Assembly: GCA_963205235.1 (NCBI GenBank)
Contig: CAUJIP010000014.1
Coordinates: forward strand, 1 to 64,000
Source of the DNA: Pseudomonadota bacterium
GTDB taxonomy: Bacteria; Pseudomonadota; Alphaproteobacteria; Rhodobacterales; Rhodobacteraceae
DNA: 64,000 nucleotides
Direction: 5' to 3'
Below the pieces are notes generated by a model, which searched no databases, was not told where the DNA came from, and saw only the letters and a list, made by a program, of their open reading frames with translations. Shown here one piece after another: positions 1 through 64,000 of the stretch (positions are counted from its first letter, which is position 1; each line of letters begins with the position of its first letter). A program made the translations under genes and the position numbers.

Positions 1-1457
1 AAAACGCCGCCCTTCGCCTTGTCCGTGATGAGCTGCTGCAGGGCCTCCTGACTGGTCGCGCCCACATTGAAATCGCCGTCCGTGGCGAGAAGGATGCGAC
101 CGATGCGCCCCTCCCCGGCCATGCTTTCGGCGACCTGATAGGCCTGGGCGAGCCCCTCGGCCCCGGCGGTGGAGCCGCCCGCTTCCAGCCGGCCGAGCGC
201 GCCGAGGATCGCATCGCGGTCGCCGGCCGCGGTGGGCTCCAGCACCAGCCCGGCGGAGCCCGCATAGGTGACGATCGCCACCCGGTCCTCGGGGCGCAAC
301 TGGCCGAGCAGGAGCCGGAAGGACTGCTTCAGGAGCGGCAGCTTGTTCGCATCCTCCATCGACCCCGAGGTGTCGATCAGGAACACAAGGTTCAGGGGCG
401 GACGGGCGGTGATTTCGGGCAAGTCGCCCTGAATGCCGATGGTCACCAGCCGCGTGCCGGGGTTCCACGGCGTGGGCATGACGCTGATCGTCGAGGCAAA
501 GGCCGCGTCGCCTTCGGGGGCGGCATAGGCATAGGGGAAATAGTTCACCATTTCCTCGATCCGCACCGCCGCCGGGTCGGGCAGATAGCCCCCGGTCAGG
601 CTGGAACGGACCACGGCATAAGACGCGGTGTCGACGTCGATCGAGAAGGTGGAGACGGGTTCCTCGGCCGTCACCTTGACCGGGTTCGGGGCGTCGTTGG
701 CGTATTCCTCGGTATTCTCGACCGGGGGCGGCAGCGCATCGGGAAGGGCGCCGGGAAGAGCCTCGACGGTGGGGGAGGGGGCGGGCAGATACGCAAGAGT
801 CCCGTCAGCCTCATCCGCAGCACGTTCGCGCAAAACGCTACCGTCATCGACCATTTCAGCGACAGGAGCATCCACGATCAGGCCGTTCATCCCGGCTTCA
901 CCACCCGACGCGACTTTGGCTTCGGGGGCAGCGGGAGCGATGGCATCGGTTGCGGCAAGGTCAGTCGGGGCCTCGGCCTCGACCACGGGTTCGACAGCCG
1001 CGACCGGTTGTTCGGCCACCACGGTCGGTTCGGGCGCGGGCTCGGCCACCACCTCGGCTTGCGGGGCTTCGGTGGTCGTGGTTGCGGTGGTGGCGGTTGC
1101 TGTGTCCCCGGTCCGCAAGTCCTGCTCGACATTCGGACCTTCGGGCTTTTCGGTTGTAGAGCCGGGATCGGTGATCTTGAGGTTGACCGGCAGGATCACG
1201 GCGATGCCGACCACCAGAGCCGCGACCGAGGTGGTGGCGGCAAGGGCGGGGCGGGAAGTCAGAAACTTGAACATGCGACGAACTCCGTTCAGGGGGGCCG
1301 CTTGAGTGCGGTCCTCACTGGAACGGGCGGGATCGGTTGATCCTTGGAGCCGGTCGAAATTTTCCATCGCAAGCTGGAAGGCGCGTGCCTTTGCGGCTGG
1401 GTCCGATGCGGGCGCAGACTTGAGCGCGGACTTGAGGTCGTCGAAGTCGTCGGTCAT
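1..1457 (-). CDS. VWA-domain membrane protein (YfbK-like), 3' end outside window
   Basis: The visible 485 residues read: a short cytoplasmic N-terminus (about 1-68) beginning MTDDFDDLKSALK, one transmembrane helix (about 71-91), a long Ala/Pro/Glu/Thr-rich linker (about 95-250), a conserved region (EEPVSTFSIDVDTASYAVVR, then EEMVNYFPY) typical of the N-terminal segment of YfbK-type proteins, and a VWA domain with the metal-ion site DTSGSM. Topology places the VWA domain in the periplasm. Its ATG overlaps the stop of the upstream sigma-factor gene (ATGA), so the two are translationally coupled. Inference: the short cytosolic segment plus one helix resembles the layout of a membrane anti-sigma factor, but there is no zinc-binding His/Cys cluster in it. 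The reading frame is open at base 1, so the C-terminus is missing. Confidence 0.88.
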   Translation of the reverse strand, partial: MTDDFDDLKSALKSAPASDPAAKARAFQLAMENFDRLQGSTDPARSSEDRTQAAPLNGVRRMFKFLTSRPALAATTSVAALVVGIAVILPVNLKITDPGSTTEKPEGPNVEQDLRTGDTATATTATTTTEAPQAEVVAEPAPEPTVVAEQPVAAVEPVVEAEAPTDLAATDAIAPAAPEAKVASGGEAGMNGLIVDAPVAEMVDDGSVLRERAADEADGTLAYLPAPSPTVEALPGALPDALPPPVENTEEYANDAPNPVKVTAEEPVSTFSIDVDTASYAVVRSSLTGGYLPDPAAVRIEEMVNYFPYAYAAPEGDAAFASTISVMPTPWNPGTRLVTIGIQGDLPEITARPPLNLVFLIDTSGSMEDANKLPLLKQSFRLLLGQLRPEDRVAIVTYAGSAGLVLEPTAAGDRDAILGALGRLEAGGSTAGAEGLAQAYQVAESMAGEGRIGRILLATDGDFNVGATSQEALQQLITDKAKGGV

Positions 1458-1996
1458 TTCGCGTCCTCTCTTGCCATGGCCCGCAGGCGTTTCTTCACTT
1501 CGCTCATCCGCCAGGCGATGGTGCCTTCGCTGACGCCCAATACCTGACCAGCTTCGGCTTGCGTCATTTCCTCGCCCAGAACCAGCGCAACTGTATCGCG
1601 AAGTTCGGGCGAAAGCCGGGTCATTGCCTGCGCAAGCCAGTCTTCAGCCTCGGCCTGGGTGGCGATTTCATCCTGTCGCGCCAGTTCCCAATCACCCCAG
1701 CCTTGCGAGGCGCGGGATCGCGTTGCCTGACGGCGGCGCAGGTCATGGGCGGCGTTCACCACGACACGGTAAAGCCAGGTGGTAAAGCGCGCCTCGCCCC
1801 GCCAGTTGCGCAGTTTGGCGGGCAGGGCGGCGCAGATGTCCTGGGCCAGATCCTCGGCCTCGGCCTTCACACCGGTCAGCCGCCATGCCAGCCCGTGAAT
1901 GCGGTCGTAGTGCCGACCGACCAAAGTGGCAAAGGCGGCACGATCCCCTTGGGCCGCAGCAGTCGCAAGCATTTCGTCGGGCGTATCCATCAGCAT
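1454..1996 (-). CDS. ECF-type RNA polymerase sigma factor
   Basis: About 180 residues. Region 2 is clear (RIHGLAWRLTG, EDLAQDICAALPAKLRNW, FTTWLYRVVVNAAHDLRRR) and is followed by a region-4 helix-turn-helix (LSPELRDTVALVLGEEMTQA, GVSEGTIAWRMSEVKKRL). This is the two-domain layout of extracytoplasmic-function sigma factors, which direct RNA polymerase to stress or envelope promoters. The gene overlaps the VWA membrane protein by 4 nt, so that protein is the natural candidate for its regulator. The start is uncertain: GTG at 1999, ATG at 1996 and ATG at 1990 are in frame and none has a strong ribosome binding site; ATG 1996 is used here. Confidence 0.9.
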   Translation of the reverse strand: MLMDTPDEMLATAAAQGDRAAFATLVGRHYDRIHGLAWRLTGVKAEAEDLAQDICAALPAKLRNWRGEARFTTWLYRVVVNAAHDLRRRQATRSRASQGWGDWELARQDEIATQAEAEDWLAQAMTRLSPELRDTVALVLGEEMTQAEAGQVLGVSEGTIAWRMSEVKKRLRAMAREDAK

Positions 1997-2135
1997 CACG
2001 ATAAGTCAGACGCGGTGGCCGGGGCAATCCTTGGGCCGGGTCAGGAATTCCTTTTGCGGGCGTGCAAGGTTTCCGTTTTGTCGGACCTTGTCTTGGGCCA
2101 ACCGGTCAGCGCCTAACGGCGAAGGACAAAGGAAA

Positions 2136-2167
2136 ACCCCCGACCCGGCGGTTCCGGATCGGGGGGG
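2136..2167 (-). terminator. Rho-independent terminator after the peptidoglycan-binding gene
   Basis: A 12-bp stem with one mismatch (CCCCCGACCCGG / CCGGATCGGGGG) and a 5-nt loop. Read on the minus strand it is followed by TTTTCC. It sits about 20 nt after the stop codon of the gene at 2186-2662. Confidence 0.7.
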
Positions 2168-2185
2168 GCGCGGTTCAAACCGGGA

Positions 2186-2662
2186 TCAGTAGAGCATGCC
2201 GTCGTAAAGCCCATAGGCTCCGGCGGTGGATTTCAGGCTGCTGGAGGCACCTTCGTCGGCGGCATAGGAAACTACCGCGTTATAGGTGCCACGACCGAAG
2301 GAACCGTCGACCGCGCCATGGTAGTAGCCCCAGGATTTCAGCTTGCGCTGGATCGCCTTGCGTTCGGCTCGGGTATAGCTGTTGAAGGCGCGGGCAGCGG
2401 GGGTTGAACTCAGCGAGGTATAGACCGGGGCCGGGTCAACATAGACGGGGGCCGGGGCTGGGGCGGTATAGACCGGCGCGGGGGCCACGGTCTTTTTCTT
2501 GGTGATCAGGCTGTCGACGATGATCGTGGTGACGACCCCGGCCAGGAAACCCTGTTCCTTGTCGCCCCAGGCATTCGCTTGGGTGGCGGGCAAGGCGGTA
2601 ATCGACAGCGCGGCAACGGCGGCGATCAGGTGGGATTTCGCGGTGATGACAGTGGGCAGCAT
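2186..2662 (-). CDS. secreted peptidoglycan-binding-like protein
   Basis: 158 residues. An N-terminal signal peptide (about 1-31, cleavage after QANA) is followed by a short hydrophobic stretch (GFLAGVVTTIIVDSLI), a Pro/Ala/Val/Tyr-rich linker with repeats of APVY and DPAPVY, and a C-terminal region (about 95-135, RKAIQRKLKSWGYYHGAVDG, FGRGTYNAVVSY). That region matches the PG_binding_1 pattern in which Q-x-L-x2-G-x2-x-G-x-D-G-x-F-G is conserved. It probably acts at the cell wall. It is a single gene with its own terminator downstream; the upstream neighbour is also on the minus strand but more than 160 nt away. Catalytic domains are absent, so it is a binding protein rather than a hydrolase. 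Confidence 0.75.
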   Translation of the reverse strand: MLPTVITAKSHLIAAVAALSITALPATQANAWGDKEQGFLAGVVTTIIVDSLITKKKTVAPAPVYTAPAPAPVYVDPAPVYTSLSSTPAARAFNSYTRAERKAIQRKLKSWGYYHGAVDGSFGRGTYNAVVSYAADEGASSSLKSTAGAYGLYDGMLY

Positions 2663-2826
2663 GTCGTTTCCTTTCGTGGGTTCACCCGGTGCACCTGTCA
2701 GTGCCTTGGGTCTATGCCATTGGTTTTGGGCATTCGGGCCGCGCTAGGCAAAGTCAGCGCCACGATAGGGGAAAACGGGGGGATGATATCGGATAACGCT
2801 TTTTGAATCAGCGTGTTACGTCAGGC

Positions 2827-3942
2827 CTACGCTTGGGCAAGAAAGCGGGACAGCCGTGTCAGCCCCTCTTCCGTCCGGGCCTCCGGGCCGCCGCCGACGC
2901 CCAGGCGGATGTAATCGGGCAGTCCATATGCCGATCCGGGTAACAGGAAGGTGCGCCATGGCGGGGCCAAAAGCGCGCGGGCCAGCGATTCGCCGGTTGT
3001 CCCGGTGACATGGGCAAGGCCGATCAGGCCCGCCTCGGGCCGGTGCCAGGAAAGGCGCGGCTCGGCGGTGATGAACTGGTCCAGCCGGTCAAGTGCGGCT
3101 TGGGCTTCGGTTCGGGCGCAGGACAGGGCGGCGGTCAGGCGGTCGGGGCGCAGGGCGATTTCGGCGATATGCTCGCCAAGTACGTTCATGATTTCAGAGC
3201 TGTTCTCGCGCAGGATCATCGCGTCGAGGATCACGTCCGGGCTTTGGCAGATCATCCAGCCGGTGCGAAGGCCCTGCAACCCAAGCGCCTTGGAGACCGA
3301 GCCGGTGGTGATGCCGAAGGGGGTGAGGCCCGCGATGGAAGGGGGCCGTTGCCCGACCCATTCGAGGCCCGCGTAAACCTCGTCCACCACCAGCCAGATG
3401 CCGTGATGGTCGGCAAGCGCAGCAAGGGCGCGAAGGTCGGGTTCCGGGATCAACCGGCCCGTGGGGTTGTTCGGGTTGGTCAGGAAGATCATCCTCGTGC
3501 GGGGAGTGATCGCCTTGGCCACTGCGTCGGGGTCAAGTGCCCAGCTGGTGCTTTCGTCGCGCGGAACCTCTGTCAGCGTTGCCCCGATGGCCTTGGCCAT
3601 GACCCCGGCCTGCGGCCAGCCGGGGGCTTCGGTCAGGATTTCATCGCCCGCCCTCAGAAGCTGGCGAAAAAGCAGATAGTTCGCCTCTGCCGCGCCTGCG
3701 GTGATCAAGACTGAATCGAGCGGCAGGGCAAGCCGCGCCTGATCCAGCACCCGCTGGCGAAGGGCAGGCAGGCCAAGGAAGCTTGCCCCGTTCCAGTCCA
3801 AGGACAGGTCGGGGTCAAGGTCGGGCAGGAAGTCCTTGAGGCGGGGCGAGCGGGCGAGGGAAAAGCCGATGAAGCATTCGGGCGGTTCGCTTGCGGTGGT
3901 TTCCAGAAGATAGTCGAACAGCTTGTGGATGGTAACTTTCAC
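2827..3942 (-). CDS. PLP-dependent aminotransferase, class I/II
   Basis: 371 residues from GTG 3942, which is preceded by GGAAGGAAGCGGC, a good ribosome binding site. An ATG 30 nt further upstream lies inside a repeat element and has no such site. Fold-type I aminotransferase features are visible: TNPNNPTG (substrate/PLP loop), VVDEVYAGLEW (PLP-ring aspartate and tyrosine), SVSKALGLQGLRTGW (Schiff-base lysine in SVSKALG, then the phosphate-binding arginine). The substrate cannot be told from sequence. The SDR gene upstream on the same strand is separated by a double-hairpin repeat, so co-transcription is uncertain. Confidence 0.85.
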   Translation of the reverse strand: MKVTIHKLFDYLLETTASEPPECFIGFSLARSPRLKDFLPDLDPDLSLDWNGASFLGLPALRQRVLDQARLALPLDSVLITAGAAEANYLLFRQLLRAGDEILTEAPGWPQAGVMAKAIGATLTEVPRDESTSWALDPDAVAKAITPRTRMIFLTNPNNPTGRLIPEPDLRALAALADHHGIWLVVDEVYAGLEWVGQRPPSIAGLTPFGITTGSVSKALGLQGLRTGWMICQSPDVILDAMILRENSSEIMNVLGEHIAEIALRPDRLTAALSCARTEAQAALDRLDQFITAEPRLSWHRPEAGLIGLAHVTGTTGESLARALLAPPWRTFLLPGSAYGLPDYIRLGVGGGPEARTEEGLTRLSRFLAQA

Positions 3943-3963
3943 GCCGCTTCCTTCCAAGATCAA

Positions 3964-4012
3964 GAATTTCAAGGAAAATTCTTGTCAAATTCCTTACTTA
4001 AGGAATTTGGCC
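3964..4012. repeat. bipartite double-hairpin palindrome (copy 1 of 4)
   Basis: Two adjacent hairpins joined by GTC: AAGAATTT / AAATTCTT (3964-3983) and CAAATTCCTTA / TAAGGAATTTG (3986-4009). It starts 1-2 nt after the stop codon of the SDR gene (minus strand). Related copies lie at 7719, 45861 and 48474. Confidence 0.75.
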
Positions 4013-4013
4013 G

Positions 4014-4742
4014 TCACCGCACGTCGCGCCCCTGGTTCAGGATGATCACGTTGCCCGAGGATACATCCCCCGCAGGCGAAATCAGGAATCCGACCCAAGC
4101 GGCAATCTGGTCGGGCTGCATCGCGTGGCCATGCGGCATGGTGCTGATGGCGCGGGCCAGCACATCTTCGGTCAGGACATCGAACAGCGGCGTTTCGGTC
4201 ATCGCGGGGGCGATGGAATTCACCGCGATCTTGTCCTTCGCATAACGGCGGGCGAGGTCCTTGGTCAGCGTGTCCATCGCGGCCTTGGAGGCGCGGTAAT
4301 GCGGCGGGTCGAAAACGTCGAAGTTATAGGCGCCGTTGGACGAGATGTTGACGATCTTCCGCACACCTGGCCGGCCCTGCATCGCCTTGACCGCGCCTTG
4401 GCAGCAGTGAAAGGCGGAATGGAAGTTGATCTCCATCTGCCGGGTCAGTTCCTGCGCCGGGATGTCGGGGAAATCCGACATGAAGCAGGTTCCGGCGTTG
4501 TTGACCAGCGCGTCCACCCCACCGAAACGGGTGGTGAGGCGGTCGAAAAGATCGGCCACCGCTTGCGGGTCGGTCAGGTCGACTGCTTCGGGGATGAACC
4601 CGTCACGGTCGGCTCCCATCATCAGAAGGGTCGGGCCGTCGATATCGACGCCCACGACCTTGAAGCCATCGTCAAGCAGCTGGTCGGTGATTGCCCGGCC
4701 CATCCCGCCTGCGGCCCCGGTGACAACCGCGACGCGGGTCAT
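4014..4742 (-). CDS. SDR family NAD(P)-dependent oxidoreductase
   Basis: 242 residues. Classical short-chain dehydrogenase: N-terminal Rossmann glycine motif TGAAGGMG, ALVNNAGTCF (NNAG), catalytic Ser in VNISSNG and the Y-x3-K pair in HYRASKAAMD, and a C-terminal IILNQGR. The start is ATG 4742 because it lies just after the cupin gene and begins directly with the Rossmann strand MTRVAVVTG. The cupin gene stops 7 nt upstream, so the pair is probably one operon. The substrate is unknown; the setting (aminotransferase, cupin, GST, semialdehyde dehydrogenase) suggests small-molecule catabolism. Confidence 0.88.
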   Translation of the reverse strand: MTRVAVVTGAAGGMGRAITDQLLDDGFKVVGVDIDGPTLLMMGADRDGFIPEAVDLTDPQAVADLFDRLTTRFGGVDALVNNAGTCFMSDFPDIPAQELTRQMEINFHSAFHCCQGAVKAMQGRPGVRKIVNISSNGAYNFDVFDPPHYRASKAAMDTLTKDLARRYAKDKIAVNSIAPAMTETPLFDVLTEDVLARAISTMPHGHAMQPDQIAAWVGFLISPAGDVSSGNVIILNQGRDVR

Positions 4743-4749
4743 CCCCCGC

Positions 4750-5103
4750 TCACCCGACCACGAAGTCGAAATGCTTGCGCACGTCTTCCTCGATCTTCCA
4801 GGTGCCCTTGAAGTCCTTTTCGACCACGAAAGCATCGCCCGCCTGCACGGTGACCGGGGTGCCGCCATCGGGGGTGATCACGATCCGGCCTTTGATCAGC
4901 ACGACATACTCATAGGCGGTATAGGTCGCGTGGTAGCTGCCCTTGGTGCATTCCCAGATGCCGCTGACCATGCTGCCGTCCGTGGCGGTATGCAGGACCC
5001 AGGTCTTCATCGAAGGTTTGCCTTCGGTGACGATCCAGCCGTCCAGATCGCCGGTTGCGGGGGCAATGCCGTCGGTCGACGGAAGTTTGGTGATCGTTTG
5101 CAT
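4750..5103 (-). CDS. cupin domain-containing protein (DUF861/Cupin_3-like)
   Basis: 117 residues. Small single-domain cupin: WECTKGSYHATYTAYEYVVL carries the first cupin motif with the H and E positions, and VTVQAGDAFVVEKDFKGTW the second, closely matching the Cupin_3 family, in which GD-x3-P/V...GTW is typical. It probably binds a small ligand or metal; no reaction can be assigned. It lies 7 nt upstream of the SDR gene on the same strand and about 100 nt downstream of the GST gene, and is likely part of the same transcription unit. Confidence 0.82.
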   Translation of the reverse strand: MQTITKLPSTDGIAPATGDLDGWIVTEGKPSMKTWVLHTATDGSMVSGIWECTKGSYHATYTAYEYVVLIKGRIVITPDGGTPVTVQAGDAFVVEKDFKGTWKIEEDVRKHFDFVVG

Positions 5104-5201
5104 GGGTCTGGCCTTTCGGTTGGGTCAGGCCAGACCTTGCGCGAGCTATCCCCGCTTGTCAAAGCGCTTCCCGACCCCGGAAAGCCCGTTCCCGACCCTG
5201 T

Positions 5202-6047
5202 CTAAAGCCGGTCGAAGTCGGCGGCAGAGTGGCGTTCGGGCAATTGCTCCGAAGCCTCGCCCCAATTGCGGTTGACCATGCGGCCCCGGATCACCGCAGG
5301 CCGCGCGTCGATGCGTTTGGCCCAGGCCATCAGGTTCTTGTAGCTTTCCACATCCAGGAATTCCGCCGCGCCATAGGACCGGCCCAGCACGACCGCGCCA
5401 TACCAGGACCAGATCGCGATATCGGCTAGCGAGTATTCCCCGCCTGCCATCCAGTCCTTGTCGGCAAGGTGGCGGTCCAGCACGTCAAGCTGGCGCTTCA
5501 CTTCCATCGCGAAGCGGTTGATCGCGTATTCGATCTTGACCGGGGCATATTTGTAGAAATGCCCGAAGCCGCCACCCAGATAGGGCGCGCTGCCCATCTG
5601 CCAGAACAGCCAGGACAGCATTTCCGTCCGGGCCGAGGGGTCTTTCGGGATGAAGGCCCCGCCGAATTTTTCGGCCAGATACAGCAGGATCGAAGCGCTT
5701 TCAAACACCCGCTGCGGCGGGGTCTGGGAATGGTCCATCAGCGCGGGGATCTTGGAATTCGGGTTCACCTCGACAAAGCCCGAGCCGAACTGGTCGCCGT
5801 TGCCGATCTCGATCAGCCAGGCGTCATAGTCGGCCGCGTGACCGGCCTGCAGCAGTTCTTCCAAGAGGATCGTGACCTTGATCCCGTTTGGCGTCGCCAG
5901 CGAATGAAGTTGCAGGGGGTGCTGGCCCACGGGCAGGGCCTTGTCATGCGTCGGCCCGGCAATGGGCCGGTTTATGCTGGCGAAGGTGCCGCCCGAGGGC
6001 TTTTCCCATGTCCAGACTTTCGGGGGGGTGTAATCCTCGGCCATCAT
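5202..6047 (-). CDS. yghU: glutathione S-transferase family, YghU-type disulfide-bond reductase
   Basis: 281 residues. N-terminal thioredoxin-like domain preceded by the extension characteristic of the nu-class YghU/YfcG group (TPPKVWTWEKPSGGTFASIN, then RPIAGPTHDK), with PNSKIPALMD (cis-Pro glutathione site) and FESASILLYLAEKFG (glutathione-binding E-S). A C-terminal all-helical GST domain follows (EYSLADIAIWSWYG). Family members reduce disulfides with glutathione and lack a catalytic Cys/Ser. Start ATG 6047, with an AAAGGACGC ribosome site; the adjacent ATG at 6044 would also fit. It is followed by cupin and SDR genes on the same strand. Confidence 0.9.
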   Translation of the reverse strand: MMAEDYTPPKVWTWEKPSGGTFASINRPIAGPTHDKALPVGQHPLQLHSLATPNGIKVTILLEELLQAGHAADYDAWLIEIGNGDQFGSGFVEVNPNSKIPALMDHSQTPPQRVFESASILLYLAEKFGGAFIPKDPSARTEMLSWLFWQMGSAPYLGGGFGHFYKYAPVKIEYAINRFAMEVKRQLDVLDRHLADKDWMAGGEYSLADIAIWSWYGAVVLGRSYGAAEFLDVESYKNLMAWAKRIDARPAVIRGRMVNRNWGEASEQLPERHSAADFDRL

Positions 6048-6111
6048 GCGTCCTTTCAGCGAAACGGGGCGACGCAGCGCCGCCCCGTTCGGTTACTTAA
6101 TGTAACGAAGA

Positions 6112-7590
6112 TCAGACCGAAAGGCAGATGTACTTCAATTCCATGTAATCTTCGATGCCATGGTGGCTGCCTTCGCGGCCAAGGCCGGACTGCTTGACCC
6201 CGCCAAAGGGTGCCACTTCGGTCGAGATGAGCCCGGTATTGACGCCAACCATGCCGTATTCCAGCTGTTCCTGCACACGGGTGATGCGGCCGATGTCGCG
6301 GGCGTAGAAATAGCTGGCCAGACCGAAGATCGTGTCATTGGCGCGGCGGATGACCTCTTCTTCCGTGTCGAACTTGAACAGGGGCGCGACGGGGCCAAAC
6401 GTCTCTTCGGTTGCAACCTTCATGTCGCCGGTGACGCCGGTCAGAACGGTCGGCTCATAGAAGGTGCCGCCAAGCTCATGCCGCTTGCCGCCCGCCATGA
6501 CCATGCCGCCGCCTGCCAGAACGTCGGCGATATGCTCTTCGACCTTCTCGACGGCGTCTGCGTTGATCAGCGGGCCGGTGGTCACGCCCGCCTTCAGACC
6601 ATCGCCGATGGCCAGGTTGCGGACAGCAACCGCCAGCTTTTCGGCAAAGGCGTCATAGACCCCGGCCTGCACATAGATGCGGTTGGCGCAGACGCAGGTC
6701 TGGCCGTTGTTGCGGAACTTGGAAATCATTGCGCCTTCGACGGCCTTGTCCAGATCGGCGTCATCGAACACGATGAAGGGCGCGTTGCCGCCCAGTTCCA
6801 TGCTGCATTTAAGCACCTGATCGGCGGCCTGACGCAGAAGGATGCGGCCAACTTCGGTGGACCCGGTGAAGGTCAGCTTGCGGATGCGCGGGTTTTCGCA
6901 GAATTCCTTGCCGATGTCCGAGGACCGCTTGGAGGTCACGACCGAGAACACACCGGGAGGAACCCCGGCACGTTCGGCCAGAACTGCCAGCGCCAGCGCC
7001 GACAGGGGCGTTTCGGCGGCAGGGCGGGCGACAAAGCCGCAACCGGCGGCCAGCGCCGGGGCGACCTTGCGGGCGATCATGCCGTTGGGGAAGTTCCAGG
7101 GCGTGATGGACGCAGCGACGCCGATGGGCTGCTTGATCACGGTGATCCGCTTGTCGCGCTGATGGCCGGGGATGGTTTCGCCGTAGATGCGCTTGGCCTC
7201 TTCGCCAAACCATTCGATATAGCCCGCGCCATAGGCAATCTCGCCCTTGGCTTCGGCAAGGGGCTTGCCCATTTCGGCGGTCAGGATCGCGCCAAGGTCG
7301 TCCTGGTTCGCCATGCACAGGTCGGCCCATTTCCGCAGGATCGCGGCGCGTTCCTTGCCGGTGCGGGCGGCCCATTCGTGGCGGGCCTTGTCGGCGGCCT
7401 CGATGGCGCGGGCGGCATCGGCGCGGGTCAGGTCGGGCACACGGGCGATGACATCGCCGCGTGCAGGGTTCGTCACGGCAAAGGTCGCGCCATCCGCCGC
7501 GTCCACCCATTGCCCGGCCACATAGGCCTTGGACACCAGAAGCGAGGGGTCTTTCAGAAGCGACGCGAGATCGGTCACGGAATCGAGCAT
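6112..7590 (-). CDS. gabD: NAD(P)-dependent succinate-semialdehyde dehydrogenase
   Basis: 492 residues. Full-length aldehyde dehydrogenase: cofactor-binding PWNFPNGMIARKVAPALAAG, FTGSTEVG, catalytic Glu in MELGGNAPFIVF, catalytic Cys in NNGQTCVCANRIYV, and the C-terminal FGGVKQSGLGREGSHHGIED found in GabD-type enzymes. It oxidises succinate semialdehyde to succinate in GABA and polyamine breakdown. The start is ATG 7590 because GGAGG sits 5 nt before it; an in-frame ATG 12 nt earlier would contain that ribosome site. It stands alone, about 65 nt upstream of yghU, which could be co-transcribed. Substrate assignment rests on family resemblance. Confidence 0.9.
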   Translation of the reverse strand: MLDSVTDLASLLKDPSLLVSKAYVAGQWVDAADGATFAVTNPARGDVIARVPDLTRADAARAIEAADKARHEWAARTGKERAAILRKWADLCMANQDDLGAILTAEMGKPLAEAKGEIAYGAGYIEWFGEEAKRIYGETIPGHQRDKRITVIKQPIGVAASITPWNFPNGMIARKVAPALAAGCGFVARPAAETPLSALALAVLAERAGVPPGVFSVVTSKRSSDIGKEFCENPRIRKLTFTGSTEVGRILLRQAADQVLKCSMELGGNAPFIVFDDADLDKAVEGAMISKFRNNGQTCVCANRIYVQAGVYDAFAEKLAVAVRNLAIGDGLKAGVTTGPLINADAVEKVEEHIADVLAGGGMVMAGGKRHELGGTFYEPTVLTGVTGDMKVATEETFGPVAPLFKFDTEEEVIRRANDTIFGLASYFYARDIGRITRVQEQLEYGMVGVNTGLISTEVAPFGGVKQSGLGREGSHHGIEDYMELKYICLSV

Positions 7591-7718
7591 GGGGGCCTCC
7601 ATTTGCTTTGGGTGACAGGTGCCATGACAGGGCGCTTATGTCCAGTTCCGTGCTCGGCTTCAGGCCAAGGTATGATCAAATCCCCGGCAAGCTGGACCGA
7701 CACGCAAGCCAAGGACAC

Positions 7719-7764
7719 CAAAACTTTTCGAAAATATTTGCAAATTCCTTCGAAGGAATTTGGC
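7719..7764. repeat. bipartite double-hairpin palindrome (copy 2 of 4)
   Basis: First part CAAA-AC-TTTTCGAAAA-TA-TTTG (7719-7740); second part a perfect 22-bp palindrome CAAATTCCTT-CG-AAGGAATTTG (7741-7762), followed by GGC as in copies 1 and 3. It lies directly 3' of the coiled-coil gene (minus strand). Confidence 0.75.
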
Positions 7765-7771
7765 CCCGCCC

Positions 7772-8101
7772 TTAGCCGTTGGCGTCCATCCGTTCGATAT
7801 AGGCGCGCATTTCCTCGGCCTCGTGCCGCGCATCGCGCAGGCCGCCCATCGCGGCCTTCAGCTCGGCTTCGGTCTGGCTGATGTGGTTCATCAGCTCGGC
7901 CTCGCGCTGTTCCAGATAGGCCAGCGCCTGGTCGCGCAGTTCTTCAGCTTCGTGCAAGGATTGGGCCAGACGGTCCATTTCCGCCATGTCACCACCTGCG
8001 ACGCGGGTGAACCGGTGCAAAAGCCAATGGGCGAACCAGCCCATGGCAAAGGCTGCCAGAAGGATGATTGCCGTCGCGATGACGAATTCGGTGCGGTTCA
8101 T
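7772..8101 (-). CDS. small membrane-anchored coiled-coil protein
   Basis: 109 residues, family not recognised. One N-terminal transmembrane helix (about 7-28, VIATAIILLAAFAMGWFAHW) is followed by a long charged heptad-like helix (about 38-105, rich in Glu, Ala, Leu, with EAEELRDQALAYLEQREAEL) that should form a coiled coil in the cytoplasm or periplasm. Its ATG overlaps the stop of the upstream OmpA-domain gene by 4 nt (ATGA), so the two are translated together and may act together at the envelope. A double-hairpin repeat follows its stop. Confidence 0.7.
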   Translation of the reverse strand: MNRTEFVIATAIILLAAFAMGWFAHWLLHRFTRVAGGDMAEMDRLAQSLHEAEELRDQALAYLEQREAELMNHISQTEAELKAAMGGLRDARHEAEEMRAYIERMDANG

Positions 8102-10173
8102 TCGCTTTCCTCGGCCTTAAGTCCCTCGGGCCGTGGCAAGGGGCGTATCGTCTTTTCGGTCGGCGCAACAGAGGGGCTGGTGTCCCCCGAAAAATCGGGA
8201 GGCGTTCCAGCGGCAGGGGGTTCGACCGCGGCGGCAGTGCTGTCGGCGGGGGGCACGACGGTCGTCTGATCCCCAGATGGCATGACACCGGTCAAGCCCT
8301 CCAGCCGGGCTTCGCCGCCTGCACCGCCGGTTTCGGCAGCGGGCGGCAGGCCAAGCAGCACGAATTCGATCCGTCGATTCGCGTCGCGGCCCTCTTCGGT
8401 TTCATTGTCGGCAATCGGCACCGCTTCGCCATAGCCGACCGCCGACATCCCCGAGGTGTCGACGCGGCGCCCCTGCAGCGCCAGAAGCACGGCTTCGGCC
8501 CTGGCCTGGCTAAGCGACTTGTTCCCGTCTTCCGACCCTTGGGAATCGGTATGGCCGCCGATTTCCATCTGCATGGCCGGGCAGGCGGTCAGGATCGTGG
8601 CCAACGCATCCAGCACCGGGCGCGCAGCAGTGGTCAGTTCGGCCGAAGCGGGGGTGAAGGTGATCTTGGTCTTGGCAATCACCGCGTTGACATTCGCCGC
8701 GCATTCCTCGGGCGTCGGCAGCGAGGCGATGGGGTCCAGCGCCTCGTCATAGCGGACCTTGACGGTGAAGGTCTGGCCCTGGCCAAGCTTGCCCGACAGG
8801 ATCTGCGTGATCTTGCGCCGCGTTTCTGTCGAACCGGTCACGCCCGTGACTTCAACCGTGTCGGCCCGCACCAGAAGCGAGCCGTACTCAACCTCGGCCA
8901 GCGCTTCCAGGCCCGCCAGAACCCGAACCGGCCAGCCTTCCGGCAGTGTCTCATCGACTCGGGTCGCGGTCAGGACCTGCGCCCCTTCAAAGGCCGCGCG
9001 CGCAAAGGCATCGACAGCCTGTCGCTGCATCGCATCGGTCAGACGGCCCCGAAGCTCGACCTTGCCATCTTCGGACAGGGTCGCGGTGAACTCGGCCGGG
9101 CCAGACTCGACCGAGGCTTCCTTTTCCAGCGTCGAGGTCAACGAAAAAGCGTCCGGCAGGCTGGTTTCAAGTTCGCCCACGACCTTGTCAAAGGCGGACT
9201 GCGTGACAGTGTTGTCGGCCAACAGTGTGACGTCGGCATCCGAAAAGGTGATCGTCGCTGCGCCAAGTTCGGCAACGGCGGCGATGCCCATGGTCACCGC
9301 CTCGGCCCAACGCGGGGTCGGGGTGCCAAGGCCGATGGTGCAGACGGTGGTATCGGTAACCCCGGCCTTGGTTCCGGCGACCAGAATCTGGCTGCGGGCC
9401 CGTTCGGTATCGGCGGAACAGCTGTCAAAGCGCTTGCCATCGGCATCTGCAACAAAGCGCAGCGTAAAGGGGGTGATCACCGGGCGGGGGGCCGAAATGT
9501 CCAAAAGGATGCGAACCCCGGCAGGTGCCAGCCCGCGCAATTCGGTTTCCAGCGCCCGCTTTTCGGCTTCGCTGTCCGAAATGGCCGTAACCTCGACCAG
9601 GGTCGCCCCGACCGAGATTTTTGACCGTTCCAGCCGACCAAGGGCCGCAAGCCCGAAATCAAGCGCCGGACCCCAGGTTGACGGGGCGGGGTAGTTCGCG
9701 GTTTCAAGGAAATTCTTCAGTTCCAGATCGGGCATGATCAACGCGGCGGCATCGGCAAGCGCGGTCTTGGTCAGGGCTCCTTCGCCGGGCGAAGCGGGCA
9801 CCAGACCGATCAGCTGAATCCCGTCCTCGGTTCGCAGCATCTGAACCGAAAAGTCGGGAGCCTTGACCGCAGAGGCCGGGGTCACGTCCAGATTGTCGCG
9901 AACCCTGGCGCTGTCGATCAGCGAGCCGACCATGTTGACGGCGCGAAACCGCGCGGCCTCGTTCGGGGCGGTGCCGGTCAGGATCAATTGCAGGCCATCG
10001 GCACGGACGCCGACCCAGTCGATCTCGGCCTCGGCGAATTTGCCTGCGATCACCTTTTCGGTCCGCGCCTCGATCACCAGCGCGGCGGCAAAGGCGACGG
10101 TCGTCAGAAAAGCTGCGGCCAGGATGAATGCCAAAAGCGCCAGAGTCGTGCTGGAAAGGCGGCGGATGTGCAT
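8098..10173 (-). CDS. OmpA-family protein with BON-like repeats and N-terminal membrane anchor
   Basis: 691 residues. An uncleaved-looking N-terminal helix (about 7-31) is followed by several BON-like segments (for example EIDWVGVRADGLQLILTGTA and GKVELRGRLTDAMQRQAVDA) and a C-terminal OmpA peptidoglycan-binding domain (ITFTPASAELTTAA, GGHTDSQGSEDGNKSLSQAR, GYGEAVPIADNETEEGR, DANRRIEFVLL). A disordered Pro/Ala-rich tail closes the protein. Such proteins tether the cytoplasmic membrane or periplasm to peptidoglycan. Start ATG 10173 (MHIRRLSS); a TTG two codons earlier is less likely. It overlaps the coiled-coil gene by 4 nt. Confidence 0.85.
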   Translation of the reverse strand: MHIRRLSSTTLALLAFILAAAFLTTVAFAAALVIEARTEKVIAGKFAEAEIDWVGVRADGLQLILTGTAPNEAARFRAVNMVGSLIDSARVRDNLDVTPASAVKAPDFSVQMLRTEDGIQLIGLVPASPGEGALTKTALADAAALIMPDLELKNFLETANYPAPSTWGPALDFGLAALGRLERSKISVGATLVEVTAISDSEAEKRALETELRGLAPAGVRILLDISAPRPVITPFTLRFVADADGKRFDSCSADTERARSQILVAGTKAGVTDTTVCTIGLGTPTPRWAEAVTMGIAAVAELGAATITFSDADVTLLADNTVTQSAFDKVVGELETSLPDAFSLTSTLEKEASVESGPAEFTATLSEDGKVELRGRLTDAMQRQAVDAFARAAFEGAQVLTATRVDETLPEGWPVRVLAGLEALAEVEYGSLLVRADTVEVTGVTGSTETRRKITQILSGKLGQGQTFTVKVRYDEALDPIASLPTPEECAANVNAVIAKTKITFTPASAELTTAARPVLDALATILTACPAMQMEIGGHTDSQGSEDGNKSLSQARAEAVLLALQGRRVDTSGMSAVGYGEAVPIADNETEEGRDANRRIEFVLLGLPPAAETGGAGGEARLEGLTGVMPSGDQTTVVPPADSTAAAVEPPAAGTPPDFSGDTSPSVAPTEKTIRPLPRPEGLKAEESE

Positions 10174-10258
10174 GACCAAGGGAACGGACTTCCGATACTT
10201 CGATGGACGGGCAGATTGGCGGGCAGCCCATGCTTCCTAAAGCTTTGCGCTTGCCGGT

Positions 10259-11254
10259 TCAACCAAGCCAGGCGGCGATGGCAAGAAACGGCACGGGAAT
10301 AAGCCCCGCGTCGCGATTCGAGCGGAAAACCGCCAGACATGAGGCCGGATCGTCCAGATTCAGGCGTCGAAGCTGCCAGGCCAGATGCCAGCCCATGGCC
10401 CAGACCCCGGACAAGGACACCACAAGAGCAAGGGCGCGGTTCTGGTCGGCATGGGCCAGGATCACCGCTGCGGCCAGAATCAGGATCGTCGCGGCGAAAA
10501 AGCCCCAAAGCCACTGCCGAGTCGCCGATCCGAACAGCCGGGCGGTGGATTTGACGCCGATCAGCGCGTCATCCTCGCGGTCCTGATGGGCATAGATCGT
10601 GTCATAGAACAGCGTCCAGGTGATCCCGCCAAGGTAAAGCGCAATCGCGGCGGGCGAAACCGTGCCCGAATGCGCGGCCCAGACCAGAATCGCGCCCCAG
10701 TTGAAGGCCAGCCCCAGAAACACCTGCGGCCACCAGGTGAAGCGCTTGGCAAACGGATAGATCGCCACCAGCGCCAGCGAGGCGACGCCAAGCCCAATAG
10801 CCAGCCAGTTATAGCTGAACAGGATCAGCGCCGCGACTGCTGTCTGCGCCACCATCCAGACCAGCGCCTGACGCACGCTGACCTGACCCGAGGGCAGGGG
10901 GCGGCTTTTGGTGCGCGCGACCATCGCGTCAATGTCCCGGTCGGAAATGTCGTTCCAGGTGCAGCCCGCCCCGCGCATCAGGAACGCGCCAAGACCGCAG
11001 GACACCGCCAGCCAAAGATCCCAAGGCCGGAACCCACCCGCCCCGCCCGCCAGGGCCAGCGCCCACAGGCAAGGGATCACCAGAAGCCACGTTCCGATCG
11101 GCCGGTCAGCCCGCGACAAACGCAGGTAAGGCCGTGTCGGACCGGGGGCAAAGCGGTCGACCCAGTTGTCTTTCGGGGCATCGGCAACCTGCCCGATTTC
11201 AGCTGAAGCCGTTTCCGGTCCGGCGGCCTCTGGCATTTGCGGCGTGTCGGACAT
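10259..11254 (-). CDS. ubiA: 4-hydroxybenzoate octaprenyltransferase
   Basis: 331 residues, including a hydrophilic N-terminal extension of about 35 residues. Aspartate-rich motif NDISDRDID (with the following RTKSRPLPSG) and second motif YDTIYAHQDREDD are the UbiA prenyl-diphosphate/Mg sites; 8-9 membrane helices surround them. It attaches the polyprenyl tail to 4-hydroxybenzoate in ubiquinone synthesis at the inner membrane. It diverges from rsmE with only 12 nt between the two start codons; no clear ribosome binding site precedes ATG 11254. A downstream in-frame ATG (MPEAAGPE) cannot be excluded as the true start. Confidence 0.93.
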   Translation of the reverse strand: MSDTPQMPEAAGPETASAEIGQVADAPKDNWVDRFAPGPTRPYLRLSRADRPIGTWLLVIPCLWALALAGGAGGFRPWDLWLAVSCGLGAFLMRGAGCTWNDISDRDIDAMVARTKSRPLPSGQVSVRQALVWMVAQTAVAALILFSYNWLAIGLGVASLALVAIYPFAKRFTWWPQVFLGLAFNWGAILVWAAHSGTVSPAAIALYLGGITWTLFYDTIYAHQDREDDALIGVKSTARLFGSATRQWLWGFFAATILILAAAVILAHADQNRALALVVSLSGVWAMGWHLAWQLRRLNLDDPASCLAVFRSNRDAGLIPVPFLAIAAWLG

Positions 11255-11266
11255 AGGTTCTGGCTC

Positions 11267-11989
11267 ATGTCAGAAGGTAAGATCAGGCTTTATGTAGACC
11301 AGCCGCTTGGGGCGGGGCAAGCCGTGCGGCTGTCGTCCGACCAGGCTCACTACCTTGTCGGCGTGATGCGGCTTGCGGCGGGCGCAGTGATCCTGCTTTT
11401 CAACGGGCGTGACGGCGAATGGCGTGCCACCCTTGCCGAGGCGGGCAAGCGCGGGGCCATCGCGGTATGCGAGGTGGAAACCAACCCGCAAACCTTGCCG
11501 CCCGACCTTTGGCTGGTCTTCGCCCCGATCAAGAAGGCCCGCACCGATTTCATCGTGGAGAAGGCGGTGGAACTGGGCGTGCGCCGCATCCTGCCGGTGC
11601 AGACCCGCCACACCAATTCCGAACGCATCCGGCAAGACCGCCTGCAGGCCCATGCCGTCGAGGCCGCCGAACAATGTCGCGCGACCTTTGTCCCCGAGGT
11701 GGCCGACCTTGTGCCCCTTGACCGCCTTTTGCGGCAATGGCCCGAAGACCGGTGCCTTTACTGGTGCGACGAGGCTGCCATTGGCCAACCTGCCGAAATC
11801 ACCGGCCCCGCTGGCCCCGCCGCCATCCTGATCGGCCCCGAAGGTGGCTTTTCCGCCGATGAGGCCGCGAAACTGCGCGGGATGCCGAACCTCGCCCCGC
11901 TGTCGCTTGGCCCCCGCATCCTGCGTGCCGACACCGCCGCTTTGGCCGCGATCACCCTTTGGCAAGCCCGCCACGGGGACTGGAGATGA
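11267..11989 (+). CDS. rsmE: 16S rRNA m3U1498 methyltransferase
   Basis: 240 residues from ATG 11267 (MSEGKIRLYVDQPL). N-terminal PUA-like domain, then a SPOUT methyltransferase domain with the trefoil-knot SAM site IGPEGGFSADE and the closing motif LGPRILRADTAALAAI, both diagnostic of RsmE. It methylates U1498 of 16S rRNA. The next gene starts inside its stop codon (ATGA), giving an operon with a small membrane protein. Only 12 nt separate it from the divergent ubiA start, so its promoter must lie within the ubiA reading frame. Confidence 0.93.
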   Translation: MSEGKIRLYVDQPLGAGQAVRLSSDQAHYLVGVMRLAAGAVILLFNGRDGEWRATLAEAGKRGAIAVCEVETNPQTLPPDLWLVFAPIKKARTDFIVEKAVELGVRRILPVQTRHTNSERIRQDRLQAHAVEAAEQCRATFVPEVADLVPLDRLLRQWPEDRCLYWCDEAAIGQPAEITGPAGPAAILIGPEGGFSADEAAKLRGMPNLAPLSLGPRILRADTAALAAITLWQARHGDWR

Positions 11990-12534
11990 GCTTCATTCGC
12001 CCCGAACTGATTGCCGCCACCTGGCGTCATGCCGAGGTGATCCTTGGTGGTGGGCTGGCGGCCTTGGGTCTGTGGATGGCAAGCTGGGGCGGGTTTATCT
12101 ATCTGCCTCTTGGCCTGTTTCTGCTGGTCTTGGGTGTTGGCTGGGCTTTGACCGCATGGCGTCGGTTGCAGTTTCAGCAAGCGGGTGACGCGCCCGGACT
12201 TGTGCGCGTGACCGAGGCCCAAATCGCCTATTACGGCACCCGTGTCGGTGGGTTCGTCGGCCTGCCCGATCTGGCCGAGATCCGGCTTCTGACCCTGCAC
12301 GGACGGCGGATTTGGAAGCTTAAGCAAGGCGATGGCCAGCTTTTGCACATCCCGGTCGAAGCCTTGGGCGCCGAAGCCCTGTTTGATGCCTTCTCTGCCC
12401 TGCCGGGGATGGACACCGCCGGTCTGGTTGCCGCCCTTGGCAGCGAAGCCGTGTCCGACAGCCGGGTCGTGGCCCTGGCCGAGGTTGACCGCCTGATCTG
12501 GGTACGCAAGGGCGCAGGTGTGGTTGTGCGCTGA
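11986..12534 (+). CDS. conserved membrane protein of unknown function
   Basis: 182 residues. Two closely spaced transmembrane helices near the N-terminus (about 18-60, GGGLAALGLWMASWGGFIYL and GLFLLVLGVGWALTAW) precede a soluble C-terminal domain of about 110 residues with many beta-strand-like stretches (RVTEAQIAYYGTRVGG, LAEIRLLTLHGRRIWKL). The layout resembles small bacterial PH-like membrane proteins, but I do not recognise the family with confidence. Start ATG 11986 overlaps the rsmE stop by 4 nt, so it is translationally coupled. Confidence 0.75.
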   Translation: MSFIRPELIAATWRHAEVILGGGLAALGLWMASWGGFIYLPLGLFLLVLGVGWALTAWRRLQFQQAGDAPGLVRVTEAQIAYYGTRVGGFVGLPDLAEIRLLTLHGRRIWKLKQGDGQLLHIPVEALGAEALFDAFSALPGMDTAGLVAALGSEAVSDSRVVALAEVDRLIWVRKGAGVVVR

Positions 12535-12729
12535 TGCAGAGCCCCCGACAAAGCCCGCGCCAAAGCCCCCTGCAGTGACAGAAAAACTATCCTCTGCGGA
12601 AAATAACTGTCGTCGCGGGCGGCACCCGCAGGTCCGTCGCCCCCTTGACTTGGCCCGCGCAGATTGACACCTGTTGTCGTCCCGGCACCTTAGCCGGATC
12701 AGCCTGTCGGCAATGCCCCGGAGCACGTC

Positions 12730-14076
12730 ATGTCCATTCCTCAGTCCGGTGGCGGACTTATCGAAAGCTTCGACCAGCTTGCCGCCTATATGGAAGCGGG
12801 CAACAAGCCCAAGGCCGATTGGCGCATCGGGGCGGAACATGAAAAGTTCGGCTGGCTGACCGATACCCGCCAGCCACTGCCCTATGCCGGTGACCGGTCG
12901 ATTTCTGCGATCTTCAGCGCGCTGGAATCCCGCTATGGCTGGACCCCGCTGAAGGAAGGCGAAAATACCATCGGCCTGACCCGGAACGGCGCGAACATCA
13001 GCCTTGAACCCGGTGGCCAGTTCGAGCTTTCCGGCGCGCCACTGGTGTCGTCGCTGGAGGTGGGCGCTGAATTGCAGACCCATCTGGACGAGGTCCGCCA
13101 GATCGCCGACCCGATGGGCGTCCGCTTCATGGGGATCGGGGCCGCGCCGGAATGGTCGCATGACACGATGCCGGTGATGCCCAAGGGCCGCTATCGCCTC
13201 ATGACCGACTACATGGGCCGCGTCGGCACCCATGGCACGCAGATGATGTACCGGACCTGCACCGTGCAGGTGAACCTTGACTACGCCTCCGAAGCCGATT
13301 TCGTGCAAAAGATGCGCGTGGCGCTGGCCTTGCAGCCGGTGGCGACCGCACTGTTCGCCAGCAGCCCCTTCTTTGACGGCAAGCTGAACGGCCACAAAAG
13401 CTGGCGCAGCCGCATCTGGCGCGATCTGGACGCCAGCCGCACCGGGATGCTGCCCTTCGCGTTCGAGGACGGGATGGGCTTTCAGCGCTATGTGGACTGG
13501 GTCCTCGATGTGCCGATGTATTTCGTTTATCGCGACGGGAAATACATCAACGCGCTGGGGCAAAGCTTCCGCGATTTCCTTGCGGGCAAGCTTCCGGCGC
13601 TGCCGGGGGAAAAGCCCACCCTGTCCGACTGGGCCGACCACATGACCACCGTCTTCCCCGAAGCGCGGGCGAAGAAGTTCATCGAAATGCGCGGGGCCGA
13701 TTGTGGTGACCAGGCCCATATCGCCGCCCTGCCCGCCTTCTGGGTGGGTCTGATGTATGACCAGACCGCCCTTGATGCCGCCTGGGACCTAGTGAAGGGG
13801 TTCGATGCCGAAACCCGGCAGGGCCTGCGCGTCGCCGCCTCCGTCTCGGCGCTGCAAGGCGAAGCGGGGGGCGTCAAACTCCTCGACCTCGCCCGCGCGG
13901 CGGTGGGTCTGTCGCATGCGGGCCTTGTCGCCCGTGGCCTTGGGGAAGAGGTGCAACTGCAGCCCTTGGTCGAAAGCCTGAAGACGGGCCGGGTGCAGGC
14001 CGACAAGTGGCTGGACTTGTACAACGGGTCCTGGGGCCGTGACCTGACCCGGATTTATGAGGCGTCAAGCCTTTGA
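12730..14076 (+). CDS. gshA: glutamate--cysteine ligase, plant/alphaproteobacterial type
   Basis: 448 residues. GAEHEKFGW near residue 35 is the conserved Glu-binding motif of the GCS2/plant-type ligases; further conserved stretches are GLTRNGANISLEPGGQFELS, YRLMTDYMGRVGTHGTQMM and the Cys-containing TCTVQVNLDY. The length fits the family (about 450). It forms gamma-glutamylcysteine, the first step of glutathione synthesis, which fits the YghU-type GST elsewhere in the window. It is a single gene with a hairpin region after its stop, convergent with plsY. The 190 nt upstream hold no further gene that I can see. Confidence 0.93.
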   Translation: MSIPQSGGGLIESFDQLAAYMEAGNKPKADWRIGAEHEKFGWLTDTRQPLPYAGDRSISAIFSALESRYGWTPLKEGENTIGLTRNGANISLEPGGQFELSGAPLVSSLEVGAELQTHLDEVRQIADPMGVRFMGIGAAPEWSHDTMPVMPKGRYRLMTDYMGRVGTHGTQMMYRTCTVQVNLDYASEADFVQKMRVALALQPVATALFASSPFFDGKLNGHKSWRSRIWRDLDASRTGMLPFAFEDGMGFQRYVDWVLDVPMYFVYRDGKYINALGQSFRDFLAGKLPALPGEKPTLSDWADHMTTVFPEARAKKFIEMRGADCGDQAHIAALPAFWVGLMYDQTALDAAWDLVKGFDAETRQGLRVAASVSALQGEAGGVKLLDLARAAVGLSHAGLVARGLGEEVQLQPLVESLKTGRVQADKWLDLYNGSWGRDLTRIYEASSL

Positions 14077-14121
14077 CCAAAGGGCTGCGGGTTGTATCCG
14101 CAATTCTTTAGAAACGGTAAA

Positions 14122-14177
14122 TGTCCACAGCCAAGCCATTGATATTGCTTGGCCCGAAAATCTATCCAGCGTGGACA
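14122..14177. terminator. nested hairpin between convergent gshA and plsY
   Basis: Inner stem GCCAAGC / GCTTGGC (14130-14153) with outer arms TGTCCAC (14122-14128) and GTGGACA (14171-14177). It lies between two converging genes. No strong T-run is present, so a terminator role is an inference. Confidence 0.4.
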
Positions 14178-14186
14178 GATGGCCTG

Positions 14187-14810
14187 TCAGCCTGCGGATT
14201 CCGGCTTCTTCTGCCCGATCTTCGGCTCGGTCCCGGCCTTGATCCGTTTCAGGTTGGCCGAGTGGCGGACATAGATCAGGATCGTCAGGATGACGACCAG
14301 CAGCAGGATCAGCCCGTCATTGAAAACCACCAGCCAGGCCGAGGCGCTGGCCGCCGCGACAAGCGCCGCGATCGATGAGGTCCGGCTGACGACAGCGGCG
14401 ACAAGCCAGGTGACGCAGGCTGCCAGCCCGACCATCCAGTTCAACGCGATCAGGATGCCAAGAAAGGTCGCAACCCCCTTGCCACCCTTGAACTTCAGCC
14501 AGACCGGGAAAAGGTGGCCAAGGAACGCGGAAAGCCCGGCAATCTGCGCCGCGTCCGGCCCGACCAGCCAGCCCGCGATCAGCACCGCCACCCCGCCCTT
14601 GGCGGCATCAAAGACCAGCGTGGCCAGAGCCGCCCGCTTGTTGCCGGTCCGCAGGACATTGGTCGCGCCAATATTTCCCGACCCGATCTGGCGCAGGTCG
14701 CCCAGCCCCATCGCCCGGGTGATGACGATACCGAATGGGATCGATCCCAGAAGATAGGCCAGAACGGCCGCAAGGATCAGAAGTGTCGGGTCAGAGGTGA
14801 TCGGGGGCAT
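14187..14810 (-). CDS. plsY: glycerol-3-phosphate acyltransferase PlsY
   Basis: 207 residues, polytopic (about five helices). Motifs: GSIPFG, then [16 protein letters not shown] (acyl-phosphate/glycerol-3-phosphate site), [11 protein letters not shown], and [12 protein letters not shown]. It transfers an acyl group from acyl phosphate to glycerol-3-phosphate, the first step of phospholipid synthesis, at the inner membrane. It is the last gene of the pyrimidine operon on the minus strand, 3 nt after the pyrC homologue, so phospholipid and pyrimidine genes share a transcript here. Confidence 0.95.
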
Positions 14811-14813
14811 GTC

Positions 14814-16088
14814 TCAGGCGTCCGCTGCAAAGACCTGTGTCCCGCCGACCCAGGTGGCCAGCACCTTACCCTCCATCCGCGCGCCGTCAAACGGGGTGTT
14901 CTTGGATTTCGAGCGCAGGCGGAACCGATCCATCAGGAAGGGGGCGTCCGGGTCAAACAGGATCAGGTCAGCCGGCGCACCAAGGTCAAGCCGCCCCTGC
15001 GGCAATCCCAGCCGGTTCGCCGGGTTCAGCGCCATCGCGCGGAACAGGGCGGGCAGGTCCAGATGCCCGGCATGATAAAGCCGCATCGCGGCGGGCAGGA
15101 AGGTTTCCAGCGCGACGGCCCCCGCAGCGGCTTCCTCAAAGGGCAGGCGCTTCGATTCCTCATCCGCCGGGGTGTGCAGGGACGAGATGATGTCGATCGT
15201 CCCATCGGCCAAGGCGGCGACCATGGCCAGCCGGTCCTGTTCCGACCGAAGGGGCGGGGTGAACTTGAAGAAGGTGCGATAATCGCCCACGTCGAATTCG
15301 TTCAGCGTCAGATGGTGGATCGAGGTCCCCGCCGTCACATCAAACCCTGCTGCCTTGGCCCGGACCAGTGCTGGCAGCGACTTGGCCGTCGTGATCTGAT
15401 CGGCGTGATAGCGGACACCGGTCATTTCGACCAAGGCCAGATCCCGTTCCAGCCCCATCCGTTCCGCCATGGGTGACACGGCAGGAATACCGCGAAGCGA
15501 GGCGAACTTACCGCTGGTCGCAGAGGCCCCAGAGGACAGGCCGGGGTCTTGTGGGTGGCACACGACCAGTGCGTTCAGGGACCGGGCATAGGCCATGGCG
15601 CGGGTAATGGCCTTTGCTTCGCTGGAAACCCGGAAGACATCGGTGAAGGCAATCGCCCCGGCATCGCGCAGAAAGCCGATCTCGGTCATCTCGGCCCCTG
15701 CGCGCCCCTTTGTCAGGGCGGCCATGTGGCGGATGCGGACCGGGCTTTCCGTCGCGCGGCGGGTGACGAATTCAAGCACTTCCGGCGTGTCGATGGCAGG
15801 GCTTGTGTCGGGCCGGGCGATGATCGTCGTCACGCCCCCTGCCGCCGCCGCAAGACCGGCCGAACGGAAGCTTTCCTTGTGCCGCTCGCCGGGTTCACCG
15901 ATCTTGACGCCAAGGTCGACGATGCCGGGGGCAAGGCATTTGCCGCCGCAATCGACGACAGTCGCGCCCTTCGGGGCCTTTCCGTCGCGGGCAAGGATTG
16001 TGCCGTCCTTGACGGTCAGGCTGCCGATGTCATCGCTCCCGGCTTCGGGGTCGATCAGGCGGGCGTTGAGGAAGTGAAGGATGGTCAT
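14814..16088 (-). CDS. pyrC: dihydroorotase homologue, probably non-catalytic (PyrC'/PyrX type)
   Basis: 424 residues of the amidohydrolase/dihydroorotase family. The family signature is present but degenerate: the first metal motif, normally D-x-H-x-H-x-REPG, reads VDLGVKIGEPG here (residues about 57-67), so both histidines are replaced (Gly60, Lys62). The later Ser-Asp-His motif reads SSLHTPADEESKRLPF, lacking the Asp. Established knowledge: in Pseudomonas and Ralstonia an inactive dihydroorotase (PyrC'/PyrX), encoded with pyrB, is needed to assemble aspartate transcarbamoylase. Inference: this is the same arrangement, and a catalytic dihydroorotase should exist elsewhere. It sits between a 39-aa ORF and plsY. 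Confidence 0.85.
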   Translation of the reverse strand: MTILHFLNARLIDPEAGSDDIGSLTVKDGTILARDGKAPKGATVVDCGGKCLAPGIVDLGVKIGEPGERHKESFRSAGLAAAAGGVTTIIARPDTSPAIDTPEVLEFVTRRATESPVRIRHMAALTKGRAGAEMTEIGFLRDAGAIAFTDVFRVSSEAKAITRAMAYARSLNALVVCHPQDPGLSSGASATSGKFASLRGIPAVSPMAERMGLERDLALVEMTGVRYHADQITTAKSLPALVRAKAAGFDVTAGTSIHHLTLNEFDVGDYRTFFKFTPPLRSEQDRLAMVAALADGTIDIISSLHTPADEESKRLPFEEAAAGAVALETFLPAAMRLYHAGHLDLPALFRAMALNPANRLGLPQGRLDLGAPADLILFDPDAPFLMDRFRLRSKSKNTPFDGARMEGKVLATWVGGTQVFAADA

Positions 16089-16091
16089 GGC

Positions 16092-16211
16092 TTAGCCGAT
16101 CCAGATGAAGGCAAGGGTGAAGATGGCAAGGAAGACCAGCACGGCCATGGCCACCATGCCGCCCTGGCGCATCTCGGCCCTGGTGGGCTTGCGGTCGGGG
16201 TCTGGGGTCAT
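16092..16211 (-). CDS. 39-residue single-helix membrane peptide
   Basis: Too short for usual gene calls. It reads MTPDPDRKPTRAEMRQGG, then one hydrophobic helix (about 19-38) ending in AFIWIG. Its ATG overlaps the stop of the gene above by 4 nt (ATGA), and pyrC starts 3 nt after its stop, so it is embedded in the pyrB-pyrC-plsY operon. A positively charged N-terminus before the helix predicts N-in topology. The first ten residues resemble those of the 47-aa ORF at 16687-16830 (MTTDPDRKST). Function unknown. Confidence 0.65.
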   Translation of the reverse strand: MTPDPDRKPTRAEMRQGGMVAMAVLVFLAIFTLAFIWIG

Positions 16212-16690
16212 GGTTTTGCCTCCTCAAGGGTCGCGATGACCCCATTCAGCTTGTCGGCCAGCCCTTGCGCGTCGCCCGGAAACCCCAACCGATAGGCCCG
16301 ATGATCGGAATGCAGCCGCACAGCACTGCCGGACGCTACCGCCTTCATCCCCGGTTCCAGCGCGAGTTCGCCGCCCTGCGCCCAGAGGATGCGGCGCGGG
16401 GTGACCACAAGCTCGCGCCCGGAGTCCCCTTTGGCGTCGATCCGGAAGACCAGCACGATCCAGGCCTCGACCGCCGCAAAGGCCAGCAGCCCCACCCACC
16501 AGAATTCGGCCACGAAATCGTGGGCAACCAGCGCCAGCACTCCGGCGACGACCAGCATCAAGATCAGGAACAGACCCTGAAACAGCCGTCGCCAGCGCAG
16601 CCTGTCGCTGGTGTCGGGGCGGTGGTGGATCAGCACCGCCTCGCCCGGGGCTAGGCGGGCCATCAGGGCGGCTGAGGGCGCGTCGGTCAC
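16208..16690 (-). CDS. PH-like (bPH2) membrane protein in the pyr operon
   Basis: 160 residues from GTG 16690, which overlaps the stop of the preceding 47-aa ORF (GTGA). It begins with LAPGEAVLIHHRPDTSDRLR, followed by two transmembrane helices (about 36-58 and 62-82) and a C-terminal beta-rich domain (GRELVVTPRRILWAQ, SGSAVRLHSDHRAYRLGF). This is the order seen in small bacterial PH-like proteins (LxPGE..., two helices, then V-T-x-R-R). Function unknown. It resembles in layout the gene at 16827-17399, suggesting two paralogous or analogous subunits. Confidence 0.7.
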   Translation of the reverse strand: MTDAPSAALMARLAPGEAVLIHHRPDTSDRLRWRRLFQGLFLILMLVVAGVLALVAHDFVAEFWWVGLLAFAAVEAWIVLVFRIDAKGDSGRELVVTPRRILWAQGGELALEPGMKAVASGSAVRLHSDHRAYRLGFPGDAQGLADKLNGVIATLEEAKP

Positions 16691-16830
16691 GCCTGAGTCT
16701 CCACGTTCTTGCGCCCGCGTTCCGTCCTCAGGTTGCGTGCCAGCAGGTCCATGCAGGCCATGCAGACGGCGACGATTCTGCTCTCGTGCACCTTGGAAAT
16801 CGTGGACTTACGGTCGGGATCGGTGGTCAT
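16687..16830 (-). CDS. 47-aa chimeric ORF carrying a copy of the pyrB 3' end
   Basis: It reads [47 protein letters not shown]. From about residue 20 it matches the PyrB C-terminus ([20 protein letters not shown]) at both protein and DNA level. Its first ten residues resemble the 39-aa peptide at 16092-16211. It has ATGA overlap with the gene above and GTGA overlap with the gene below, so ribosomes could translate it. Most likely it is a recombination relic left when the PH-like gene at 16827-17399 entered between pyrB and the rest of the operon. It may be a pseudogene that survives because it keeps translational coupling intact. Confidence 0.6.
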   Translation of the reverse strand: MTTDPDRKSTISKVHESRIVAVCMACMDLLARNLRTERGRKNVETQA

Positions 16831-17399
16831 GTCGCCTGCTCGGTCTGGATGTTGCGGATCAAGGCGAATACCCTTTGCCCTTCGGAAATGCCTTCAAACC
16901 CAATCTGAGTCGTGGTCACCGACCCTTCTGAGCCCGGCTCGCGACGGACGTGAAACCAAACATCATCATATCCCTTATGGCGCTTAAGCTCGACTGCCGT
17001 TTCCGGCAGGATAGGATAGCTTTTCACGGTGCCAATTCGTGTCTTCTCGACAATGTAGGCGCATCGGTTGGTCAACACATAGAGCGTCGTCGTGTGGGCG
17101 CGAGCAGCTGCGCGCCATTGCAGTAGAGCGCCTGACACGCCAGCAAGGGTCAACATGGACCCCATCACAAAGGCAAATCCAGCTTGTCCAACGTTGCCTT
17201 CACGCACTGCCTCGGGAAGAAATTTCATCAGAATGGCCAGACCCCAGGCGAGCAGTCCAAGCCCGAACAAGGACGCAAGCACTCGAAAAGGAATGTTCCG
17301 AATCCCCGGCAGGGGCGACCCTTCCCAAAGGATACGCTCGCCGGGCTGAAGAAGGCGATCCCAGCGCACGTTGTTGGCGTCGTTGGTTTCTACCGACAT
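16827..17399 (-). CDS. PH-like (bPH2) membrane protein, possibly acquired
   Basis: 190 residues. The pattern is LLQPGERILWEGSPLPG, two transmembrane helices (about 38-62 and 73-95), then a beta-rich domain with TLYVLTNRCAYIVEK (the T-N-R motif common in bacterial PH domains) and VELKRHKGYDDVWFHVRRE. Its DNA looks less GC-rich and less codon-biased than pyrB around it, and it lies exactly between pyrB and the duplicated pyrB tail. Inference: it was inserted into the operon. Its stop overlaps the start of the 47-aa ORF (ATGA). Function unknown. Confidence 0.75.
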   Translation of the reverse strand: MSVETNDANNVRWDRLLQPGERILWEGSPLPGIRNIPFRVLASLFGLGLLAWGLAILMKFLPEAVREGNVGQAGFAFVMGSMLTLAGVSGALLQWRAAARAHTTTLYVLTNRCAYIVEKTRIGTVKSYPILPETAVELKRHKGYDDVWFHVRREPGSEGSVTTTQIGFEGISEGQRVFALIRNIQTEQAT

Positions 17400-17432
17400 G
17401 CACTCACTTCCAGCATTCCGAGATCATCGAAC

Positions 17433-18395
17433 TCACGCCATCGCCCCCACGATCCTGCGTCCCCGCTCTGCACGCAGGTTCCGCGCCAGCAGGTCCATGC
17501 AGGCCATCCGCACGGCGACGCCCATCTCCACCTGGTCCTGGATGACCGAGCGGTTGATGTCGTCGGCCAGATCGCCGTCAATCTCGACCCCCCGGTTCAT
17601 CGGGCCGGGGTGCATCACGATGGCATCGGGCGCGGCATAGGCCAGCTTTTCGGCGTCCAACCCGTAGCGGTGATAGTATTCGCGTTCCGAGGGGATGAAG
17701 CCGCCGTCCATCCGTTCCTTCTGCAGCCGCAGCATCATCACGACGTCCGCGCCCTTCAGACCTTCGCGCATGTCGTCGAAAAGCTCGCAGCCGAAATCTT
17801 CCACACCCGAGGGCATCAGGGTCGGCGGCGCGATCAAGCGCAGGCGGTTTTCCATCTTGCCCAACAGAATCAGGTTCGACCGGGCCACCCGCGAATGCGC
17901 GATATCGCCGCAGATGGCGATGGTCAGGCGCTGGATGCGGCCCTTGGCGCGGCGGATGGTCAGCGCGTCCAGCAGAGCCTGCGTCGGATGCTCATGCCGC
18001 CCGTCGCCCGCGTTCAGGACTGCGCAATCCACCTTTTGCGCCAGAAGGTTCACCGCCCCCGAAGCGCCATGCCGGACGACCAGCAAATCCGGGTGCATCG
18101 CGTTCAGGGTCATCGCAGTGTCGATCAGGGTTTCCCCCTTCTTCACCGATGAATTGGCCACCGACATATTCATCACATCGGCCCCAAGCCGTTTTCCAGC
18201 GAGTTCAAAGCTGGACTGCGTGCGGGTCGAGTTTTCGAAGAACAGGTTGATCTGCGTCATCCCGGCCAGCACGTCGGATTGCTTGACCGTGCGGCGGTTC
18301 AGGTCGACGTAACGCTCGGCCAGATCTAGGACGGTGGTGATCTCCAGCGGGCTGAGATGTTCGATCCCCAGAAGATGGCGGGCGCGGAAGGCCAT
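17433..18395 (-). CDS. pyrB: aspartate carbamoyltransferase catalytic subunit
   Basis: 320 residues from ATG 18395 ([19 protein letters not shown]). Carbamoyl-phosphate site [36 protein letters not shown], and [11 protein letters not shown] near the C-terminus are typical ATCase motifs. It condenses carbamoyl phosphate and aspartate in pyrimidine synthesis. It heads an operon continuing through PH-like genes and the inactive-looking pyrC homologue to plsY. In organisms with this arrangement the holoenzyme is a PyrB-PyrX complex rather than PyrB-PyrI. The C-terminal DNA is partly duplicated at 16687-16760. Confidence 0.95.
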
Positions 18396-18526
18396 GGTCG
18401 TCCCCTTGTCCGGTTTCAACCCTCTATGGCAAAGCCGTGGGGATCGGGCAAGCCGCTCCTCGCTTGACTTCGTCGCTCCTCGCGGCTGGACCTGCCGAAG
18501 AGCAGGCGAAGCCGCACGAAGAGGTG

Positions 18527-19069
18527 TCACTTCCGGCGCAGGTGTTCTTCCAGCCGGGGCATGATCTCGACAAAGTTGCAGGGGCGGTGGCGGCTGTCGA
18601 ACTGGGGTTTCAGGATTTCATCCCAGGCATCGCGGCAGGCGCCGGGGCTGCCGGGCAGGGCGAACAGGTAGGTCCCGCCCGCAACGCCCCCGGTCGCGCG
18701 GCTTTGCACCGCGCTGGTGCCGATCTTCTGCATCGAAACGATGGTGAAGACGGTGCCGAAAGCCTCGATTTCCTTCTCGTAGACTTCGCGGTGGGCTTCG
18801 ACGCTGACATCGCGCCCGGTCAGGCCGGTGCCGCCGGTGGTCAGGATCACGTCGACCTGCGGGTCCGCGATCCAGCCCTTCAGGCGGGCGACGATGGCCG
18901 GGCGGTCATCCGGCACGATCCCGCGACCGGCCAGCACATGACCCGCCTCGGTCAACCGGTCGACCAATGTGTCGCCCGACTTGTCCGTCTCGGGCGTGCG
19001 GGTGTCGCTGACAGTCAAGACCGCGATGCGGACGGGGTGGAAGGGCAGGCTTTCGTCGATGCGAGACAT
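18527..19069 (-). CDS. moaB: molybdenum cofactor biosynthesis protein B
   Basis: 180 residues from ATG 19069 ([20 protein letters not shown]). MoaB/Mog fold: [33 protein letters not shown] (nucleotide/molybdopterin loop) and [19 protein letters not shown]. It is involved in adenylylation or binding of molybdopterin. It follows the LysE-type exporter gene by 2 nt, within the run dsbD-N-like, udg, lysE, moaB on the minus strand. About 130 nt of non-coding sequence with CGCTCCTCGC-type repeats lies between its stop and pyrB. Confidence 0.9.
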
Positions 19070-19071
19070 TG

Positions 19072-19704
19072 CTAACTCCGGGGCATCAGGGCCAGCCGCA
19101 GGGCCAGCGCGCCGAAGATTGTGGCGCTGATCCGGGAAAGCCAACGCGACAGATTGGCCGATTTCGCCACGCGCTGGCCGATGGAGCCTGCAAACAGGCC
19201 CACGGCCCCGTTGACGATCAGGCCGCCCAGCGAAAAGACCACCCCCAGCGTCAGGAACTGCGGCAGGATCGCGCGCGCGGGGTCAACGAACTGCGGCAGG
19301 AAGGCCAGAATGAACAGGATCACCTTGGGGTTCAGAAGGTTGACCATCAGTCCCTGCCAGAAGGCCCGCGCGGTCGAGGTCGGCGTCACCTGCGCTTCGG
19401 TTGCAAAGGGAGAGGACCGCAGCGCCGCGATGGCCAGCCACAACAGATAGCCGACGCCCAGCCAGCGGATCGCCTCGAACGCCGCCGGATGGGCCGCGAC
19501 CAGTGCGCCCAGGCCCAGGGCGGCCAGCAGGGTGTGGACCAAGCCACCCAAAGCGATCCCGAAATTCGCTGCCATCGCGGCGCGGCGGCCGGATTTGAGG
19601 CCCTGTCCAAGGCAGAACATCATGTCCGCGCCGGGTGTGAGGTTCAGCGCCAGACCGGCTGGGATGAAGGCGAGAAGGGTGAGGATATCGACGGGCAGGG
19701 TCAC
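19072..19704 (-). CDS. LysE/RhtB family amino-acid exporter
   Basis: 210 residues, about six transmembrane helices. N-terminal [20 protein letters not shown] carries the family's conserved PG-[AP]-x-x-x-x motif, and [20 protein letters not shown] is the second conserved segment with N-P-K. These exporters move amino acids such as threonine, homoserine or lysine out of the cell. The start is GTG 19704, overlapping the stop of the uracil-DNA glycosylase gene (GTGA); longer in-frame readings run into that gene. The substrate cannot be inferred. Confidence 0.88.
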
Positions 19705-20501
19705 GAAAGCCTCGCTTTCAGGGACAGAAGATCCGCCCATGCCTCACGCTTGGCGGCGGGATTGCGCAGAAGATAGGCCGGGTGTGTCATCGGCAGCACC
19801 GGCTTGCCCAACGCCATGGTCCAGTTCCCCCGCGCTCGGAGGATGCCCTTGGTCCCGGTCAGGGCAAAAAGCGGGGTGTTGCCGACAACCACGATCACCG
19901 CCGGGTCGACCAGCGCGATGTGGCGTTCGACGAAGGGCAGCATCATCGCGATTTCCACCGGTTCCGGGTCGCGGTTTCCGGGGGGGCGCCATGGCAGGAC
20001 ATTGGTGATGTAAAGCGCGGTCGCCGCGTCAGGGCTGGTGCGGGAAAGGCCGATGGCCGCGAACATCTTGTCCAGAAGCTGCCCCGCGCGACCGACGAAG
20101 GGACGGCCTTCGCGGTCTTCATCCGCACCCGGAGCCTCGCCCAATATCAGGACGCGGGCCGCAGGGTTGCCATCGGCAAAGACCGTATTCCGCGCGCCTT
20201 TCTTCAGGTCACAGTGGTCAAAGCCCACGATCGCCGCGCGCAGATCCTCCAGCGAGCGGGCGGCGTTGGCAGCGGCGCGGGCCAGATCGACCGGGTCAGC
20301 AACCGCCAACGGGGCAACCACCGCTTGCGAAACGGGCCGTGCAGCGGCGGGTTTTGGTGCCTCGACCGACAGCTCATAGCGATTGACAGGGGCATCAACG
20401 ATAGGCTCATCCGCCCCAGCCTCGACCTGCCAAGCCAGCGCGGCAAGGGCGGCGTGCCAATCCCCGGCAATGTCGTCAGCAAGATCGGCAGCGATTCCCA
20501 T
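19701..20501 (-). CDS. uracil-DNA glycosylase, family 4-like, lacking Fe-S cysteines
   Basis: 266 residues. Active-site motif [20 protein letters not shown] (from 121) and the second motif [10 protein letters not shown] (about 238-247) identify a family-4-type uracil-DNA glycosylase, which removes uracil from DNA. Family 4 normally holds a 4Fe-4S cluster through four cysteines; this protein has only one cysteine in total (Cys97, in [12 protein letters not shown]), so the cluster cannot form in the usual way. An Ala/Pro-rich N-terminal extension of about 85 residues precedes the domain. It overlaps the exporter gene downstream by 4 nt. Confidence 0.87.
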
Positions 20502-20555
20502 GGCGCAAGACTAGGGCCGCACCGCCCCGGTCACAACCCGCTGGGCAGGCGCGGC

Positions 20556-21359
20556 CTAAGGCGCGGGACAGCCCCGGACCTCAACCGCCTTGCCAGCGGC
20601 AAGGATGGTCAGCGTCACGGAAGACCGGTCCAATGCGAAGGGCGCGCCGTCCGGGGCGACAAGTTCGGTCATGGTGACCAGTTCGCCCCCTTCGCGCGCC
20701 GTGACGGCCTGGGCCACCCAGACGGCGGGATCGGCGGTCTCGAACGCCACGACCTCTTCGGCACCGGGATCGCGCAGGCGCATCCGGGCCGTCAGGCGCA
20801 AGCCGTCGGCAATCGGTTCGACCGTGCAGCCAAGACCGGAAAGCCCCGCCTCATCCGCCGAAGCCGCGCGATTGGCCAGCGCGGCCTTGATGTGCTTTTC
20901 CGGCGCACCGTCGACGGCAAGCTCGGTGGACAGCTTGACATGGGCCGGAAGGCAGATCTCGTCACAGACGCCCAGATCGACTGCAACCTTCAGCGAGACC
21001 GGTTTCGACGGGTCAACCGGGGTAACCTCAAGCGGCAAGACCACCCGGTCATGGTAGCCTATCGTCAACATGCCCGAGGCTTCAAAGACCGAAGGAACCG
21101 GCCAATGAATGCGAACCGACTTTACATTTTCGGACATTGACCAGTTGAAAACCGGGGGAATCCCCACGTCTCCGGGACTGCGCCAATAGGTTTTCCAACC
21201 TGGGGCCAAGGTCAGGTCAAGCCCGGCCATCCGGTTCCCGCCATCCGTTGTCCAGCCGGACAGAAGCGAGGCGAACAGAACGTCATCCTGGGTCGTCGCA
21301 TGGGCAGGCGCAGCGGCCAGAGCCAGAAGGACAGCAAGGGGGCGGGTCTGGATCATCAT
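20556..21359 (-). CDS. periplasmic protein with DsbD N-terminal-like domain
   Basis: 267 residues. Signal peptide MMIQTRPLAVLLALAAAPAH; the mature part is a protein-disulfide reductase DsbD alpha-like domain: SPGDVGIPPVFNWS, LPLEVTPVDPSKPVSLKVAV and the cysteine pair in VDLGVCDEICLPAHVKLS. Unlike DsbD it has no membrane electron-transfer domain. A periplasmic thiol-disulfide role is likely. Start ATG 21359 (ATG 21356 also possible), with GGTGGC upstream. It is divergent from yqgE with about 130 nt between them. Confidence 0.85.
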   Translation of the reverse strand: MMIQTRPLAVLLALAAAPAHATTQDDVLFASLLSGWTTDGGNRMAGLDLTLAPGWKTYWRSPGDVGIPPVFNWSMSENVKSVRIHWPVPSVFEASGMLTIGYHDRVVLPLEVTPVDPSKPVSLKVAVDLGVCDEICLPAHVKLSTELAVDGAPEKHIKAALANRAASADEAGLSGLGCTVEPIADGLRLTARMRLRDPGAEEVVAFETADPAVWVAQAVTAREGGELVTMTELVAPDGAPFALDRSSVTLTILAAGKAVEVRGCPAP

Positions 21360-21490
21360 GCAGCCACCATAGGAATTGTGCGGCGGGAAGGAAATCACTT
21401 TGCGGCGACAAGACGTGAGGTGCGGTCGAAACCGCTTGAGGCTGCTTCGGGCCTGGATCATGCTGGCGATGGTTTCGGAGGTTTGAGTCG

Positions 21491-22045
21491 ATGGAGCTTG
21501 CCGGGCAGATTCTGATCGCGATGCCCGGGCTGGCGGACCCCCGCTTTGACCGCAGCGTGATCCTGATCTGCGCCCATTCCGAAGACGGGGCGATGGGCCT
21601 GATCGTGAACAAGCCGCTGGAGGATATGCGGTTCGACGAATTGCTTGATCAGCTGTCGATCCCGCGCGCGCCGGAGGGCCGCGATATCCGGGTGCTGATG
21701 GGCGGGCCGGTCGACCGGGGGCGCGGCTTTGTGCTGCACACGGCAGACTGGGTTGCTGGCAAGGCGACGCTGGCGGTGCCGGGCGGATATGCGATGACCG
21801 CCACGCAAGACATTCTTGAGGCGCTGGCCATAGGAGGTGGACCACAGCATGCGCTGCTGGCGCTGGGCTATTCCGGCTGGGGGGCAGGGCAGCTTGAATC
21901 CGAAATCGCGCGCAATGACTGGCTGACCACTGCGGCGCCCGAGGGGCTGGTTTTCGGGGCCGAAGACAGCGCGAAATGGGCTGCCGCGTTGAAGGCCATG
22001 GGGATCGACCCTCTTACGCTAAGCGCGGCGGCCGGGCGGGCCTGA
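21491..22045 (+). CDS. yqgE: YqgE/AlgH family protein
   Basis: 184 residues, the usual length for UPF0301. Conserved N-terminus MELAGQILIAMPGLADPRFD, then HSEDGAMGLIVNKPLEDM, VLMGGPVDRGRGFVLH and LALGYSGWGAGQLESEI. The family function is unclear; AlgH was named in alginate regulation in Pseudomonas. It is a single gene, convergent with the CbiX gene (3 nt between stops). Confidence 0.93.
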   Translation: MELAGQILIAMPGLADPRFDRSVILICAHSEDGAMGLIVNKPLEDMRFDELLDQLSIPRAPEGRDIRVLMGGPVDRGRGFVLHTADWVAGKATLAVPGGYAMTATQDILEALAIGGGPQHALLALGYSGWGAGQLESEIARNDWLTTAAPEGLVFGAEDSAKWAAALKAMGIDPLTLSAAAGRA

Positions 22046-22048
22046 GGG

Positions 22049-22771
22049 TCACGCCTTTGCCCACTGACACCTTTCGGCGCAAACCGGCTTGCCACGCGCA
22101 ATGGCGGCGGCGGCGATCCCCGGCACACGCGGATCATGGCCGATCGGGGGCAGAATCCGGCCCTTGAACCCGGCCCTTTCCAGGGCTTGCGGCAGGTCGT
22201 CCGTCACATGGTCCCCTTCGGCGGCGAAGAAGGGCAGGCAGACGGCCTTGGTGCCAAATCCGGTCAGGCTGGAAAGTTGCGGAACCTGATCGATGAAGCC
22301 AACCGCGACGCGCCCGATCCCGACTTCATCCCCGATCCGTCCGGCGACATGACGGGCAATGTCGGAGGGCACCGATGACCGGCCCGACCCATGCGCGGCC
22401 AGAACAAGCTCGTCAGCCGCCGCCTCGCGGGCCAGGCTGACGCAAAGGTCGTGGACAGCGGGGTCGCAGCCAAAGGGCTCCAGCACCTGCCAGCCGCCCG
22501 GCCCTGTGGCGACCCCGACCTCGGCCAGTTTCGCCGGGATCTGCACGCGGGTGAACCAGCCCCCCGCCATGAACATGGGATAGACCAGTCCCGCAGCCCG
22601 CCCCGCCACCGCCCTTGCCAATGCCCCCGGTTCGGCAAGGGTGGCCGAGGTCACCTCGCGCCCCGGCATCTGCGCCGCCACTTTCGCCGCGAAAGCCGCA
22701 AGCTCTGCCGCGGCAGGCAAGGGGTCTGAAGGTTGGCCGTGGGCCAGAATGAGGACAGGATGATGCGCCAT
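22049..22771 (-). CDS. CbiX/sirohydrochlorin chelatase family protein
   Basis: 240 residues made of two related halves: ILAHGQPSDPL and LVYPMFMAGGWFTRVQIPAK in the first, LVLAAHGSGRSS and VCLPFFAAEGDHVTDDLPQA in the second. The repeated metal-binding histidine positions match CbiX/SirB-type chelatases, which insert Co or Fe into sirohydrochlorin for cobalamin or siroheme. The first half carries AHG but GGWF in place of the usual GxH, so only the second half has the complete pattern (EGDHV). It stands alone, divergent from leuA. Confidence 0.82.
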   Translation of the reverse strand: MAHHPVLILAHGQPSDPLPAAAELAAFAAKVAAQMPGREVTSATLAEPGALARAVAGRAAGLVYPMFMAGGWFTRVQIPAKLAEVGVATGPGGWQVLEPFGCDPAVHDLCVSLAREAAADELVLAAHGSGRSSVPSDIARHVAGRIGDEVGIGRVAVGFIDQVPQLSSLTGFGTKAVCLPFFAAEGDHVTDDLPQALERAGFKGRILPPIGHDPRVPGIAAAAIARGKPVCAERCQWAKA

Positions 22772-22884
22772 GACGGAAAGGTGACGCTGCCGGTCCTGCG
22801 GTCAAGCCCTGATCTTGGTCCCGGCTTTGGAAAGATGATCCACCGGCTTGCGGAAAAACCGCTTTTCTTCCGGAATTTCCCTCG

Positions 22885-22890
22885 TATAGT
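22885..22890 (+). promoter_or_regulatory. candidate -10 element of the leuA leader
   Basis: TATAGT lies 9 nt before the ATG at 22899. Transcription would start at or within a few bases of that ATG, so the leader peptide could be leaderless. No convincing -35 box is seen. Confidence 0.4.
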
Positions 22891-22898
22891 CCGGCCTC

Positions 22899-22985
22899 AT
22901 GACCAAGGGACACCACATCATGTCTGCATCCAGGGCTTTCGGCTCTGCGCTGCCCCTTGGGCTGCTTCTTCTTAGCCGCCTCTGA
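22899..22985 (+). CDS. leucine-rich leader peptide of leuA
   Basis: 28 codons: MTKGHHIMSASRAFGSA followed by LPLGLLLLSRL and TGA. Seven leucines occur in the last 11 residues, four in CTT codons. The stop codon lies within the 5' arm of a strong hairpin. An internal ATG at 22920 would give a 21-residue version. Position (about 80 nt upstream of leuA) and composition fit ribosome-mediated attenuation sensing leucyl-tRNA. It is too short for ordinary gene finding. Confidence 0.75.
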   Translation: MTKGHHIMSASRAFGSALPLGLLLLSRL

Positions 22986-23014
22986 GCGTGCCCTAGGGCG
23001 CGACCGCTCAGAGG
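22979..23014 (+). promoter_or_regulatory. attenuator hairpin upstream of leuA
   Basis: A perfect 10-bp stem CCTCTGAGCG (22979-22988) / CGCTCAGAGG (23005-23014) enclosing a smaller GCCC-TA-GGGC palindrome. The 5' arm overlaps the last codons and the stop of the leader peptide. Downstream AGCAGCGCCC (from 23017) can alternatively pair with GCGCTG and GCTGCT in the leader, giving competing structures. There is no T-run, so the terminating form is not certain. Confidence 0.65.
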
Positions 23015-23063
23015 TGAGCAGCGCCCAGAAAACGCGAAGCTAAGAAATCAGGAAAAGAATACC

Positions 23064-24635
23064 ATGACCAAATCTGCCCAAGACAAAGTCGTCATTTTTG
23101 ACACGACACTGCGCGATGGTGAGCAATCGCCGGGTGCCACCATGACCCACGAGGAAAAGCTGGAAATCGCCGGCCTCTTGGACGAGATGGGCGTCGACAT
23201 CATCGAGGCGGGGTTCCCCATCGCCTCGGAAGGTGACTTTGCTGCCGTTTCGGAAATCTCGAAGCGGGCGAAGAATTCGACGATCTGCGGGCTGGCGCGC
23301 GCCAACTTCAAGGACATCGACCGCTGCTGGGACGCGGTGAAGCACGCCAAGTCCCCGCGTATCCACACTTTCATCGGCACCTCGCCACTGCACCGCGCGA
23401 TCCCCAATCTGGACATGGACCAGATGGCGGAACGGATCCACGAGACGGTGACGCATGCCCGCAACCTGTGCGACAACGTCCAGTGGTCGCCGATGGACGC
23501 GACGCGGACGGAAAATGATTACCTCTGCCGCGTGGTAGAAATCGCGATCAAGGCCGGGGCGACGACGATCAATATTCCGGACACCGTCGGCTATACCTAT
23601 CCGATGGAAAGCGCCAAGATCATCCAGATGCTGCTGGAACGGGTTCCGGGCGCAGACAGCATCATCTTTGCCACCCACTGCCACAACGACCTTGGCATGG
23701 CGACCGCGAACGCCTTGGCGGCGGTCGAGGCGGGTGCCCGGCAGATTGAATGCACGATCAACGGGCTGGGTGAACGGGCGGGCAACACGGCGCTGGAAGA
23801 GGTCGTGATGGCCATGCGGGTCCGCAACGACATCCTGCCGTTCCGGACGGGCATCGACACCACCAAGATCATGAACCTGTCGCGCCGGGTCAGCCAGGTT
23901 TCCGGCTTTCCGGTCCAGTTCAACAAGGCCATCGTCGGCAAGAACGCCTTCCTGCACGAATCCGGCATCCATCAGGATGGCGTCCTGAAGAACGTCCAGA
24001 CGTTCGAGATCATGCGGCCCGAAGATATCGGCCTGACCGCCAAGAACATCGCGATGGGCAAGCACTCGGGTCGCGCCGCGCTGCGGGCCAAGCTGAAGGA
24101 ACTGGGCTTCGATCTGGCCGACAACCAGTTGAACGACGTCTTCGTGCGGTTCAAATCGCTGGCCGACCGAAAGAAGGAAATCTACGACGACGACCTGGTC
24201 GCGCTGGTCAGTGACGAACAGACCAACGACGCCTACGAATACCTGCAGCTCAAGAAACTGCGGGTCGTTTGCGGCACCGAAGGCCCACAAGAGGCGGACA
24301 TGATCCTGACGGTCGACGGCGTGGATCACCACATCGACGCGACGGGTGACGGGCCGGTGGATGCGGCCTTCAACTGCGTGAAGATGCTGTTCCCCCACAA
24401 GGCGCGGCTGCAGGTCTATCAGGTGCAGGCGGTGACCGAGGGGACGGATGCGCAGGCGACCGTGTCGGTCCGGCTGGAGGAGGATGGGCGGATCGTGACG
24501 GGGTCGTCGGCCGATACCGACACCATCGTCGCCTCGACCAAGGCCTATATCAACGCGCTGAACCGCCTCATCATCCGCCGCCAGAAGACCGCGCCGGGTG
24601 AGGATGTGAAGACCGTCTCCTACCACGGCGAATAG
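23064..24635 (+). CDS. leuA: 2-isopropylmalate synthase
   Basis: 523 residues. TTLRDGEQSPGATM (HMGL-like metal and substrate motif), THCHNDLGMATANALAAVEA (HxH metal ligands), NGLGERAGNTALEEV, HESGIHQDGVLKN and a C-terminal LeuA allosteric dimerisation domain (about 385-510) place it in the standard LeuA1 group. It condenses acetyl-CoA with 2-oxoisovalerate, the committed step of leucine synthesis, and is usually feedback-inhibited by leucine. It is preceded by a Leu-rich leader peptide and hairpin and stands as a single gene. Start ATG 23064, with AGGAAAAG upstream. Confidence 0.96.
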   Translation: MTKSAQDKVVIFDTTLRDGEQSPGATMTHEEKLEIAGLLDEMGVDIIEAGFPIASEGDFAAVSEISKRAKNSTICGLARANFKDIDRCWDAVKHAKSPRIHTFIGTSPLHRAIPNLDMDQMAERIHETVTHARNLCDNVQWSPMDATRTENDYLCRVVEIAIKAGATTINIPDTVGYTYPMESAKIIQMLLERVPGADSIIFATHCHNDLGMATANALAAVEAGARQIECTINGLGERAGNTALEEVVMAMRVRNDILPFRTGIDTTKIMNLSRRVSQVSGFPVQFNKAIVGKNAFLHESGIHQDGVLKNVQTFEIMRPEDIGLTAKNIAMGKHSGRAALRAKLKELGFDLADNQLNDVFVRFKSLADRKKEIYDDDLVALVSDEQTNDAYEYLQLKKLRVVCGTEGPQEADMILTVDGVDHHIDATGDGPVDAAFNCVKMLFPHKARLQVYQVQAVTEGTDAQATVSVRLEEDGRIVTGSSADTDTIVASTKAYINALNRLIIRRQKTAPGEDVKTVSYHGE

Positions 24636-24713
24636 GGTCGCTGATCGGTCCCTTGCGGGCCCTTATCGCTGGCCATGACCCCGGCCTGTGTTTGGCGCGC
24701 TGGGGTCCCTTTC

Positions 24714-25640
24714 CTAACGCGGGGCCAGAAACCCCGCGTCCGGGTGCAGAATGGTGATCGTTCCGGCTGGAAAGTTCCAAAGGCTGGGATGATCCATCAG
24801 GAATGCCGCCCCAAGGCGAAGGGCATCCGATCCCGGCCAGGGACGTTTGTCGTTTGGCCCACCGGCCTCGACCAGCCTGACGGTCAGCCCGTCGAAACTG
24901 GCCCCGCCAAAGGTGACCCCGGACAGGGAGGCAAGGTTGGTGGTGATGGTCAGCGTTCCGTCAGCCAGCAAGCGGGCGCGGGTTTCGGGGCGCAGGTAAA
25001 GCGTGCCGCTGTCGCCGGTGTCGAAATCCAGCAGCACCGGCAAGCTGCCGATGAAGGCGCCAGTGGTCGGCTGCTCGCCCGGGATGAGGGCAAAGGTCAG
25101 ATTCGCTACCACATCCCTTGCTGCAGGCGGCGGGACGACCAGCGCCCCATGGTCATCCGTCCGGAAAAGGGTCAGCACCCCGCGCCGGTAGTCGAGTGCG
25201 AAAGCGCCGTCCTGCACGGCGGGCAGGCCGATGAAGCCCAGAAAATCCGCCCCGAACATGACTTCGGCAAAGCCGAAATCGCCGCTGACAACGGCGGACT
25301 CGGTGGCAATCGCCATGCCGTCGACCTGGATCAGCGGGGCTTGATGCAGACGCACCTCGATCGGCTGGCCCGAAGCTGCAAAGCCGTTGCCCACCACCTG
25401 TCCATCAGGCAGGGGCACGGCATCCCGGTTCAGGAACACGGTTTCGGGTGTGCCGGTATCGAACATCATACGACCCGACGTTTCGTCGACGCGGGCGGCC
25501 AGCATGGGTTTGTCGTCCACCACATCAAAGGTGATCTCGCGCCAGTCCTGGCCCGTCGCCGACAGATCGGCTTGGCCGCAGCTGGCGCTTGCGATGGCCG
25601 CGGCAATGGCCAGCAAGAGCATGGTTTTTACCTGTGCCAT
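24714..25640 (-). CDS. exported retropepsin-like aspartic protease homologue with two DTG motifs
   Basis: 308 residues from ATG 25640. N-terminal signal sequence (MLLLAIAAAIASASC; a weak lipobox at Cys21). Two aspartic-protease-type motifs are visible: RMMFDTGTPETVFLN (DTG at 61-63) and LLDFDTGDSGTLYLRP (DTG at 207-209), each followed by a beta-rich stretch. Predicted bacterial aspartyl proteases usually have one DTG per chain and dimerise; two in one chain recall the duplicated pepsin layout. Protease activity is unproven. It is followed by nothing on the same strand and preceded by the nuclease-like gene 17 nt upstream. Confidence 0.65.
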   Translation of the reverse strand: MAQVKTMLLLAIAAAIASASCGQADLSATGQDWREITFDVVDDKPMLAARVDETSGRMMFDTGTPETVFLNRDAVPLPDGQVVGNGFAASGQPIEVRLHQAPLIQVDGMAIATESAVVSGDFGFAEVMFGADFLGFIGLPAVQDGAFALDYRRGVLTLFRTDDHGALVVPPPAARDVVANLTFALIPGEQPTTGAFIGSLPVLLDFDTGDSGTLYLRPETRARLLADGTLTITTNLASLSGVTFGGASFDGLTVRLVEAGGPNDKRPWPGSDALRLGAAFLMDHPSLWNFPAGTITILHPDAGFLAPR

Positions 25641-25657
25641 CCGCCCTTTCTCCTTGC

Positions 25658-26404
25658 CTAAAGCCCGCCAAACCAGCCGGTGACCGCTGCGGCGTGTGCT
25701 GCAGTGGCTGGTTGTGCCCGCCATTGCGCCAAGAGGTCTGACCAGCGCAGCGGCACGAAACTGACCGCGTCCCCCTTCACCGCGCGGGCGAAGTCGGCAA
25801 TCTCGGCCTCATGCCGGGTTATCCCTTCGGGAGCAACCGGCTTGCCGCTGGCCCAAGTGGCGGGGGCGGCGTGCAGGTAGACCAGAACCGCTCCGCGTGC
25901 CCGTTTCACCCCTTGCGTCCGCAGGCCGTAGGCGTGTTTCACCAGTTGCGCGGCATCAAGATGGCGATAGGTCTGGCGGCCTTCGGTCAGCGCCTTTCGC
26001 ATTGCGGTAAACCGGGCCATCCCGTCCCAGTCGCGGCTGTCGTAGGCTTCCGAAAACACGGTGGTCTTACCGGGGCGGAAGGGTTCGTAGCGTTTCGATT
26101 CCACCCCGACCAGCGTGGTGGCGGTGGTGATCGCCGCATCAAGCCAGGGGTGCCTGCCCCCGGCCCATGGAAAGCGCATCTCGGCCTCGATCTCGACCGT
26201 CTCGGGCGGGCCCATCGGCACGCCGGGCAGGGGCGGCAGCTTGCGCGGTTGTTGCAGGAACCAACCGAAGGCGTTGGCAGCCAAGGCAGCCGAGGATTCG
26301 GGGCTGTCGAATTTACCCGAGGCAAGTTCGCTGCCGGGCGCGCGGCGAAAGGCGGCAAGCACGGCTTCGGTCGGGACGCCCGGAAGAAAGGCGGGGTCTG
26401 TCAT
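25658..26404 (-). CDS. restriction-endonuclease-like (PD-(D/E)XK-type) protein
   Basis: 248 residues. The segment PWLDAAITTATTLVGVESKR (about 86-105) fits D-x(n)-E-x-K of the PD-(D/E)XK nuclease fold, with Asp89 and Glu102-Ser-Lys104; an Arg/Trp-rich core (RDWDGMARFTAMRKAL) follows. I recall similar stand-alone bacterial proteins described as putative restriction endonucleases, without a partner methylase. No methylase is nearby. The ATG at 26404 overlaps the SDR stop by 4 nt, so it is co-translated with a metabolic gene, which argues against a classical restriction role. Moderate certainty. Confidence 0.6.
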   Translation of the reverse strand: MTDPAFLPGVPTEAVLAAFRRAPGSELASGKFDSPESSAALAANAFGWFLQQPRKLPPLPGVPMGPPETVEIEAEMRFPWAGGRHPWLDAAITTATTLVGVESKRYEPFRPGKTTVFSEAYDSRDWDGMARFTAMRKALTEGRQTYRHLDAAQLVKHAYGLRTQGVKRARGAVLVYLHAAPATWASGKPVAPEGITRHEAEIADFARAVKGDAVSFVPLRWSDLLAQWRAQPATAAHAAAVTGWFGGL

Positions 26405-27156
26405 AGTTTCATGTCCTGCACTGTATTGCCGCCATCCACGACGAGCATCGAGCCGGTAACATAGGACGCTTCGTCCGAGGATAGGAAAACGGCGCAGGTG
26501 GCAACTTCGTCGGGGGTGCCGGACCGGCCAAGCGGGGTAGAAAGGCCCGCCTTCGCCTCAAGTTCGGTCTGGCTTTCGCTGGCGATCCAGCCGGGCAGAA
26601 CGGCGTTGCAGGTGATGCCCCGCGCGCCGTATTCCAGCGCGATGGACCGGGTCAGCCCCACCATCCCGGCCTTGGCGGTCGAATAACCGGCAGTCCCGGC
26701 AAAGGTGACCATCGGCCCCGTGACCGAGGCCATGTTGACGATCCGGCCATGGCCCCGCGCCGCCATTCCGGGCAAGACGGCGCGACAACAGTGAAACGCG
26801 GTGTTCAGGTTCAGCGCTAGGTGATGCGCCCATTCGGCATCGCTGATGTCTGCAACCAGGCTTTCATCCGCCGCTTTGCCGCTTTGCACCATTCCGGCGT
26901 TGTTGATCAGAATCTCGACCGGGCCAAGCTTTGCCTCGACTGCCGCGATCAAGGCCGCCACCTGATCGGGGTCGGTCAGGTCGGCAATATGGGACATGCA
27001 GCCAAGGTCTGCCGCGCGGTCATGAATGCGCGCTGTGGTCGCCGTGATGCAGACCCGCGCGCCGCCTGCGACCAGATTTCGGGCGATGGCAAAGCCGATT
27101 CCCCCCGCAGAACCCGCCCCGGTCACCACGGCAACCCGCCCGATCACGCCAGTCAT
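26401..27156 (-). CDS. SDR family oxidoreductase (3-oxoacyl-ACP reductase-like)
   Basis: 251 residues from ATG 27156, chosen because GGAGCGTGAA precedes it; the in-frame ATG 15 nt earlier would swallow that site. Motifs: TGAGSAGGIGFAIA (cofactor loop), LINNAGMVQSG, catalytic Ser/Tyr/Lys in VNMASVTGPMV and GYSTAKAGMVG, and the C-terminal SYVTGSMLVVDGG typical of FabG-like enzymes. Substrate unknown. Its stop overlaps the nuclease-like gene. Upstream is the 250-nt region shared with divergent mreB. Confidence 0.88.
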   Translation of the reverse strand: MTGVIGRVAVVTGAGSAGGIGFAIARNLVAGGARVCITATTARIHDRAADLGCMSHIADLTDPDQVAALIAAVEAKLGPVEILINNAGMVQSGKAADESLVADISDAEWAHHLALNLNTAFHCCRAVLPGMAARGHGRIVNMASVTGPMVTFAGTAGYSTAKAGMVGLTRSIALEYGARGITCNAVLPGWIASESQTELEAKAGLSTPLGRSGTPDEVATCAVFLSSDEASYVTGSMLVVDGGNTVQDMKL

Positions 27157-27367
27157 TTCACGCTCCACCATCAGGTTGCCGAAAGAGAGGATTCAGGGGA
27201 TGTTGGATTAAGTCAATTATCATGGTCGAATTGCCCCGCTTTCGGCGCAGAAAATCGCAATACTGCAAGGCGAATTTCTGCTAAGCGGGGGACCGCGCGC
27301 GCCGTCGTCGGGGCTTTCGCATCCTGCGCATGGTCCCTATATTCCGCCACTGACCTTGGGGCCCTGA

Positions 27368-28444
<1,077 letters not shown>

Positions 28445-28484
28445 TGGGTTGCGCGACGCGCGCGGCGAAGGAAGGCTGAGCCCC

Positions 28485-29474
28485 GTGGCCAGGACACGCA
28501 CAGCACCGGAAGAATTCTCGCGGCCGCTGCGGCGGCTGCTGGTCGGTATTGCCGTGTTGCTGCTGCTTGGGTTGTTCCTGCTGTGGCGGATCGACAGCCC
28601 AAGGGTCGAACGGTTTCGCGCGGCGCTGGTCGATGCGGTGGTGCCGAACCTGGACTGGGCGATGCGCCCGGTGACGCTGGTCGTGGGGATGATCGACGAT
28701 TGCCAGTCCTATACCCGGATCTACGAACAGAACCAGGAACTGAAGCGCGAGTTGCAGCAGATGAAGGCCTGGAAAGAGGCCGCCTTGCAGCTGGAGCAGA
28801 AGAATGCCCGGCTTCTGGACCTGAACAACGTCCGGCTTGACCCTAAGCTGACCCATGTGACCGGCGTCGTGATGGCCGACAGTGGCAGCCCGTTCCGGCA
28901 ATCGGTGCTGTTGAACGTCGGCGCGCGGGACGGCATTCGTGATGGCTGGGCCACGATGGACGGGATCGGTCTGGTCGGGCGCATCGCCGGGGTGGGCGAA
29001 CGCACCAGTCGGGTGATCCTTGTCACCGACAGCAACAGCCGGATTCCGGTGACGATCCAGCCTTCGGGACAGCGCGCCATTCTTTCAGGCGACAACAGCC
29101 TGGCCCCTCCGCTGGAGTTCGTCGAGGATACCGATGCCGTGCGTCCGGGGGACCGCGTGATCACCTCGGGCGATGGTGGGGTGTTTCCGGCGGGGCTTCT
29201 GGTCGGGCAGGTGGTGCTGGATGCCGACAAGCGGCTGCGGGTGATCTTGGCGGCGGACTATCAGCGGCTGGAATTCCTGCGGGTGCTGCGCAGCCACGAG
29301 TTGGAGCCGATCACCGATCCGGGCGAACTTTTGGCGCCACCCCTGCCAAAGCCTGACGGATCGTCCGCCACTGCCGAGGCGGAGGCCGGGGCCCCGCCCG
29401 TCCAAGCCGAGGGCGGCGATGTCGAGGCCGCCGGGTCCGGCGCGCAAGAGGGCGCGGGGGTCGGCGATGAGTGA
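28485..29474 (+). CDS. mreC: rod shape-determining protein MreC
   Basis: 329 residues from GTG 28485, preceded by GAAGGAAGG; a TTG at 28449 is in frame but lacks a ribosome site. One N-terminal transmembrane helix (LLVGIAVLLLLGLFLLW), a coiled coil (QELKRELQQMKAWKEAAL), then the beta-barrel MreC domain (VMADSGSPFRQSVLLNVGAR, RVILVTDSNSRIPVTI, VRPGDRVITSGDGGVFPAGL). The C-terminus is Ala/Glu/Gly-rich. It links MreB to periplasmic synthases. The stop overlaps mreD by 8 nt. Confidence 0.95.
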   Translation: MARTRTAPEEFSRPLRRLLVGIAVLLLLGLFLLWRIDSPRVERFRAALVDAVVPNLDWAMRPVTLVVGMIDDCQSYTRIYEQNQELKRELQQMKAWKEAALQLEQKNARLLDLNNVRLDPKLTHVTGVVMADSGSPFRQSVLLNVGARDGIRDGWATMDGIGLVGRIAGVGERTSRVILVTDSNSRIPVTIQPSGQRAILSGDNSLAPPLEFVEDTDAVRPGDRVITSGDGGVFPAGLLVGQVVLDADKRLRVILAADYQRLEFLRVLRSHELEPITDPGELLAPPLPKPDGSSATAEAEAGAPPVQAEGGDVEAAGSGAQEGAGVGDE

Positions 29475-30006
29475 GTTCTGGCGGCAGGAAGAATGGGTCT
29501 ATCGCGGGGTTTTCCTGGGTCTGGCGCTGCTGTCGCTGTTCCTGCGGCTTTTGCCGCTGGGCGGAGAGCCGGGGGCGCTGCCTGGCCCGGATCTTATGCT
29601 GTGCGTGATCATGGCCTGGATCATCCGACGTCCGGATTTTCTGCCGATGCCGCTGATACTGGGTGTCATTCTGGTCGAGGATCTGGTGCTGATGCGTCCG
29701 CCGGGCCTGTGGACTGCGATCATGGTGCTTGCGACCGAATTCCTGCGCGGGCGCACGATCCTGACGCGCGAGCTTAGCTTTCCGGTGGAATGGGCCCTGG
29801 TCTCAGGTCTGATGGTCGGGATGCTTTTGGTCTATCGGCTGATCCTGGGTCTGGCGCTGGTTCCGCAACCGGCCTTCGGTTTCGCGGCGGTGCAGATCCT
29901 TTGGTCGATCGGTTGTTATCCGATCATCGTCGGGGCGTCGCGTCTGGTCATCGACCTGCGCAAACCCGCGACCGGCGAAATTGACGATTATGGGAGGCGG
30001 TTGTGA
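29467..30006 (+). CDS. mreD: rod shape-determining protein MreD
   Basis: 179 residues from ATG 29467 inside the end of mreC. Five or so hydrophobic helices with PDLMLCVIMAWIIRRPDFLP (the family's P-D...R-x-D pattern) and LATEFLRGRTILTRELSFPV. It is an inner-membrane component of the elongasome. It overlaps mrdA by 4 nt (GTGA). MreD is weakly conserved; the call rests equally on position. Confidence 0.93.
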   Translation: MSEFWRQEEWVYRGVFLGLALLSLFLRLLPLGGEPGALPGPDLMLCVIMAWIIRRPDFLPMPLILGVILVEDLVLMRPPGLWTAIMVLATEFLRGRTILTRELSFPVEWALVSGLMVGMLLVYRLILGLALVPQPAFGFAAVQILWSIGCYPIIVGASRLVIDLRKPATGEIDDYGRRL

Positions 30007-31949
30007 AGCGAAGCCCCCGTATCGCCGCCGAGAGCAATACCAAGCTTAACCGCCGCACGCTGTTTCTTGGCGGTTCCATGGCGGCGATGTTTGCGGTGCT
30101 TGGCGGGCGCATGCGCTATCTTCAGGTGGATCAGGCCGATGCCTTCAAGCTATTGGCCGAGGAGAACCGGATCAGCATCCGGTTGATCCCCCCGGCGCGC
30201 GGGCTGATCCAGGACCGCAACGGCAAGCTGATTGCCGGGAACGAACAGAACTACCGGGTGCTGATCACGCGCGAGACGGCGGGCGACGTGGAGCTGGTGC
30301 TGAAACGGCTTGCCAGTCTGATCCCGCTGACCGAAGACGATATCACCCAAACGCTGGACGAGGTGATGAGCCTGAATCCTTTCGTGCCGGTGACAGTGGC
30401 CGAACGGCTGAGCTGGAATGATTTTTCCAAGATTGCGGTGAACGCTCCGGCCCTGCCGGGTGTCCTGCCCGAGGTCGGTCTGTCCCGGCGGTATCCGCTG
30501 GATTTCGATTTTGCGCATGTTGTGGGTTATGTCGGCCCGGTCAGCGAAAAGGACCTTGCCGATATCGAAGCGCCCGATCCCCTTTTGTCGATCCCGAAGT
30601 TCCAGATCGGCAAGATCGGGGTCGAGAGATGGCTGGAGGATGACCTGCGCGGCCACGCCGGGACCAAGCGGATCGAGGTGAACTCGGCCGGGCGGGTGAT
30701 GCGGGAGTTGGGCCGCGAAGAAGGTTTGCCCGGCGCGGATATCCGGCTGACACTTGATGCGGATGTGCAGAACTTTGCCCAAGCCCGGCTGGGTGAGGAA
30801 AGCGCGGCGGTCGTCGTGATGGATGTCACGAACGGCGACATCATCTGTTGTGCCTCGGCCCCGTCGTTCGACCCGAACTTGTTCGTGCGCGGGATCAGCA
30901 CGGTCGAATATGCCGCCTTGACCGAGAATGACCACCGGCCCTTGGCCAACAAGACGGTCTCGGGGGCCTATCCGCCGGGGTCGACTTTCAAGGTCGTCAC
31001 GGCGCTTGCCGCGCTTGAAGCGGAGGCGACCACTGCGGAAAAAAAAGTTTCTTGCCCCGGCTACATCGAGTTCGGCGACCGCAAGTTCCACTGCTGGAAG
31101 CGTGGAGGGCACGGAAGCGTGACGCTGGAACGCAGCCTCGCGGAAAGCTGTGATGTCTATTACTATGACGTGGCGCAGAAAGTGGGGATCGACAAGATCG
31201 CCGAGATGGGCCGCAAGCTTGGGCTTGGAGTGCGCCATGAAATGCCGATGTCGGCAATCACGTCAGCGGTAATGCCGGACAAGGCGTGGAAGCAGGAAAA
31301 ATACAAACAGGATTGGCGCGTTGGCGACACGATCAACGCCTCGATCGGGCAGGGCTATGTGCTGGCTTCGCCTTTGCAACTGGCGGTGATGACGGCGCGA
31401 ATTGCCAGCGGGCGTTCAGTGATGCCACGGCTTGTGCGCTCTATCGGGGGCAAGGACGTGCCCTTGGTCGAGGCGCCGGCGTTGGACATCCAGCTCGAGA
31501 GTCTGGTTGCGGTGCGAGAAGGCATGAATGCGGTGGTGAACGGGGAAACGGGAACCGCCAAGTCAAGCAAGATCGTCGATCCGGCCATGCTGATGGCTGG
31601 CAAGACGGGCACCAGTCAGGTGCGAAACATTTCCGCTGCAGAACGGGAAACCGGCGTGGTCGGGAACGATAACCTGCCGTGGGAGAAGCGCGACCATGCA
31701 TTGTTCGTGGGCTACGCCCCGTTCGATGCGCCGCGTTACGCCGTCGCTGTGGTGGTTGAACATGGCGGCGGTGGGTCGACCGCTGCCGCCCCGATTGCGC
31801 GCGATGTGATCCTGCGCGCCATGTCGGACGGTTTGCCGCCGCTGGAAGCCTATCCCGAAAGCCAGCGCGGACGGATCGACACCATGCTGAAGGAATTGCC
31901 GCTGCGCGATCCGGTTACCGGCATGGCTCCGGTGAAGACCAAGGCATGA
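30003..31949 (+). CDS. mrdA: penicillin-binding protein 2
   Basis: 648 residues, GTG start overlapping mreD. One N-terminal membrane anchor (about 19-35), a PBP dimerisation domain (IPPARGLIQDRNGKLIAGN), then the transpeptidase domain with SxxK at 327-330 (GAYPPGSTFKVV), the S-x-D/N position as ESCD (382-384) and K-T-G at 534-536 (MAGKTGTSQV). It cross-links peptidoglycan during elongation with RodA as the partner glycosyltransferase. The C-terminal tail is short. Full-length for class B PBP2. Confidence 0.96.
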   Translation: MKRSPRIAAESNTKLNRRTLFLGGSMAAMFAVLGGRMRYLQVDQADAFKLLAEENRISIRLIPPARGLIQDRNGKLIAGNEQNYRVLITRETAGDVELVLKRLASLIPLTEDDITQTLDEVMSLNPFVPVTVAERLSWNDFSKIAVNAPALPGVLPEVGLSRRYPLDFDFAHVVGYVGPVSEKDLADIEAPDPLLSIPKFQIGKIGVERWLEDDLRGHAGTKRIEVNSAGRVMRELGREEGLPGADIRLTLDADVQNFAQARLGEESAAVVVMDVTNGDIICCASAPSFDPNLFVRGISTVEYAALTENDHRPLANKTVSGAYPPGSTFKVVTALAALEAEATTAEKKVSCPGYIEFGDRKFHCWKRGGHGSVTLERSLAESCDVYYYDVAQKVGIDKIAEMGRKLGLGVRHEMPMSAITSAVMPDKAWKQEKYKQDWRVGDTINASIGQGYVLASPLQLAVMTARIASGRSVMPRLVRSIGGKDVPLVEAPALDIQLESLVAVREGMNAVVNGETGTAKSSKIVDPAMLMAGKTGTSQVRNISAAERETGVVGNDNLPWEKRDHALFVGYAPFDAPRYAVAVVVEHGGGGSTAAAPIARDVILRAMSDGLPPLEAYPESQRGRIDTMLKELPLRDPVTGMAPVKTKA

Positions 31950-31963
31950 GGGGGGAATAGGCG

Positions 31964-33103
31964 ATGAGCTTTCTTGAATATTCCCAGAAGATGGCGCCGA
32001 CAGGGCTGCGCAAGGTGCTGCACCTGAACTGGCCGATCATCATTCTGATCACCTCGGTCGCTTCGGTCGGATTCCTGATGCTGTATTCGATTGCCGGTGG
32101 AAATCTGGACACCTGGGCCCGCCCGCAGATGGAGCGGTTCGGGGTCGGCATGGTGCTTTTGTTTATCGTCGGCATGGTGCCGATCTGGTTCTGGCGCTCG
32201 ATGTCGGCCACGGCCTATCTGGTGGCCTTTGCCCTGCTTCTGGTGGTGGAGTTCTTTGGCAGCGTCGGCATGGGCGCGCAGCGCTGGATCGACCTTGGCT
32301 TCATCCGGTTGCAGCCGTCGGAAATGATGAAGTTCACGCTGGTGATGGTGCTTGCCGCCTATTACGGCTGGCTTGATCCGCGAAAGGTTTCAAGCCCGGT
32401 CTATGTGCTGATCCCGGTCTTGTTGATCGTGACGCCGACGATCCTTGTTCTGATGCAGCCGAACCTTGGAACCTCGCTGATGCTGATCCTTGCCGGGGCG
32501 ACGGTGATGTTCGCGGCGGGGGTCAGCCTTTGGTACTTTGGCGCGGTCATCGCGCTGGGCGTGTCGGTCATCGTTGGCGTGTTCACCCTGCGGGGCACGC
32601 CGTGGCAGTTCCTGCATGACTACCAATACAAGCGGATCGACACCTTTCTGGACCCGACAGCCGACCCGCTGGGTGCCGGTTACAACATCATTCAGGCGCA
32701 GATTGCGCTGGGGTCGGGGGGCTGGTCGGGCAAGGGCTTCATGCAGGGCACGCAGTCGCGGCTGAACTTCCTGCCGGAAAAGCACACCGATTTCATCTTC
32801 ACCACCCTGGCCGAGGAGTTCGGATTCATCGGGGCGTTTTCCCTATTGGGGCTTTACGCGCTGATCATCGGGTTCTGTCTGTTCGCGGCGCTGCGCAATC
32901 GTGACCGGTTCTCGGCCTTGCTGATCATCGGGGTGGTGGCGAACTTCTTCTTTTACATCGCGGTCAACCTGTCGATGGTGATGGGCATGGCCCCGGTTGT
33001 GGGCGTGCCGCTGCCGTTGCTCAGCTATGGTGGGTCGGCGATGATGGTGCTGTTGGTCGGCTTTGGGCTGGTGCAAAGCGCCCATGTCCACAGGCCGCGC
33101 TGA
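31964..33103 (+). CDS. rodA: peptidoglycan glycosyltransferase RodA
   Basis: 379 residues, about ten membrane helices. SEDS signatures: GAQRWIDLGFIRLQPSEMMK, GYNIIQAQIALGSGGWSGKG and FLPEKHTDFIFTTLAEEFGF, with the catalytic Asp in the KHTDFIF loop, and GVPLPLLSYGGSAMM near the end. It polymerises lipid II at the inner membrane together with PBP2. It starts 15 nt after mrdA with GGGGGA as ribosome site. DUF1345 follows directly after its stop codon. Confidence 0.96.
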   Translation: MSFLEYSQKMAPTGLRKVLHLNWPIIILITSVASVGFLMLYSIAGGNLDTWARPQMERFGVGMVLLFIVGMVPIWFWRSMSATAYLVAFALLLVVEFFGSVGMGAQRWIDLGFIRLQPSEMMKFTLVMVLAAYYGWLDPRKVSSPVYVLIPVLLIVTPTILVLMQPNLGTSLMLILAGATVMFAAGVSLWYFGAVIALGVSVIVGVFTLRGTPWQFLHDYQYKRIDTFLDPTADPLGAGYNIIQAQIALGSGGWSGKGFMQGTQSRLNFLPEKHTDFIFTTLAEEFGFIGAFSLLGLYALIIGFCLFAALRNRDRFSALLIIGVVANFFFYIAVNLSMVMGMAPVVGVPLPLLSYGGSAMMVLLVGFGLVQSAHVHRPR

Positions 33104-33727
33104 ATGGTGCAATTTGCCCCCAGACACGGTCGATTTATCGCCGCCTTTGCCGTCGGGGTCGTCGTTGCGCTTGGCGGGTGGCTTGGTCAGGTCCAGCCAG
33201 CCTTTTGCCTGTTGATCGGGGCTGATGCGTTCTTTCTTCTGTATCTTGGCCTGATGCTTTGGTTTGTCCGAAAGGCTGGGCCTGCGGTTCTGCAGCGGCA
33301 CGCCGAACAGGCGGATGAGGGCGTCGTCCTGATCTTGTGCCTTGCCTTCCTGACGGTTCTGGTCAGCGTGCTGGCGATCATTCTGGTGTTGAGCGCCGAT
33401 CACAGCAGTGTTCTGGCCCGCGGGGTGGCGCTTGTCAGCCTTGGGCTGGGCTGGGCGACAGTGCATGTATTGGCGGCGTTTCACTACGCCGGCCTTTACT
33501 ACCGGTCACCGGAGCATGGCATGGTCTTTCCCGGCAAGGGCGCCCCGGACACCTGGGATTTTCTGTATGCCAGCTTTACAATTGGCATGACAGCGCAGGT
33601 ATCGGATGTGGTGATCGAGACCCGCCCGATGCGTCAGGCGGTGCTGGTGCATGGTGTGGCTTCGTTCTTCTACAACACCTGCATTCTTGCCTTGGCGGTG
33701 AATGCTGCCGTCACTGCTGCGCTTTAG
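33104..33727 (+). CDS. DUF1345 family membrane protein
   Basis: 207 residues, about five transmembrane helices. GATVHVLAAFHYAGLYY-like (here GWATVHVLAAFHYAGLYYR) and FLYASFTIGMTAQVSDVVI with a following VLVHGVASFFYNTCILALAV are the conserved DUF1345 segments. Function unknown. Its ATG begins at the base after the rodA stop, so it is almost certainly translated from the mre-rod transcript; whether it has a role in cell shape is open. Confidence 0.85.
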   Translation: MVQFAPRHGRFIAAFAVGVVVALGGWLGQVQPAFCLLIGADAFFLLYLGLMLWFVRKAGPAVLQRHAEQADEGVVLILCLAFLTVLVSVLAIILVLSADHSSVLARGVALVSLGLGWATVHVLAAFHYAGLYYRSPEHGMVFPGKGAPDTWDFLYASFTIGMTAQVSDVVIETRPMRQAVLVHGVASFFYNTCILALAVNAAVTAAL

Positions 33728-33817
33728 GCGTTTCTCGGTTGAAAACGGGGCTGCCCGCCGCCGAAAATCTGGCATAGCGTGCGGCGATAGCTGTTGTCCC
33801 TGTCAAAGGCCCGCCCG

Positions 33818-34732
33818 ATGCTGACTGTCCTTTTCGCCACCCCAAGTCTTTGGGAAGAATTCCATCCACATCTGGCTGCTGCCCTGTCCGAGGCCGGGAT
33901 TTCGGCCCGTCTTGTCCCCGAGGCGCGGCCGGAGGAGGTGGACTACATCATCTACAGCCCGATTTCGCCGCTTCAGGATTTTACGGCCTATACCAAGACG
34001 AAGGGCGTCCTGAACCTGTGGGCGGGGGTGGAAAAGATCGTCGGCAACCAGACCCTGACCCAACCCCTGTGCCGGATGGTCGATCCGGGCCTGACCGAGG
34101 GGATGGTGGAATGGGTTGTCGGCCATTGCCTGCGCCATCATCTGGGCATGGACCGCCATATCGTGAACCCCGATCATGTCTGGAAACAGGTCTGCCCGCC
34201 GCTGGCGCGGGAACGGCCGGTGACGATCCTTGGGATGGGGGCGCTGGGGTCGGCTTCTGCGGCGGCACTGCGGGCGTTGAACTTTCCGGTGACGGGCTGG
34301 AGCAGGACGGAAAAGCCGGGGTCGCTGCATGGCGATACCGGGCTGGCCAAGGCGCTGTCATCGGCGGCGATCCTGGTGACCTTGTTGCCGAAAACGCCCG
34401 AGACCGAGAACCTTTTGAACGCGGACCGGCTGGCGCTTTTGCCCAAGGGTGCCGTGATCCTGAACCCAGGTCGTGGCGCGCTGATCGACGACGAGGCGCT
34501 GCTTGCGGCGCTGGATGCAGGCCATGTCGGCCATGCGACGCTGGATGTCTTCCGGGTGGAACCGCTGCCGAAAGACCACCGCTATTGGACGCATCCCCGC
34601 GTCACCGTGACGCCGCATATCGCCGCAGACACAAGGCCTTCAAGTTCGTCGCGGGTGATTGCCGAAAACATCCGCCGGGGCGAGGCTGGAGAGCCGTTCC
34701 TGCATCAGGTCGACCGGGTCCGCGGCTACTGA
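33818..34732 (+). CDS. ghrA: glyoxylate/hydroxypyruvate reductase A
   Basis: 304 residues from ATG 33818 (MLTVLFATPSLWEEF); a TTG eight codons earlier is less likely. D-2-hydroxyacid dehydrogenase: ILGMGALGSASAAAL (NAD(P) loop), LPKTPETENLLN, ILNPGRGALIDDEALLAAL (catalytic Arg in the following VGHATLDVFRVEPLP, Glu in VEP) and PHIAA with the catalytic His. It reduces glyoxylate or hydroxypyruvate. It is followed after about 155 nt by a DMT transporter on the same strand; co-transcription is possible. Confidence 0.9.
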   Translation: MLTVLFATPSLWEEFHPHLAAALSEAGISARLVPEARPEEVDYIIYSPISPLQDFTAYTKTKGVLNLWAGVEKIVGNQTLTQPLCRMVDPGLTEGMVEWVVGHCLRHHLGMDRHIVNPDHVWKQVCPPLARERPVTILGMGALGSASAAALRALNFPVTGWSRTEKPGSLHGDTGLAKALSSAAILVTLLPKTPETENLLNADRLALLPKGAVILNPGRGALIDDEALLAALDAGHVGHATLDVFRVEPLPKDHRYWTHPRVTVTPHIAADTRPSSSSRVIAENIRRGEAGEPFLHQVDRVRGY

Positions 34733-34889
34733 ACGGCAAAGGTCGGGAACGGAACAGCCCGCGCGCCCCTGCCGTGGCAGGCAGGGCGACGGGCCCCTCA
34801 TCGCTTCCTTCAGTCGCTCTTCGCTGGATCAAGCGAGGACCGCCCGCGAGGGAGGGACAAGCGGCAACAGGGAAAGTGCGGGGCGGTTG

Positions 34890-35786
34890 ATGCGATACGG
34901 TCAAGGTGTGGTGCTGTGTCTGGTGGCGGGAAGCATCTGGTCCCTGATGGGGCTTGGCCTGCGACAGATCGAAGGCGCCTCGGTCTGGGCGATCCTGTTC
35001 TGGCGGTCGCTTGGAATGATCCCGGTGCTGATGGCCTTCCTGTGGTGGACCTCATGCGGAAGGCCGCTCGCCTCGATCCGCGCGGTAGGGGTCGCGGGGG
35101 TGCTGGGCGGCCTTGGCCTTGTGTTTGCCTTTGCCGGGGCGATCTATGCTTTCCAGACGACGACGGTCGCCAATGCGTTGCTGTTCTTTGCCGCATCCCC
35201 CTTCGTTGCGGCGGTTCTGGGCCGGATCGTCCTGCGCGAAGCTGTCCGGCCCGCGACCTGGGTCGCCATCGGCATTGCGGTCTTCGGCATCCTGATCATG
35301 GTGCGGGACGGGCTGGATACCGGTGCCTTCGTCGGCAACATGGCGGCGCTGCTGTCGGCGGCGGGGTTCGGGACCTTCAGCGTTGTCCTGCGCTGGGGGC
35401 GGGTGGGTGACATGCTGCCCGCCGTTCTGCTGGGTGGGGTCTTTTCAGCCATCGTCGCGGCGGCGGTTCTGGTCGTGCAGGGTGCGGTGATCGTCGTATC
35501 GGTCCATGACATGGGGGTGGCTCTGGCGATTGGTGCCTTTGTTGTCGCCCTGGGGCTTGTGTTGTTCACCCTTGGCAGCCGGGTGGTGCCTGCCGCCGAA
35601 CTGACCTTGCTGTCATTGATCGAGGTGCTTCTGGGGCCGATCTGGGTCTGGCTTTTCCTTGGCGAAACCGCCAGCGGCAATACGCTGATCGGTGGGTCGG
35701 TGCTTTTGGCGGCAGTTCTGCTGAACGGCTTGGCCGGAGCTGCGCGCAAATCCGCAGAAGGGGTTGCAGACCGGTCGGTTCCGTGA
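34890..35786 (+). CDS. DMT (EamA) superfamily transporter
   Basis: 298 residues from ATG 34890 (MRYGQGVVLCLVAGSIWSLM), about ten transmembrane helices in two EamA repeats (about 5-130 and 145-285). Conserved pieces: YAFQTTTVANALLFFAASPF and VPAAELTLLSLIEVLLGPIW with G-E-T in FLGETASG. It is a drug/metabolite exporter or importer; the substrate cannot be told. It lies between ghrA and the glutamine-synthetase-like gene cluster, separated from the latter by about 210 nt that hold an inverted-repeat operator candidate. Confidence 0.88.
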   Translation: MRYGQGVVLCLVAGSIWSLMGLGLRQIEGASVWAILFWRSLGMIPVLMAFLWWTSCGRPLASIRAVGVAGVLGGLGLVFAFAGAIYAFQTTTVANALLFFAASPFVAAVLGRIVLREAVRPATWVAIGIAVFGILIMVRDGLDTGAFVGNMAALLSAAGFGTFSVVLRWGRVGDMLPAVLLGGVFSAIVAAAVLVVQGAVIVVSVHDMGVALAIGAFVVALGLVLFTLGSRVVPAAELTLLSLIEVLLGPIWVWLFLGETASGNTLIGGSVLLAAVLLNGLAGAARKSAEGVADRSVP

Positions 35787-35944
35787 CTGTATGATCAAAT
35801 TCACGGACGGTTTTCCGCAAGGCGGGGTCCGTGGCTTTGGGAGAGGCACGGATGCGGTCCGAACCGCAAGATACTGCGCATGGCCCCTGCTGGCCGCGCA
35901 AGCCCGAATTCGGTGGCGCAAGGGGGCCTTTCCTCCCCCTTCCC

Positions 35945-35968
35945 TTGACATGTGGCCTGTTGGCCACC
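35945..35968 (+). promoter_or_regulatory. candidate -35 box plus operator palindrome before the GS-like gene
   Basis: TTGACA at 35945-35950 is followed by the inverted repeat GTGGCC-TGTT-GGCCAC (35952-35967), placed where a repressor would block polymerase. A good -10 is not obvious, so this is tentative. Confidence 0.3.
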
Positions 35969-35999
35969 ACGAAATTCTGACAATAGAAAAGGCAAGCAC

Positions 36000-37364
36000 A
36001 TGCCCGGAAATCTGACATTTGACGCACTCAAGGCCGCCGTGACGCGCGGTGAAATCGATACGGTCCTGGTGGCCGGGGTCGACATGCAAGGCCGACTGAT
36101 GGGCAAGCGTTTCCACGCCCAGTTCTTCATCAACGGCGGCTGGAAAGAGACCCATTGCTGCAACTATCTTCTGGCCGTCGACATGGAGATGACGACGGTT
36201 CAGGGCTACAAATCCTCGAACTGGCAAACCGGCTATGGCGACTATGTCATGAAGCCGGACATGACGACCCTGCGGCTGGTGCCGTGGCTTCCGGGCACGG
36301 CGATGGTGCTGTGTGATCTGCTGGACCACCACAATCACCCGGTCCCCCATTCGCCACGCCAGATCCTGAAGCGTCAGGTTGAACGCGCGCGTGGTCTGGG
36401 GCTGGAGCCGATGATGGCGACCGAGCTGGAATTCTATCTGTTCGAGAACAGCTATGAACAGCTGCGCGACAGCAACTTCACCGGGCTGAAGCCGATCAGC
36501 GCCTATAACGAAGACTACCACATCTTCCAGACCACCAAGGAAGAAGACGTGATGCGCGCCGTCCGCAACGGGCTTTATGGCGCGGGCATCCCGATCGAGA
36601 ACTCGAAGGGTGAGGCGGACAGCGGGCAGGAGGAAGTGAACTATCGCTACTCCAACGCGCTGGACACGGCGGACAATCACACGGTCATCAAGAACGGCAT
36701 CAAGGAGATTGCCTGGACCAAGGGGCGCTCGGTCAGCTTCATGGCGAAGTACGATCACCGCAAGGCCGGGTCGTCGTCGCACTGCCACCAGTCGCTGTGG
36801 ACCTTGGACGGCAAGCCTGCCTTCTATGACCCTGCCGACCGGCATGGCATGTCCGAGATGATGAAGCAGTACGTGGCGGGCCAACTGGCCTATGCCCGCG
36901 AAATGACCGTGTTCCTGGCGCCTTACGTCAACAGCTACAAGCGGTTCACCGTGGGGATGTTTGCGCCGACCAAGGCGGTTTGGTCAGCCGACAACCGCAC
37001 CGCAGGCTTCCGCGTCTGTGGCGAACACACCAAGGCGATCCGGGTCGAATGCCGGATTCCGGGGTCGGATGTGAACCCCTATCTGACCTGCGCCGCGCTT
37101 CTGGCTGCGGGTCTGGCCGGGATCACGCAGAAGCTGGAGCTGGAACCCGAGATGAAGGGCGACATGTATTCGGCAGGCGGTGTGCGCGAAATCCCGCACA
37201 ACCTGCGCGAGGCGGCCGATCTTCTGAACGGCTCGAAGATGTACCGTGAAGCCTTTGGCGATGATGTGGTCGACCACTATCACCACGCCGCCCAGTGGGA
37301 GATTTCCGAGACCGACCGCGTCGTGACCGATTTCGAGATCCAGCGGTTGCTTGAACGCGCCTGA
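36000..37364 (+). CDS. glutamine synthetase family protein (gamma-glutamyl-amine ligase type)
   Basis: 454 residues from ATG 36000 (MPGNLTFDALKAAV). Glutamine-synthetase fold motifs: GVDMQGRLMGKRF, ATELEFYLF (metal-binding Glu), KAGSSSHCHQSLW (metal-binding His) and GSDVNPYLTCAALLAAGLAG. It is distinct from GlnA in both sequence and length. Members of this group ligate glutamate to amines (gamma-glutamylpolyamine, -methylamide, -ethanolamide synthetases). The next two genes encode an aldehyde and an iron alcohol dehydrogenase, so the amine substrate probably also carries a hydroxyl group. Weak AAGG ribosome site. Confidence 0.85.
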   Translation: MPGNLTFDALKAAVTRGEIDTVLVAGVDMQGRLMGKRFHAQFFINGGWKETHCCNYLLAVDMEMTTVQGYKSSNWQTGYGDYVMKPDMTTLRLVPWLPGTAMVLCDLLDHHNHPVPHSPRQILKRQVERARGLGLEPMMATELEFYLFENSYEQLRDSNFTGLKPISAYNEDYHIFQTTKEEDVMRAVRNGLYGAGIPIENSKGEADSGQEEVNYRYSNALDTADNHTVIKNGIKEIAWTKGRSVSFMAKYDHRKAGSSSHCHQSLWTLDGKPAFYDPADRHGMSEMMKQYVAGQLAYAREMTVFLAPYVNSYKRFTVGMFAPTKAVWSADNRTAGFRVCGEHTKAIRVECRIPGSDVNPYLTCAALLAAGLAGITQKLELEPEMKGDMYSAGGVREIPHNLREAADLLNGSKMYREAFGDDVVDHYHHAAQWEISETDRVVTDFEIQRLLERA

Positions 37365-37369
37365 GTGTA

Positions 37370-37391
37370 GGGTGGGCGACATCGCCCACCC
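37370..37391. repeat. 10-bp-stem palindrome GGGTGGGCGA-CA-TCGCCCACCC
   Basis: A perfect inverted repeat with a 2-nt spacer, starting 5 nt after the stop of the GS-like gene and 55 nt before the aldehyde dehydrogenase start. It resembles a short palindrome scattered in many alphaproteobacterial genomes. It could fold in the mRNA and tune expression within the operon. Confidence 0.6.
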
Positions 37392-37446
37392 AATCCTTGC
37401 CGCAGAACCAATGACAGGTCGGGAAGCCCCGACACACGAGGACGAC

Positions 37447-38829
37447 ATGAAACCTATTCAACTGATTTCCCCGGTGGACGGCTCGGTCTATGCCGAACGC
37501 ACGCCGCTTTCCCGCGATGCGGCCTTTGCTGTCGCAGACCGGGCCAAGGCCGCGCAAAAGGCCTGGGCCGCGCGCCCGCTTGCCGACCGGATCGCGCTGG
37601 TCAAGGCCGGGGTCGCCCGGCTGACCGCGATGAAGGAAACCGTCGCGACCGAACTTGCGCACCAGATGGGCCGCCCGATCCGCTATGGTCAGGGCGAGAT
37701 GGGCGGGGTCAACGCCCGCACCGACTATATGGCCGAGATCGCCGCCGAGACGCTGGCTCCGACCGTGATCGAAGACAGCGACAAGTTCCGCCGATATCTG
37801 GCCCGCGCGCCCCTGGGCGTGGTCTTCATCGTGGCCCCTTGGAACTATCCCTATCTGACGACGATCAACACGCTGGCCCCGGCGCTGATCGCGGGCAACT
37901 CGGTCATCCTGAAACACGCCAGCCAGACCTTGCTGGTCGGTGAACGTCTGGCCCAGGCCTTCCACGAGGCGGGGGTGCCGGCGGATGTGTTCCAGAACGT
38001 CGTCCTGGATCACCCCACGACCGAGGCGCTGATTGCCGCCCGCGCCTTTGGGTTCGTCAACTTCACCGGGTCAGTCGGCGGTGGGCAGGCCATCGAACGC
38101 GCTGCGGCGGGCACCTTTACGCCGCTTGGGTTGGAACTGGGCGGCAAGGACCCGGGCTATGTCCGCGCCGATGCCAACCTTGACGCCGCCGTCGACACGC
38201 TGATGGACGGGGCGATGTTCAACTCGGGCCAATGCTGCTGCGGGATTGAACGGATCTATGTCCACGAAAGCCTGTATGATGCCTTCGTCGAAAAGTCGGT
38301 GGCCTGGGTCAAGGCGTTGAAACTCGGCAGCCCGCTGGACCCCGAAACCACGCTTGGCCCGATGGCCAACAAGCGGTTCGCGGCCGTCGTGCGCAGCCAG
38401 ATCTCCGAGGCCATTGCGCAAGGTGCCAAGGCACTGATCGACCCGGCCCTGTTCCCCGCCGATGACGGCGGTGCCTATCTTGCGCCGCAGATCCTGGTGA
38501 ATGTTGACCATTCCATGCGGGTGATGATGGAGGAAAGCTTTGGCCCCGTCGTCGGGATCATGAAGGTCAAGGACGACGCCGAGGCGTTGCGGCTGATGAA
38601 CGATTCACCCTATGGCCTGACCGCCAGCATCTGGACGCAGGATTACGAGACGGCGGAACAACTGGGCGCGCAGGTCGAAACCGGTACCGTCTTCATGAAC
38701 CGGGCTGACTATCTTGACCCTGCGCTGTGCTGGACCGGGTGCAAAGACACCGGTCGCGGCGGGTCACTGTCCTATCTTGGGTTCCATTCGGTGACCCGTC
38801 CGAAATCCTTCCATCTGAAGAAAGTCTGA
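37447..38829 (+). CDS. NAD(P)-dependent aldehyde dehydrogenase
   Basis: 460 residues from ATG 37447 (MKPIQLISPVDGSVY), with GAGG upstream. APWNYPYLTTINTLAPALIA (cofactor), FTGSVGGG, catalytic Glu in LELGGKDPGYVRA and catalytic Cys in NSGQCCCGIERIYV are present, so it should be active. It is shorter than GabD at the C-terminus. It sits between the glutamate-amine ligase and the iron alcohol dehydrogenase and likely oxidises the aldehyde that the latter makes. Substrate is inferred from context only. Confidence 0.88.
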   Translation: MKPIQLISPVDGSVYAERTPLSRDAAFAVADRAKAAQKAWAARPLADRIALVKAGVARLTAMKETVATELAHQMGRPIRYGQGEMGGVNARTDYMAEIAAETLAPTVIEDSDKFRRYLARAPLGVVFIVAPWNYPYLTTINTLAPALIAGNSVILKHASQTLLVGERLAQAFHEAGVPADVFQNVVLDHPTTEALIAARAFGFVNFTGSVGGGQAIERAAAGTFTPLGLELGGKDPGYVRADANLDAAVDTLMDGAMFNSGQCCCGIERIYVHESLYDAFVEKSVAWVKALKLGSPLDPETTLGPMANKRFAAVVRSQISEAIAQGAKALIDPALFPADDGGAYLAPQILVNVDHSMRVMMEESFGPVVGIMKVKDDAEALRLMNDSPYGLTASIWTQDYETAEQLGAQVETGTVFMNRADYLDPALCWTGCKDTGRGGSLSYLGFHSVTRPKSFHLKKV

Positions 38830-38833
38830 CACC

Positions 38834-39994
38834 ATGACCCACAATGTTCCCAACCGGAACTGGTCCTATCCGACCGCGATCAAGTTCGGCGTTGGCCGGA
38901 TTTCCGAACTGGCCGAGCATGCGAAATCGGCGGGGCTGACCAAGCCTCTGCTGGTCACCGACAAGGCCTTGGCCAGCCTGCCGATCACCAAGAACGCGCT
39001 GGATGTGCTGGAGGCCGGGGGCCTTGGCCGGGCGGTCTTTTCCGACGTCGACCCGAACCCGAACGAGATCAACATGGCCGCCGGGATCGAGGTCTACAAG
39101 GCCGGTGGCCATGACGGCGTGATCTGCTTTGGCGGCGGTTCGGCGCTGGACCTTGGCAAGATGATCGCGCTGATGGCGCATCAAAAGCCGAAGCTGACGG
39201 TCTGGCAGCTTGAGGATGTCGATGACTGGTGGACCCGCGCCGATGCGTCGAAAATCGCGCCGATCATCGCGGTGCCGACGACGGCGGGGACCGGGTCCGA
39301 AGTGGGCCGCGCCGGGGTGCTGACCAATTCGGTGACCCACAAGAAAAAGATCATCTTCCATCCGGCGCTGATGCCGAAGGTCACGATTTGCGACCCCGCG
39401 CTGACGGTGGGCATGCCGAAGTTCATCACCGCAGGCACCGGCATGGATGCGCTGGCGCATTGCCTTGAGGCCTATTGCAGCCCGTTCTACCATCCGATGT
39501 CGCAAGGCATCGCGGTCGAAGGCATGCGGCTGGTGTTCGAGAACCTGCCGAAGGCCTATGCCGACCCGAATAACCTTGAAGCCCGCGCGCATATGATGTC
39601 GGCGGCGGCGATGGGGGCGACGGCGTTCCAGAAGGGCCTTGGCGCGATCCACAGCCTTAGCCACCCGATTGGCGCGGTCTATGGCACCCACCACGGCACC
39701 ACCAACGCCGTCGTGATGCCGATGGTGCTGGATTACAACCGTCGCGCCATCAAGGACAAGCTGACGGCGGCTGCGGCCTATTGCGGGATCAAGGGTGGGT
39801 TCAAGGGCTTCCGCCAGCGGATCATGGATCTGCGGGCGGAACTGAACATCCCGGAAAACCTGACCGCCCTTGGCGTCAAGGACCCGGATCTGGACATGCT
39901 GACGAAGATGGCGCTGGAGGATCCGTCCTGCGGTGGCAACCCGATCAAGATGACCAAGAAGAACACCCGCGCCTTGTTCGAGGCCTGTTTGTAA
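38834..39994 (+). CDS. iron-containing alcohol dehydrogenase
   Basis: 386 residues. Group III metal-dependent dehydrogenase: ICFGGGSALDLGKMIALMA and VPTTAGTGSEVGRAGVLTN (NAD site), and metal ligands in TAGTGMDALAHCLEAYCSPF and AIHSLSHPIGAVYGTHHGTT. It starts 4 nt after the aldehyde dehydrogenase stop, so the two are co-translated. It probably oxidises a primary alcohol (possibly a gamma-glutamylated amino alcohol) to the aldehyde taken by its neighbour. A strong hairpin follows the stop. Confidence 0.9.
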   Translation: MTHNVPNRNWSYPTAIKFGVGRISELAEHAKSAGLTKPLLVTDKALASLPITKNALDVLEAGGLGRAVFSDVDPNPNEINMAAGIEVYKAGGHDGVICFGGGSALDLGKMIALMAHQKPKLTVWQLEDVDDWWTRADASKIAPIIAVPTTAGTGSEVGRAGVLTNSVTHKKKIIFHPALMPKVTICDPALTVGMPKFITAGTGMDALAHCLEAYCSPFYHPMSQGIAVEGMRLVFENLPKAYADPNNLEARAHMMSAAAMGATAFQKGLGAIHSLSHPIGAVYGTHHGTTNAVVMPMVLDYNRRAIKDKLTAAAAYCGIKGGFKGFRQRIMDLRAELNIPENLTALGVKDPDLDMLTKMALEDPSCGGNPIKMTKKNTRALFEACL

Positions 39995-40004
39995 GGAAGA
40001 AACC

Positions 40005-40030
40005 GCCCGCCGGGTTTCGGCCCGGCGGGC
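40005..40030 (+). terminator. GC-rich hairpin after the alcohol dehydrogenase gene
   Basis: Perfect 10-bp stem GCCCGCCGGG / CCCGGCGGGC with a TTTCGG loop, 11 nt after the stop and 11 nt before the next ATG. There is no T-run, so it may reduce rather than end transcription into the FAD oxidoreductase gene. Confidence 0.5.
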
Positions 40031-40040
40031 GCCCAAGACC

Positions 40041-41282
40041 ATGCTGATACGCGAGAATACTGACATTGCCGTGATCGGCGCGGGTGTGGTGGGGTTGACC
40101 ATCGCCCTTGAACTGGTCGAAGCCGGGCGCGACGTGGTGCTGGTCGACCCCGATCAACCGGGCATGGGCGCAAGCTATGGCAATGCCGGCACCATCGCGG
40201 GCTATGCGACCAGCCCGGTCGGCACGCCGGATGTGCTACGGTCCTTGCCGTCGCTGATGTTTTCCAAGACCTCGCCGCTGGCGATCCGGCACCGGGCCTT
40301 GCCAAGCCTGATGCCTTGGCTGGTGCGATTTCTGCTGCAATCCTTGCCGAAAGCTGCGGCGCGGAATGCGCGGGCCCTTGCCATGCTGCTGGACGATGCG
40401 GCTGAGCGTTGGGATGATCTTGCGCTGCGGGTGAACGGTGCCGGAATCCTGCAACGCCGGGGCTGTCTTTACCTTTACGAAACCGACGCGGCGCTGCAGG
40501 CCGCCGGGGCCGAAATGGCGCGGCGTCGCGACCTGGGAGTCGCGGTCGATTTGATCGGTCCCGACCGTCTGGCCGAGCTTGAGCCGGGCCTGCCGCAGGG
40601 TCTGGGTGGTGCTGCGCATTTCCCCGAAGCGACGTTCCTGGATGATCCGGGCCGGATGATGGGGTTGATTGCAAAGTCGGTGCTGGGTCGGGCGCGGTTG
40701 ATCACGGCGCGGGCCGACCGGTTGCTGCGCGGCCCTGACGGGGTGGTGATCGAAGGGCCGGGCCTGCACCTGCATGCGCGCCGGGTGATCATCGCCGCCG
40801 GGGCGCATTCGCGCGATCTGGCGCGGCAGGCGGGCGACCGGATCCCGCTGGACACCGAACGGGGCTATCACGTCGAATGGGACATGAAGACATCGCTCTT
40901 GTCGCGCCCGACCTGCCCGACCTCACGCGGGTTCTATTTCTGCCCGATGGCCGGGAGATTGCGGGTTGCGGGGACGGTCGAGCTGGGCGGGTTGACCCTT
41001 CCGCCGTCGCCGCACCGGGTGCGAAAACTGGTCGAAGGCGCGCGGGCGTTCTTTCCTGACCTGGGTGAACCGGACCGCGAATGGATGGGTTTTCGGCCAA
41101 GCCTGCCAGACAGCCTGCCGGTGATCGGGCCATCTGCGGCCGGTGCAGAGGTGATCCATGCTTTCGGTCACGGGCATCTGGGGGTGACTATGGCCCCCAT
41201 AACTGCCAAGATCATCGCCGATCTTGTTGCCGACCGGGCACCGCACCTGGACATCAGCGCGTTGCGCGTGTCCAGGTTCTAA
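40041..41282 (+). CDS. FAD-dependent oxidoreductase (DadA/D-amino-acid dehydrogenase-like)
   Basis: 413 residues. N-terminal dinucleotide site IAVIGAGVVGLTIALELVEAG, GASYGNAGTIAGYA (flavin contact typical of DadA-like enzymes), and C-terminal GFRPSLPDSLPVIGPS with FGHGHLGVTMAPITAKII. DAO-type enzymes oxidise amines or amino acids to imino acids. It follows the GS-like/ALDH/ADH genes on the same strand after a hairpin and may process the amino acid released by that pathway (inference). It converges on the small-peptide array; 39 nt separate the stops. Confidence 0.88.
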   Translation: MLIRENTDIAVIGAGVVGLTIALELVEAGRDVVLVDPDQPGMGASYGNAGTIAGYATSPVGTPDVLRSLPSLMFSKTSPLAIRHRALPSLMPWLVRFLLQSLPKAAARNARALAMLLDDAAERWDDLALRVNGAGILQRRGCLYLYETDAALQAAGAEMARRRDLGVAVDLIGPDRLAELEPGLPQGLGGAAHFPEATFLDDPGRMMGLIAKSVLGRARLITARADRLLRGPDGVVIEGPGLHLHARRVIIAAGAHSRDLARQAGDRIPLDTERGYHVEWDMKTSLLSRPTCPTSRGFYFCPMAGRLRVAGTVELGGLTLPPSPHRVRKLVEGARAFFPDLGEPDREWMGFRPSLPDSLPVIGPSAAGAEVIHAFGHGHLGVTMAPITAKIIADLVADRAPHLDISALRVSRF

Positions 41283-41321
41283 GTTCTCATCCCAGCGTCA
41301 TTCGACCGGGTTCAAGCGGGC

Positions 41322-41537
41322 TCACTCAAGCCGCGGATCGGTGTCGTCGTTGCCACCGCAAAGCGCTGCACACAGGGCGACGGTGACGAGGATGATCGGC
41401 AGGATGCCGACTGACGAGGTCGGCTTGGCTGGAACAACTTCGGTTTCGTCGTCGATGATCACCGGGCCGCCAGCGAAGGCGACGGTCGACGAAAGCGCGA
41501 GGGTTGCAGCGAGGATCGGAGCGGCGAGCTTTTTCAC
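41322..41537 (-). CDS. small secreted/membrane peptide, tandem family copy A
   Basis: 71 residues from GTG 41537 (VKKLAAPILAATLAL). A signal peptide of about 22 residues ends at VAFA; the mature core begins GGPVIIDDETEVVPAKPTSS and continues VGILPIILVTVALCAALCGG, one hydrophobic helix ending in Cys-x3-Cys-Gly-Gly. The tail is NDDTDPRLE. The 40-residue core is identical to copies B and C although the DNA differs at several third positions, which points to selection on the peptide. It is the last gene of the array on the minus strand. No known family recognised. Confidence 0.8.
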   Translation of the reverse strand: MKKLAAPILAATLALSSTVAFAGGPVIIDDETEVVPAKPTSSVGILPIILVTVALCAALCGGNDDTDPRLE

Positions 41538-41690
41538 TGGAAAGTCTTTTCGTGGGGTTGGACCCACGTTCCGTTGATCGTGGGTCCGGTGTCAAATGGA
41601 TTGGGCATCGGGCCGGTGCGACCGATCACCGCCCACCTAAATCATGGTGCGGAAATCTCGGTCACGCCGGTCTTGATATCAGACCCGATG

Positions 41691-41912
41691 TCAGCGCGGG
41701 TCTTCTTCCTGCGGATCGTCGTTGCTGCCGCCGCAAAGCGCGGCGCAGAGGGCGACGGTCACGAGGATGATCGGCAGGATACCGACCGACGAGGTCGGCT
41801 TGGCCGGAACAACTTCGGTTTCGTCGTCGATGATGACCGGCCCACCAGCGAAGGCGGTCGCGGAAGACAACGTGATCGTTGCAGCGAGGATCGGCGCGAG
41901 GAATTTTTTCAT
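41691..41912 (-). CDS. small secreted/membrane peptide, tandem family copy B
   Basis: 73 residues from ATG 41912 (MKKFLAPILAATITL), with GGGACAC as ribosome site. The signal peptide ends at ATAFA. Core identical to copies A and C (GGPVIIDDETEVVP, then the VGILPII...CAALCGG helix); the tail is acidic, SNDDPQEEDPR. The core places an acidic segment outside the membrane and a single helix with two cysteines near its C-terminal end. It lies about 150 nt upstream of copy A and 200 nt downstream of copy C. Confidence 0.82.
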   Translation of the reverse strand: MKKFLAPILAATITLSSATAFAGGPVIIDDETEVVPAKPTSSVGILPIILVTVALCAALCGGSNDDPQEEDPR

Positions 41913-42064
41913 GATGTGTCCCATAGGATTAAGGTCGATTCGCATTCTGCGATCTTACTCTAGGGGGCGGCCACAATTGCTGCAATACAGGCGGAAATTC
42001 TTGCGTCGATCCCGCTTTGGGCGTTGCACGGGGAGCACAGCACAGAACGTTGGTGTGGGCAGCG

Positions 42065-42095
42065 AAAAGGCCAGACTCAAGGAGTCCGGCCTTTT
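42065..42095 (-). terminator. Rho-independent terminator between peptide genes C and B
   Basis: AAAAGGCC-A-GACTC / GAGTC-C-GGCCTTTT with a 3-nt loop. A-tract and T-tract flank the stem, so it works in either direction. It lies 25 nt after the stop of copy C, showing that C and B are separate transcription units. Confidence 0.75.
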
Positions 42096-42119
42096 GCGTT
42101 GGGTCGTTGATCGAAGCGA

Positions 42120-42341
42120 TCAGTCTATGGTCGAGTCTACCGGGTCGTCGCTGCCGCCGCAAAGCGCTGCGCACAGGGCAACGGTGACGAGGATGATCGG
42201 CAGGATACCAACCGACGAGGTCGGCTTGGCCGGAACAACTTCGGTTTCGTCATCGATGATCACCGGGCCGCCCGCGAAGGCGGCGGTGGAAACGGATAGC
42301 GCCAGACCGGCGGCCAGGATCGGAGCAAACAGGTTCTTCAT
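42120..42341 (-). CDS. small secreted/membrane peptide, tandem family copy C
   Basis: 73 residues from ATG 42341 (MKNLFAPILAAGLALS), with GGGGA seven bases upstream. The signal peptide ends at TAAFA. Core identical to copies A and B; the tail SDDPVDSTID is again acidic. A bidirectional terminator follows the stop. About 200 nt separate it from copy D, enough for its own promoter. Function unknown; the sequence predicts a periplasm-exposed N-terminus and a single membrane helix. Confidence 0.82.
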   Translation of the reverse strand: MKNLFAPILAAGLALSVSTAAFAGGPVIIDDETEVVPAKPTSSVGILPIILVTVALCAALCGGSDDPVDSTID

Positions 42342-42494
42342 GGTCAGTTCCCCATTGAATTGGACGGGGACTTCCGCCCGCGCCTTTCTGTTAGCATCTT
42401 GTCCTTCAAAAGCAAGACTGGCGACGAGACGGTCAAGGATTCCCTACCGTCTGTTCAAGCACGATCTTGCGGACTGCCAGGTAAAATGAACAAA

Positions 42495-42519
42495 GCCCGC
42501 CGGATCCAATCCGGCGGGC
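42495..42519 (-). terminator. Rho-independent terminator after peptide gene D
   Basis: 11-bp stem GCCCGCCGGAT / ATCCGGCGGGC with a 3-nt loop (CCA). Read on the minus strand it is followed by TTTGTTCATTTT. It lies 29 nt after the stop of copy D. Confidence 0.75.
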
Positions 42520-42547
42520 CGATGCCAGAACGGCAGTGATGCCGCGA

Positions 42548-42760
42548 TTACTTGTCGCGCAGGTCTTCGTTGTTGCCGCCGCACAGTGCAGCGCAGAGGG
42601 CAACCGTCACGAGGATGATCGGCAGAATGCCGACCGACGACGTCGGCTTGGCCGGAACGACTTCGGTCGTATCGTCGATAATCACCGGGCCGCCTGCAAA
42701 GGCGGTGCCAGCCGAAATCACCAGCGCCGAAGCGAGCGTAGCTGCAAGAACACGTTTCAT
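42548..42760 (-). CDS. small secreted/membrane peptide, tandem family copy D
   Basis: 70 residues from ATG 42760 (MKRVLAATLASALVIS), with GGGAG seven bases upstream. The signal peptide ends at GTAFA. The core differs from A-C at one residue (DDTTEVVP instead of DDETEVVP); the helix and CAALCGG are unchanged. The tail is NNEDLRDK. It starts 27 nt after the stop of copy E, so E and D are probably one transcript, ended by the hairpin downstream. Confidence 0.82.
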   Translation of the reverse strand: MKRVLAATLASALVISAGTAFAGGPVIIDDTTEVVPAKPTSSVGILPIILVTVALCAALCGGNNEDLRDK

Positions 42761-42786
42761 GGTAAGTCTCCCAGACCTGTCGGATT

Positions 42787-43017
42787 TCAGCAGTTGACCG
42801 CAGCGCTGCACTTGGTGGGCTCGGGATCACTGCCTCCGCAGAGTGCAGCGCAAAGTGCCACCGCAACAAGAATGACCGGAAGGACCCCCATGCTGGACGC
42901 GGGCTGGTCGGCGACCACTTCGACAGTGTCGTCGACGATGACGGGACCGCCAGCCATGGCCATGGGCGCAGACAGCGCCAGCGTTGCGGCAAGGATCGGT
43001 GCAAGAAGCTTTTTCAT
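42787..43017 (-). CDS. small secreted/membrane peptide, tandem family copy E (divergent)
   Basis: 76 residues from ATG 43017 (MKKLLAPILAATLALS), with GGGGG six bases upstream. The signal peptide ends at PMAMA. The core is the most diverged: GGPVIVDDTVEVVADQPASS then MGVLPVILVAVALCAALCGG. The tail is longer and unique, SDPEPTKCSAAVNC, adding two cysteines. It is the first gene of the array, with 180 nt of non-coding DNA upstream that should hold the promoter. Its divergence suggests it is the oldest copy or has a separate role. Confidence 0.8.
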   Translation of the reverse strand: MKKLLAPILAATLALSAPMAMAGGPVIVDDTVEVVADQPASSMGVLPVILVAVALCAALCGGSDPEPTKCSAAVNC

Positions 43018-43200
43018 TTTTTCCCCCATAGGACTGAGCCCGTCGCGGTCAGACCTGTGGATCCGTCTGAGGGGATCCCGACGTGACGCTCGAGCGGTGC
43101 GGAGGATGCTATTAACCTATGGGTGCAGCATCAATCCCAAGGGAAAAATGATCCGGGCAAGAGATATGAATGTGACTTCTGGGATACAGTTTCTTCCAAA

Positions 43201-43452
43201 TCAGCCGACCAGCGCCTTGATCGCCTGCCGGTTCGGGCAGAAGTCCGGCATCGTCACGGCTTGGCCCGCCGTTGCCAACCACATTTCGCATTCGCGGCCC
43301 CGGTCGCAGGCAGCACAGCGCGCCACCAACGTCTCAAGCTCGGTCCGCTGCAGCCAGCCTTCGACAACGGCTTGGGGCAGGTTCACCCCGCTGATCCGCG
43401 CCATTCCGCGCGTCAGCCACCAGGCCTTGGGAGCTTCGGGATAGCCAATCAT
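43201..43452 (-). CDS. DUF6455 family protein
   Basis: 83 residues from ATG 43452 (MIGYPEAPKAWWLTRGMARI). The conserved cysteines are in VARCAACDRGRECEMWL and MPDFCPNRQAIKAL, giving the C-x2-C-x5-C...C pattern seen in this small alphaproteobacterial family. It is soluble, with no signal peptide. The cysteine arrangement suggests metal binding; no function is known. It is monocistronic, about 180 nt upstream of the small-peptide array on the same strand. Confidence 0.75.
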   Translation of the reverse strand: MIGYPEAPKAWWLTRGMARISGVNLPQAVVEGWLQRTELETLVARCAACDRGRECEMWLATAGQAVTMPDFCPNRQAIKALVG

Positions 43453-43592
43453 GCAGGACCACCTTGGATGAGGGAACGGAGGCTCGATACTGCAAAGGGT
43501 GCCGTCAGAGCCGCGCACCCGCTTTGACGCAGATCAAGCAGCCAAGTGGTGCTGCCCCGGACCGGGCCGGAGCAGCGGAATTCGGCAAAGCC

Positions 43593-43967
43593 TCAGGCGC
43601 GGCGGATCACGTTCACCAGCCAGATCACCACACTCAGCAGCACAAGACCCTCGGCCAGCGGCAGGATCGGTGCTGGAATACCAGGCACTGCCTTGCCCGA
43701 CATCAGCAAGAACAGGCCAACCAGAAGAATAAAAGCCCCCACCTGATGCAGCCAGAAATGGGCCTTGGCCAGCGGGCCCTCGGCCATCTGCGGCATCACC
43801 CGATAGGCCAGCCCGAAGACGGTCATCAGCGTGAACCCCAAGAGGTTGATATGGGCGTGAACCGGCGCGAGCGTGTGATCTTCGCTTGCCCCCATGTACA
43901 TTCCGAAGCAGATGCCAACCAAAAGGTAGATGGCACCCATCACTAGAAAATTGCGTGAAATTGACAT
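43593..43967 (-). CDS. small four-helix membrane protein resembling a heme-copper oxidase subunit I fragment
   Basis: 124 residues, four predicted helices (about 6-27, 38-62, 70-90, 98-120). The segment PVHAHINLLGFTLMTVFGLA contains a His-x-His arrangement at a helix start, as in subunit-I-like and NnrS/cbb3-related small membrane proteins. With only four helices it cannot be a complete oxidase subunit. It may bind heme or a gas ligand; this is inference. Monocistronic. Confidence 0.7.
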   Translation of the reverse strand: MSISRNFLVMGAIYLLVGICFGMYMGASEDHTLAPVHAHINLLGFTLMTVFGLAYRVMPQMAEGPLAKAHFWLHQVGAFILLVGLFLLMSGKAVPGIPAPILPLAEGLVLLSVVIWLVNVIRRA

Positions 43968-44066
43968 TTCTTGTTCCTTCTCTCTCCCGGACTCTTCGAT
44001 CCGGCAAAGCGGAATCTAGCAGCCCCGGCGGCACGGGCCAAAGGAAATCATTCACAGATCACCTTT

Positions 44067-44441
44067 TCAGATTGCGTCGTTCCGGTGCGCCAGCGCCGCA
44101 CGAGTACAGGTGACGATATGGGCAAAGCGGTCGCCGCCCAGCCGGACCCCGCCATACCAGCGGGTGATCACCACGATATGATCCGAAAGCCCCTCGCGCC
44201 CCAGCATCTTCAGGATCACCGCACCGGCACCGGATTCGCCGTCATCGCCCTTCATCGGGCCGCCGTTGGCAAGGATGGCCGCCCAACTGTGATGCGTGGC
44301 CTTGTCGAACTTGCGGCGGCGGCGCAGCGTCCCGAGGAAGGTGTCGATATCCTGTGGCGAATGCACTTTGCCAATCGTCGCGGCATAGCGCGAGCCGCGA
44401 TCCCGCAGGACGTCTTCAAGAACGACCATGCCAAGCTCCAT
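44067..44441 (-). CDS. IMPACT/YigZ family protein (UPF0029)
   Basis: 124 residues from ATG 44441. RGSRYAATIGKVHSPQDIDT, THHSWAAILANG, DDGESGAGAVILKMLGREGL and VVITRWYGGVRLGGDRFAHI are the core IMPACT N-terminal-domain motifs. The C-terminal DUF1949 half of YigZ is absent, so this is the short form. The function in bacteria is unclear; eukaryotic IMPACT affects translation control. It lies 30 nt downstream of the M48 lipoprotein gene on the same strand. Confidence 0.88.
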   Translation of the reverse strand: MELGMVVLEDVLRDRGSRYAATIGKVHSPQDIDTFLGTLRRRRKFDKATHHSWAAILANGGPMKGDDGESGAGAVILKMLGREGLSDHIVVITRWYGGVRLGGDRFAHIVTCTRAALAHRNDAI

Positions 44442-44473
44442 CACCGGGATGATGCGGGGCCTTCAGCATTCCC

Positions 44474-45202
44474 TTAACCGCCCGTCAGTCGCTTGACTGT
44501 GGCCTTGACGATGGCCTTGCGCTTGGCGTTCGCCGGATGGGTGTTGAGAAACCCGTTGCCCGGTTCCGGCAGACGATCAAAAAAGCCCGAGCCAAGGATC
44601 GGGTCATACCCGGCCAAAAAGGCGATCTCGGCACCCAAAGCATCGGCCTCAAGCTCGTATCCCTGCGAATAGGTGCGGATCGCCGTAGCTGTTGCCCGGT
44701 CCTGCGCCGCCTTGACCTCTGCCTCGGACAATCCGTCGGCCTTGGCCTGAACGCCCGCCATAAGCGCGCCCGACAGAACCTCGTCGCGCTGCTTCGGGAT
44801 GTGGCCTGCGACGTGATGCGCAGCCTCGTGTCCCAGCACGAAGGCCAGTTCGTCGGCATTGTGCGCCTTGGCGATCAGGGCAAGCGTGAAGCCGATGATC
44901 GGCCGCCCGAAAGCATCGACAGTCTGGAAGGCGTTCGGCGGTTGGCCGGGGCGGTCGTCGATGACGATCCGAAAGTCGCATGTCCTTGCGGCGCCGCGCT
45001 TGCGGCACAGCTTTTCCGCTACCGGCTCTACCCGGGCCACGACCGAAAGGAAGGTGCGGGCGGCATCTTCCCCGGCCTTCACCGCAGCCGACGGGGCCCG
45101 CGCAACGCCCTCTGGGCCGCCCGGTTCGGTTGGGGGCAGGGATGTCGTCGGGATGCAGGCCGCAAGGCCAAGGCAAAACGGAAGCAGAAGGGCAAGGCGC
45201 AT
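44474..45202 (-). CDS. M48 family metalloprotease lipoprotein
   Basis: 242 residues. Lipoprotein signal peptide with lipobox LAAC (Cys16). Zinc-protease motif LGHEAAHHVAGH (HExxH at 125-129) and the third ligand region GYELEADALGAEIAFLAGYD (E-x3-D). The C-terminal NTHPANAKRKA is typical of periplasmic M48 proteases such as BepA/YfgC. It probably degrades or handles misassembled envelope proteins. It is followed by the IMPACT-family gene; upstream is a 130-nt divergent region. Confidence 0.9.
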   Translation of the reverse strand: MRLALLLPFCLGLAACIPTTSLPPTEPGGPEGVARAPSAAVKAGEDAARTFLSVVARVEPVAEKLCRKRGAARTCDFRIVIDDRPGQPPNAFQTVDAFGRPIIGFTLALIAKAHNADELAFVLGHEAAHHVAGHIPKQRDEVLSGALMAGVQAKADGLSEAEVKAAQDRATATAIRTYSQGYELEADALGAEIAFLAGYDPILGSGFFDRLPEPGNGFLNTHPANAKRKAIVKATVKRLTGG

Positions 45203-45335
45203 GCGGATTCTCTATGTGTCTGCCCACAACCTATCAAATCCCTGCGCTTGGGAAAGGCGGCTCGCGCAGATGTCATGCGCCTCGGCGATGTGGCGGGACG
45301 TTGCCTTGGCCACGGGTTCCGGGTAATCTTTCCCC

Positions 45336-45575
45336 ATGTTCACCATCGAGCACGAGTTCGACTCGACCGTCATCACCCTTGTAGACGAGGGAGAAGACCT
45401 GCCGCTGCTGGAAGACGTGATCATCAACGCCTTCGAGGACTGCGTGACACTGGATCAGGTCGATCCCAGAACGGACGAGGTCATGCGGATCACGCTGTCT
45501 ATGGGCCAGATCCGGGATCTTGCTGCAGCGCTGAACCTTCCGGAAGGCAGTTACCGGCTGGAACGGAAAGCCTAG
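45336..45575 (+). CDS. small acidic conserved hypothetical protein
   Basis: 79 residues (MFTIEHEFDSTVITLVDEGE..., many Asp/Glu), no signal peptide or membrane helix. Family not recognised. It has a beta-then-helix look, with VMRITLSMGQIRDLAAALNL near the end. It is divergent from the M48 gene and overlaps the yggU stop convergently by 4 nt. Codon use is like that of its neighbours, which supports it being a real gene. Confidence 0.6.
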   Translation: MFTIEHEFDSTVITLVDEGEDLPLLEDVIINAFEDCVTLDQVDPRTDEVMRITLSMGQIRDLAAALNLPEGSYRLERKA

Positions 45576-45820
45576 TCCAGCCGGAACAGCTTGTCCCGCG
45601 ACGTTGCCCCGCGCAGCAGCGTAAGCCGCGTCTTGGCGACGCCCAAAGCTTTGGCCAACGCAACGCGGGCGGCCTCGGTGGCCTTGCCGGCTTCGGGTGT
45701 TTCGGTCACGGCAACGCGGATCTGATCCTCGACCAACTCGACCCCAGCCCTTCGGGCATTCGGGGTCACACGGATAGCAAGGGTCGTACCGGGCAGGGCA
45801 AGATGCGAAAGGTCGGTCAT
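45572..45820 (-). CDS. DUF167/YggU family protein
   Basis: 82 residues from ATG 45820 (MTDLSHLALPGTTLAIRVTP). Conserved NARRAGVELVEDQIRVAVTE, PEAGKATEAARVALAKALGV and LLRGATSRDKLFRL match the family (T-P-x-[AS] and the G-x-x-S-R-x-K signature). Function unknown. Convergent with the gene at 45336; a double-hairpin repeat lies upstream. Confidence 0.88.
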   Translation of the reverse strand: MTDLSHLALPGTTLAIRVTPNARRAGVELVEDQIRVAVTETPEAGKATEAARVALAKALGVAKTRLTLLRGATSRDKLFRLD

Positions 45821-45860
45821 GAACGGGATTGACCAACGCAGGGGCATCCAGCGCAAGTGC

Positions 45861-45911
45861 CAAATTTCTTTAGGAAGAAATTTGACAAATTCCGTGCTTA
45901 AGGAATTTGGC
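45861..45911. repeat. bipartite double-hairpin palindrome (copy 3 of 4)
   Basis: Hairpin one CAAATTTCTT-TAGG-AAGAAATTTG (45861-45884), linker AC, hairpin two CAAATTCC / GGAATTTG (45886-45909), then GC. It is located between the divergent starts of yggU and the HDAC-like gene, so it cannot be just a terminator. Confidence 0.75.
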
Positions 45912-45988
45912 TTCTGCTGCGAACGGCAAACATCTGGTCATTCGGCGGACCGGTGCCTAGTCTGGCCCGAACACCTTGGGGGGACCGC

Positions 45989-47092
45989 ATGACCACCGCC
46001 TTCTTTTCCGACGAGCGTTGTTTCTGGCATGCAGGGGGCAACTATGCCTTTACCCTGCCCGTGGGCGATCTGGTTCAGCCCATCCCCGGAGGCCTGCCGG
46101 AAAATCCGGAAACCAAGCGGCGTCTACGCAATCTGATCGAGGTTACAGGACTTTTGCGGCATCTGTCGCTGCAAGGAGCCGAACCTGCCAGCACGGCAGA
46201 GCTGCTTCGCGTGCATCCCGAAAGCTATTTGCAGGCCTTCAAGGCCCTGTCAGACGCGGGCGGCGGGGAACTTGGCTTGCGCACGCCCTTCGGCAAGGGC
46301 GGATATGAGATTGCTGCTCTGTCGGCCGGGCTTGCCACGGCCGCCCTGCGCGCGGTTCTGAGCGGCGAGGTGCGGAACGCCTATGCCTTGTCGCGCCCGC
46401 CGGGGCATCATTGCACGGCAGATTTCCCGAACGGGTTCTGCCTTCTGAACAACATCGCGGTCGCGATCCGGGCGGCGCAGGCCGAGGGGCGGGCGCAGCG
46501 GGTGGCTGTGGTCGACTGGGACGTCCACCACGGCAATGGCTCCGAGGCGATCTTCTGGGAAGATCCGGATGTGCTGACGATCAGCCTGCATCAGGACCGG
46601 AACTATCCCTTGGACACCGGCGGCATCGAGGCGCGGGGCGGTGGGGCAGGGGAAGGCTTCAACCTCAACCTGCCGCTTCCGCCGGGCGCGGGCCACAGGT
46701 CTTATCTGCACGCGATGGACCGGGTGGTTCTGCCCGCGCTTGAGCGTTTCCGGCCTGACGCGATTGTCGTGGCCTGCGGCTATGATGCGGCAGCCGTCGA
46801 TCCCTTGGGGCGGATGCTGTGCACTGCCGCCACGTTCCGGCAGATGACGCAAAGGATCATGGCCGCTGCCGACCGGCTGTGCAACGGGCGGCTCGTCCTG
46901 GTGCATGAGGGCGGGTATTCCGAAGTCTACGTCCCCTTCTGCGGCCACGCGGTTCTGGAAGAGCTGTCCGGTGCCCCGGTCACCGCCCCCGACCCGTTGG
47001 CCGCCACTTTGGACAAACGCCAGCCCGATGCCCGCCATTACGCATTCGTCGCGGGCTGGATCGAGGAGGCGGCGACGGCACTGGGGCTTTGA
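45989..47092 (+). CDS. class II histone deacetylase-like amidohydrolase
   Basis: 367 residues from ATG 45989, with GGGGGG upstream. Active-site pieces are SRPPGHHCT (His140-His141), FCLLNNIAVA, the zinc-binding VVDWDVHHGNGSEAIFW (Asp178, His180) and ACGYDAAAVDPLGRM (third zinc ligand Asp), with LVHEGGYS near the end. Bacterial members deacetylate acetylpolyamines or other small amides rather than histones. With the polyamine- and amine-linked genes elsewhere in the window a polyamine substrate is possible. Single gene. Confidence 0.9.
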   Translation: MTTAFFSDERCFWHAGGNYAFTLPVGDLVQPIPGGLPENPETKRRLRNLIEVTGLLRHLSLQGAEPASTAELLRVHPESYLQAFKALSDAGGGELGLRTPFGKGGYEIAALSAGLATAALRAVLSGEVRNAYALSRPPGHHCTADFPNGFCLLNNIAVAIRAAQAEGRAQRVAVVDWDVHHGNGSEAIFWEDPDVLTISLHQDRNYPLDTGGIEARGGGAGEGFNLNLPLPPGAGHRSYLHAMDRVVLPALERFRPDAIVVACGYDAAAVDPLGRMLCTAATFRQMTQRIMAAADRLCNGRLVLVHEGGYSEVYVPFCGHAVLEELSGAPVTAPDPLAATLDKRQPDARHYAFVAGWIEEAATALGL

Positions 47093-47194
47093 ACCTGTCC
47101 CAAGCGTCAAGTCCGGCCTGCGGGGCCGGTCGTCGCGCACTGGCGGCGGTCGGCTGAAAGCCGTAAAGTCAGGCGGCACAAAGACAGGATCGTC

Positions 47195-47773
47195 ATGCCC
47201 CTTCGCAATCAAGCCGCCTTGGACTTTCTGAAATCCCGCCGGTCGCGTCCGGCAAAGCTGTTTTCGCTTCCGGTTCCCGACCACGACGCCCTTGCCGAAA
47301 TCCTGACGGCGGCGCTGCGGGTTCCCGACCATGGCAAGCTGGAACCCTGGCGGCTGATCGTCGTGCAGGGGGCGGCCTTTGCCCGGCTGGCCGATCTGGC
47401 CGAAACGCGAGCGGTGGAGTTGCAAGGCGATTCCGAGATGATCGCCAAGGGGCGCGGGCAATATGATCTGGGCAAGTTGGCCGTGGTCGTCATCGCCTCG
47501 CCCAAACCCGCGCCAAAGATCCCGGCGGTCGAGCAACTGATGTCGGCGGCGGCGCTGTGCTTTGGCATCGTGAATGTGGCCGAAGCGGCGGGTTGGGGGG
47601 CCTCGTGGCTGACCGGCTGGCCAGCCCATGACGCGACCTTTGCCGCCCGCGCCTTCGGCTGCAGCCAAGGCGAGACGGTTGCCGGGATCGTCCATATCGG
47701 CACGCCGCCCGCAGACGCGCCGGACCGGCCACGGCCCGACCTTGATCGCCTTGTCACCTGGGCGGAAGCGTGA
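47195..47773 (+). CDS. nitroreductase family flavoprotein
   Basis: 192 residues. FLKSRRSRPAKLFSLPVPDH (the R-R-S-x-R start shared by YdjA-type nitroreductases), ALRVPDHGKLEPWRLIVVQG, QLMSAAALCFGIVNVAEAAG and GCSQGETVAGIVHIGTPPAD fit a short FMN-dependent family member similar to YdjA. It likely reduces nitro or quinone compounds with NAD(P)H. The next gene starts inside its end (GTGA overlap at 47770). Confidence 0.88.
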   Translation: MPLRNQAALDFLKSRRSRPAKLFSLPVPDHDALAEILTAALRVPDHGKLEPWRLIVVQGAAFARLADLAETRAVELQGDSEMIAKGRGQYDLGKLAVVVIASPKPAPKIPAVEQLMSAAALCFGIVNVAEAAGWGASWLTGWPAHDATFAARAFGCSQGETVAGIVHIGTPPADAPDRPRPDLDRLVTWAEA

Positions 47774-48465
47774 TCTTCACCGCCTTCTTCCGCGCTTTGG
47801 GCCAGCTTGGCGACCGCCGTTTCCGTCGGGTGGTGCTGCTTGGCGCGGGCCTGGCGCTGGCGCTGCTTTTCGGGGTCTACGCGCTTTTCCTGCAGGCGAT
47901 CTGGTGGTTCACGCCTGATGCGATCGATCTGCCGCTGATCGGACCGGTGGAAGGGGTACAAACGCTGCTGGGCTGGGCCTCGCTGCTATTCATGATCGGG
48001 CTTTCGGTGTTCCTGATGGTTCCCGTCGCCTCGGCCTTCACCGGGTTCTTCCTTGAAGACGTGGCCGATGCGGTCGAGGACCGGCACTACCCCGGACTGG
48101 CACCCGTCGCGCCCCCGCCCTGGCCGGAAACGCTGCGGCAGACCGTCAACTTTCTTGGCCTCGTCATCGCGGTGAATGTGTTGGCGCTTCTTCTTTACCC
48201 GTTTGCGGGCCCGGCGATTCCGCTGGTCTTCTGGGTGGTGAACGGCTTTCTGCTTGGGCGGGAATATTTCACCCTTGTCGCCATGCGCCGCCTGCCGAAG
48301 GCCGAGGCGTTGGCCATGCGGCGGCGAAATCCCGGAACGCTTCTGGTCGCAGGCACGCTGATGGCGGCACCGCTCTCGATCCCGGTTCTAAGCCTTGTTG
48401 TCCCGGTGCTGGGCGTGGCGACCTTCACCCACCTTTTCCACCAGTTGGCCGCTGCCGGGCGATAG
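47770..48465 (+). CDS. EI24 domain (CysZ-like) membrane protein
   Basis: 231 residues from GTG 47770. Four or five hydrophobic segments with the EI24/CysZ signature ASAFTGFFLEDVADAVEDRH and FWVVNGFLLGREYFTLVAMR. CysZ is a sulfate permease in E. coli; whether this member moves sulfate is unknown. It overlaps the nitroreductase gene by 4 nt and converges with DUF1467, a double-hairpin repeat lying between them. Confidence 0.85.
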   Translation: MIFTAFFRALGQLGDRRFRRVVLLGAGLALALLFGVYALFLQAIWWFTPDAIDLPLIGPVEGVQTLLGWASLLFMIGLSVFLMVPVASAFTGFFLEDVADAVEDRHYPGLAPVAPPPWPETLRQTVNFLGLVIAVNVLALLLYPFAGPAIPLVFWVVNGFLLGREYFTLVAMRRLPKAEALAMRRRNPGTLLVAGTLMAAPLSIPVLSLVVPVLGVATFTHLFHQLAAAGR

Positions 48466-48473
48466 GCCGGGGA

Positions 48474-48522
48474 AAATTTCTTAAGGAAGAAATTTGACAA
48501 AATCCTTCCTTAAGGATCTTGG
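48474..48522. repeat. bipartite double-hairpin palindrome (copy 4 of 4)
   Basis: Hairpin one AAATTTCTT-AAGG-AAGAAATTT (48474-48495), linker GAC, hairpin two, less perfect, AATCCTT ... AAGGAT (48501-48518), then CTTGG. It lies between the convergent EI24 and DUF1467 genes. Confidence 0.7.
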
Positions 48523-48535
48523 TCCCACCCCTTGA

Positions 48536-48805
48536 TCAGGGCTTCATGCGACCGAACCAGTCAAGGTCTTCGATGGTGATCCAGCCCGACAGGATCACCC
48601 CGGCGATCAGGGCCCAGATCGGGGTCGCGATCAGCGTCGTGATCCAGGCCTTGCGCCGCATCACGTCGCCTGCCGGGGCACCGGGTGGGGTGCCCGGTGT
48701 GATGTGGTTGGCTTCGTCCTGCGACTGGGTGCGGACCGGCAGGACGCAAAACAGCGTCATGAACCACGAGATCGCGTAAAGCACGATGGCGCCAGTAATG
48801 CTCAT
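48536..48805 (-). CDS. DUF1467 family membrane protein
   Basis: 89 residues with two transmembrane helices (about 5-24 and 55-76). Conserved YAISWFMTLFCVLPVRTQSQ and KAWITTLIATPIWALIAGVI. Its ATG overlaps the stop of the epimerase gene (ATGA). The pairing of DUF1467 with methylmalonyl-CoA epimerase is common in Alphaproteobacteria. Function unknown. Confidence 0.88.
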   Translation of the reverse strand: MSITGAIVLYAISWFMTLFCVLPVRTQSQDEANHITPGTPPGAPAGDVMRRKAWITTLIATPIWALIAGVILSGWITIEDLDWFGRMKP

Positions 48806-49206
48806 GCCTGTTCAAGCTCCACCAGACAGCCGTTGAAATCCTTGGGATGCAGGAACAGCACCGGCTTGCCATGCGCGCCGATCTTCGGCTCGCCCGACCC
48901 CAGAACCCGCGCGCCCGAGGCTTTCAGATGGTCACGCGCGGCCAGTATGTCATCAACCTCATAGCAGATGTGGTGGATGCCGCCCGCGGGGTTCTTTTCC
49001 AGAAAGCCAAGGATCGGAGAGGCGTCGCCAAGCGGATGCAGAAGCTCGATCTTGGTGTTCGGCAATTCGATGAAGACCACGGTCACCCCATGGTCGGGTT
49101 CGGGTTGGGCCGGGCCGACCTTGGCGCCCAAGGTGTTTCGGTACTGGTCCGCCGCAGCCTGCAAGTCCGGCACGGCGATGGCGACATGGTTCAAACGGCC
49201 AATCAT
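48802..49206 (-). CDS. mce: methylmalonyl-CoA epimerase
   Basis: 134 residues. Vicinal-oxygen-chelate fold: RLNHVAIAVPDLQAAADQYR (first His ligand), HGVTVVFIELPNTKIELLHP, GGIHHICYEVDDILAARDHL and the final FLHPKDFNGCLVELEQ with a Glu ligand. It interconverts the R and S forms of methylmalonyl-CoA in propionyl-CoA use. It overlaps DUF1467. Upstream lies a 135-nt region divergent from the response-regulator gene. Confidence 0.93.
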   Translation of the reverse strand: MIGRLNHVAIAVPDLQAAADQYRNTLGAKVGPAQPEPDHGVTVVFIELPNTKIELLHPLGDASPILGFLEKNPAGGIHHICYEVDDILAARDHLKASGARVLGSGEPKIGAHGKPVLFLHPKDFNGCLVELEQA

Positions 49207-49341
49207 GGGATCCTCGCAACAGGGATAGGGGGCTTATGCGGGCAGGGGCGGGACTGTGCAAGCCGCCAGCACGTCGCAGGCGCGTTAACCCGGAGTTTAC
49301 GGCTGGACGGGACACTGAACCATAGTCAACGAGGTCTGCCG

Positions 49342-50022
49342 ATGCCATTTTCGCCCGATCCGCACATGCCACTTTCCGTTGCCCCGACTGCTTCCCGTTT
49401 GCCGCTGCAGGGCCTGACGGTGCTGATCGTCGATGACAGCCGGTTCGCCTGCGATGCCTTGCGGCTGATCCTGCAACGGGCCGGGGCGCGGCTGCGGCGG
49501 GCGGAAAGTCTTGAAATCGCGCGGCTGCATCTGGGGTTTTACCGCCCCGACCTTGCGATTGTCGATCTTGGCCTGCCCGATGGCCGGGGTGAGGATCTGA
49601 TTGCCGAACTCGCCGCGCAGGGTCTGCCGGTGCTGGGTCTGTCGGGCGACCCCGAAGGCAGGGATCGTGCGCTTGACTCGGGGGCGACCGCCTTTCTGGA
49701 AAAGCCCGTCGCCTCGGTCGCGGGGTTGATCCGGCTGATTCGCCAACTGGTCACCGGTGCTGGCGCACTGGCCAAAGAGGATGACATGCCCGCCCCGCAC
49801 GGTGACCCCCTGGCGCTGCGCGACGACCTTGTACTTGCCGCCGATCTGGTCACGACCCAGGGCGATCCGGCCTATGCGCTTGGCTTCCTGCAAAGTCTTG
49901 CAAGGGCGTCTTGTGATCCCGCGCTGGAAGAAGCCACCCGTAAGGCCAGCACGGCTTTTGACCGGGCAAGGCTTGCCCGGATGATCGAAGACCGCCTTTC
50001 AGCACTGCAACCAATCGACTGA
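49342..50022 (+). CDS. response regulator with a unique C-terminal region
   Basis: 226 residues from ATG 49342. Receiver domain at about 24-140: TVLIVDDSRFACDALRLIL (Asp31-Asp32), phosphoacceptor Asp75 in LAIVDLGLPDG, LGLSGDPEG, and Lys121 in ATAFLEKPVA. About 85 further residues (DDLVLAADLV, AYALGFLQSLARAS) form no known DNA-binding or enzymatic domain. It may be a protein-interaction output. No histidine kinase is encoded beside it. Single gene, convergent with the GNAT gene. Confidence 0.85.
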   Translation: MPFSPDPHMPLSVAPTASRLPLQGLTVLIVDDSRFACDALRLILQRAGARLRRAESLEIARLHLGFYRPDLAIVDLGLPDGRGEDLIAELAAQGLPVLGLSGDPEGRDRALDSGATAFLEKPVASVAGLIRLIRQLVTGAGALAKEDDMPAPHGDPLALRDDLVLAADLVTTQGDPAYALGFLQSLARASCDPALEEATRKASTAFDRARLARMIEDRLSALQPID

Positions 50023-50060
50023 GGGGTGCACCGCAGGCAAAAGTCACCCTCTGCGGCGGT

Positions 50061-50780
50061 TCAGCCCTCGCTCAGGGCCGGGTCGCTTGCCGTGCGGACC
50101 AGCCGTGTCAGGTCGGACAGCCGTTCCCGCTGTTGCCCCTTGGCGTCGAAATTCGTCGGGCTCAACCAGATCCGATAGGCTTCGGACAATGAGGGCCAGT
50201 CGCTGTCGATCACCGAAAACCATGCCGTATCCCGGTTCCGGCCCTTGATCACCATATGGTTGCGGAACACGCCTTCAAAACTGAACCCCAACCGCTGCGC
50301 CGCCCGGCGCGAGGGCAGGTTCAGCGCGTTGCACTTCCATTCATAGCGCCGATACCCCGCGCGAAAGGCCCAGTCCATCATCAGAAACATCGCTTCGGTC
50401 GCCGCCGCACCGCGCTGCATCGACGGGGAAATGCAGATATGGCCAACCTCGATCGACCCTGCCTCGGGCGTGATCCGCAGATAGCTTGCGATCCCGCCCG
50501 GCTTGTCCGTCGCCGCGTCGCGCAGCACGAAGAACCGGGGATCTTCGCCCGCCTCACGCTCACGCGCCCAGCGGTGATAGGCCGAGCCCGAGGTGAAGGG
50601 GCCATAGGGCATGTAATCCCAAAGCGCGTCATGACCCTGAAAAGCCGCATGCAATTCAAAGGCATGGGCATCGGCGTTCAACGGTTCCAGCCGCACCAGC
50701 CGCCCCGCCATCATCGCATGGTCCGGCCTTGGCGGCACCTGCCAGCCCTTGACCTCGGTCCCAAGACGCGCGTCGTTCAT
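50061..50780 (-). CDS. GNAT family N-acetyltransferase (RimJ/RimL-like)
   Basis: 239 residues from ATG 50780 (MNDARLGTEVKGWQ); GGGGTGG precedes it, and a longer in-frame start is not needed. GHICISPSMQRGAAATEAMF holds the acetyl-CoA loop (Q-R-G-x-A) and YRRYEWKCNALNLPSRRAAQ, then LGFSFEGVFRNHMVIKGRNR is the Acetyltransf_3 C-terminal half. It acetylates an amine or a protein N-terminus; the substrate is unknown. Single gene, 66 nt from the DUF1501 gene. Confidence 0.9.
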   Translation of the reverse strand: MNDARLGTEVKGWQVPPRPDHAMMAGRLVRLEPLNADAHAFELHAAFQGHDALWDYMPYGPFTSGSAYHRWAREREAGEDPRFFVLRDAATDKPGGIASYLRITPEAGSIEVGHICISPSMQRGAAATEAMFLMMDWAFRAGYRRYEWKCNALNLPSRRAAQRLGFSFEGVFRNHMVIKGRNRDTAWFSVIDSDWPSLSEAYRIWLSPTNFDAKGQQRERLSDLTRLVRTASDPALSEG

Positions 50781-50846
50781 TGCAGCCACCCCATTCCCCG
50801 AAAACCCCACGCGCAGGTTAGGTCCCAAGCCGGTCCAAGCGCAAGC

Positions 50847-52001
50847 CTAGAGGATAAGACCGGGTGCCGCTTCCATCTTCAGGCCGGGGAAGACCGTGCC
50901 TTCCAGCAGCCCCCGGTCCAGCCCGAACAGAGCCGCCATTGCCTGCGCCGCCCAGTCGCGCACATCCGAGGTGGGCATCAGGTCGCGCCGGTCGTAAAGG
51001 CTGGCTCCGTCCAGTCCCGGCCAAGCTCCATAAACCTTGCCGCCACGCACCGCTCCGCCCGCAACCAGCATCATCCCGCCGGTGCCATGATCGGTGCCCA
51101 GTGATCCGTTTTCGCGCACCGTCCGGCCAAATTCGGTCATCGCCATGACCACTGTCTTGCCCCAGACCGCCGTCCCCGCCTCGTCACGAAGTTGCAGGAC
51201 CGCACGCTGCAATCGATCAAGCGGCCTGCGGATACTACCGATCTGCGCGCGGTGCGTGTCCCAGCCTGCTATTGAAAAGGCAGCGATCCGCGATGATCCG
51301 CGCAGCCTTTCGGCCACAAAGCTTGCGATCAGATCGATGTCCTTGCCTTCGACATCCTCTAGCCCCGCCAGATCGAAGGCAGTTGCCGAGGCCGCATAAA
51401 ACAGCGGGTCGTTGGAATAGACCCGCTCCAGCAGGGCGCGCGCCGGATCGGAAACGGCAAGGTCCTGATCCGGGGCCCAATTCCGGGCCAACGCCGGACC
51501 GGTCAGGATCGGCATGACCTGCCGCCCGACAGCCCAGGCGGTTTCCGATCCGACCCCCGGCAACGCCTGCAACAGCCGGTTCAGCCAGCCGTCGCGCTGC
51601 GCTGCGGGCACAAGATCGGCGCCGGTACCAGCCTCCAATAGATCCTGTCCGTCGAAATGGCTGCGCTTGTCGCGGTACGGGGTCGAGGTGGCATGCACGA
51701 AGGCAAGCTCGCCCGCCTGCCACAGCGGCATCAGTCCGGACAGGTTTTCATTCAGCGCGAAAAAGCCGTCCAGATCGGTTCCCGGACTCAGGACACGGGG
51801 CCGCGCCGCAAGAAGCCCGGCATCGCCGCGTGGCTGCAGCACATCCAGCCCATCCATCGCCCCGCGAAGGATGATCACCACCAGCCGGTTGTCACCAAGG
51901 ACGGAAGAGCCTTCGGCCAGCGACACTGTGGTCAAAAGCGGATGTGCAGCGGCCGAACAGCCCAGCGCGCCAAGGCCTTTCAGGAATATCCGTCGGTCCA
52001 T
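50847..52001 (-). CDS. DUF1501 domain-containing secreted protein
   Basis: 384 residues. An N-terminal twin-arginine-like signal (MDRRIFLKGLGALG) is followed by the DUF1501 fold: LVVIILRGAMDGLDVLQPRG, FVHATSTPYRDKRSHFDGQD, VMAMTEFGRTVRENGSLGTD and HGTGGMMLVAGGAVRGG, an alkaline-phosphatase/sulfatase-like arrangement with metal-binding Asp and His residues. Such proteins are periplasmic and almost always paired with DUF1800, here 6 nt upstream in the same operon. The role is not known. Confidence 0.88.
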   Translation of the reverse strand: MDRRIFLKGLGALGCSAAAHPLLTTVSLAEGSSVLGDNRLVVIILRGAMDGLDVLQPRGDAGLLAARPRVLSPGTDLDGFFALNENLSGLMPLWQAGELAFVHATSTPYRDKRSHFDGQDLLEAGTGADLVPAAQRDGWLNRLLQALPGVGSETAWAVGRQVMPILTGPALARNWAPDQDLAVSDPARALLERVYSNDPLFYAASATAFDLAGLEDVEGKDIDLIASFVAERLRGSSRIAAFSIAGWDTHRAQIGSIRRPLDRLQRAVLQLRDEAGTAVWGKTVVMAMTEFGRTVRENGSLGTDHGTGGMMLVAGGAVRGGKVYGAWPGLDGASLYDRRDLMPTSDVRDWAAQAMAALFGLDRGLLEGTVFPGLKMEAAPGLIL

Positions 52002-52007
52002 CGCACG

Positions 52008-53333
52008 TTACCTTCTGTTGAATTCTGGCGAGGCTAGGACGATCCCCACCCCATCCCGCGCCGTTTCCGCCGCCGACACCGCCCAGGTCAGATCCTTGCC
52101 AGCCAGTCCGCCAAGTGCGGATTGCAGAAAGGCACGCGGATCGGGCAGGGGGTTGACCAGCCTTTGCGGCACCCGCATCGCCCAACTGATCCGCGCGGCC
52201 AGGCCCTGTGGCGTGATCCAGTCCGCCTCGGCCTCGGGCCAACCATTCGGGCCTCTGGCGCTGCGGAAGGGTTGACCCATCGCGGCCAGCGGGGTGGTGA
52301 TGATGCGCCCGAAGCTGCGACCGTTCGCGTTGAAAATGACCTCGGGCCCGATGCCAAGCGCGCGCAGGCCTGCCACCAGAAAATCCTGCGGCTGTCGGGC
52401 TTTCTTCTGCTTGGTCATGGCTGCAGCGGGATGGGCAAGCAGCACTTTGGCCAAGGTCGAAAGATCGCCGCCACTGTCGCGAAAGGTGGCTGCCAAGGTC
52501 TCGACAAGGTCGGGGTCGGGGTCGTCAGACACGAAATGAACGGCCAGCTTGAAGGCGATATGCCGGGCGGTTTCGGGGCGGGCGGCGATGTCTTCCAGAA
52601 ACTCGAGGATCGGGTTGATCCCTTCGCCGTTATAGGCGACGCCCAGCACGGTTTCCGCGCCCGGTTCGGCGCGCTTTGGGTCAAAGATCATGCCTGCGCC
52701 CGGCTCGACGGTCAGGCCGGTCAAAAGCTTGGCAAGTTGGCGCACATCCGCCTGGGAATAGGCGGCCCCGACCCCAAGCGTGTGCAGTTCCAGAAGTTCG
52801 CGCGCCAGATTCTCGTTCAGACCACGGTTCTGCCTGCGCCCTGTCGGCGATCCAGGGCCGATCGAGACATCCTGATTCAGATAGACCAGCATCGCCGGAT
52901 GCGTCGTTGCCGCGCGCAAAAGATCGGCAAACCTCCCTGCGACATTGGGTCGAATTGCCTGATCGACCATCAATCCGGTCAACGGCTTGTTCATCGGGTT
53001 GCGGGCGGTGGTGGTGAAATGATCCGCCCAGAAGGCAACCAGCCGCTCGCGAAATGACTCCTCTGATCCGATCGCACGCGCAAAGCTTGCCTTTGCCGAC
53101 TCGGTCGCCAGGGCCAGCGCGGCAACTTGTGCGGCCTTTTTCGCCACGTCATCCTTGGCGCGTCTGGCCTGCTGAAAGTCATGGAAAGCTGCGGCGATGC
53201 TGGCCTGATCCGGCCCCGGCCAGCGGGTCGCCGCAAGATCGGGACCGCTCAGCGCGGCAAGCATCTGGTCAGGATCGGTGGCCGCAGCCGGAAGGCCATA
53301 GCCAAAGCGGATTGCCAGGATCTCTTGCTGCAC
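52008..53333 (-). CDS. DUF1800 domain-containing protein
   Basis: 441 residues from GTG 53333, with GGAGG ten bases upstream. Helix-rich family features: AIRFGYGLPA at the start, VAFWADHFTTTARNP-type segment (here AFWADHFTTTARNPMNK), NQDVSIGPGSPTGRRQNRGL, NENLARELLELHTLGVGAAY and SQADVRQLAKLLTGLTV. A signal sequence is not obvious. It always travels with DUF1501, 6 nt downstream, suggesting a shared complex. Function unknown. Confidence 0.9.
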   Translation of the reverse strand: MQQEILAIRFGYGLPAAATDPDQMLAALSGPDLAATRWPGPDQASIAAAFHDFQQARRAKDDVAKKAAQVAALALATESAKASFARAIGSEESFRERLVAFWADHFTTTARNPMNKPLTGLMVDQAIRPNVAGRFADLLRAATTHPAMLVYLNQDVSIGPGSPTGRRQNRGLNENLARELLELHTLGVGAAYSQADVRQLAKLLTGLTVEPGAGMIFDPKRAEPGAETVLGVAYNGEGINPILEFLEDIAARPETARHIAFKLAVHFVSDDPDPDLVETLAATFRDSGGDLSTLAKVLLAHPAAAMTKQKKARQPQDFLVAGLRALGIGPEVIFNANGRSFGRIITTPLAAMGQPFRSARGPNGWPEAEADWITPQGLAARISWAMRVPQRLVNPLPDPRAFLQSALGGLAGKDLTWAVSAAETARDGVGIVLASPEFNRR

Positions 53334-53464
53334 GATGGCCTCCGGGTTCTCCAGCCCTCAAGCTTACGAACCGGTTGCCCGGGCCCGTCGCTTCCCGCTC
53401 AAGATAGGAAGCGTCGGGTCCGGTCCCAAGCCATGCAGGACCCCGATAGCAGCAATCCGCCTGA

Positions 53465-55261
53465 TCAGGCTTCCTTCGGCAGAACCCGCAAGCGAAGCTC
53501 GCGCAGCTGTTCGTTCATCGGCTCTGACGGGGCACCCATCAGCAGGTCTTCCGCGCGTTGGTTCATCGGGAACATGATGACCTCGCGGATGTTCTGGGTG
53601 TCGGCCAGCAGCATCACCAGACGGTCGATCCCGGCCGCACAGCCGCCGTGGGGCGGCGCACCGTACTTGAACGCCTTGACCATGCCGCCGAACCGCTTGT
53701 CGACCTCCGAATTCGGATAGCCCGCCAGTTCAAACGCCTTGTACATGATCTCGGGCTTGTGGTTGCGGATGCCGCCACTGATCACCTCATAGCCGTTGCA
53801 CGCGAGGTCATACTGGTAGGCATAGACCTTCAGCGGGTCGCCGTTCAGCGCCTCAAGGCCCCCCTGCGGCATCGAGAACGGGTTGTGGGAAAAGTCGATC
53901 TTCCCCTCGTCGGTCTTCTCGTACATCGGGAAATCGACGATCCAGGCAAAGCGGAAGCTGTCCTTGTCGGTCAGCCCCAACTCCTCGCCGATGACGTTCC
54001 GCGCCCGACCCGCGATGGGCTCGAACGTTTCGGGCTTGCCGCCCAGGAAGAAGGCGGCGTCGCCCTTTTCCAGACCCAGCTGCACCCGGATCGCCTCGGT
54101 CCGCTCGGGTCCGATGTTCTTGGCGAGCGGACCGGCGGCTTCCATGCCCGACCCATCCTCGGCCTCGCGCCAGAAGATATACCCCATTCCCGGCAGGCCC
54201 TGCTGTTGGGCAAAGGCGTTCATCCGGTCGCAGAACTTGCGGCCCACGGGTTCGCCAGATGGCCCCTTCGGAGCGGGAATGGCGCGGACCTCGTTGCCCT
54301 CCTGCTCCAGCAGCTTGGCGAAGATCGCAAAGCCCGAGCCTGCGAAATGCTGCGAAACATCCTGCATCCGGATCGGGTTTCGCAGGTCGGGCTTGTCGGA
54401 GCCGTACCACTTCAGGCTGTCGCGATAGGCGATGCGCGGCCAGTCGGCGTGGACCTTGCGACCCTTGCCGAAGTGTTCGAACAGCCCCTGCAACACCGGT
54501 TGGACGGCGGCGAAGACGTCGTCCTGTGTCACAAAACTCATCTCGACGTCCAACTGGTAGAAGTCGGTGGGCGACCGGTCGGCGCGCGGGTCTTCATCCC
54601 GGAAGCAGGGCGCGATCTGGAAATAGCGGTCGAAACCGGCCACCTGGATCAGCTGCTTGAACTGCTGCGGCGCCTGCGGCAGGGCGTAGAACTTGCCCGG
54701 ATGCAGGCGGCTGGGAACCAGAAAGTCGCGCGCGCCTTCCGGCGACGAGGCGGTGATGATCGGCGTCTGGAATTCGGTAAAGCCCTGGTCCCACATCGCA
54801 TTGCGCAGCCAGCGCACCACGTTCGACCGCAGCATCATGTTCTGATGCATCGTGTCGCGCCGCAGGTCGAGGAAGCGATAGGTCAGACGGGTTTCCTCGG
54901 GGTATTCGGCATCGCCAAAGACCGGCAAGGGCAGTTCTTCCGACGCGCCCAGAACCTCGACCTCAGTCACATAGACCTCGATCTCGCCGGTCGGGATCTT
55001 GGTGTTGACCAAGGACGCATCCCGCGCCTTCACCCGCCCGTCAATGCGGATCACCCATTCGCTGCGCACCGCCTCCAGCGCCTTGAACGCCGCCGAATCG
55101 CCGTCACACAGCACCTGCGTGATCCCGTAATGGTCGCGCAGGTCGATGAACAACACGCCGCCATGGTCGCGCACCCGGTGGACCCAGCCCGAAAGCCGGA
55201 CGGTTTCGCCGACATGGGTCTTGTTCAGACCGGCACAGGTATGACTGCGATAGGCGTGCAT
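53465..55261 (-). CDS. aspS: aspartyl-tRNA synthetase
   Basis: 598 residues from ATG 55261 ([20 protein letters not shown]). N-terminal anticodon OB-fold ([20 protein letters not shown]), class II motif 2 in [18 protein letters not shown], the bacterial GAD insert in the middle, and motif 3 near the end ([20 protein letters not shown]). It charges tRNA-Asp; in alphaproteobacteria this enzyme is often non-discriminating and also charges tRNA-Asn. A 34-bp-arm inverted repeat lies about 80 nt upstream of the start. Confidence 0.96.
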
Positions 55262-55339
55262 CTTCGTTCCCTTTCCAAGGGCTTTGGCATCATCGGCGCC
55301 GATACACCTTGCCCCCCGTCCGAAGTCAAGCCTTCGCCC

Positions 55340-55425
55340 TTTCATCTTTGTCTAAATATCCCCGCCGGAGGCTCCAACGCCCACCACCTGAAGCCTCCGG
55401 CGGGGATATTTAGACAAAGATGAAA
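55340..55425. repeat. inverted repeat with 34-bp perfect arms
   Basis: Arms 55340-55373 and 55392-55425 are exact reverse complements around an 18-nt loop. Each arm contains TTTGTCTAAATATCC joined to CCGCCGGAGGCT. The right arm extends into the 3' end of pabC and contributes its last five codons and TAA stop. The sequence resembles an abundant intergenic repeat of Rhodobacteraceae. Confidence 0.85.
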
Positions 55426-56021
55426 TGTGCCGGAATCAGCCCGCGTAGGGCGTTGCCGACCCATAGCTGCACCCGTGGCAGGTCTTCCGCCAAAAGCACC
55501 TCTTCCGGGCAGGCGAGGTCTGCGCGCAAAACGCCGGGTAGAAGGCCGCAGGATAGCGGAGGCGTGCGCATCCCTTGGCCCCGGTCGAAGAAGACTGAAG
55601 TGACGGTGCCCTCGCAGACCTCGCCGTGCTCATTTTGAAAGATCACTTCGTCCAGCCCATCCGACAGGGCGGCGCGGGTCTGGTCATAAAGCGCCCGGTT
55701 GGTGGATTTCACGGTTAGCCACGGATCGCCCGATGCCAGCCGCTGCGTCGCAAGCCCCACCCGCCATTCGCGTTTCGCTGGTGGCAGGGGGAAGGTTTCC
55801 CAAAGGCTATGCCCCAAGCTGTCAAGCGTCAGGCGCAGGCGGGCCGGGTGGTCGGGGCCATCTGGCGCGACATCAGGGCAGGCCCAGCCCAGAAGTCCGG
55901 CGCTGCGCTGCAAACGGGCCAGATGCAGGGGCCAGCGGGGTGCCCCCGACCCATCCCACAGGATCGTCTCGATCAGCCTTAGTCCCGGCTGACGGCCGCC
56001 TTCACGAAGCGCGCTTTCCAC
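55410..56021 (-). CDS. pabC: aminotransferase class IV, aminodeoxychorismate lyase-like
   Basis: 203 residues from GTG 56021, which has GGGAGGAAGCGCT directly upstream; longer in-frame starts would include that ribosome site. Fold-type IV features: VKSTNRALYDQTRA (Schiff-base Lys), DEVIFQNEHGEVCEGTVTSV (PLP Glu) and GLLPGVLRA. It releases pyruvate from aminodeoxychorismate to give p-aminobenzoate for folate. It is 43 nt inside the 3' end of pabB, so the genes overlap. The last residues (HFIFV) and the stop are encoded by an inverted repeat. Confidence 0.88.
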   Translation of the reverse strand: MESALREGGRQPGLRLIETILWDGSGAPRWPLHLARLQRSAGLLGWACPDVAPDGPDHPARLRLTLDSLGHSLWETFPLPPAKREWRVGLATQRLASGDPWLTVKSTNRALYDQTRAALSDGLDEVIFQNEHGEVCEGTVTSVFFDRGQGMRTPPLSCGLLPGVLRADLACPEEVLLAEDLPRVQLWVGNALRGLIPAHFIFV

Positions 56022-57115
56022 AGCGCTTCCTCCCATTCGCCATCGACAGTTGACCCATGCGTCAGCCCGCCGCCCACATTCATCACGATGTCCTGCCCGG
56101 TCACGGCCAAGGTCCGGATCGCCACCGAAAAATCGGCATCCCCGTCAGGCGACATCCAACCCACCGCCCCGCAGTAAACCCCGCGAGGCGAAGGCTCGAC
56201 TTCGCGGATGATTTCCATTGCCCGGATCTTTGGCGCGCCCGTGACCGAACCGCAGGGAAACAGCGCCGCCATCAGCCCCGACAGACCCGGCGCGCCGATC
56301 AGATCGGCCTCGACGGTCGAGGTCATCTGGTGGACCGTCCCATAAGTCTCGATCGCGAACAGGGCGGGAACCTTGACGCTGCCAACCCGTGCCAGCCGCG
56401 AAATGTCGTTGCGCAGCAAGTCCACGATCATCAGGTTCTCGGCCCGGTCCTTCTCGGCCCCCTGCAATTCAGTAATGATCGCCGCATCTTCGGCCGCATC
56501 CCTGCCGCGCGGGCGGGTGCCCTTCATCGGGCGGGTGACGATGCGTCCGCCCTTTATCTGGAAGAACAATTCTGGGGACCGCGACACCACGACCGGCCCG
56601 ACACCAAGGTCGACAAAAGCCCCATGCCCCACCGCCCCGGTACGCCGGAACGCGCCGTACAGCCCAAGGGCCGACCCAGAGACCAGCCGCGCCTGCATCG
56701 GGAAGGTCAGGTTCACCTGATAGCAGTCGCCCGCCGCGATATAGTCAAAGACCTTGCGCGCCGCATTGCCATAGGCGCGGCGTCCCACTGCGGGAACCGG
56801 CGCTGTCATCCGGGTCGTGCGGCCTTCGTCTGCGGCGCGGTCCAGCGACGGGCCCGCATCTTCTGGCGTGTCAAACACCCCCAGTGCCAGCAATGGCCCG
56901 GCGCGTCGGCGCGGCATCAGGCGGGCAAGCTTTGGCTCCAGCGCATAGCCCGCTTCATAGCCGACATAGCCAGCGATCCAGGCCCCACCCCGGCGCAAGC
57001 TTTCGGCCCGGGCCAGCGCGGGCGCAACTTCAGACGCCCGTGACGCGACGATCACCTCGCGCGGGCGGTTGAAGAGTGCAGGCCTTTCCCCCGGCCCATG
57101 TTCGATAAGGATCAC
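55979..57115 (-). CDS. pabB: aminodeoxychorismate synthase component I
   Basis: 378 residues from GTG 57115 (start not certain; no strong ribosome site). Chorismate-binding motifs: AAGDCYQVNLTFPM, SPELFFQIKGGRIVTRPMKG, EKDRAENLMIVDLLRNDISR and FPCGSVTGAPKIRAMEIIRE. The N-terminal part is short, as usual for alphaproteobacterial PabB. It aminates chorismate together with a glutaminase (PabA/TrpG) not found in the window. pabC overlaps its end. Confidence 0.93.
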   Translation of the reverse strand: MILIEHGPGERPALFNRPREVIVASRASEVAPALARAESLRRGGAWIAGYVGYEAGYALEPKLARLMPRRRAGPLLALGVFDTPEDAGPSLDRAADEGRTTRMTAPVPAVGRRAYGNAARKVFDYIAAGDCYQVNLTFPMQARLVSGSALGLYGAFRRTGAVGHGAFVDLGVGPVVVSRSPELFFQIKGGRIVTRPMKGTRPRGRDAAEDAAIITELQGAEKDRAENLMIVDLLRNDISRLARVGSVKVPALFAIETYGTVHQMTSTVEADLIGAPGLSGLMAALFPCGSVTGAPKIRAMEIIREVEPSPRGVYCGAVGWMSPDGDADFSVAIRTLAVTGQDIVMNVGGGLTHGSTVDGEWEEALWKARFVKAAVSRD

Positions 57116-57374
57116 CCCAAGGGCCCCCGCGATGCCAACAGGTTCGAAATAGGCCGAACCCGGCCTTGCCGCCAGACCAAACCGCGGCTCCCCGGCTCCC
57201 GAAACCGACCCCGAAGAAGAAAATACCTGATCGAAGGGTCAAGTAACGCATTCAAAGCTTGCTTGCCGATCAATTTCGCGCTTCCCTGTCGCCACGATTG
57301 CGCCACCACATCCTGTGGGCGGTTTGCCACAAACAACAACAATGCGTCCAACAACCGGTACGAAGGGAACTCAA

Positions 57375-58967
57375 ATGGCTTCCGACGACTACAACGACCA
57401 CGCCAAGCATGAGGACATGAAAGTCCTGCATGGCATGGGCTATGCACAGGAGCTTTCGCGCTCCATGTCCAAATTCTCGAACTTCGCGATCTCCTTCTCG
57501 ATCATCTGCATCCTGTCCGGCGGGATCAACTCCTTCGCACAGGCGATCTCCTCTGTCGGCGGTGCCGGCGCGGGCATCGGCTGGATCACAGGCTGCATCA
57601 TCTCGGGTATGTTCGCGCTTTCCATGGCACAGATCGCCTCGGCCTTCCCGACGGCGGGCGGGCTTTATCACTGGGCCTCGATCCTTGGCGGCCGGTTCTG
57701 GGGCTGGCTCACCGCCTGGCTTAACCTTCTGGGCCTGATCACCGTTCTGGGCGCCATCAACATCGGTACCGCCTATTTCTTCGCGGGTGCCATCGCGCCG
57801 ATGTTCGGCACGGTCGCCGAAGACGGGACCATGACCACCTTCTTCACCGGCACGGACGGTCAGGTTGTCGCCTTCGTCGCGATCATCACGATCATCCAGG
57901 CGGTGTTCAACCATATCGGCATCAAGGCCACGACCTTCCTGACCGACATCTCGGGCTACATCATCTTTGCGACCACCGCCGTTCTGGTCGTCGCCTGCCT
58001 GATGTATGCGCCCGCGATCGACATCTCGCGGTTGTGGACCTTCACCAACTATTCGGGTGATGCTGGGGGCGGCGTGTTCCCGCAGACCGACAACGTGGGC
58101 TACCTGTTCCTGCTCTGCCTCTTGCTGCCGGTCTACACGATCACCGGGTATGATGCTTCGGCGCATACTTCGGAAGAGACCAAGAACGCTGCCCATTCGG
58201 TACCGAAAGGCATCGTGTCTGCTGTGATCTGGTCGTCGCTGATCGGCTGGATCATGATCTGCGCCATCACGCTTGCGATCCCGGACATGGCCGTCGCTGC
58301 TGGCCAGGGCTGGGGCATGTTCTTCGGCACGATGGATGCAATCATGCCCGCCGGGCTGAAGTCCGTGCTCTACATCGGCATATTCATCGCCCAGCTTCTC
58401 TGCGGTCTGGCCACGGTGACTTCGGCCAGCCGGATGCTGTTCGCCTTCTCGCGCGATGACGGGATGCCGGTCGGCTCCAAGGCGCTGGCCACCGTCTCGC
58501 CCAAGTACCGCACGCCGGTCAACGCGATCTGGACGGCGACGGTGCTCTGCATTCTCTATGTGGTGCTGGCGATGATGATCAAGATCGAAGGCACCTCGAT
58601 CTACGTGATCGTGGTGAACTCGACCCTTGTCTTCCTGTTCCTGTCCTTCACCATCCCGCTGGTTGCGGCGATGCTGAACTATGGCGGGGCCAAGTGGCCG
58701 AACCCCGGCCCCTGGGCGATGTCGGCGGGCCTTTACAAGCTGGTGACGGTGCTATCGGTGGTCGGGATGGCGATCATCCTCTTCATCGCCGTCGCCCCGC
58801 CGAATGAGCGGGTGCTCTATGTCGTCGCGGGCTTCATCGCCCTGGCGCTGGTTCTTTGGGTCGCGGTGGAAAGCCGCCGCTTCGAAGGCCCGCCGACCGG
58901 CGAAAAGATCGCCGCTCGCAAGGCCGCCATTGCTGCTGCCGAAGCAGCGGTTGGCGAAAAGGGCTAA
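57375..58967 (+). CDS. APC family amino acid permease
   Basis: 530 residues from ATG 57375 (MASDDYNDHAKHED). Twelve or so transmembrane helices; the N-terminal part (FSNFAISFSIICILSGGINS, then FPTAGGLYHWASILGG) and GYDASAHTSEETKNAAHSVP are typical of the GABA/choline-type branch of APC transporters. The substrate is an amino acid, GABA or amine (inference). Single gene with its own terminator; the 260 nt upstream, shared with divergent pabB, should hold its promoter. Confidence 0.9.
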   Translation: MASDDYNDHAKHEDMKVLHGMGYAQELSRSMSKFSNFAISFSIICILSGGINSFAQAISSVGGAGAGIGWITGCIISGMFALSMAQIASAFPTAGGLYHWASILGGRFWGWLTAWLNLLGLITVLGAINIGTAYFFAGAIAPMFGTVAEDGTMTTFFTGTDGQVVAFVAIITIIQAVFNHIGIKATTFLTDISGYIIFATTAVLVVACLMYAPAIDISRLWTFTNYSGDAGGGVFPQTDNVGYLFLLCLLLPVYTITGYDASAHTSEETKNAAHSVPKGIVSAVIWSSLIGWIMICAITLAIPDMAVAAGQGWGMFFGTMDAIMPAGLKSVLYIGIFIAQLLCGLATVTSASRMLFAFSRDDGMPVGSKALATVSPKYRTPVNAIWTATVLCILYVVLAMMIKIEGTSIYVIVVNSTLVFLFLSFTIPLVAAMLNYGGAKWPNPGPWAMSAGLYKLVTVLSVVGMAIILFIAVAPPNERVLYVVAGFIALALVLWVAVESRRFEGPPTGEKIAARKAAIAAAEAAVGEKG

Positions 58968-58991
58968 GGCCTCGGCCATCCTGAAAACCGG

Positions 58992-59023
58992 AAAGGCCAG
59001 AGCTTCGGCTCTGGCCTTTTCCT
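58992..59023 (+). terminator. Rho-independent terminator after the APC permease
   Basis: Perfect 12-bp stem AAAGGCCAGAGC / GCTCTGGCCTTT with TTCG loop, followed by a T tract, 24 nt after the stop. A stable, textbook hairpin. Confidence 0.9.
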
Positions 59024-59111
59024 TTGGTCGCACGCCCCGCCGTTTGCCCCTTGCGCCCCCCCGGCTTCTGTCTATAACCCGCACAATTTTGCGCAAAGGA
59101 TGGGGGCTGAC

Positions 59112-62441
<3,330 letters not shown>

Positions 62442-62450
62442 GGGAAGGCC

Positions 62451-62864
62451 TCACTTGCTACCAAATATCTCATTGCAGCGGCTCATTTCCCAAACGCCGC
62501 TAGAATCTTTTTGAGAGAGAATCTGTTCAATTTTCCCGGCTTTGTTCGAAACAATTCTGACCTGACACTGAATATCGATGGTCGTCGCAGGAGAATAGTT
62601 GGTATACGCGGTGGCTGTGTTTCCGTAGCCGGTCACAGTCGTATAAGAACTTCCTGGCATTGTTATGCTTTGCGGCGCTTCTGCCCAAACGAAAATGGTT
62701 CGGCCATCTTGGGTGTTGTATTGGCTCGAAGGAGGTCCGTTCTCTATGAAAAACTGGTCCACCGGTTTACCTATGTACTTTGATGAAAGCGCCTCGTTTG
62801 CCTGTTCAGTGGTGGTACAGGCTGTCACTGCTGCAGCAAAGCAAACAAGAATCAGTCGTTTCAT
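62451..62864 (-). CDS. small lipoprotein of atypical base composition
   Basis: 137 residues from ATG 62864 (GAGG upstream). Lipoprotein signal MKRLILVCFAAAVTACTTTE with Cys16 (lipobox VTAC). The mature part begins ANEALSSKYIGKPVDQFF, a SmpA/BamE-like start (the I-G-K-P-x-D motif), and continues with a Thr/Tyr/Ser-rich segment (TTVTGYGNTATAYTNYS). The DNA is clearly more AT-rich than its neighbours, which suggests horizontal acquisition. Convergent with carB, 9 nt between stops. Function unknown. Confidence 0.7.
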   Translation of the reverse strand: MKRLILVCFAAAVTACTTTEQANEALSSKYIGKPVDQFFIENGPPSSQYNTQDGRTIFVWAEAPQSITMPGSSYTTVTGYGNTATAYTNYSPATTIDIQCQVRIVSNKAGKIEQILSQKDSSGVWEMSRCNEIFGSK

Positions 62865-63019
62865 TTTATCGTCCTCGTTAAAATTCAAAGCAAGCGTGGC
62901 CGAATAGACCTTGCGGGTCAATGGTTGGAAATCAGTTTACAGTCTAATGCCCATTCCCATCCGCCAGTGTAGTTTCCTTAACCCCCCGTTAACCCTTCCC
63001 ATGCCACCCTCCCCGGGCC

Positions 63020-63316
63020 ATGAAACCCGCCCTCCTCCTCCCTTTCCTCCTCGCCGCCTGTGGGGCCTCTCCGGCGCCTGAATTCTTCGGGGCCACCCGC
63101 ACCGAAGTCACCGTCAACGCCCGCGACTATGTCGTCCTGCAAAAGGGCGAGCGGGTGGAGGTCATCCGCCTTGGCTATGCCCATCGGGGTGAGCATCAGG
63201 AAATCCGCGCCACGATGATCGAACTCATCCCCACTGTCACCGGCTGCACCCTGCGCGAAAGCACCCTGACCGGCGATTCCGGGGAAATGCGGGGGTCTGT
63301 CAACTGCCCGAAGTGA
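63020..63316 (+). CDS. small predicted lipoprotein
   Basis: 98 residues. Signal MKPALLLPFLLAAC with Cys14 (lipobox LAAC). The mature part is beta-rich (TRTEVTVNARDYVVLQKGER, VEVIRLGYAHRGEHQEIRAT) with two cysteines (GCTLRE, VNCPK) that could form a disulfide. Family not recognised. It lies 83 nt before purC on the same strand. Confidence 0.7.
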   Translation: MKPALLLPFLLAACGASPAPEFFGATRTEVTVNARDYVVLQKGERVEVIRLGYAHRGEHQEIRATMIELIPTVTGCTLRESTLTGDSGEMRGSVNCPK

Positions 63317-63399
63317 CAGGCTATGGGCGGGCAGGGCGACCGACGCCTTGACTCCGCCCGCCCAAAGTCCAAGAAGCGGGCAGCCAGACGGAGGCCCTT

Positions 63400-64000
63400 A
63401 TGCCCGCCATTCTCGACATGACCCGCAGCCTGCCCGAGGCCCGCATCCCGGAGCTTCCGAACCCCTATTTCGGCAAGGTCCGCGATTGCTATGATCTGCC
63501 CGATGGCAGCCGCCTTTTGATCTCCTCCGACCGGATTTCCGCCTTTGACCGCATTCTGGCGGTGATCCCGTGGAAGGGTCAGGTGCTGACGCAACTGGCG
63601 CGCTACTGGTTCGACCAAACCGCCGACATCGCCGCGAACCATGTCATCGACTACCCCGATGCCAATGTCGTCCGGGGCAAGCGGGTCACCATCCTGCCGG
63701 TGGAAATCGTCGTGCGCGGGTATCTGGCGGGCACCACCTCGACCTCGATCCTGACGCAGTACAAGGCGGGCCAGCGGCGCATGTATGGCCACCAACTGCC
63801 CGATGGCCTGAAAGACAACCAGGCCCTGCCGCAGGCGATCATCACCCCCACGTCCAAGGCCTTTGACGGCGGGCATGATGAGCCCCTGACCGCGCAGGAT
63901 ATCCTTGCCCAGGGCCTCTTGACCCAAAAGCAATGGGACGAAGTCAGCGCAAAATCCCTTGCCCTCTTCGCGCGCGGCCAGAAGATGGCCGCCGAAAGGG
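63400..64000 (+). CDS. purC: phosphoribosylaminoimidazolesuccinocarboxamide synthase (SAICAR synthetase), 3' end outside window
   Basis: The first 200 residues are visible, from ATG 63400 with GGAGG upstream. [40 protein letters not shown] and [20 protein letters not shown] are SAICAR synthetase motifs; the open frame runs to the window edge without a stop. It ligates aspartate to CAIR in purine synthesis. The form beginning [20 protein letters not shown] is the longer type I-like enzyme. Confidence 0.93.

Follow-up and report, generated by a model that had tools for sequence, protein, structure and literature searches.

Tandem genes for small exported peptides in Tabrizicola and a candidate YjbE/GfcA-like class in the Rhodobacteraceae

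YjbE and GfcA are the products of the first genes of the Escherichia coli yjbEFGH and gfcABCDE-etp-etk operons. One report connects gfcABCD and yjbEFGH of E. coli with capsule or exopolysaccharide and suggests that GfcA might be modified with O-antigen and sent out through GfcD as a small carrier (PMC8592465). In a 2024 paper, GfcD is modelled as a path taken by lipid-anchored polysaccharide, and GfcA is termed entirely uncharacterised (PMC11494523). Genetic evidence comes from one E. coli strain, in which deletion of gfcA is described as abolishing the capsule and plasmid-borne gfcA as restoring it (PMC3853201), and from a study that places yjbEFGH operon mutations among those altering capsule anchoring in E. 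coli (PMC8117528). Here, we describe a family of small peptides whose genes form a tandem array in a Rhodobacteraceae genome, and compare it with YjbE and GfcA. Our search of open-licence PMC papers found nothing on these peptides in the Rhodobacteraceae.

The window, i.e., the whole stretch of DNA that was analysed, comprises 64,000 nucleotides (assembly GCA_963205235.1, contig CAUJIP010000014.1). The features discussed here are the following:

40041..41282, plus strand: FAD-dependent oxidoreductase, DadA-like by eye; an array-flank neighbour that recurs in the genus (cluster c5, 14 of 41 loci)
41322..41537, minus strand: peptide gene A, 71 aa, GTG start
41691..41912, minus strand: peptide gene B, 73 aa; a second in-frame ATG lies upstream at 41924
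42065..42095, minus strand: terminator-like hairpin and T run 3' of gene C, found by the looser hairpin test and missed by the stricter scan
42120..42341, minus strand: peptide gene C, 73 aa
42494..42520, minus strand: terminator-like hairpin and T run 3' of gene D, found by both hairpin tests
42548..42760, minus strand: peptide gene D, 70 aa; one core residue unlike A to C
42787..43017, minus strand: peptide gene E, 76 aa; the most divergent core; a second in-frame ATG lies upstream at 43029

We saw no sign of the oxidoreductase taking part in the function of the peptides.

An initial annotation, made from the sequence of the window, had described five tandem genes on one strand, each encoding a signal peptide, a core, a helix and a variable tail, and the reading frames, repeats and profile matches bear this out. 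The translated peptides have 70–76 residues and share a 40-residue core that contains the single hydrophobic helix. Their Sec-type signal peptides end in AFA or AMA; the mature part starts with GGPVI(I/V)DD, passes through a PxSS.G.LP turn into the helix, which ends in CAALCGG, and closes with a tail of 8–14 residues. The five genes correspond to a 194-nt direct-repeat family with one copy in each. That they are genes and not chance frames is further supported by a narrow profile of the family, which matched 11 places in the same genome (five in the window, two on contig C68, one on C57, one on C127 and two on C89) and found at least one copy in all 32 genomes of the same genus, Tabrizicola, that were examined, 28 of which have three or more. 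The envelope location proposed in the initial annotation stands as a prediction, from the signal peptide and the one helix.

The expression signals agree with the earlier account in part. A ribosome site for each gene was recognizable upstream of B to E, as GGGA-, GGAG- or GGGG-like Shine-Dalgarno sites, but not upstream of A, which has no clear Shine-Dalgarno site before its GTG. Similarly, the separate transcription that had been concluded from terminators can apply to no gene other than C and D. The looser hairpin test placed terminators after C and D and none after A, B or E, and the stricter scan of the array found one only, after D. Gene E lies just 26 bp upstream of D, so these two are probably co-transcribed. 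A k-mer search upstream of 115 family copies in the genus yielded no 8-mer of note, the top 6-mer being TAGCGT (17 of 115).

Database searches likewise left the peptides without a known family, as had been stated. Against Pfam and NCBIfam, nothing in the window array passed a cut-off (best sub-threshold E 0.13 and E 0.0055), and PHROGs returned weak matches only (best E 0.031). In PADLOC, neither one window peptide nor two other family peptides had a match up to E 1, and a PDB profile search gave two weak matches (E 0.13 and 0.69).

The core of the A–E peptides is under purifying selection. A, B and C share one and the same core at the protein level (dN 0), while its silent sites differ (pS 0.23–0.32; dS 0.28–0.42). 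D differs from them at one core residue (dS 0.65–0.80), and in comparisons with the core of E silent sites are near saturation (dS 1.74–2.94) at a dN of 0.18–0.22. Signal peptides and tails of the five genes change far more than the core in the codon comparison. The dN/dS calculation that the initial annotation had proposed thus supports selection on the peptide. Its further claim, that selection and not recent copying explains the identity, stands in its first half; some copying seems to have acted as well. Core dS is lower than signal-peptide dS in all six pairs among A–D and higher in all four pairs with E (few sites, noisy), a pattern that makes some old gene conversion of the core among A–D likely on top of selection.

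Of 118 family members in the genus, 115 entered the codon work (three failed the start/GGP rule), and the 102 of these that sit in loci classed as array loci were compared within and between genomes. Core identity was 0.80 within genomes vs 0.58 between them; the corresponding values were 0.45 and 0.40 for signal peptides, and 0.35 and 0.25 for tails. For 52 of the 102 members the nearest core was one from their own genome, compared with 19 for the nearest tail, 12 for the nearest signal peptide and 3.4 expected by chance. At four-fold sites of the core, the difference was 0.38 within genomes and 0.47 between them, and in one genome (G019) cores that are 95% identical show silent differences of 0.48. 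Cores thus appear to be matched in each genome through selection together with infrequent or old conversion, two processes that the comparison separates incompletely. Such matching would be expected if the copies had a common partner or mixed within one assembly.

Beyond Tabrizicola, the narrow profile matched in only 1 of 29 genomes. A broader profile, which gives 12 matches in the genome of the window, was built partly from YjbH-linked members of the genus and therefore favours finding such copies; at E 0.01 or better it matched 171 of 248 Rhodobacteraceae genomes, almost all of different genera. The profile search of the Rhodobacteraceae that had been named as a check therefore places the core family in relatives. 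Outside the genus, the copies are mostly one or two per genome, although other genera also have tandem sets of their own. These short peptides, of the form MKK...AGG..EPV.EPEVV..SSSSGG(I/L)(V/I)(V/I)PLLLLLVVAAAVSN, have their layout and the profile match in common with the window peptides but differ in copy number, in having the Cys-x3-Cys motif in 1 of the 44 listed, and in being often tailless or nearly so. Similar short proteins appear to be mislabelled 'ferrochelatase' in public annotation. A plasmid search with one peptide of the broad family gave no match.

The usual flanks of the main array in the genus are, on one side, a gene for a 2-hydroxyacid dehydrogenase and, on the other, a group of genes for an FAD oxidoreductase, for dehydrogenases acting on alcohols and aldehydes, and for a protein resembling glutamine synthetase (all named by eye). 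In the genome studied here the array appears to be split, with one flank on contig C68 and the other in the window, and the same holds for genome G020. A tRNA scan of six loci found one tRNA, a tRNA-Val, in L010. No polysaccharide gene adjoins the window array.

The paralog on contig C127 sits in a different setting. There, the order is YjbH, YjbF, peptide, all on one strand, and the two neighbours are identified by Pfam (YjbH, PF06082, E 1.3e-182; YjbF, PF11102, E 6.3e-24); the locus adjoins Omp85/TamA-like and TamB genes. A family member occupies the same YjbH-YjbF position in 19 of the 25 genus YjbH loci that were read, and, by coordinates, a peptide lies at the YjbH position in four of seven other genus genomes. 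Nine genus YjbH loci without the peptide were re-read over 9–18 kb and still showed none. We noticed no GfcC/YjbG between YjbH, YjbF and the peptide.

This neighbourhood extends to other genera. Among the matches listed for 70 genomes with both peptide and YjbH, a set that excludes the genome of the window, G001 and some further copies from clusters already represented, at least 12 genomes have the two within 2 kb (eight on the same strand and four on opposite strands), vs about 0.15 expected on a rough estimate. These pairs come from different genera, and their spacing is 707–957 bp in 11 of the 12 cases and 1291 bp in the remaining one. Across all 248 genomes, and with the bias of the profile noted above, 114 have both peptide and YjbH, 57 the peptide only, 31 YjbH only and 46 neither, an association that is significant but loose (Fisher p 1.5e-4, uncorrected for relatedness).

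A scan that was blind to the family gave a concordant result. We searched the flanks of 34 YjbH loci for any short open reading frame with a signal peptide and one helix, and found one downstream of YjbH in 20 of them (18 on the same strand, two on the opposite strand) and upstream in none; the background was six in 620 kb of genus loci. The other 14 of these family-wide loci had no such peptide in the flank scanned, a few of them being cut by contig ends. One of these 14, in genome G035, has a longer form with an S74 domain, described below.

The peptides found beside YjbH grade from forms with AGGPVV-type starts (L171, L182, L185) to forms with YjbE-like endings (L187, L192, L081). For example, the peptide of L171 reads AGGPVVVVDE...LIASDDNDDSTDTTD and that of L185 reads AGGPVIVAAE...VASDGGNGSSTTTTTD, while the ending of the L187 peptide is close in build to that of E. 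coli YjbE. Thr-rich tails occur in peptides at the same position in other genera.

By eye, the build of the family (signal peptide, hydrophobic segment, polar tail) agrees with that of E. coli K-12 YjbE and GfcA. Both are small Sec-exported peptides with one hydrophobic segment, a G/D-rich turn and a polar tail. YjbE and GfcA are encoded with YjbF and YjbH homologues; in our family this is so for the C127 paralog and at 19 of the 25 genus YjbH loci that were read, but not for the window array, which has other neighbours. There are also clear differences. YjbE and GfcA have a Ser/Thr-rich stretch where the window peptides have a GGPV...PASS linker and a short acidic tail; the gene order is H-F-peptide here and E-F-G-H in E. 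coli; and, unlike YjbE and GfcA, the family forms multi-copy arrays away from YjbH as well as fusions to S74 domains.

At the level of sequence, the family falls short of formal membership of Pfam YjbE (PF11106): its best member scored 18.5 bits (E 0.0024, profile positions 8–72 of 79) against a gathering score of 27.9, and the window peptides did not match up to E 1. None of 41 genomes had a match to the YjbE model over the cut-off. Its best same-genus match was a family member (E 0.02 in the genome search), and of ten peptides compared with the model one matched and nine did not, including Thr-tailed ones from YjbH loci. Four unrelated control genomes also had sub-threshold matches to the model, and family members made up 3 of the 24 matches listed; weak matches to YjbE therefore mean little. 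An hhalign comparison of a YjbE-like set (A4) with a family set (A2) aligned the signal-peptide region only (probability 84%), so we make no claim of proven homology for the mature part. With matches that are below threshold or confined to signal peptides, the link to YjbE draws on genomic place and architecture, and sequence lends it weak support. Taken in this way, the peptides are best read as a lineage-amplified YjbE/GfcA-like class, with a function that we infer.

We tentatively propose, at somewhat less than even chances, that the products of this lineage-amplified array, small single-helix peptides exported by Sec to the envelope, act in the manner of YjbE/GfcA, as the small partner of the YjbF-YjbH (GfcB-GfcD) apparatus for polysaccharide export at the outer membrane. 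Once the signal peptide has been removed, the helix would keep the peptide in a membrane, where it would form homo- or hetero-oligomers, possibly trimers. Copies would assemble, or bind a partner, through the shared core, and this would account for the sameness of the core among array mates within each genome; the variable acidic or Thr/Ser-rich tails may serve export or anchoring of surface polysaccharide. The founder would be a YjbH-linked copy, and the array copies would be variants of it for dosage or for particular conditions.

A broader role has to be weighed against this. The peptides may be general microproteins of envelope structure or stress, i.e., abundant single-helix oligomers in the inner membrane, or associated with the outer membrane, that tune the envelope and have nothing specific to do with polysaccharide export; the YjbH locus would be one home of several. 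Such a role would account for the 57 of 171 peptide-bearing genomes without a YjbH match, for the other neighbours of the main array, of the C57 copy and of the S74 locus, and for the short form common in other genera, which ends in ...LLLLLVVAAAVSN with almost no tail. It accords less well with the enrichment beside YjbH at near-constant spacing across genera, and with the same-position series that grades into YjbE-like forms. Overall, we consider this role possible but rather unlikely.

Additional evidence comes from copies that are fused to a second domain. A copy on contig C89, and copies in three other genus genomes that were read, continue into a Peptidase_S74-like domain (PF13884), and a full signal-peptide-helix-S74 match was found in 14 of the 248 family genomes. 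In a Pfam scan of two fusions, L063 scored 28.4 bits and passed the cut-off of 22, and L075 fell just below it (20.2). The domain is known from phage endosialidases and MYRF; here it forms the C-terminal part of fused family members, in which a very small bacterial peptide supplies the signal peptide and membrane helix, and a linker of only about 10 residues leads from the helix into the domain. The five window copies lack it. A Ser-(4 residues)-Lys pair is kept in all 14 genomes with the full match and in all six fusions of another set; in MYRF, the corresponding S578/K583, and their equivalents in endosialidases, are described as the catalytic pair (PMC3742443). The stretch before the Ser measures 70–89 residues (from a script-picked Met) vs 61–87 for stand-alone copies, so the predicted self-cleavage would free a peptide of normal appearance. 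For one fusion, a fold predicted from its sequence alone was of low confidence (mean pLDDT 57.4) and too poor for use. S74 domains work as trimers, which hints that the peptides may do so as well. In genome G035, the fusion at L123 (11673–12125) carries CAVGCGGGGD, a Thr tail and the S74 domain and is convergent to YjbH-YjbF, and it thereby ties the S74 and YjbH strands of evidence together.

These fusions allow a bolder version of the proposal, which we regard as doubtful. YjbE/GfcA-type peptides would be self-assembling, probably trimeric, anchors for exported polysaccharide; some Rhodobacteraceae copies would be built through a self-cutting S74 chaperone that leaves a peptide of stand-alone size; and the cores of the Tabrizicola array would co-evolve so that copies mix while their tails differ.

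The fusions also bear on two readings as free-acting peptides. As small, exported, hydrophobic, multi-copy products with variable tails, the peptides resemble secreted membrane-active agents, bacteriocin-like or signalling, whose tails would give specificity. Such agents would be expected neither in every one of 32 genus genomes, where the distribution is not patchy, nor fused to S74; moreover, the tails are acidic and not cationic, and no immunity or export gene adjoins the array among neighbours judged by eye, as the initial annotation had also stated. We therefore consider this very unlikely. Tandem repeats of small hydrophobic peptides are likewise seen in type I toxin-antitoxin loci (Ldr/Ibs-like), in which each toxin would be silenced by an antisense RNA. 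The region 41000–43400 had no Rfam match at gathering score, and the peptides have an A-x-A signal peptide site and S74 fusions; to our knowledge, a conserved A-x-A signal peptide and S74 fusions are not features of type I toxins, and we give this reading even less credence.

The conserved cysteines had suggested a metal or redox function for the family. Indeed, 102 of 115 genus members carry the Cys-x3-Cys motif, whose cysteines sit where the helix ends. The motif is found, however, in just one of the 44 listed peptides from other genera, and it is missing from the helix in the copies on C57 and C89 and in two of the three array copies of genome G002. It is therefore not family-wide, the suggestion is unsupported as a family function, and a factor acting through these cysteines has a very slim chance of being the right explanation.

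The tails were correctly described as variable and mostly acidic. Among 110 stand-alone copies (5 of 115 members, of 100 aa or longer, were excluded from the charge and length counts), net tail charge is negative in 87, zero in 20 and positive in 3. This distribution speaks against C-terminal sorting proteins of the PEP-CTERM or VPLPA-CTERM kind, which are cut by a sortase-like enzyme and which the Pro-containing motif before a hydrophobic helix near the C-terminus would otherwise call to mind. CTERM sorting tails end in a basic cluster, and here that cluster is missing after the helix. The one anchoring-type NCBIfam match, to invert_tail, reached 14.2 vs 37 bits in one of five members scanned. 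We regard a sorting-tail identity as the least credible of all the readings.

Overall, the earlier picture of the array was right on the genes, on selection and on the predicted envelope site, and had missed the spread of the family, the paralog beside YjbF and YjbH, and the S74 fusions. The peptides represent a class of small hypothetical proteins that is common in the Rhodobacteraceae, an abundant family of bacteria, with matches in more than two-thirds of the genomes searched, and the YjbE/GfcA-like reading would give this class its first label. The family offers many natural YjbE-like variants, some of them in cultured environmental bacteria; copies were seen in Tabrizicola soli and Rhodobacter sp. 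SY28-1, for example. Among the variants are multi-copy arrays with matched cores, and S74 fusions, the latter predicting trimerisation and self-cleavage; such variants would open the stalled question of capsule and exopolysaccharide export to simple experiments.

Among the main-array loci, the first gene of the peptide array carries a signal peptide that is almost invariant between species and close to MKKLIASVMALTLGASAAMA (L042, L044 and L050, among others). Its core, unlike this near-fixed signal peptide, tracks the cores of its array mates. One array copy, in genome G025 (locus L052, 3833-4132), leaves the core after "IPIIL" and continues in an unrelated frame, and represents either a copy in decay or an assembly error. 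In the window, the gene immediately upstream of the five-gene array encodes a DUF6455 protein:

43201-43518, minus strand: DUF6455 protein (PF20056, E 4.1e-19)

The array halves lie on separate contigs in two genomes, namely C68 and C14 in the window's own genome (G000) and C10 and C2 in G020. The ancestral array appears to have been broken by rearrangement in each, and in G000 the helix sequence VALCAALC is still common to both unlinked halves. A protein with a Hint (hedgehog/intein-type) domain, assigned by eye (cluster c19), recurs near peptides fused to the self-cleaving Peptidase_S74 domain and near the C68-type array (L072, L073 and L075 at the S74 locus; also L060 and L064). G000 further contains a second, short match to the start of YjbH, the polysaccharide-export partner (contig C72, 5320-5568; positions 3-89, E 2.7e-15).

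Short relatives also occur in other Rhodobacteraceae genera (G067, G148, G176, G256, G260, G295), at 5-9 copies with several arranged in tandem, and this suggests that the peptide family was amplified on repeated occasions.
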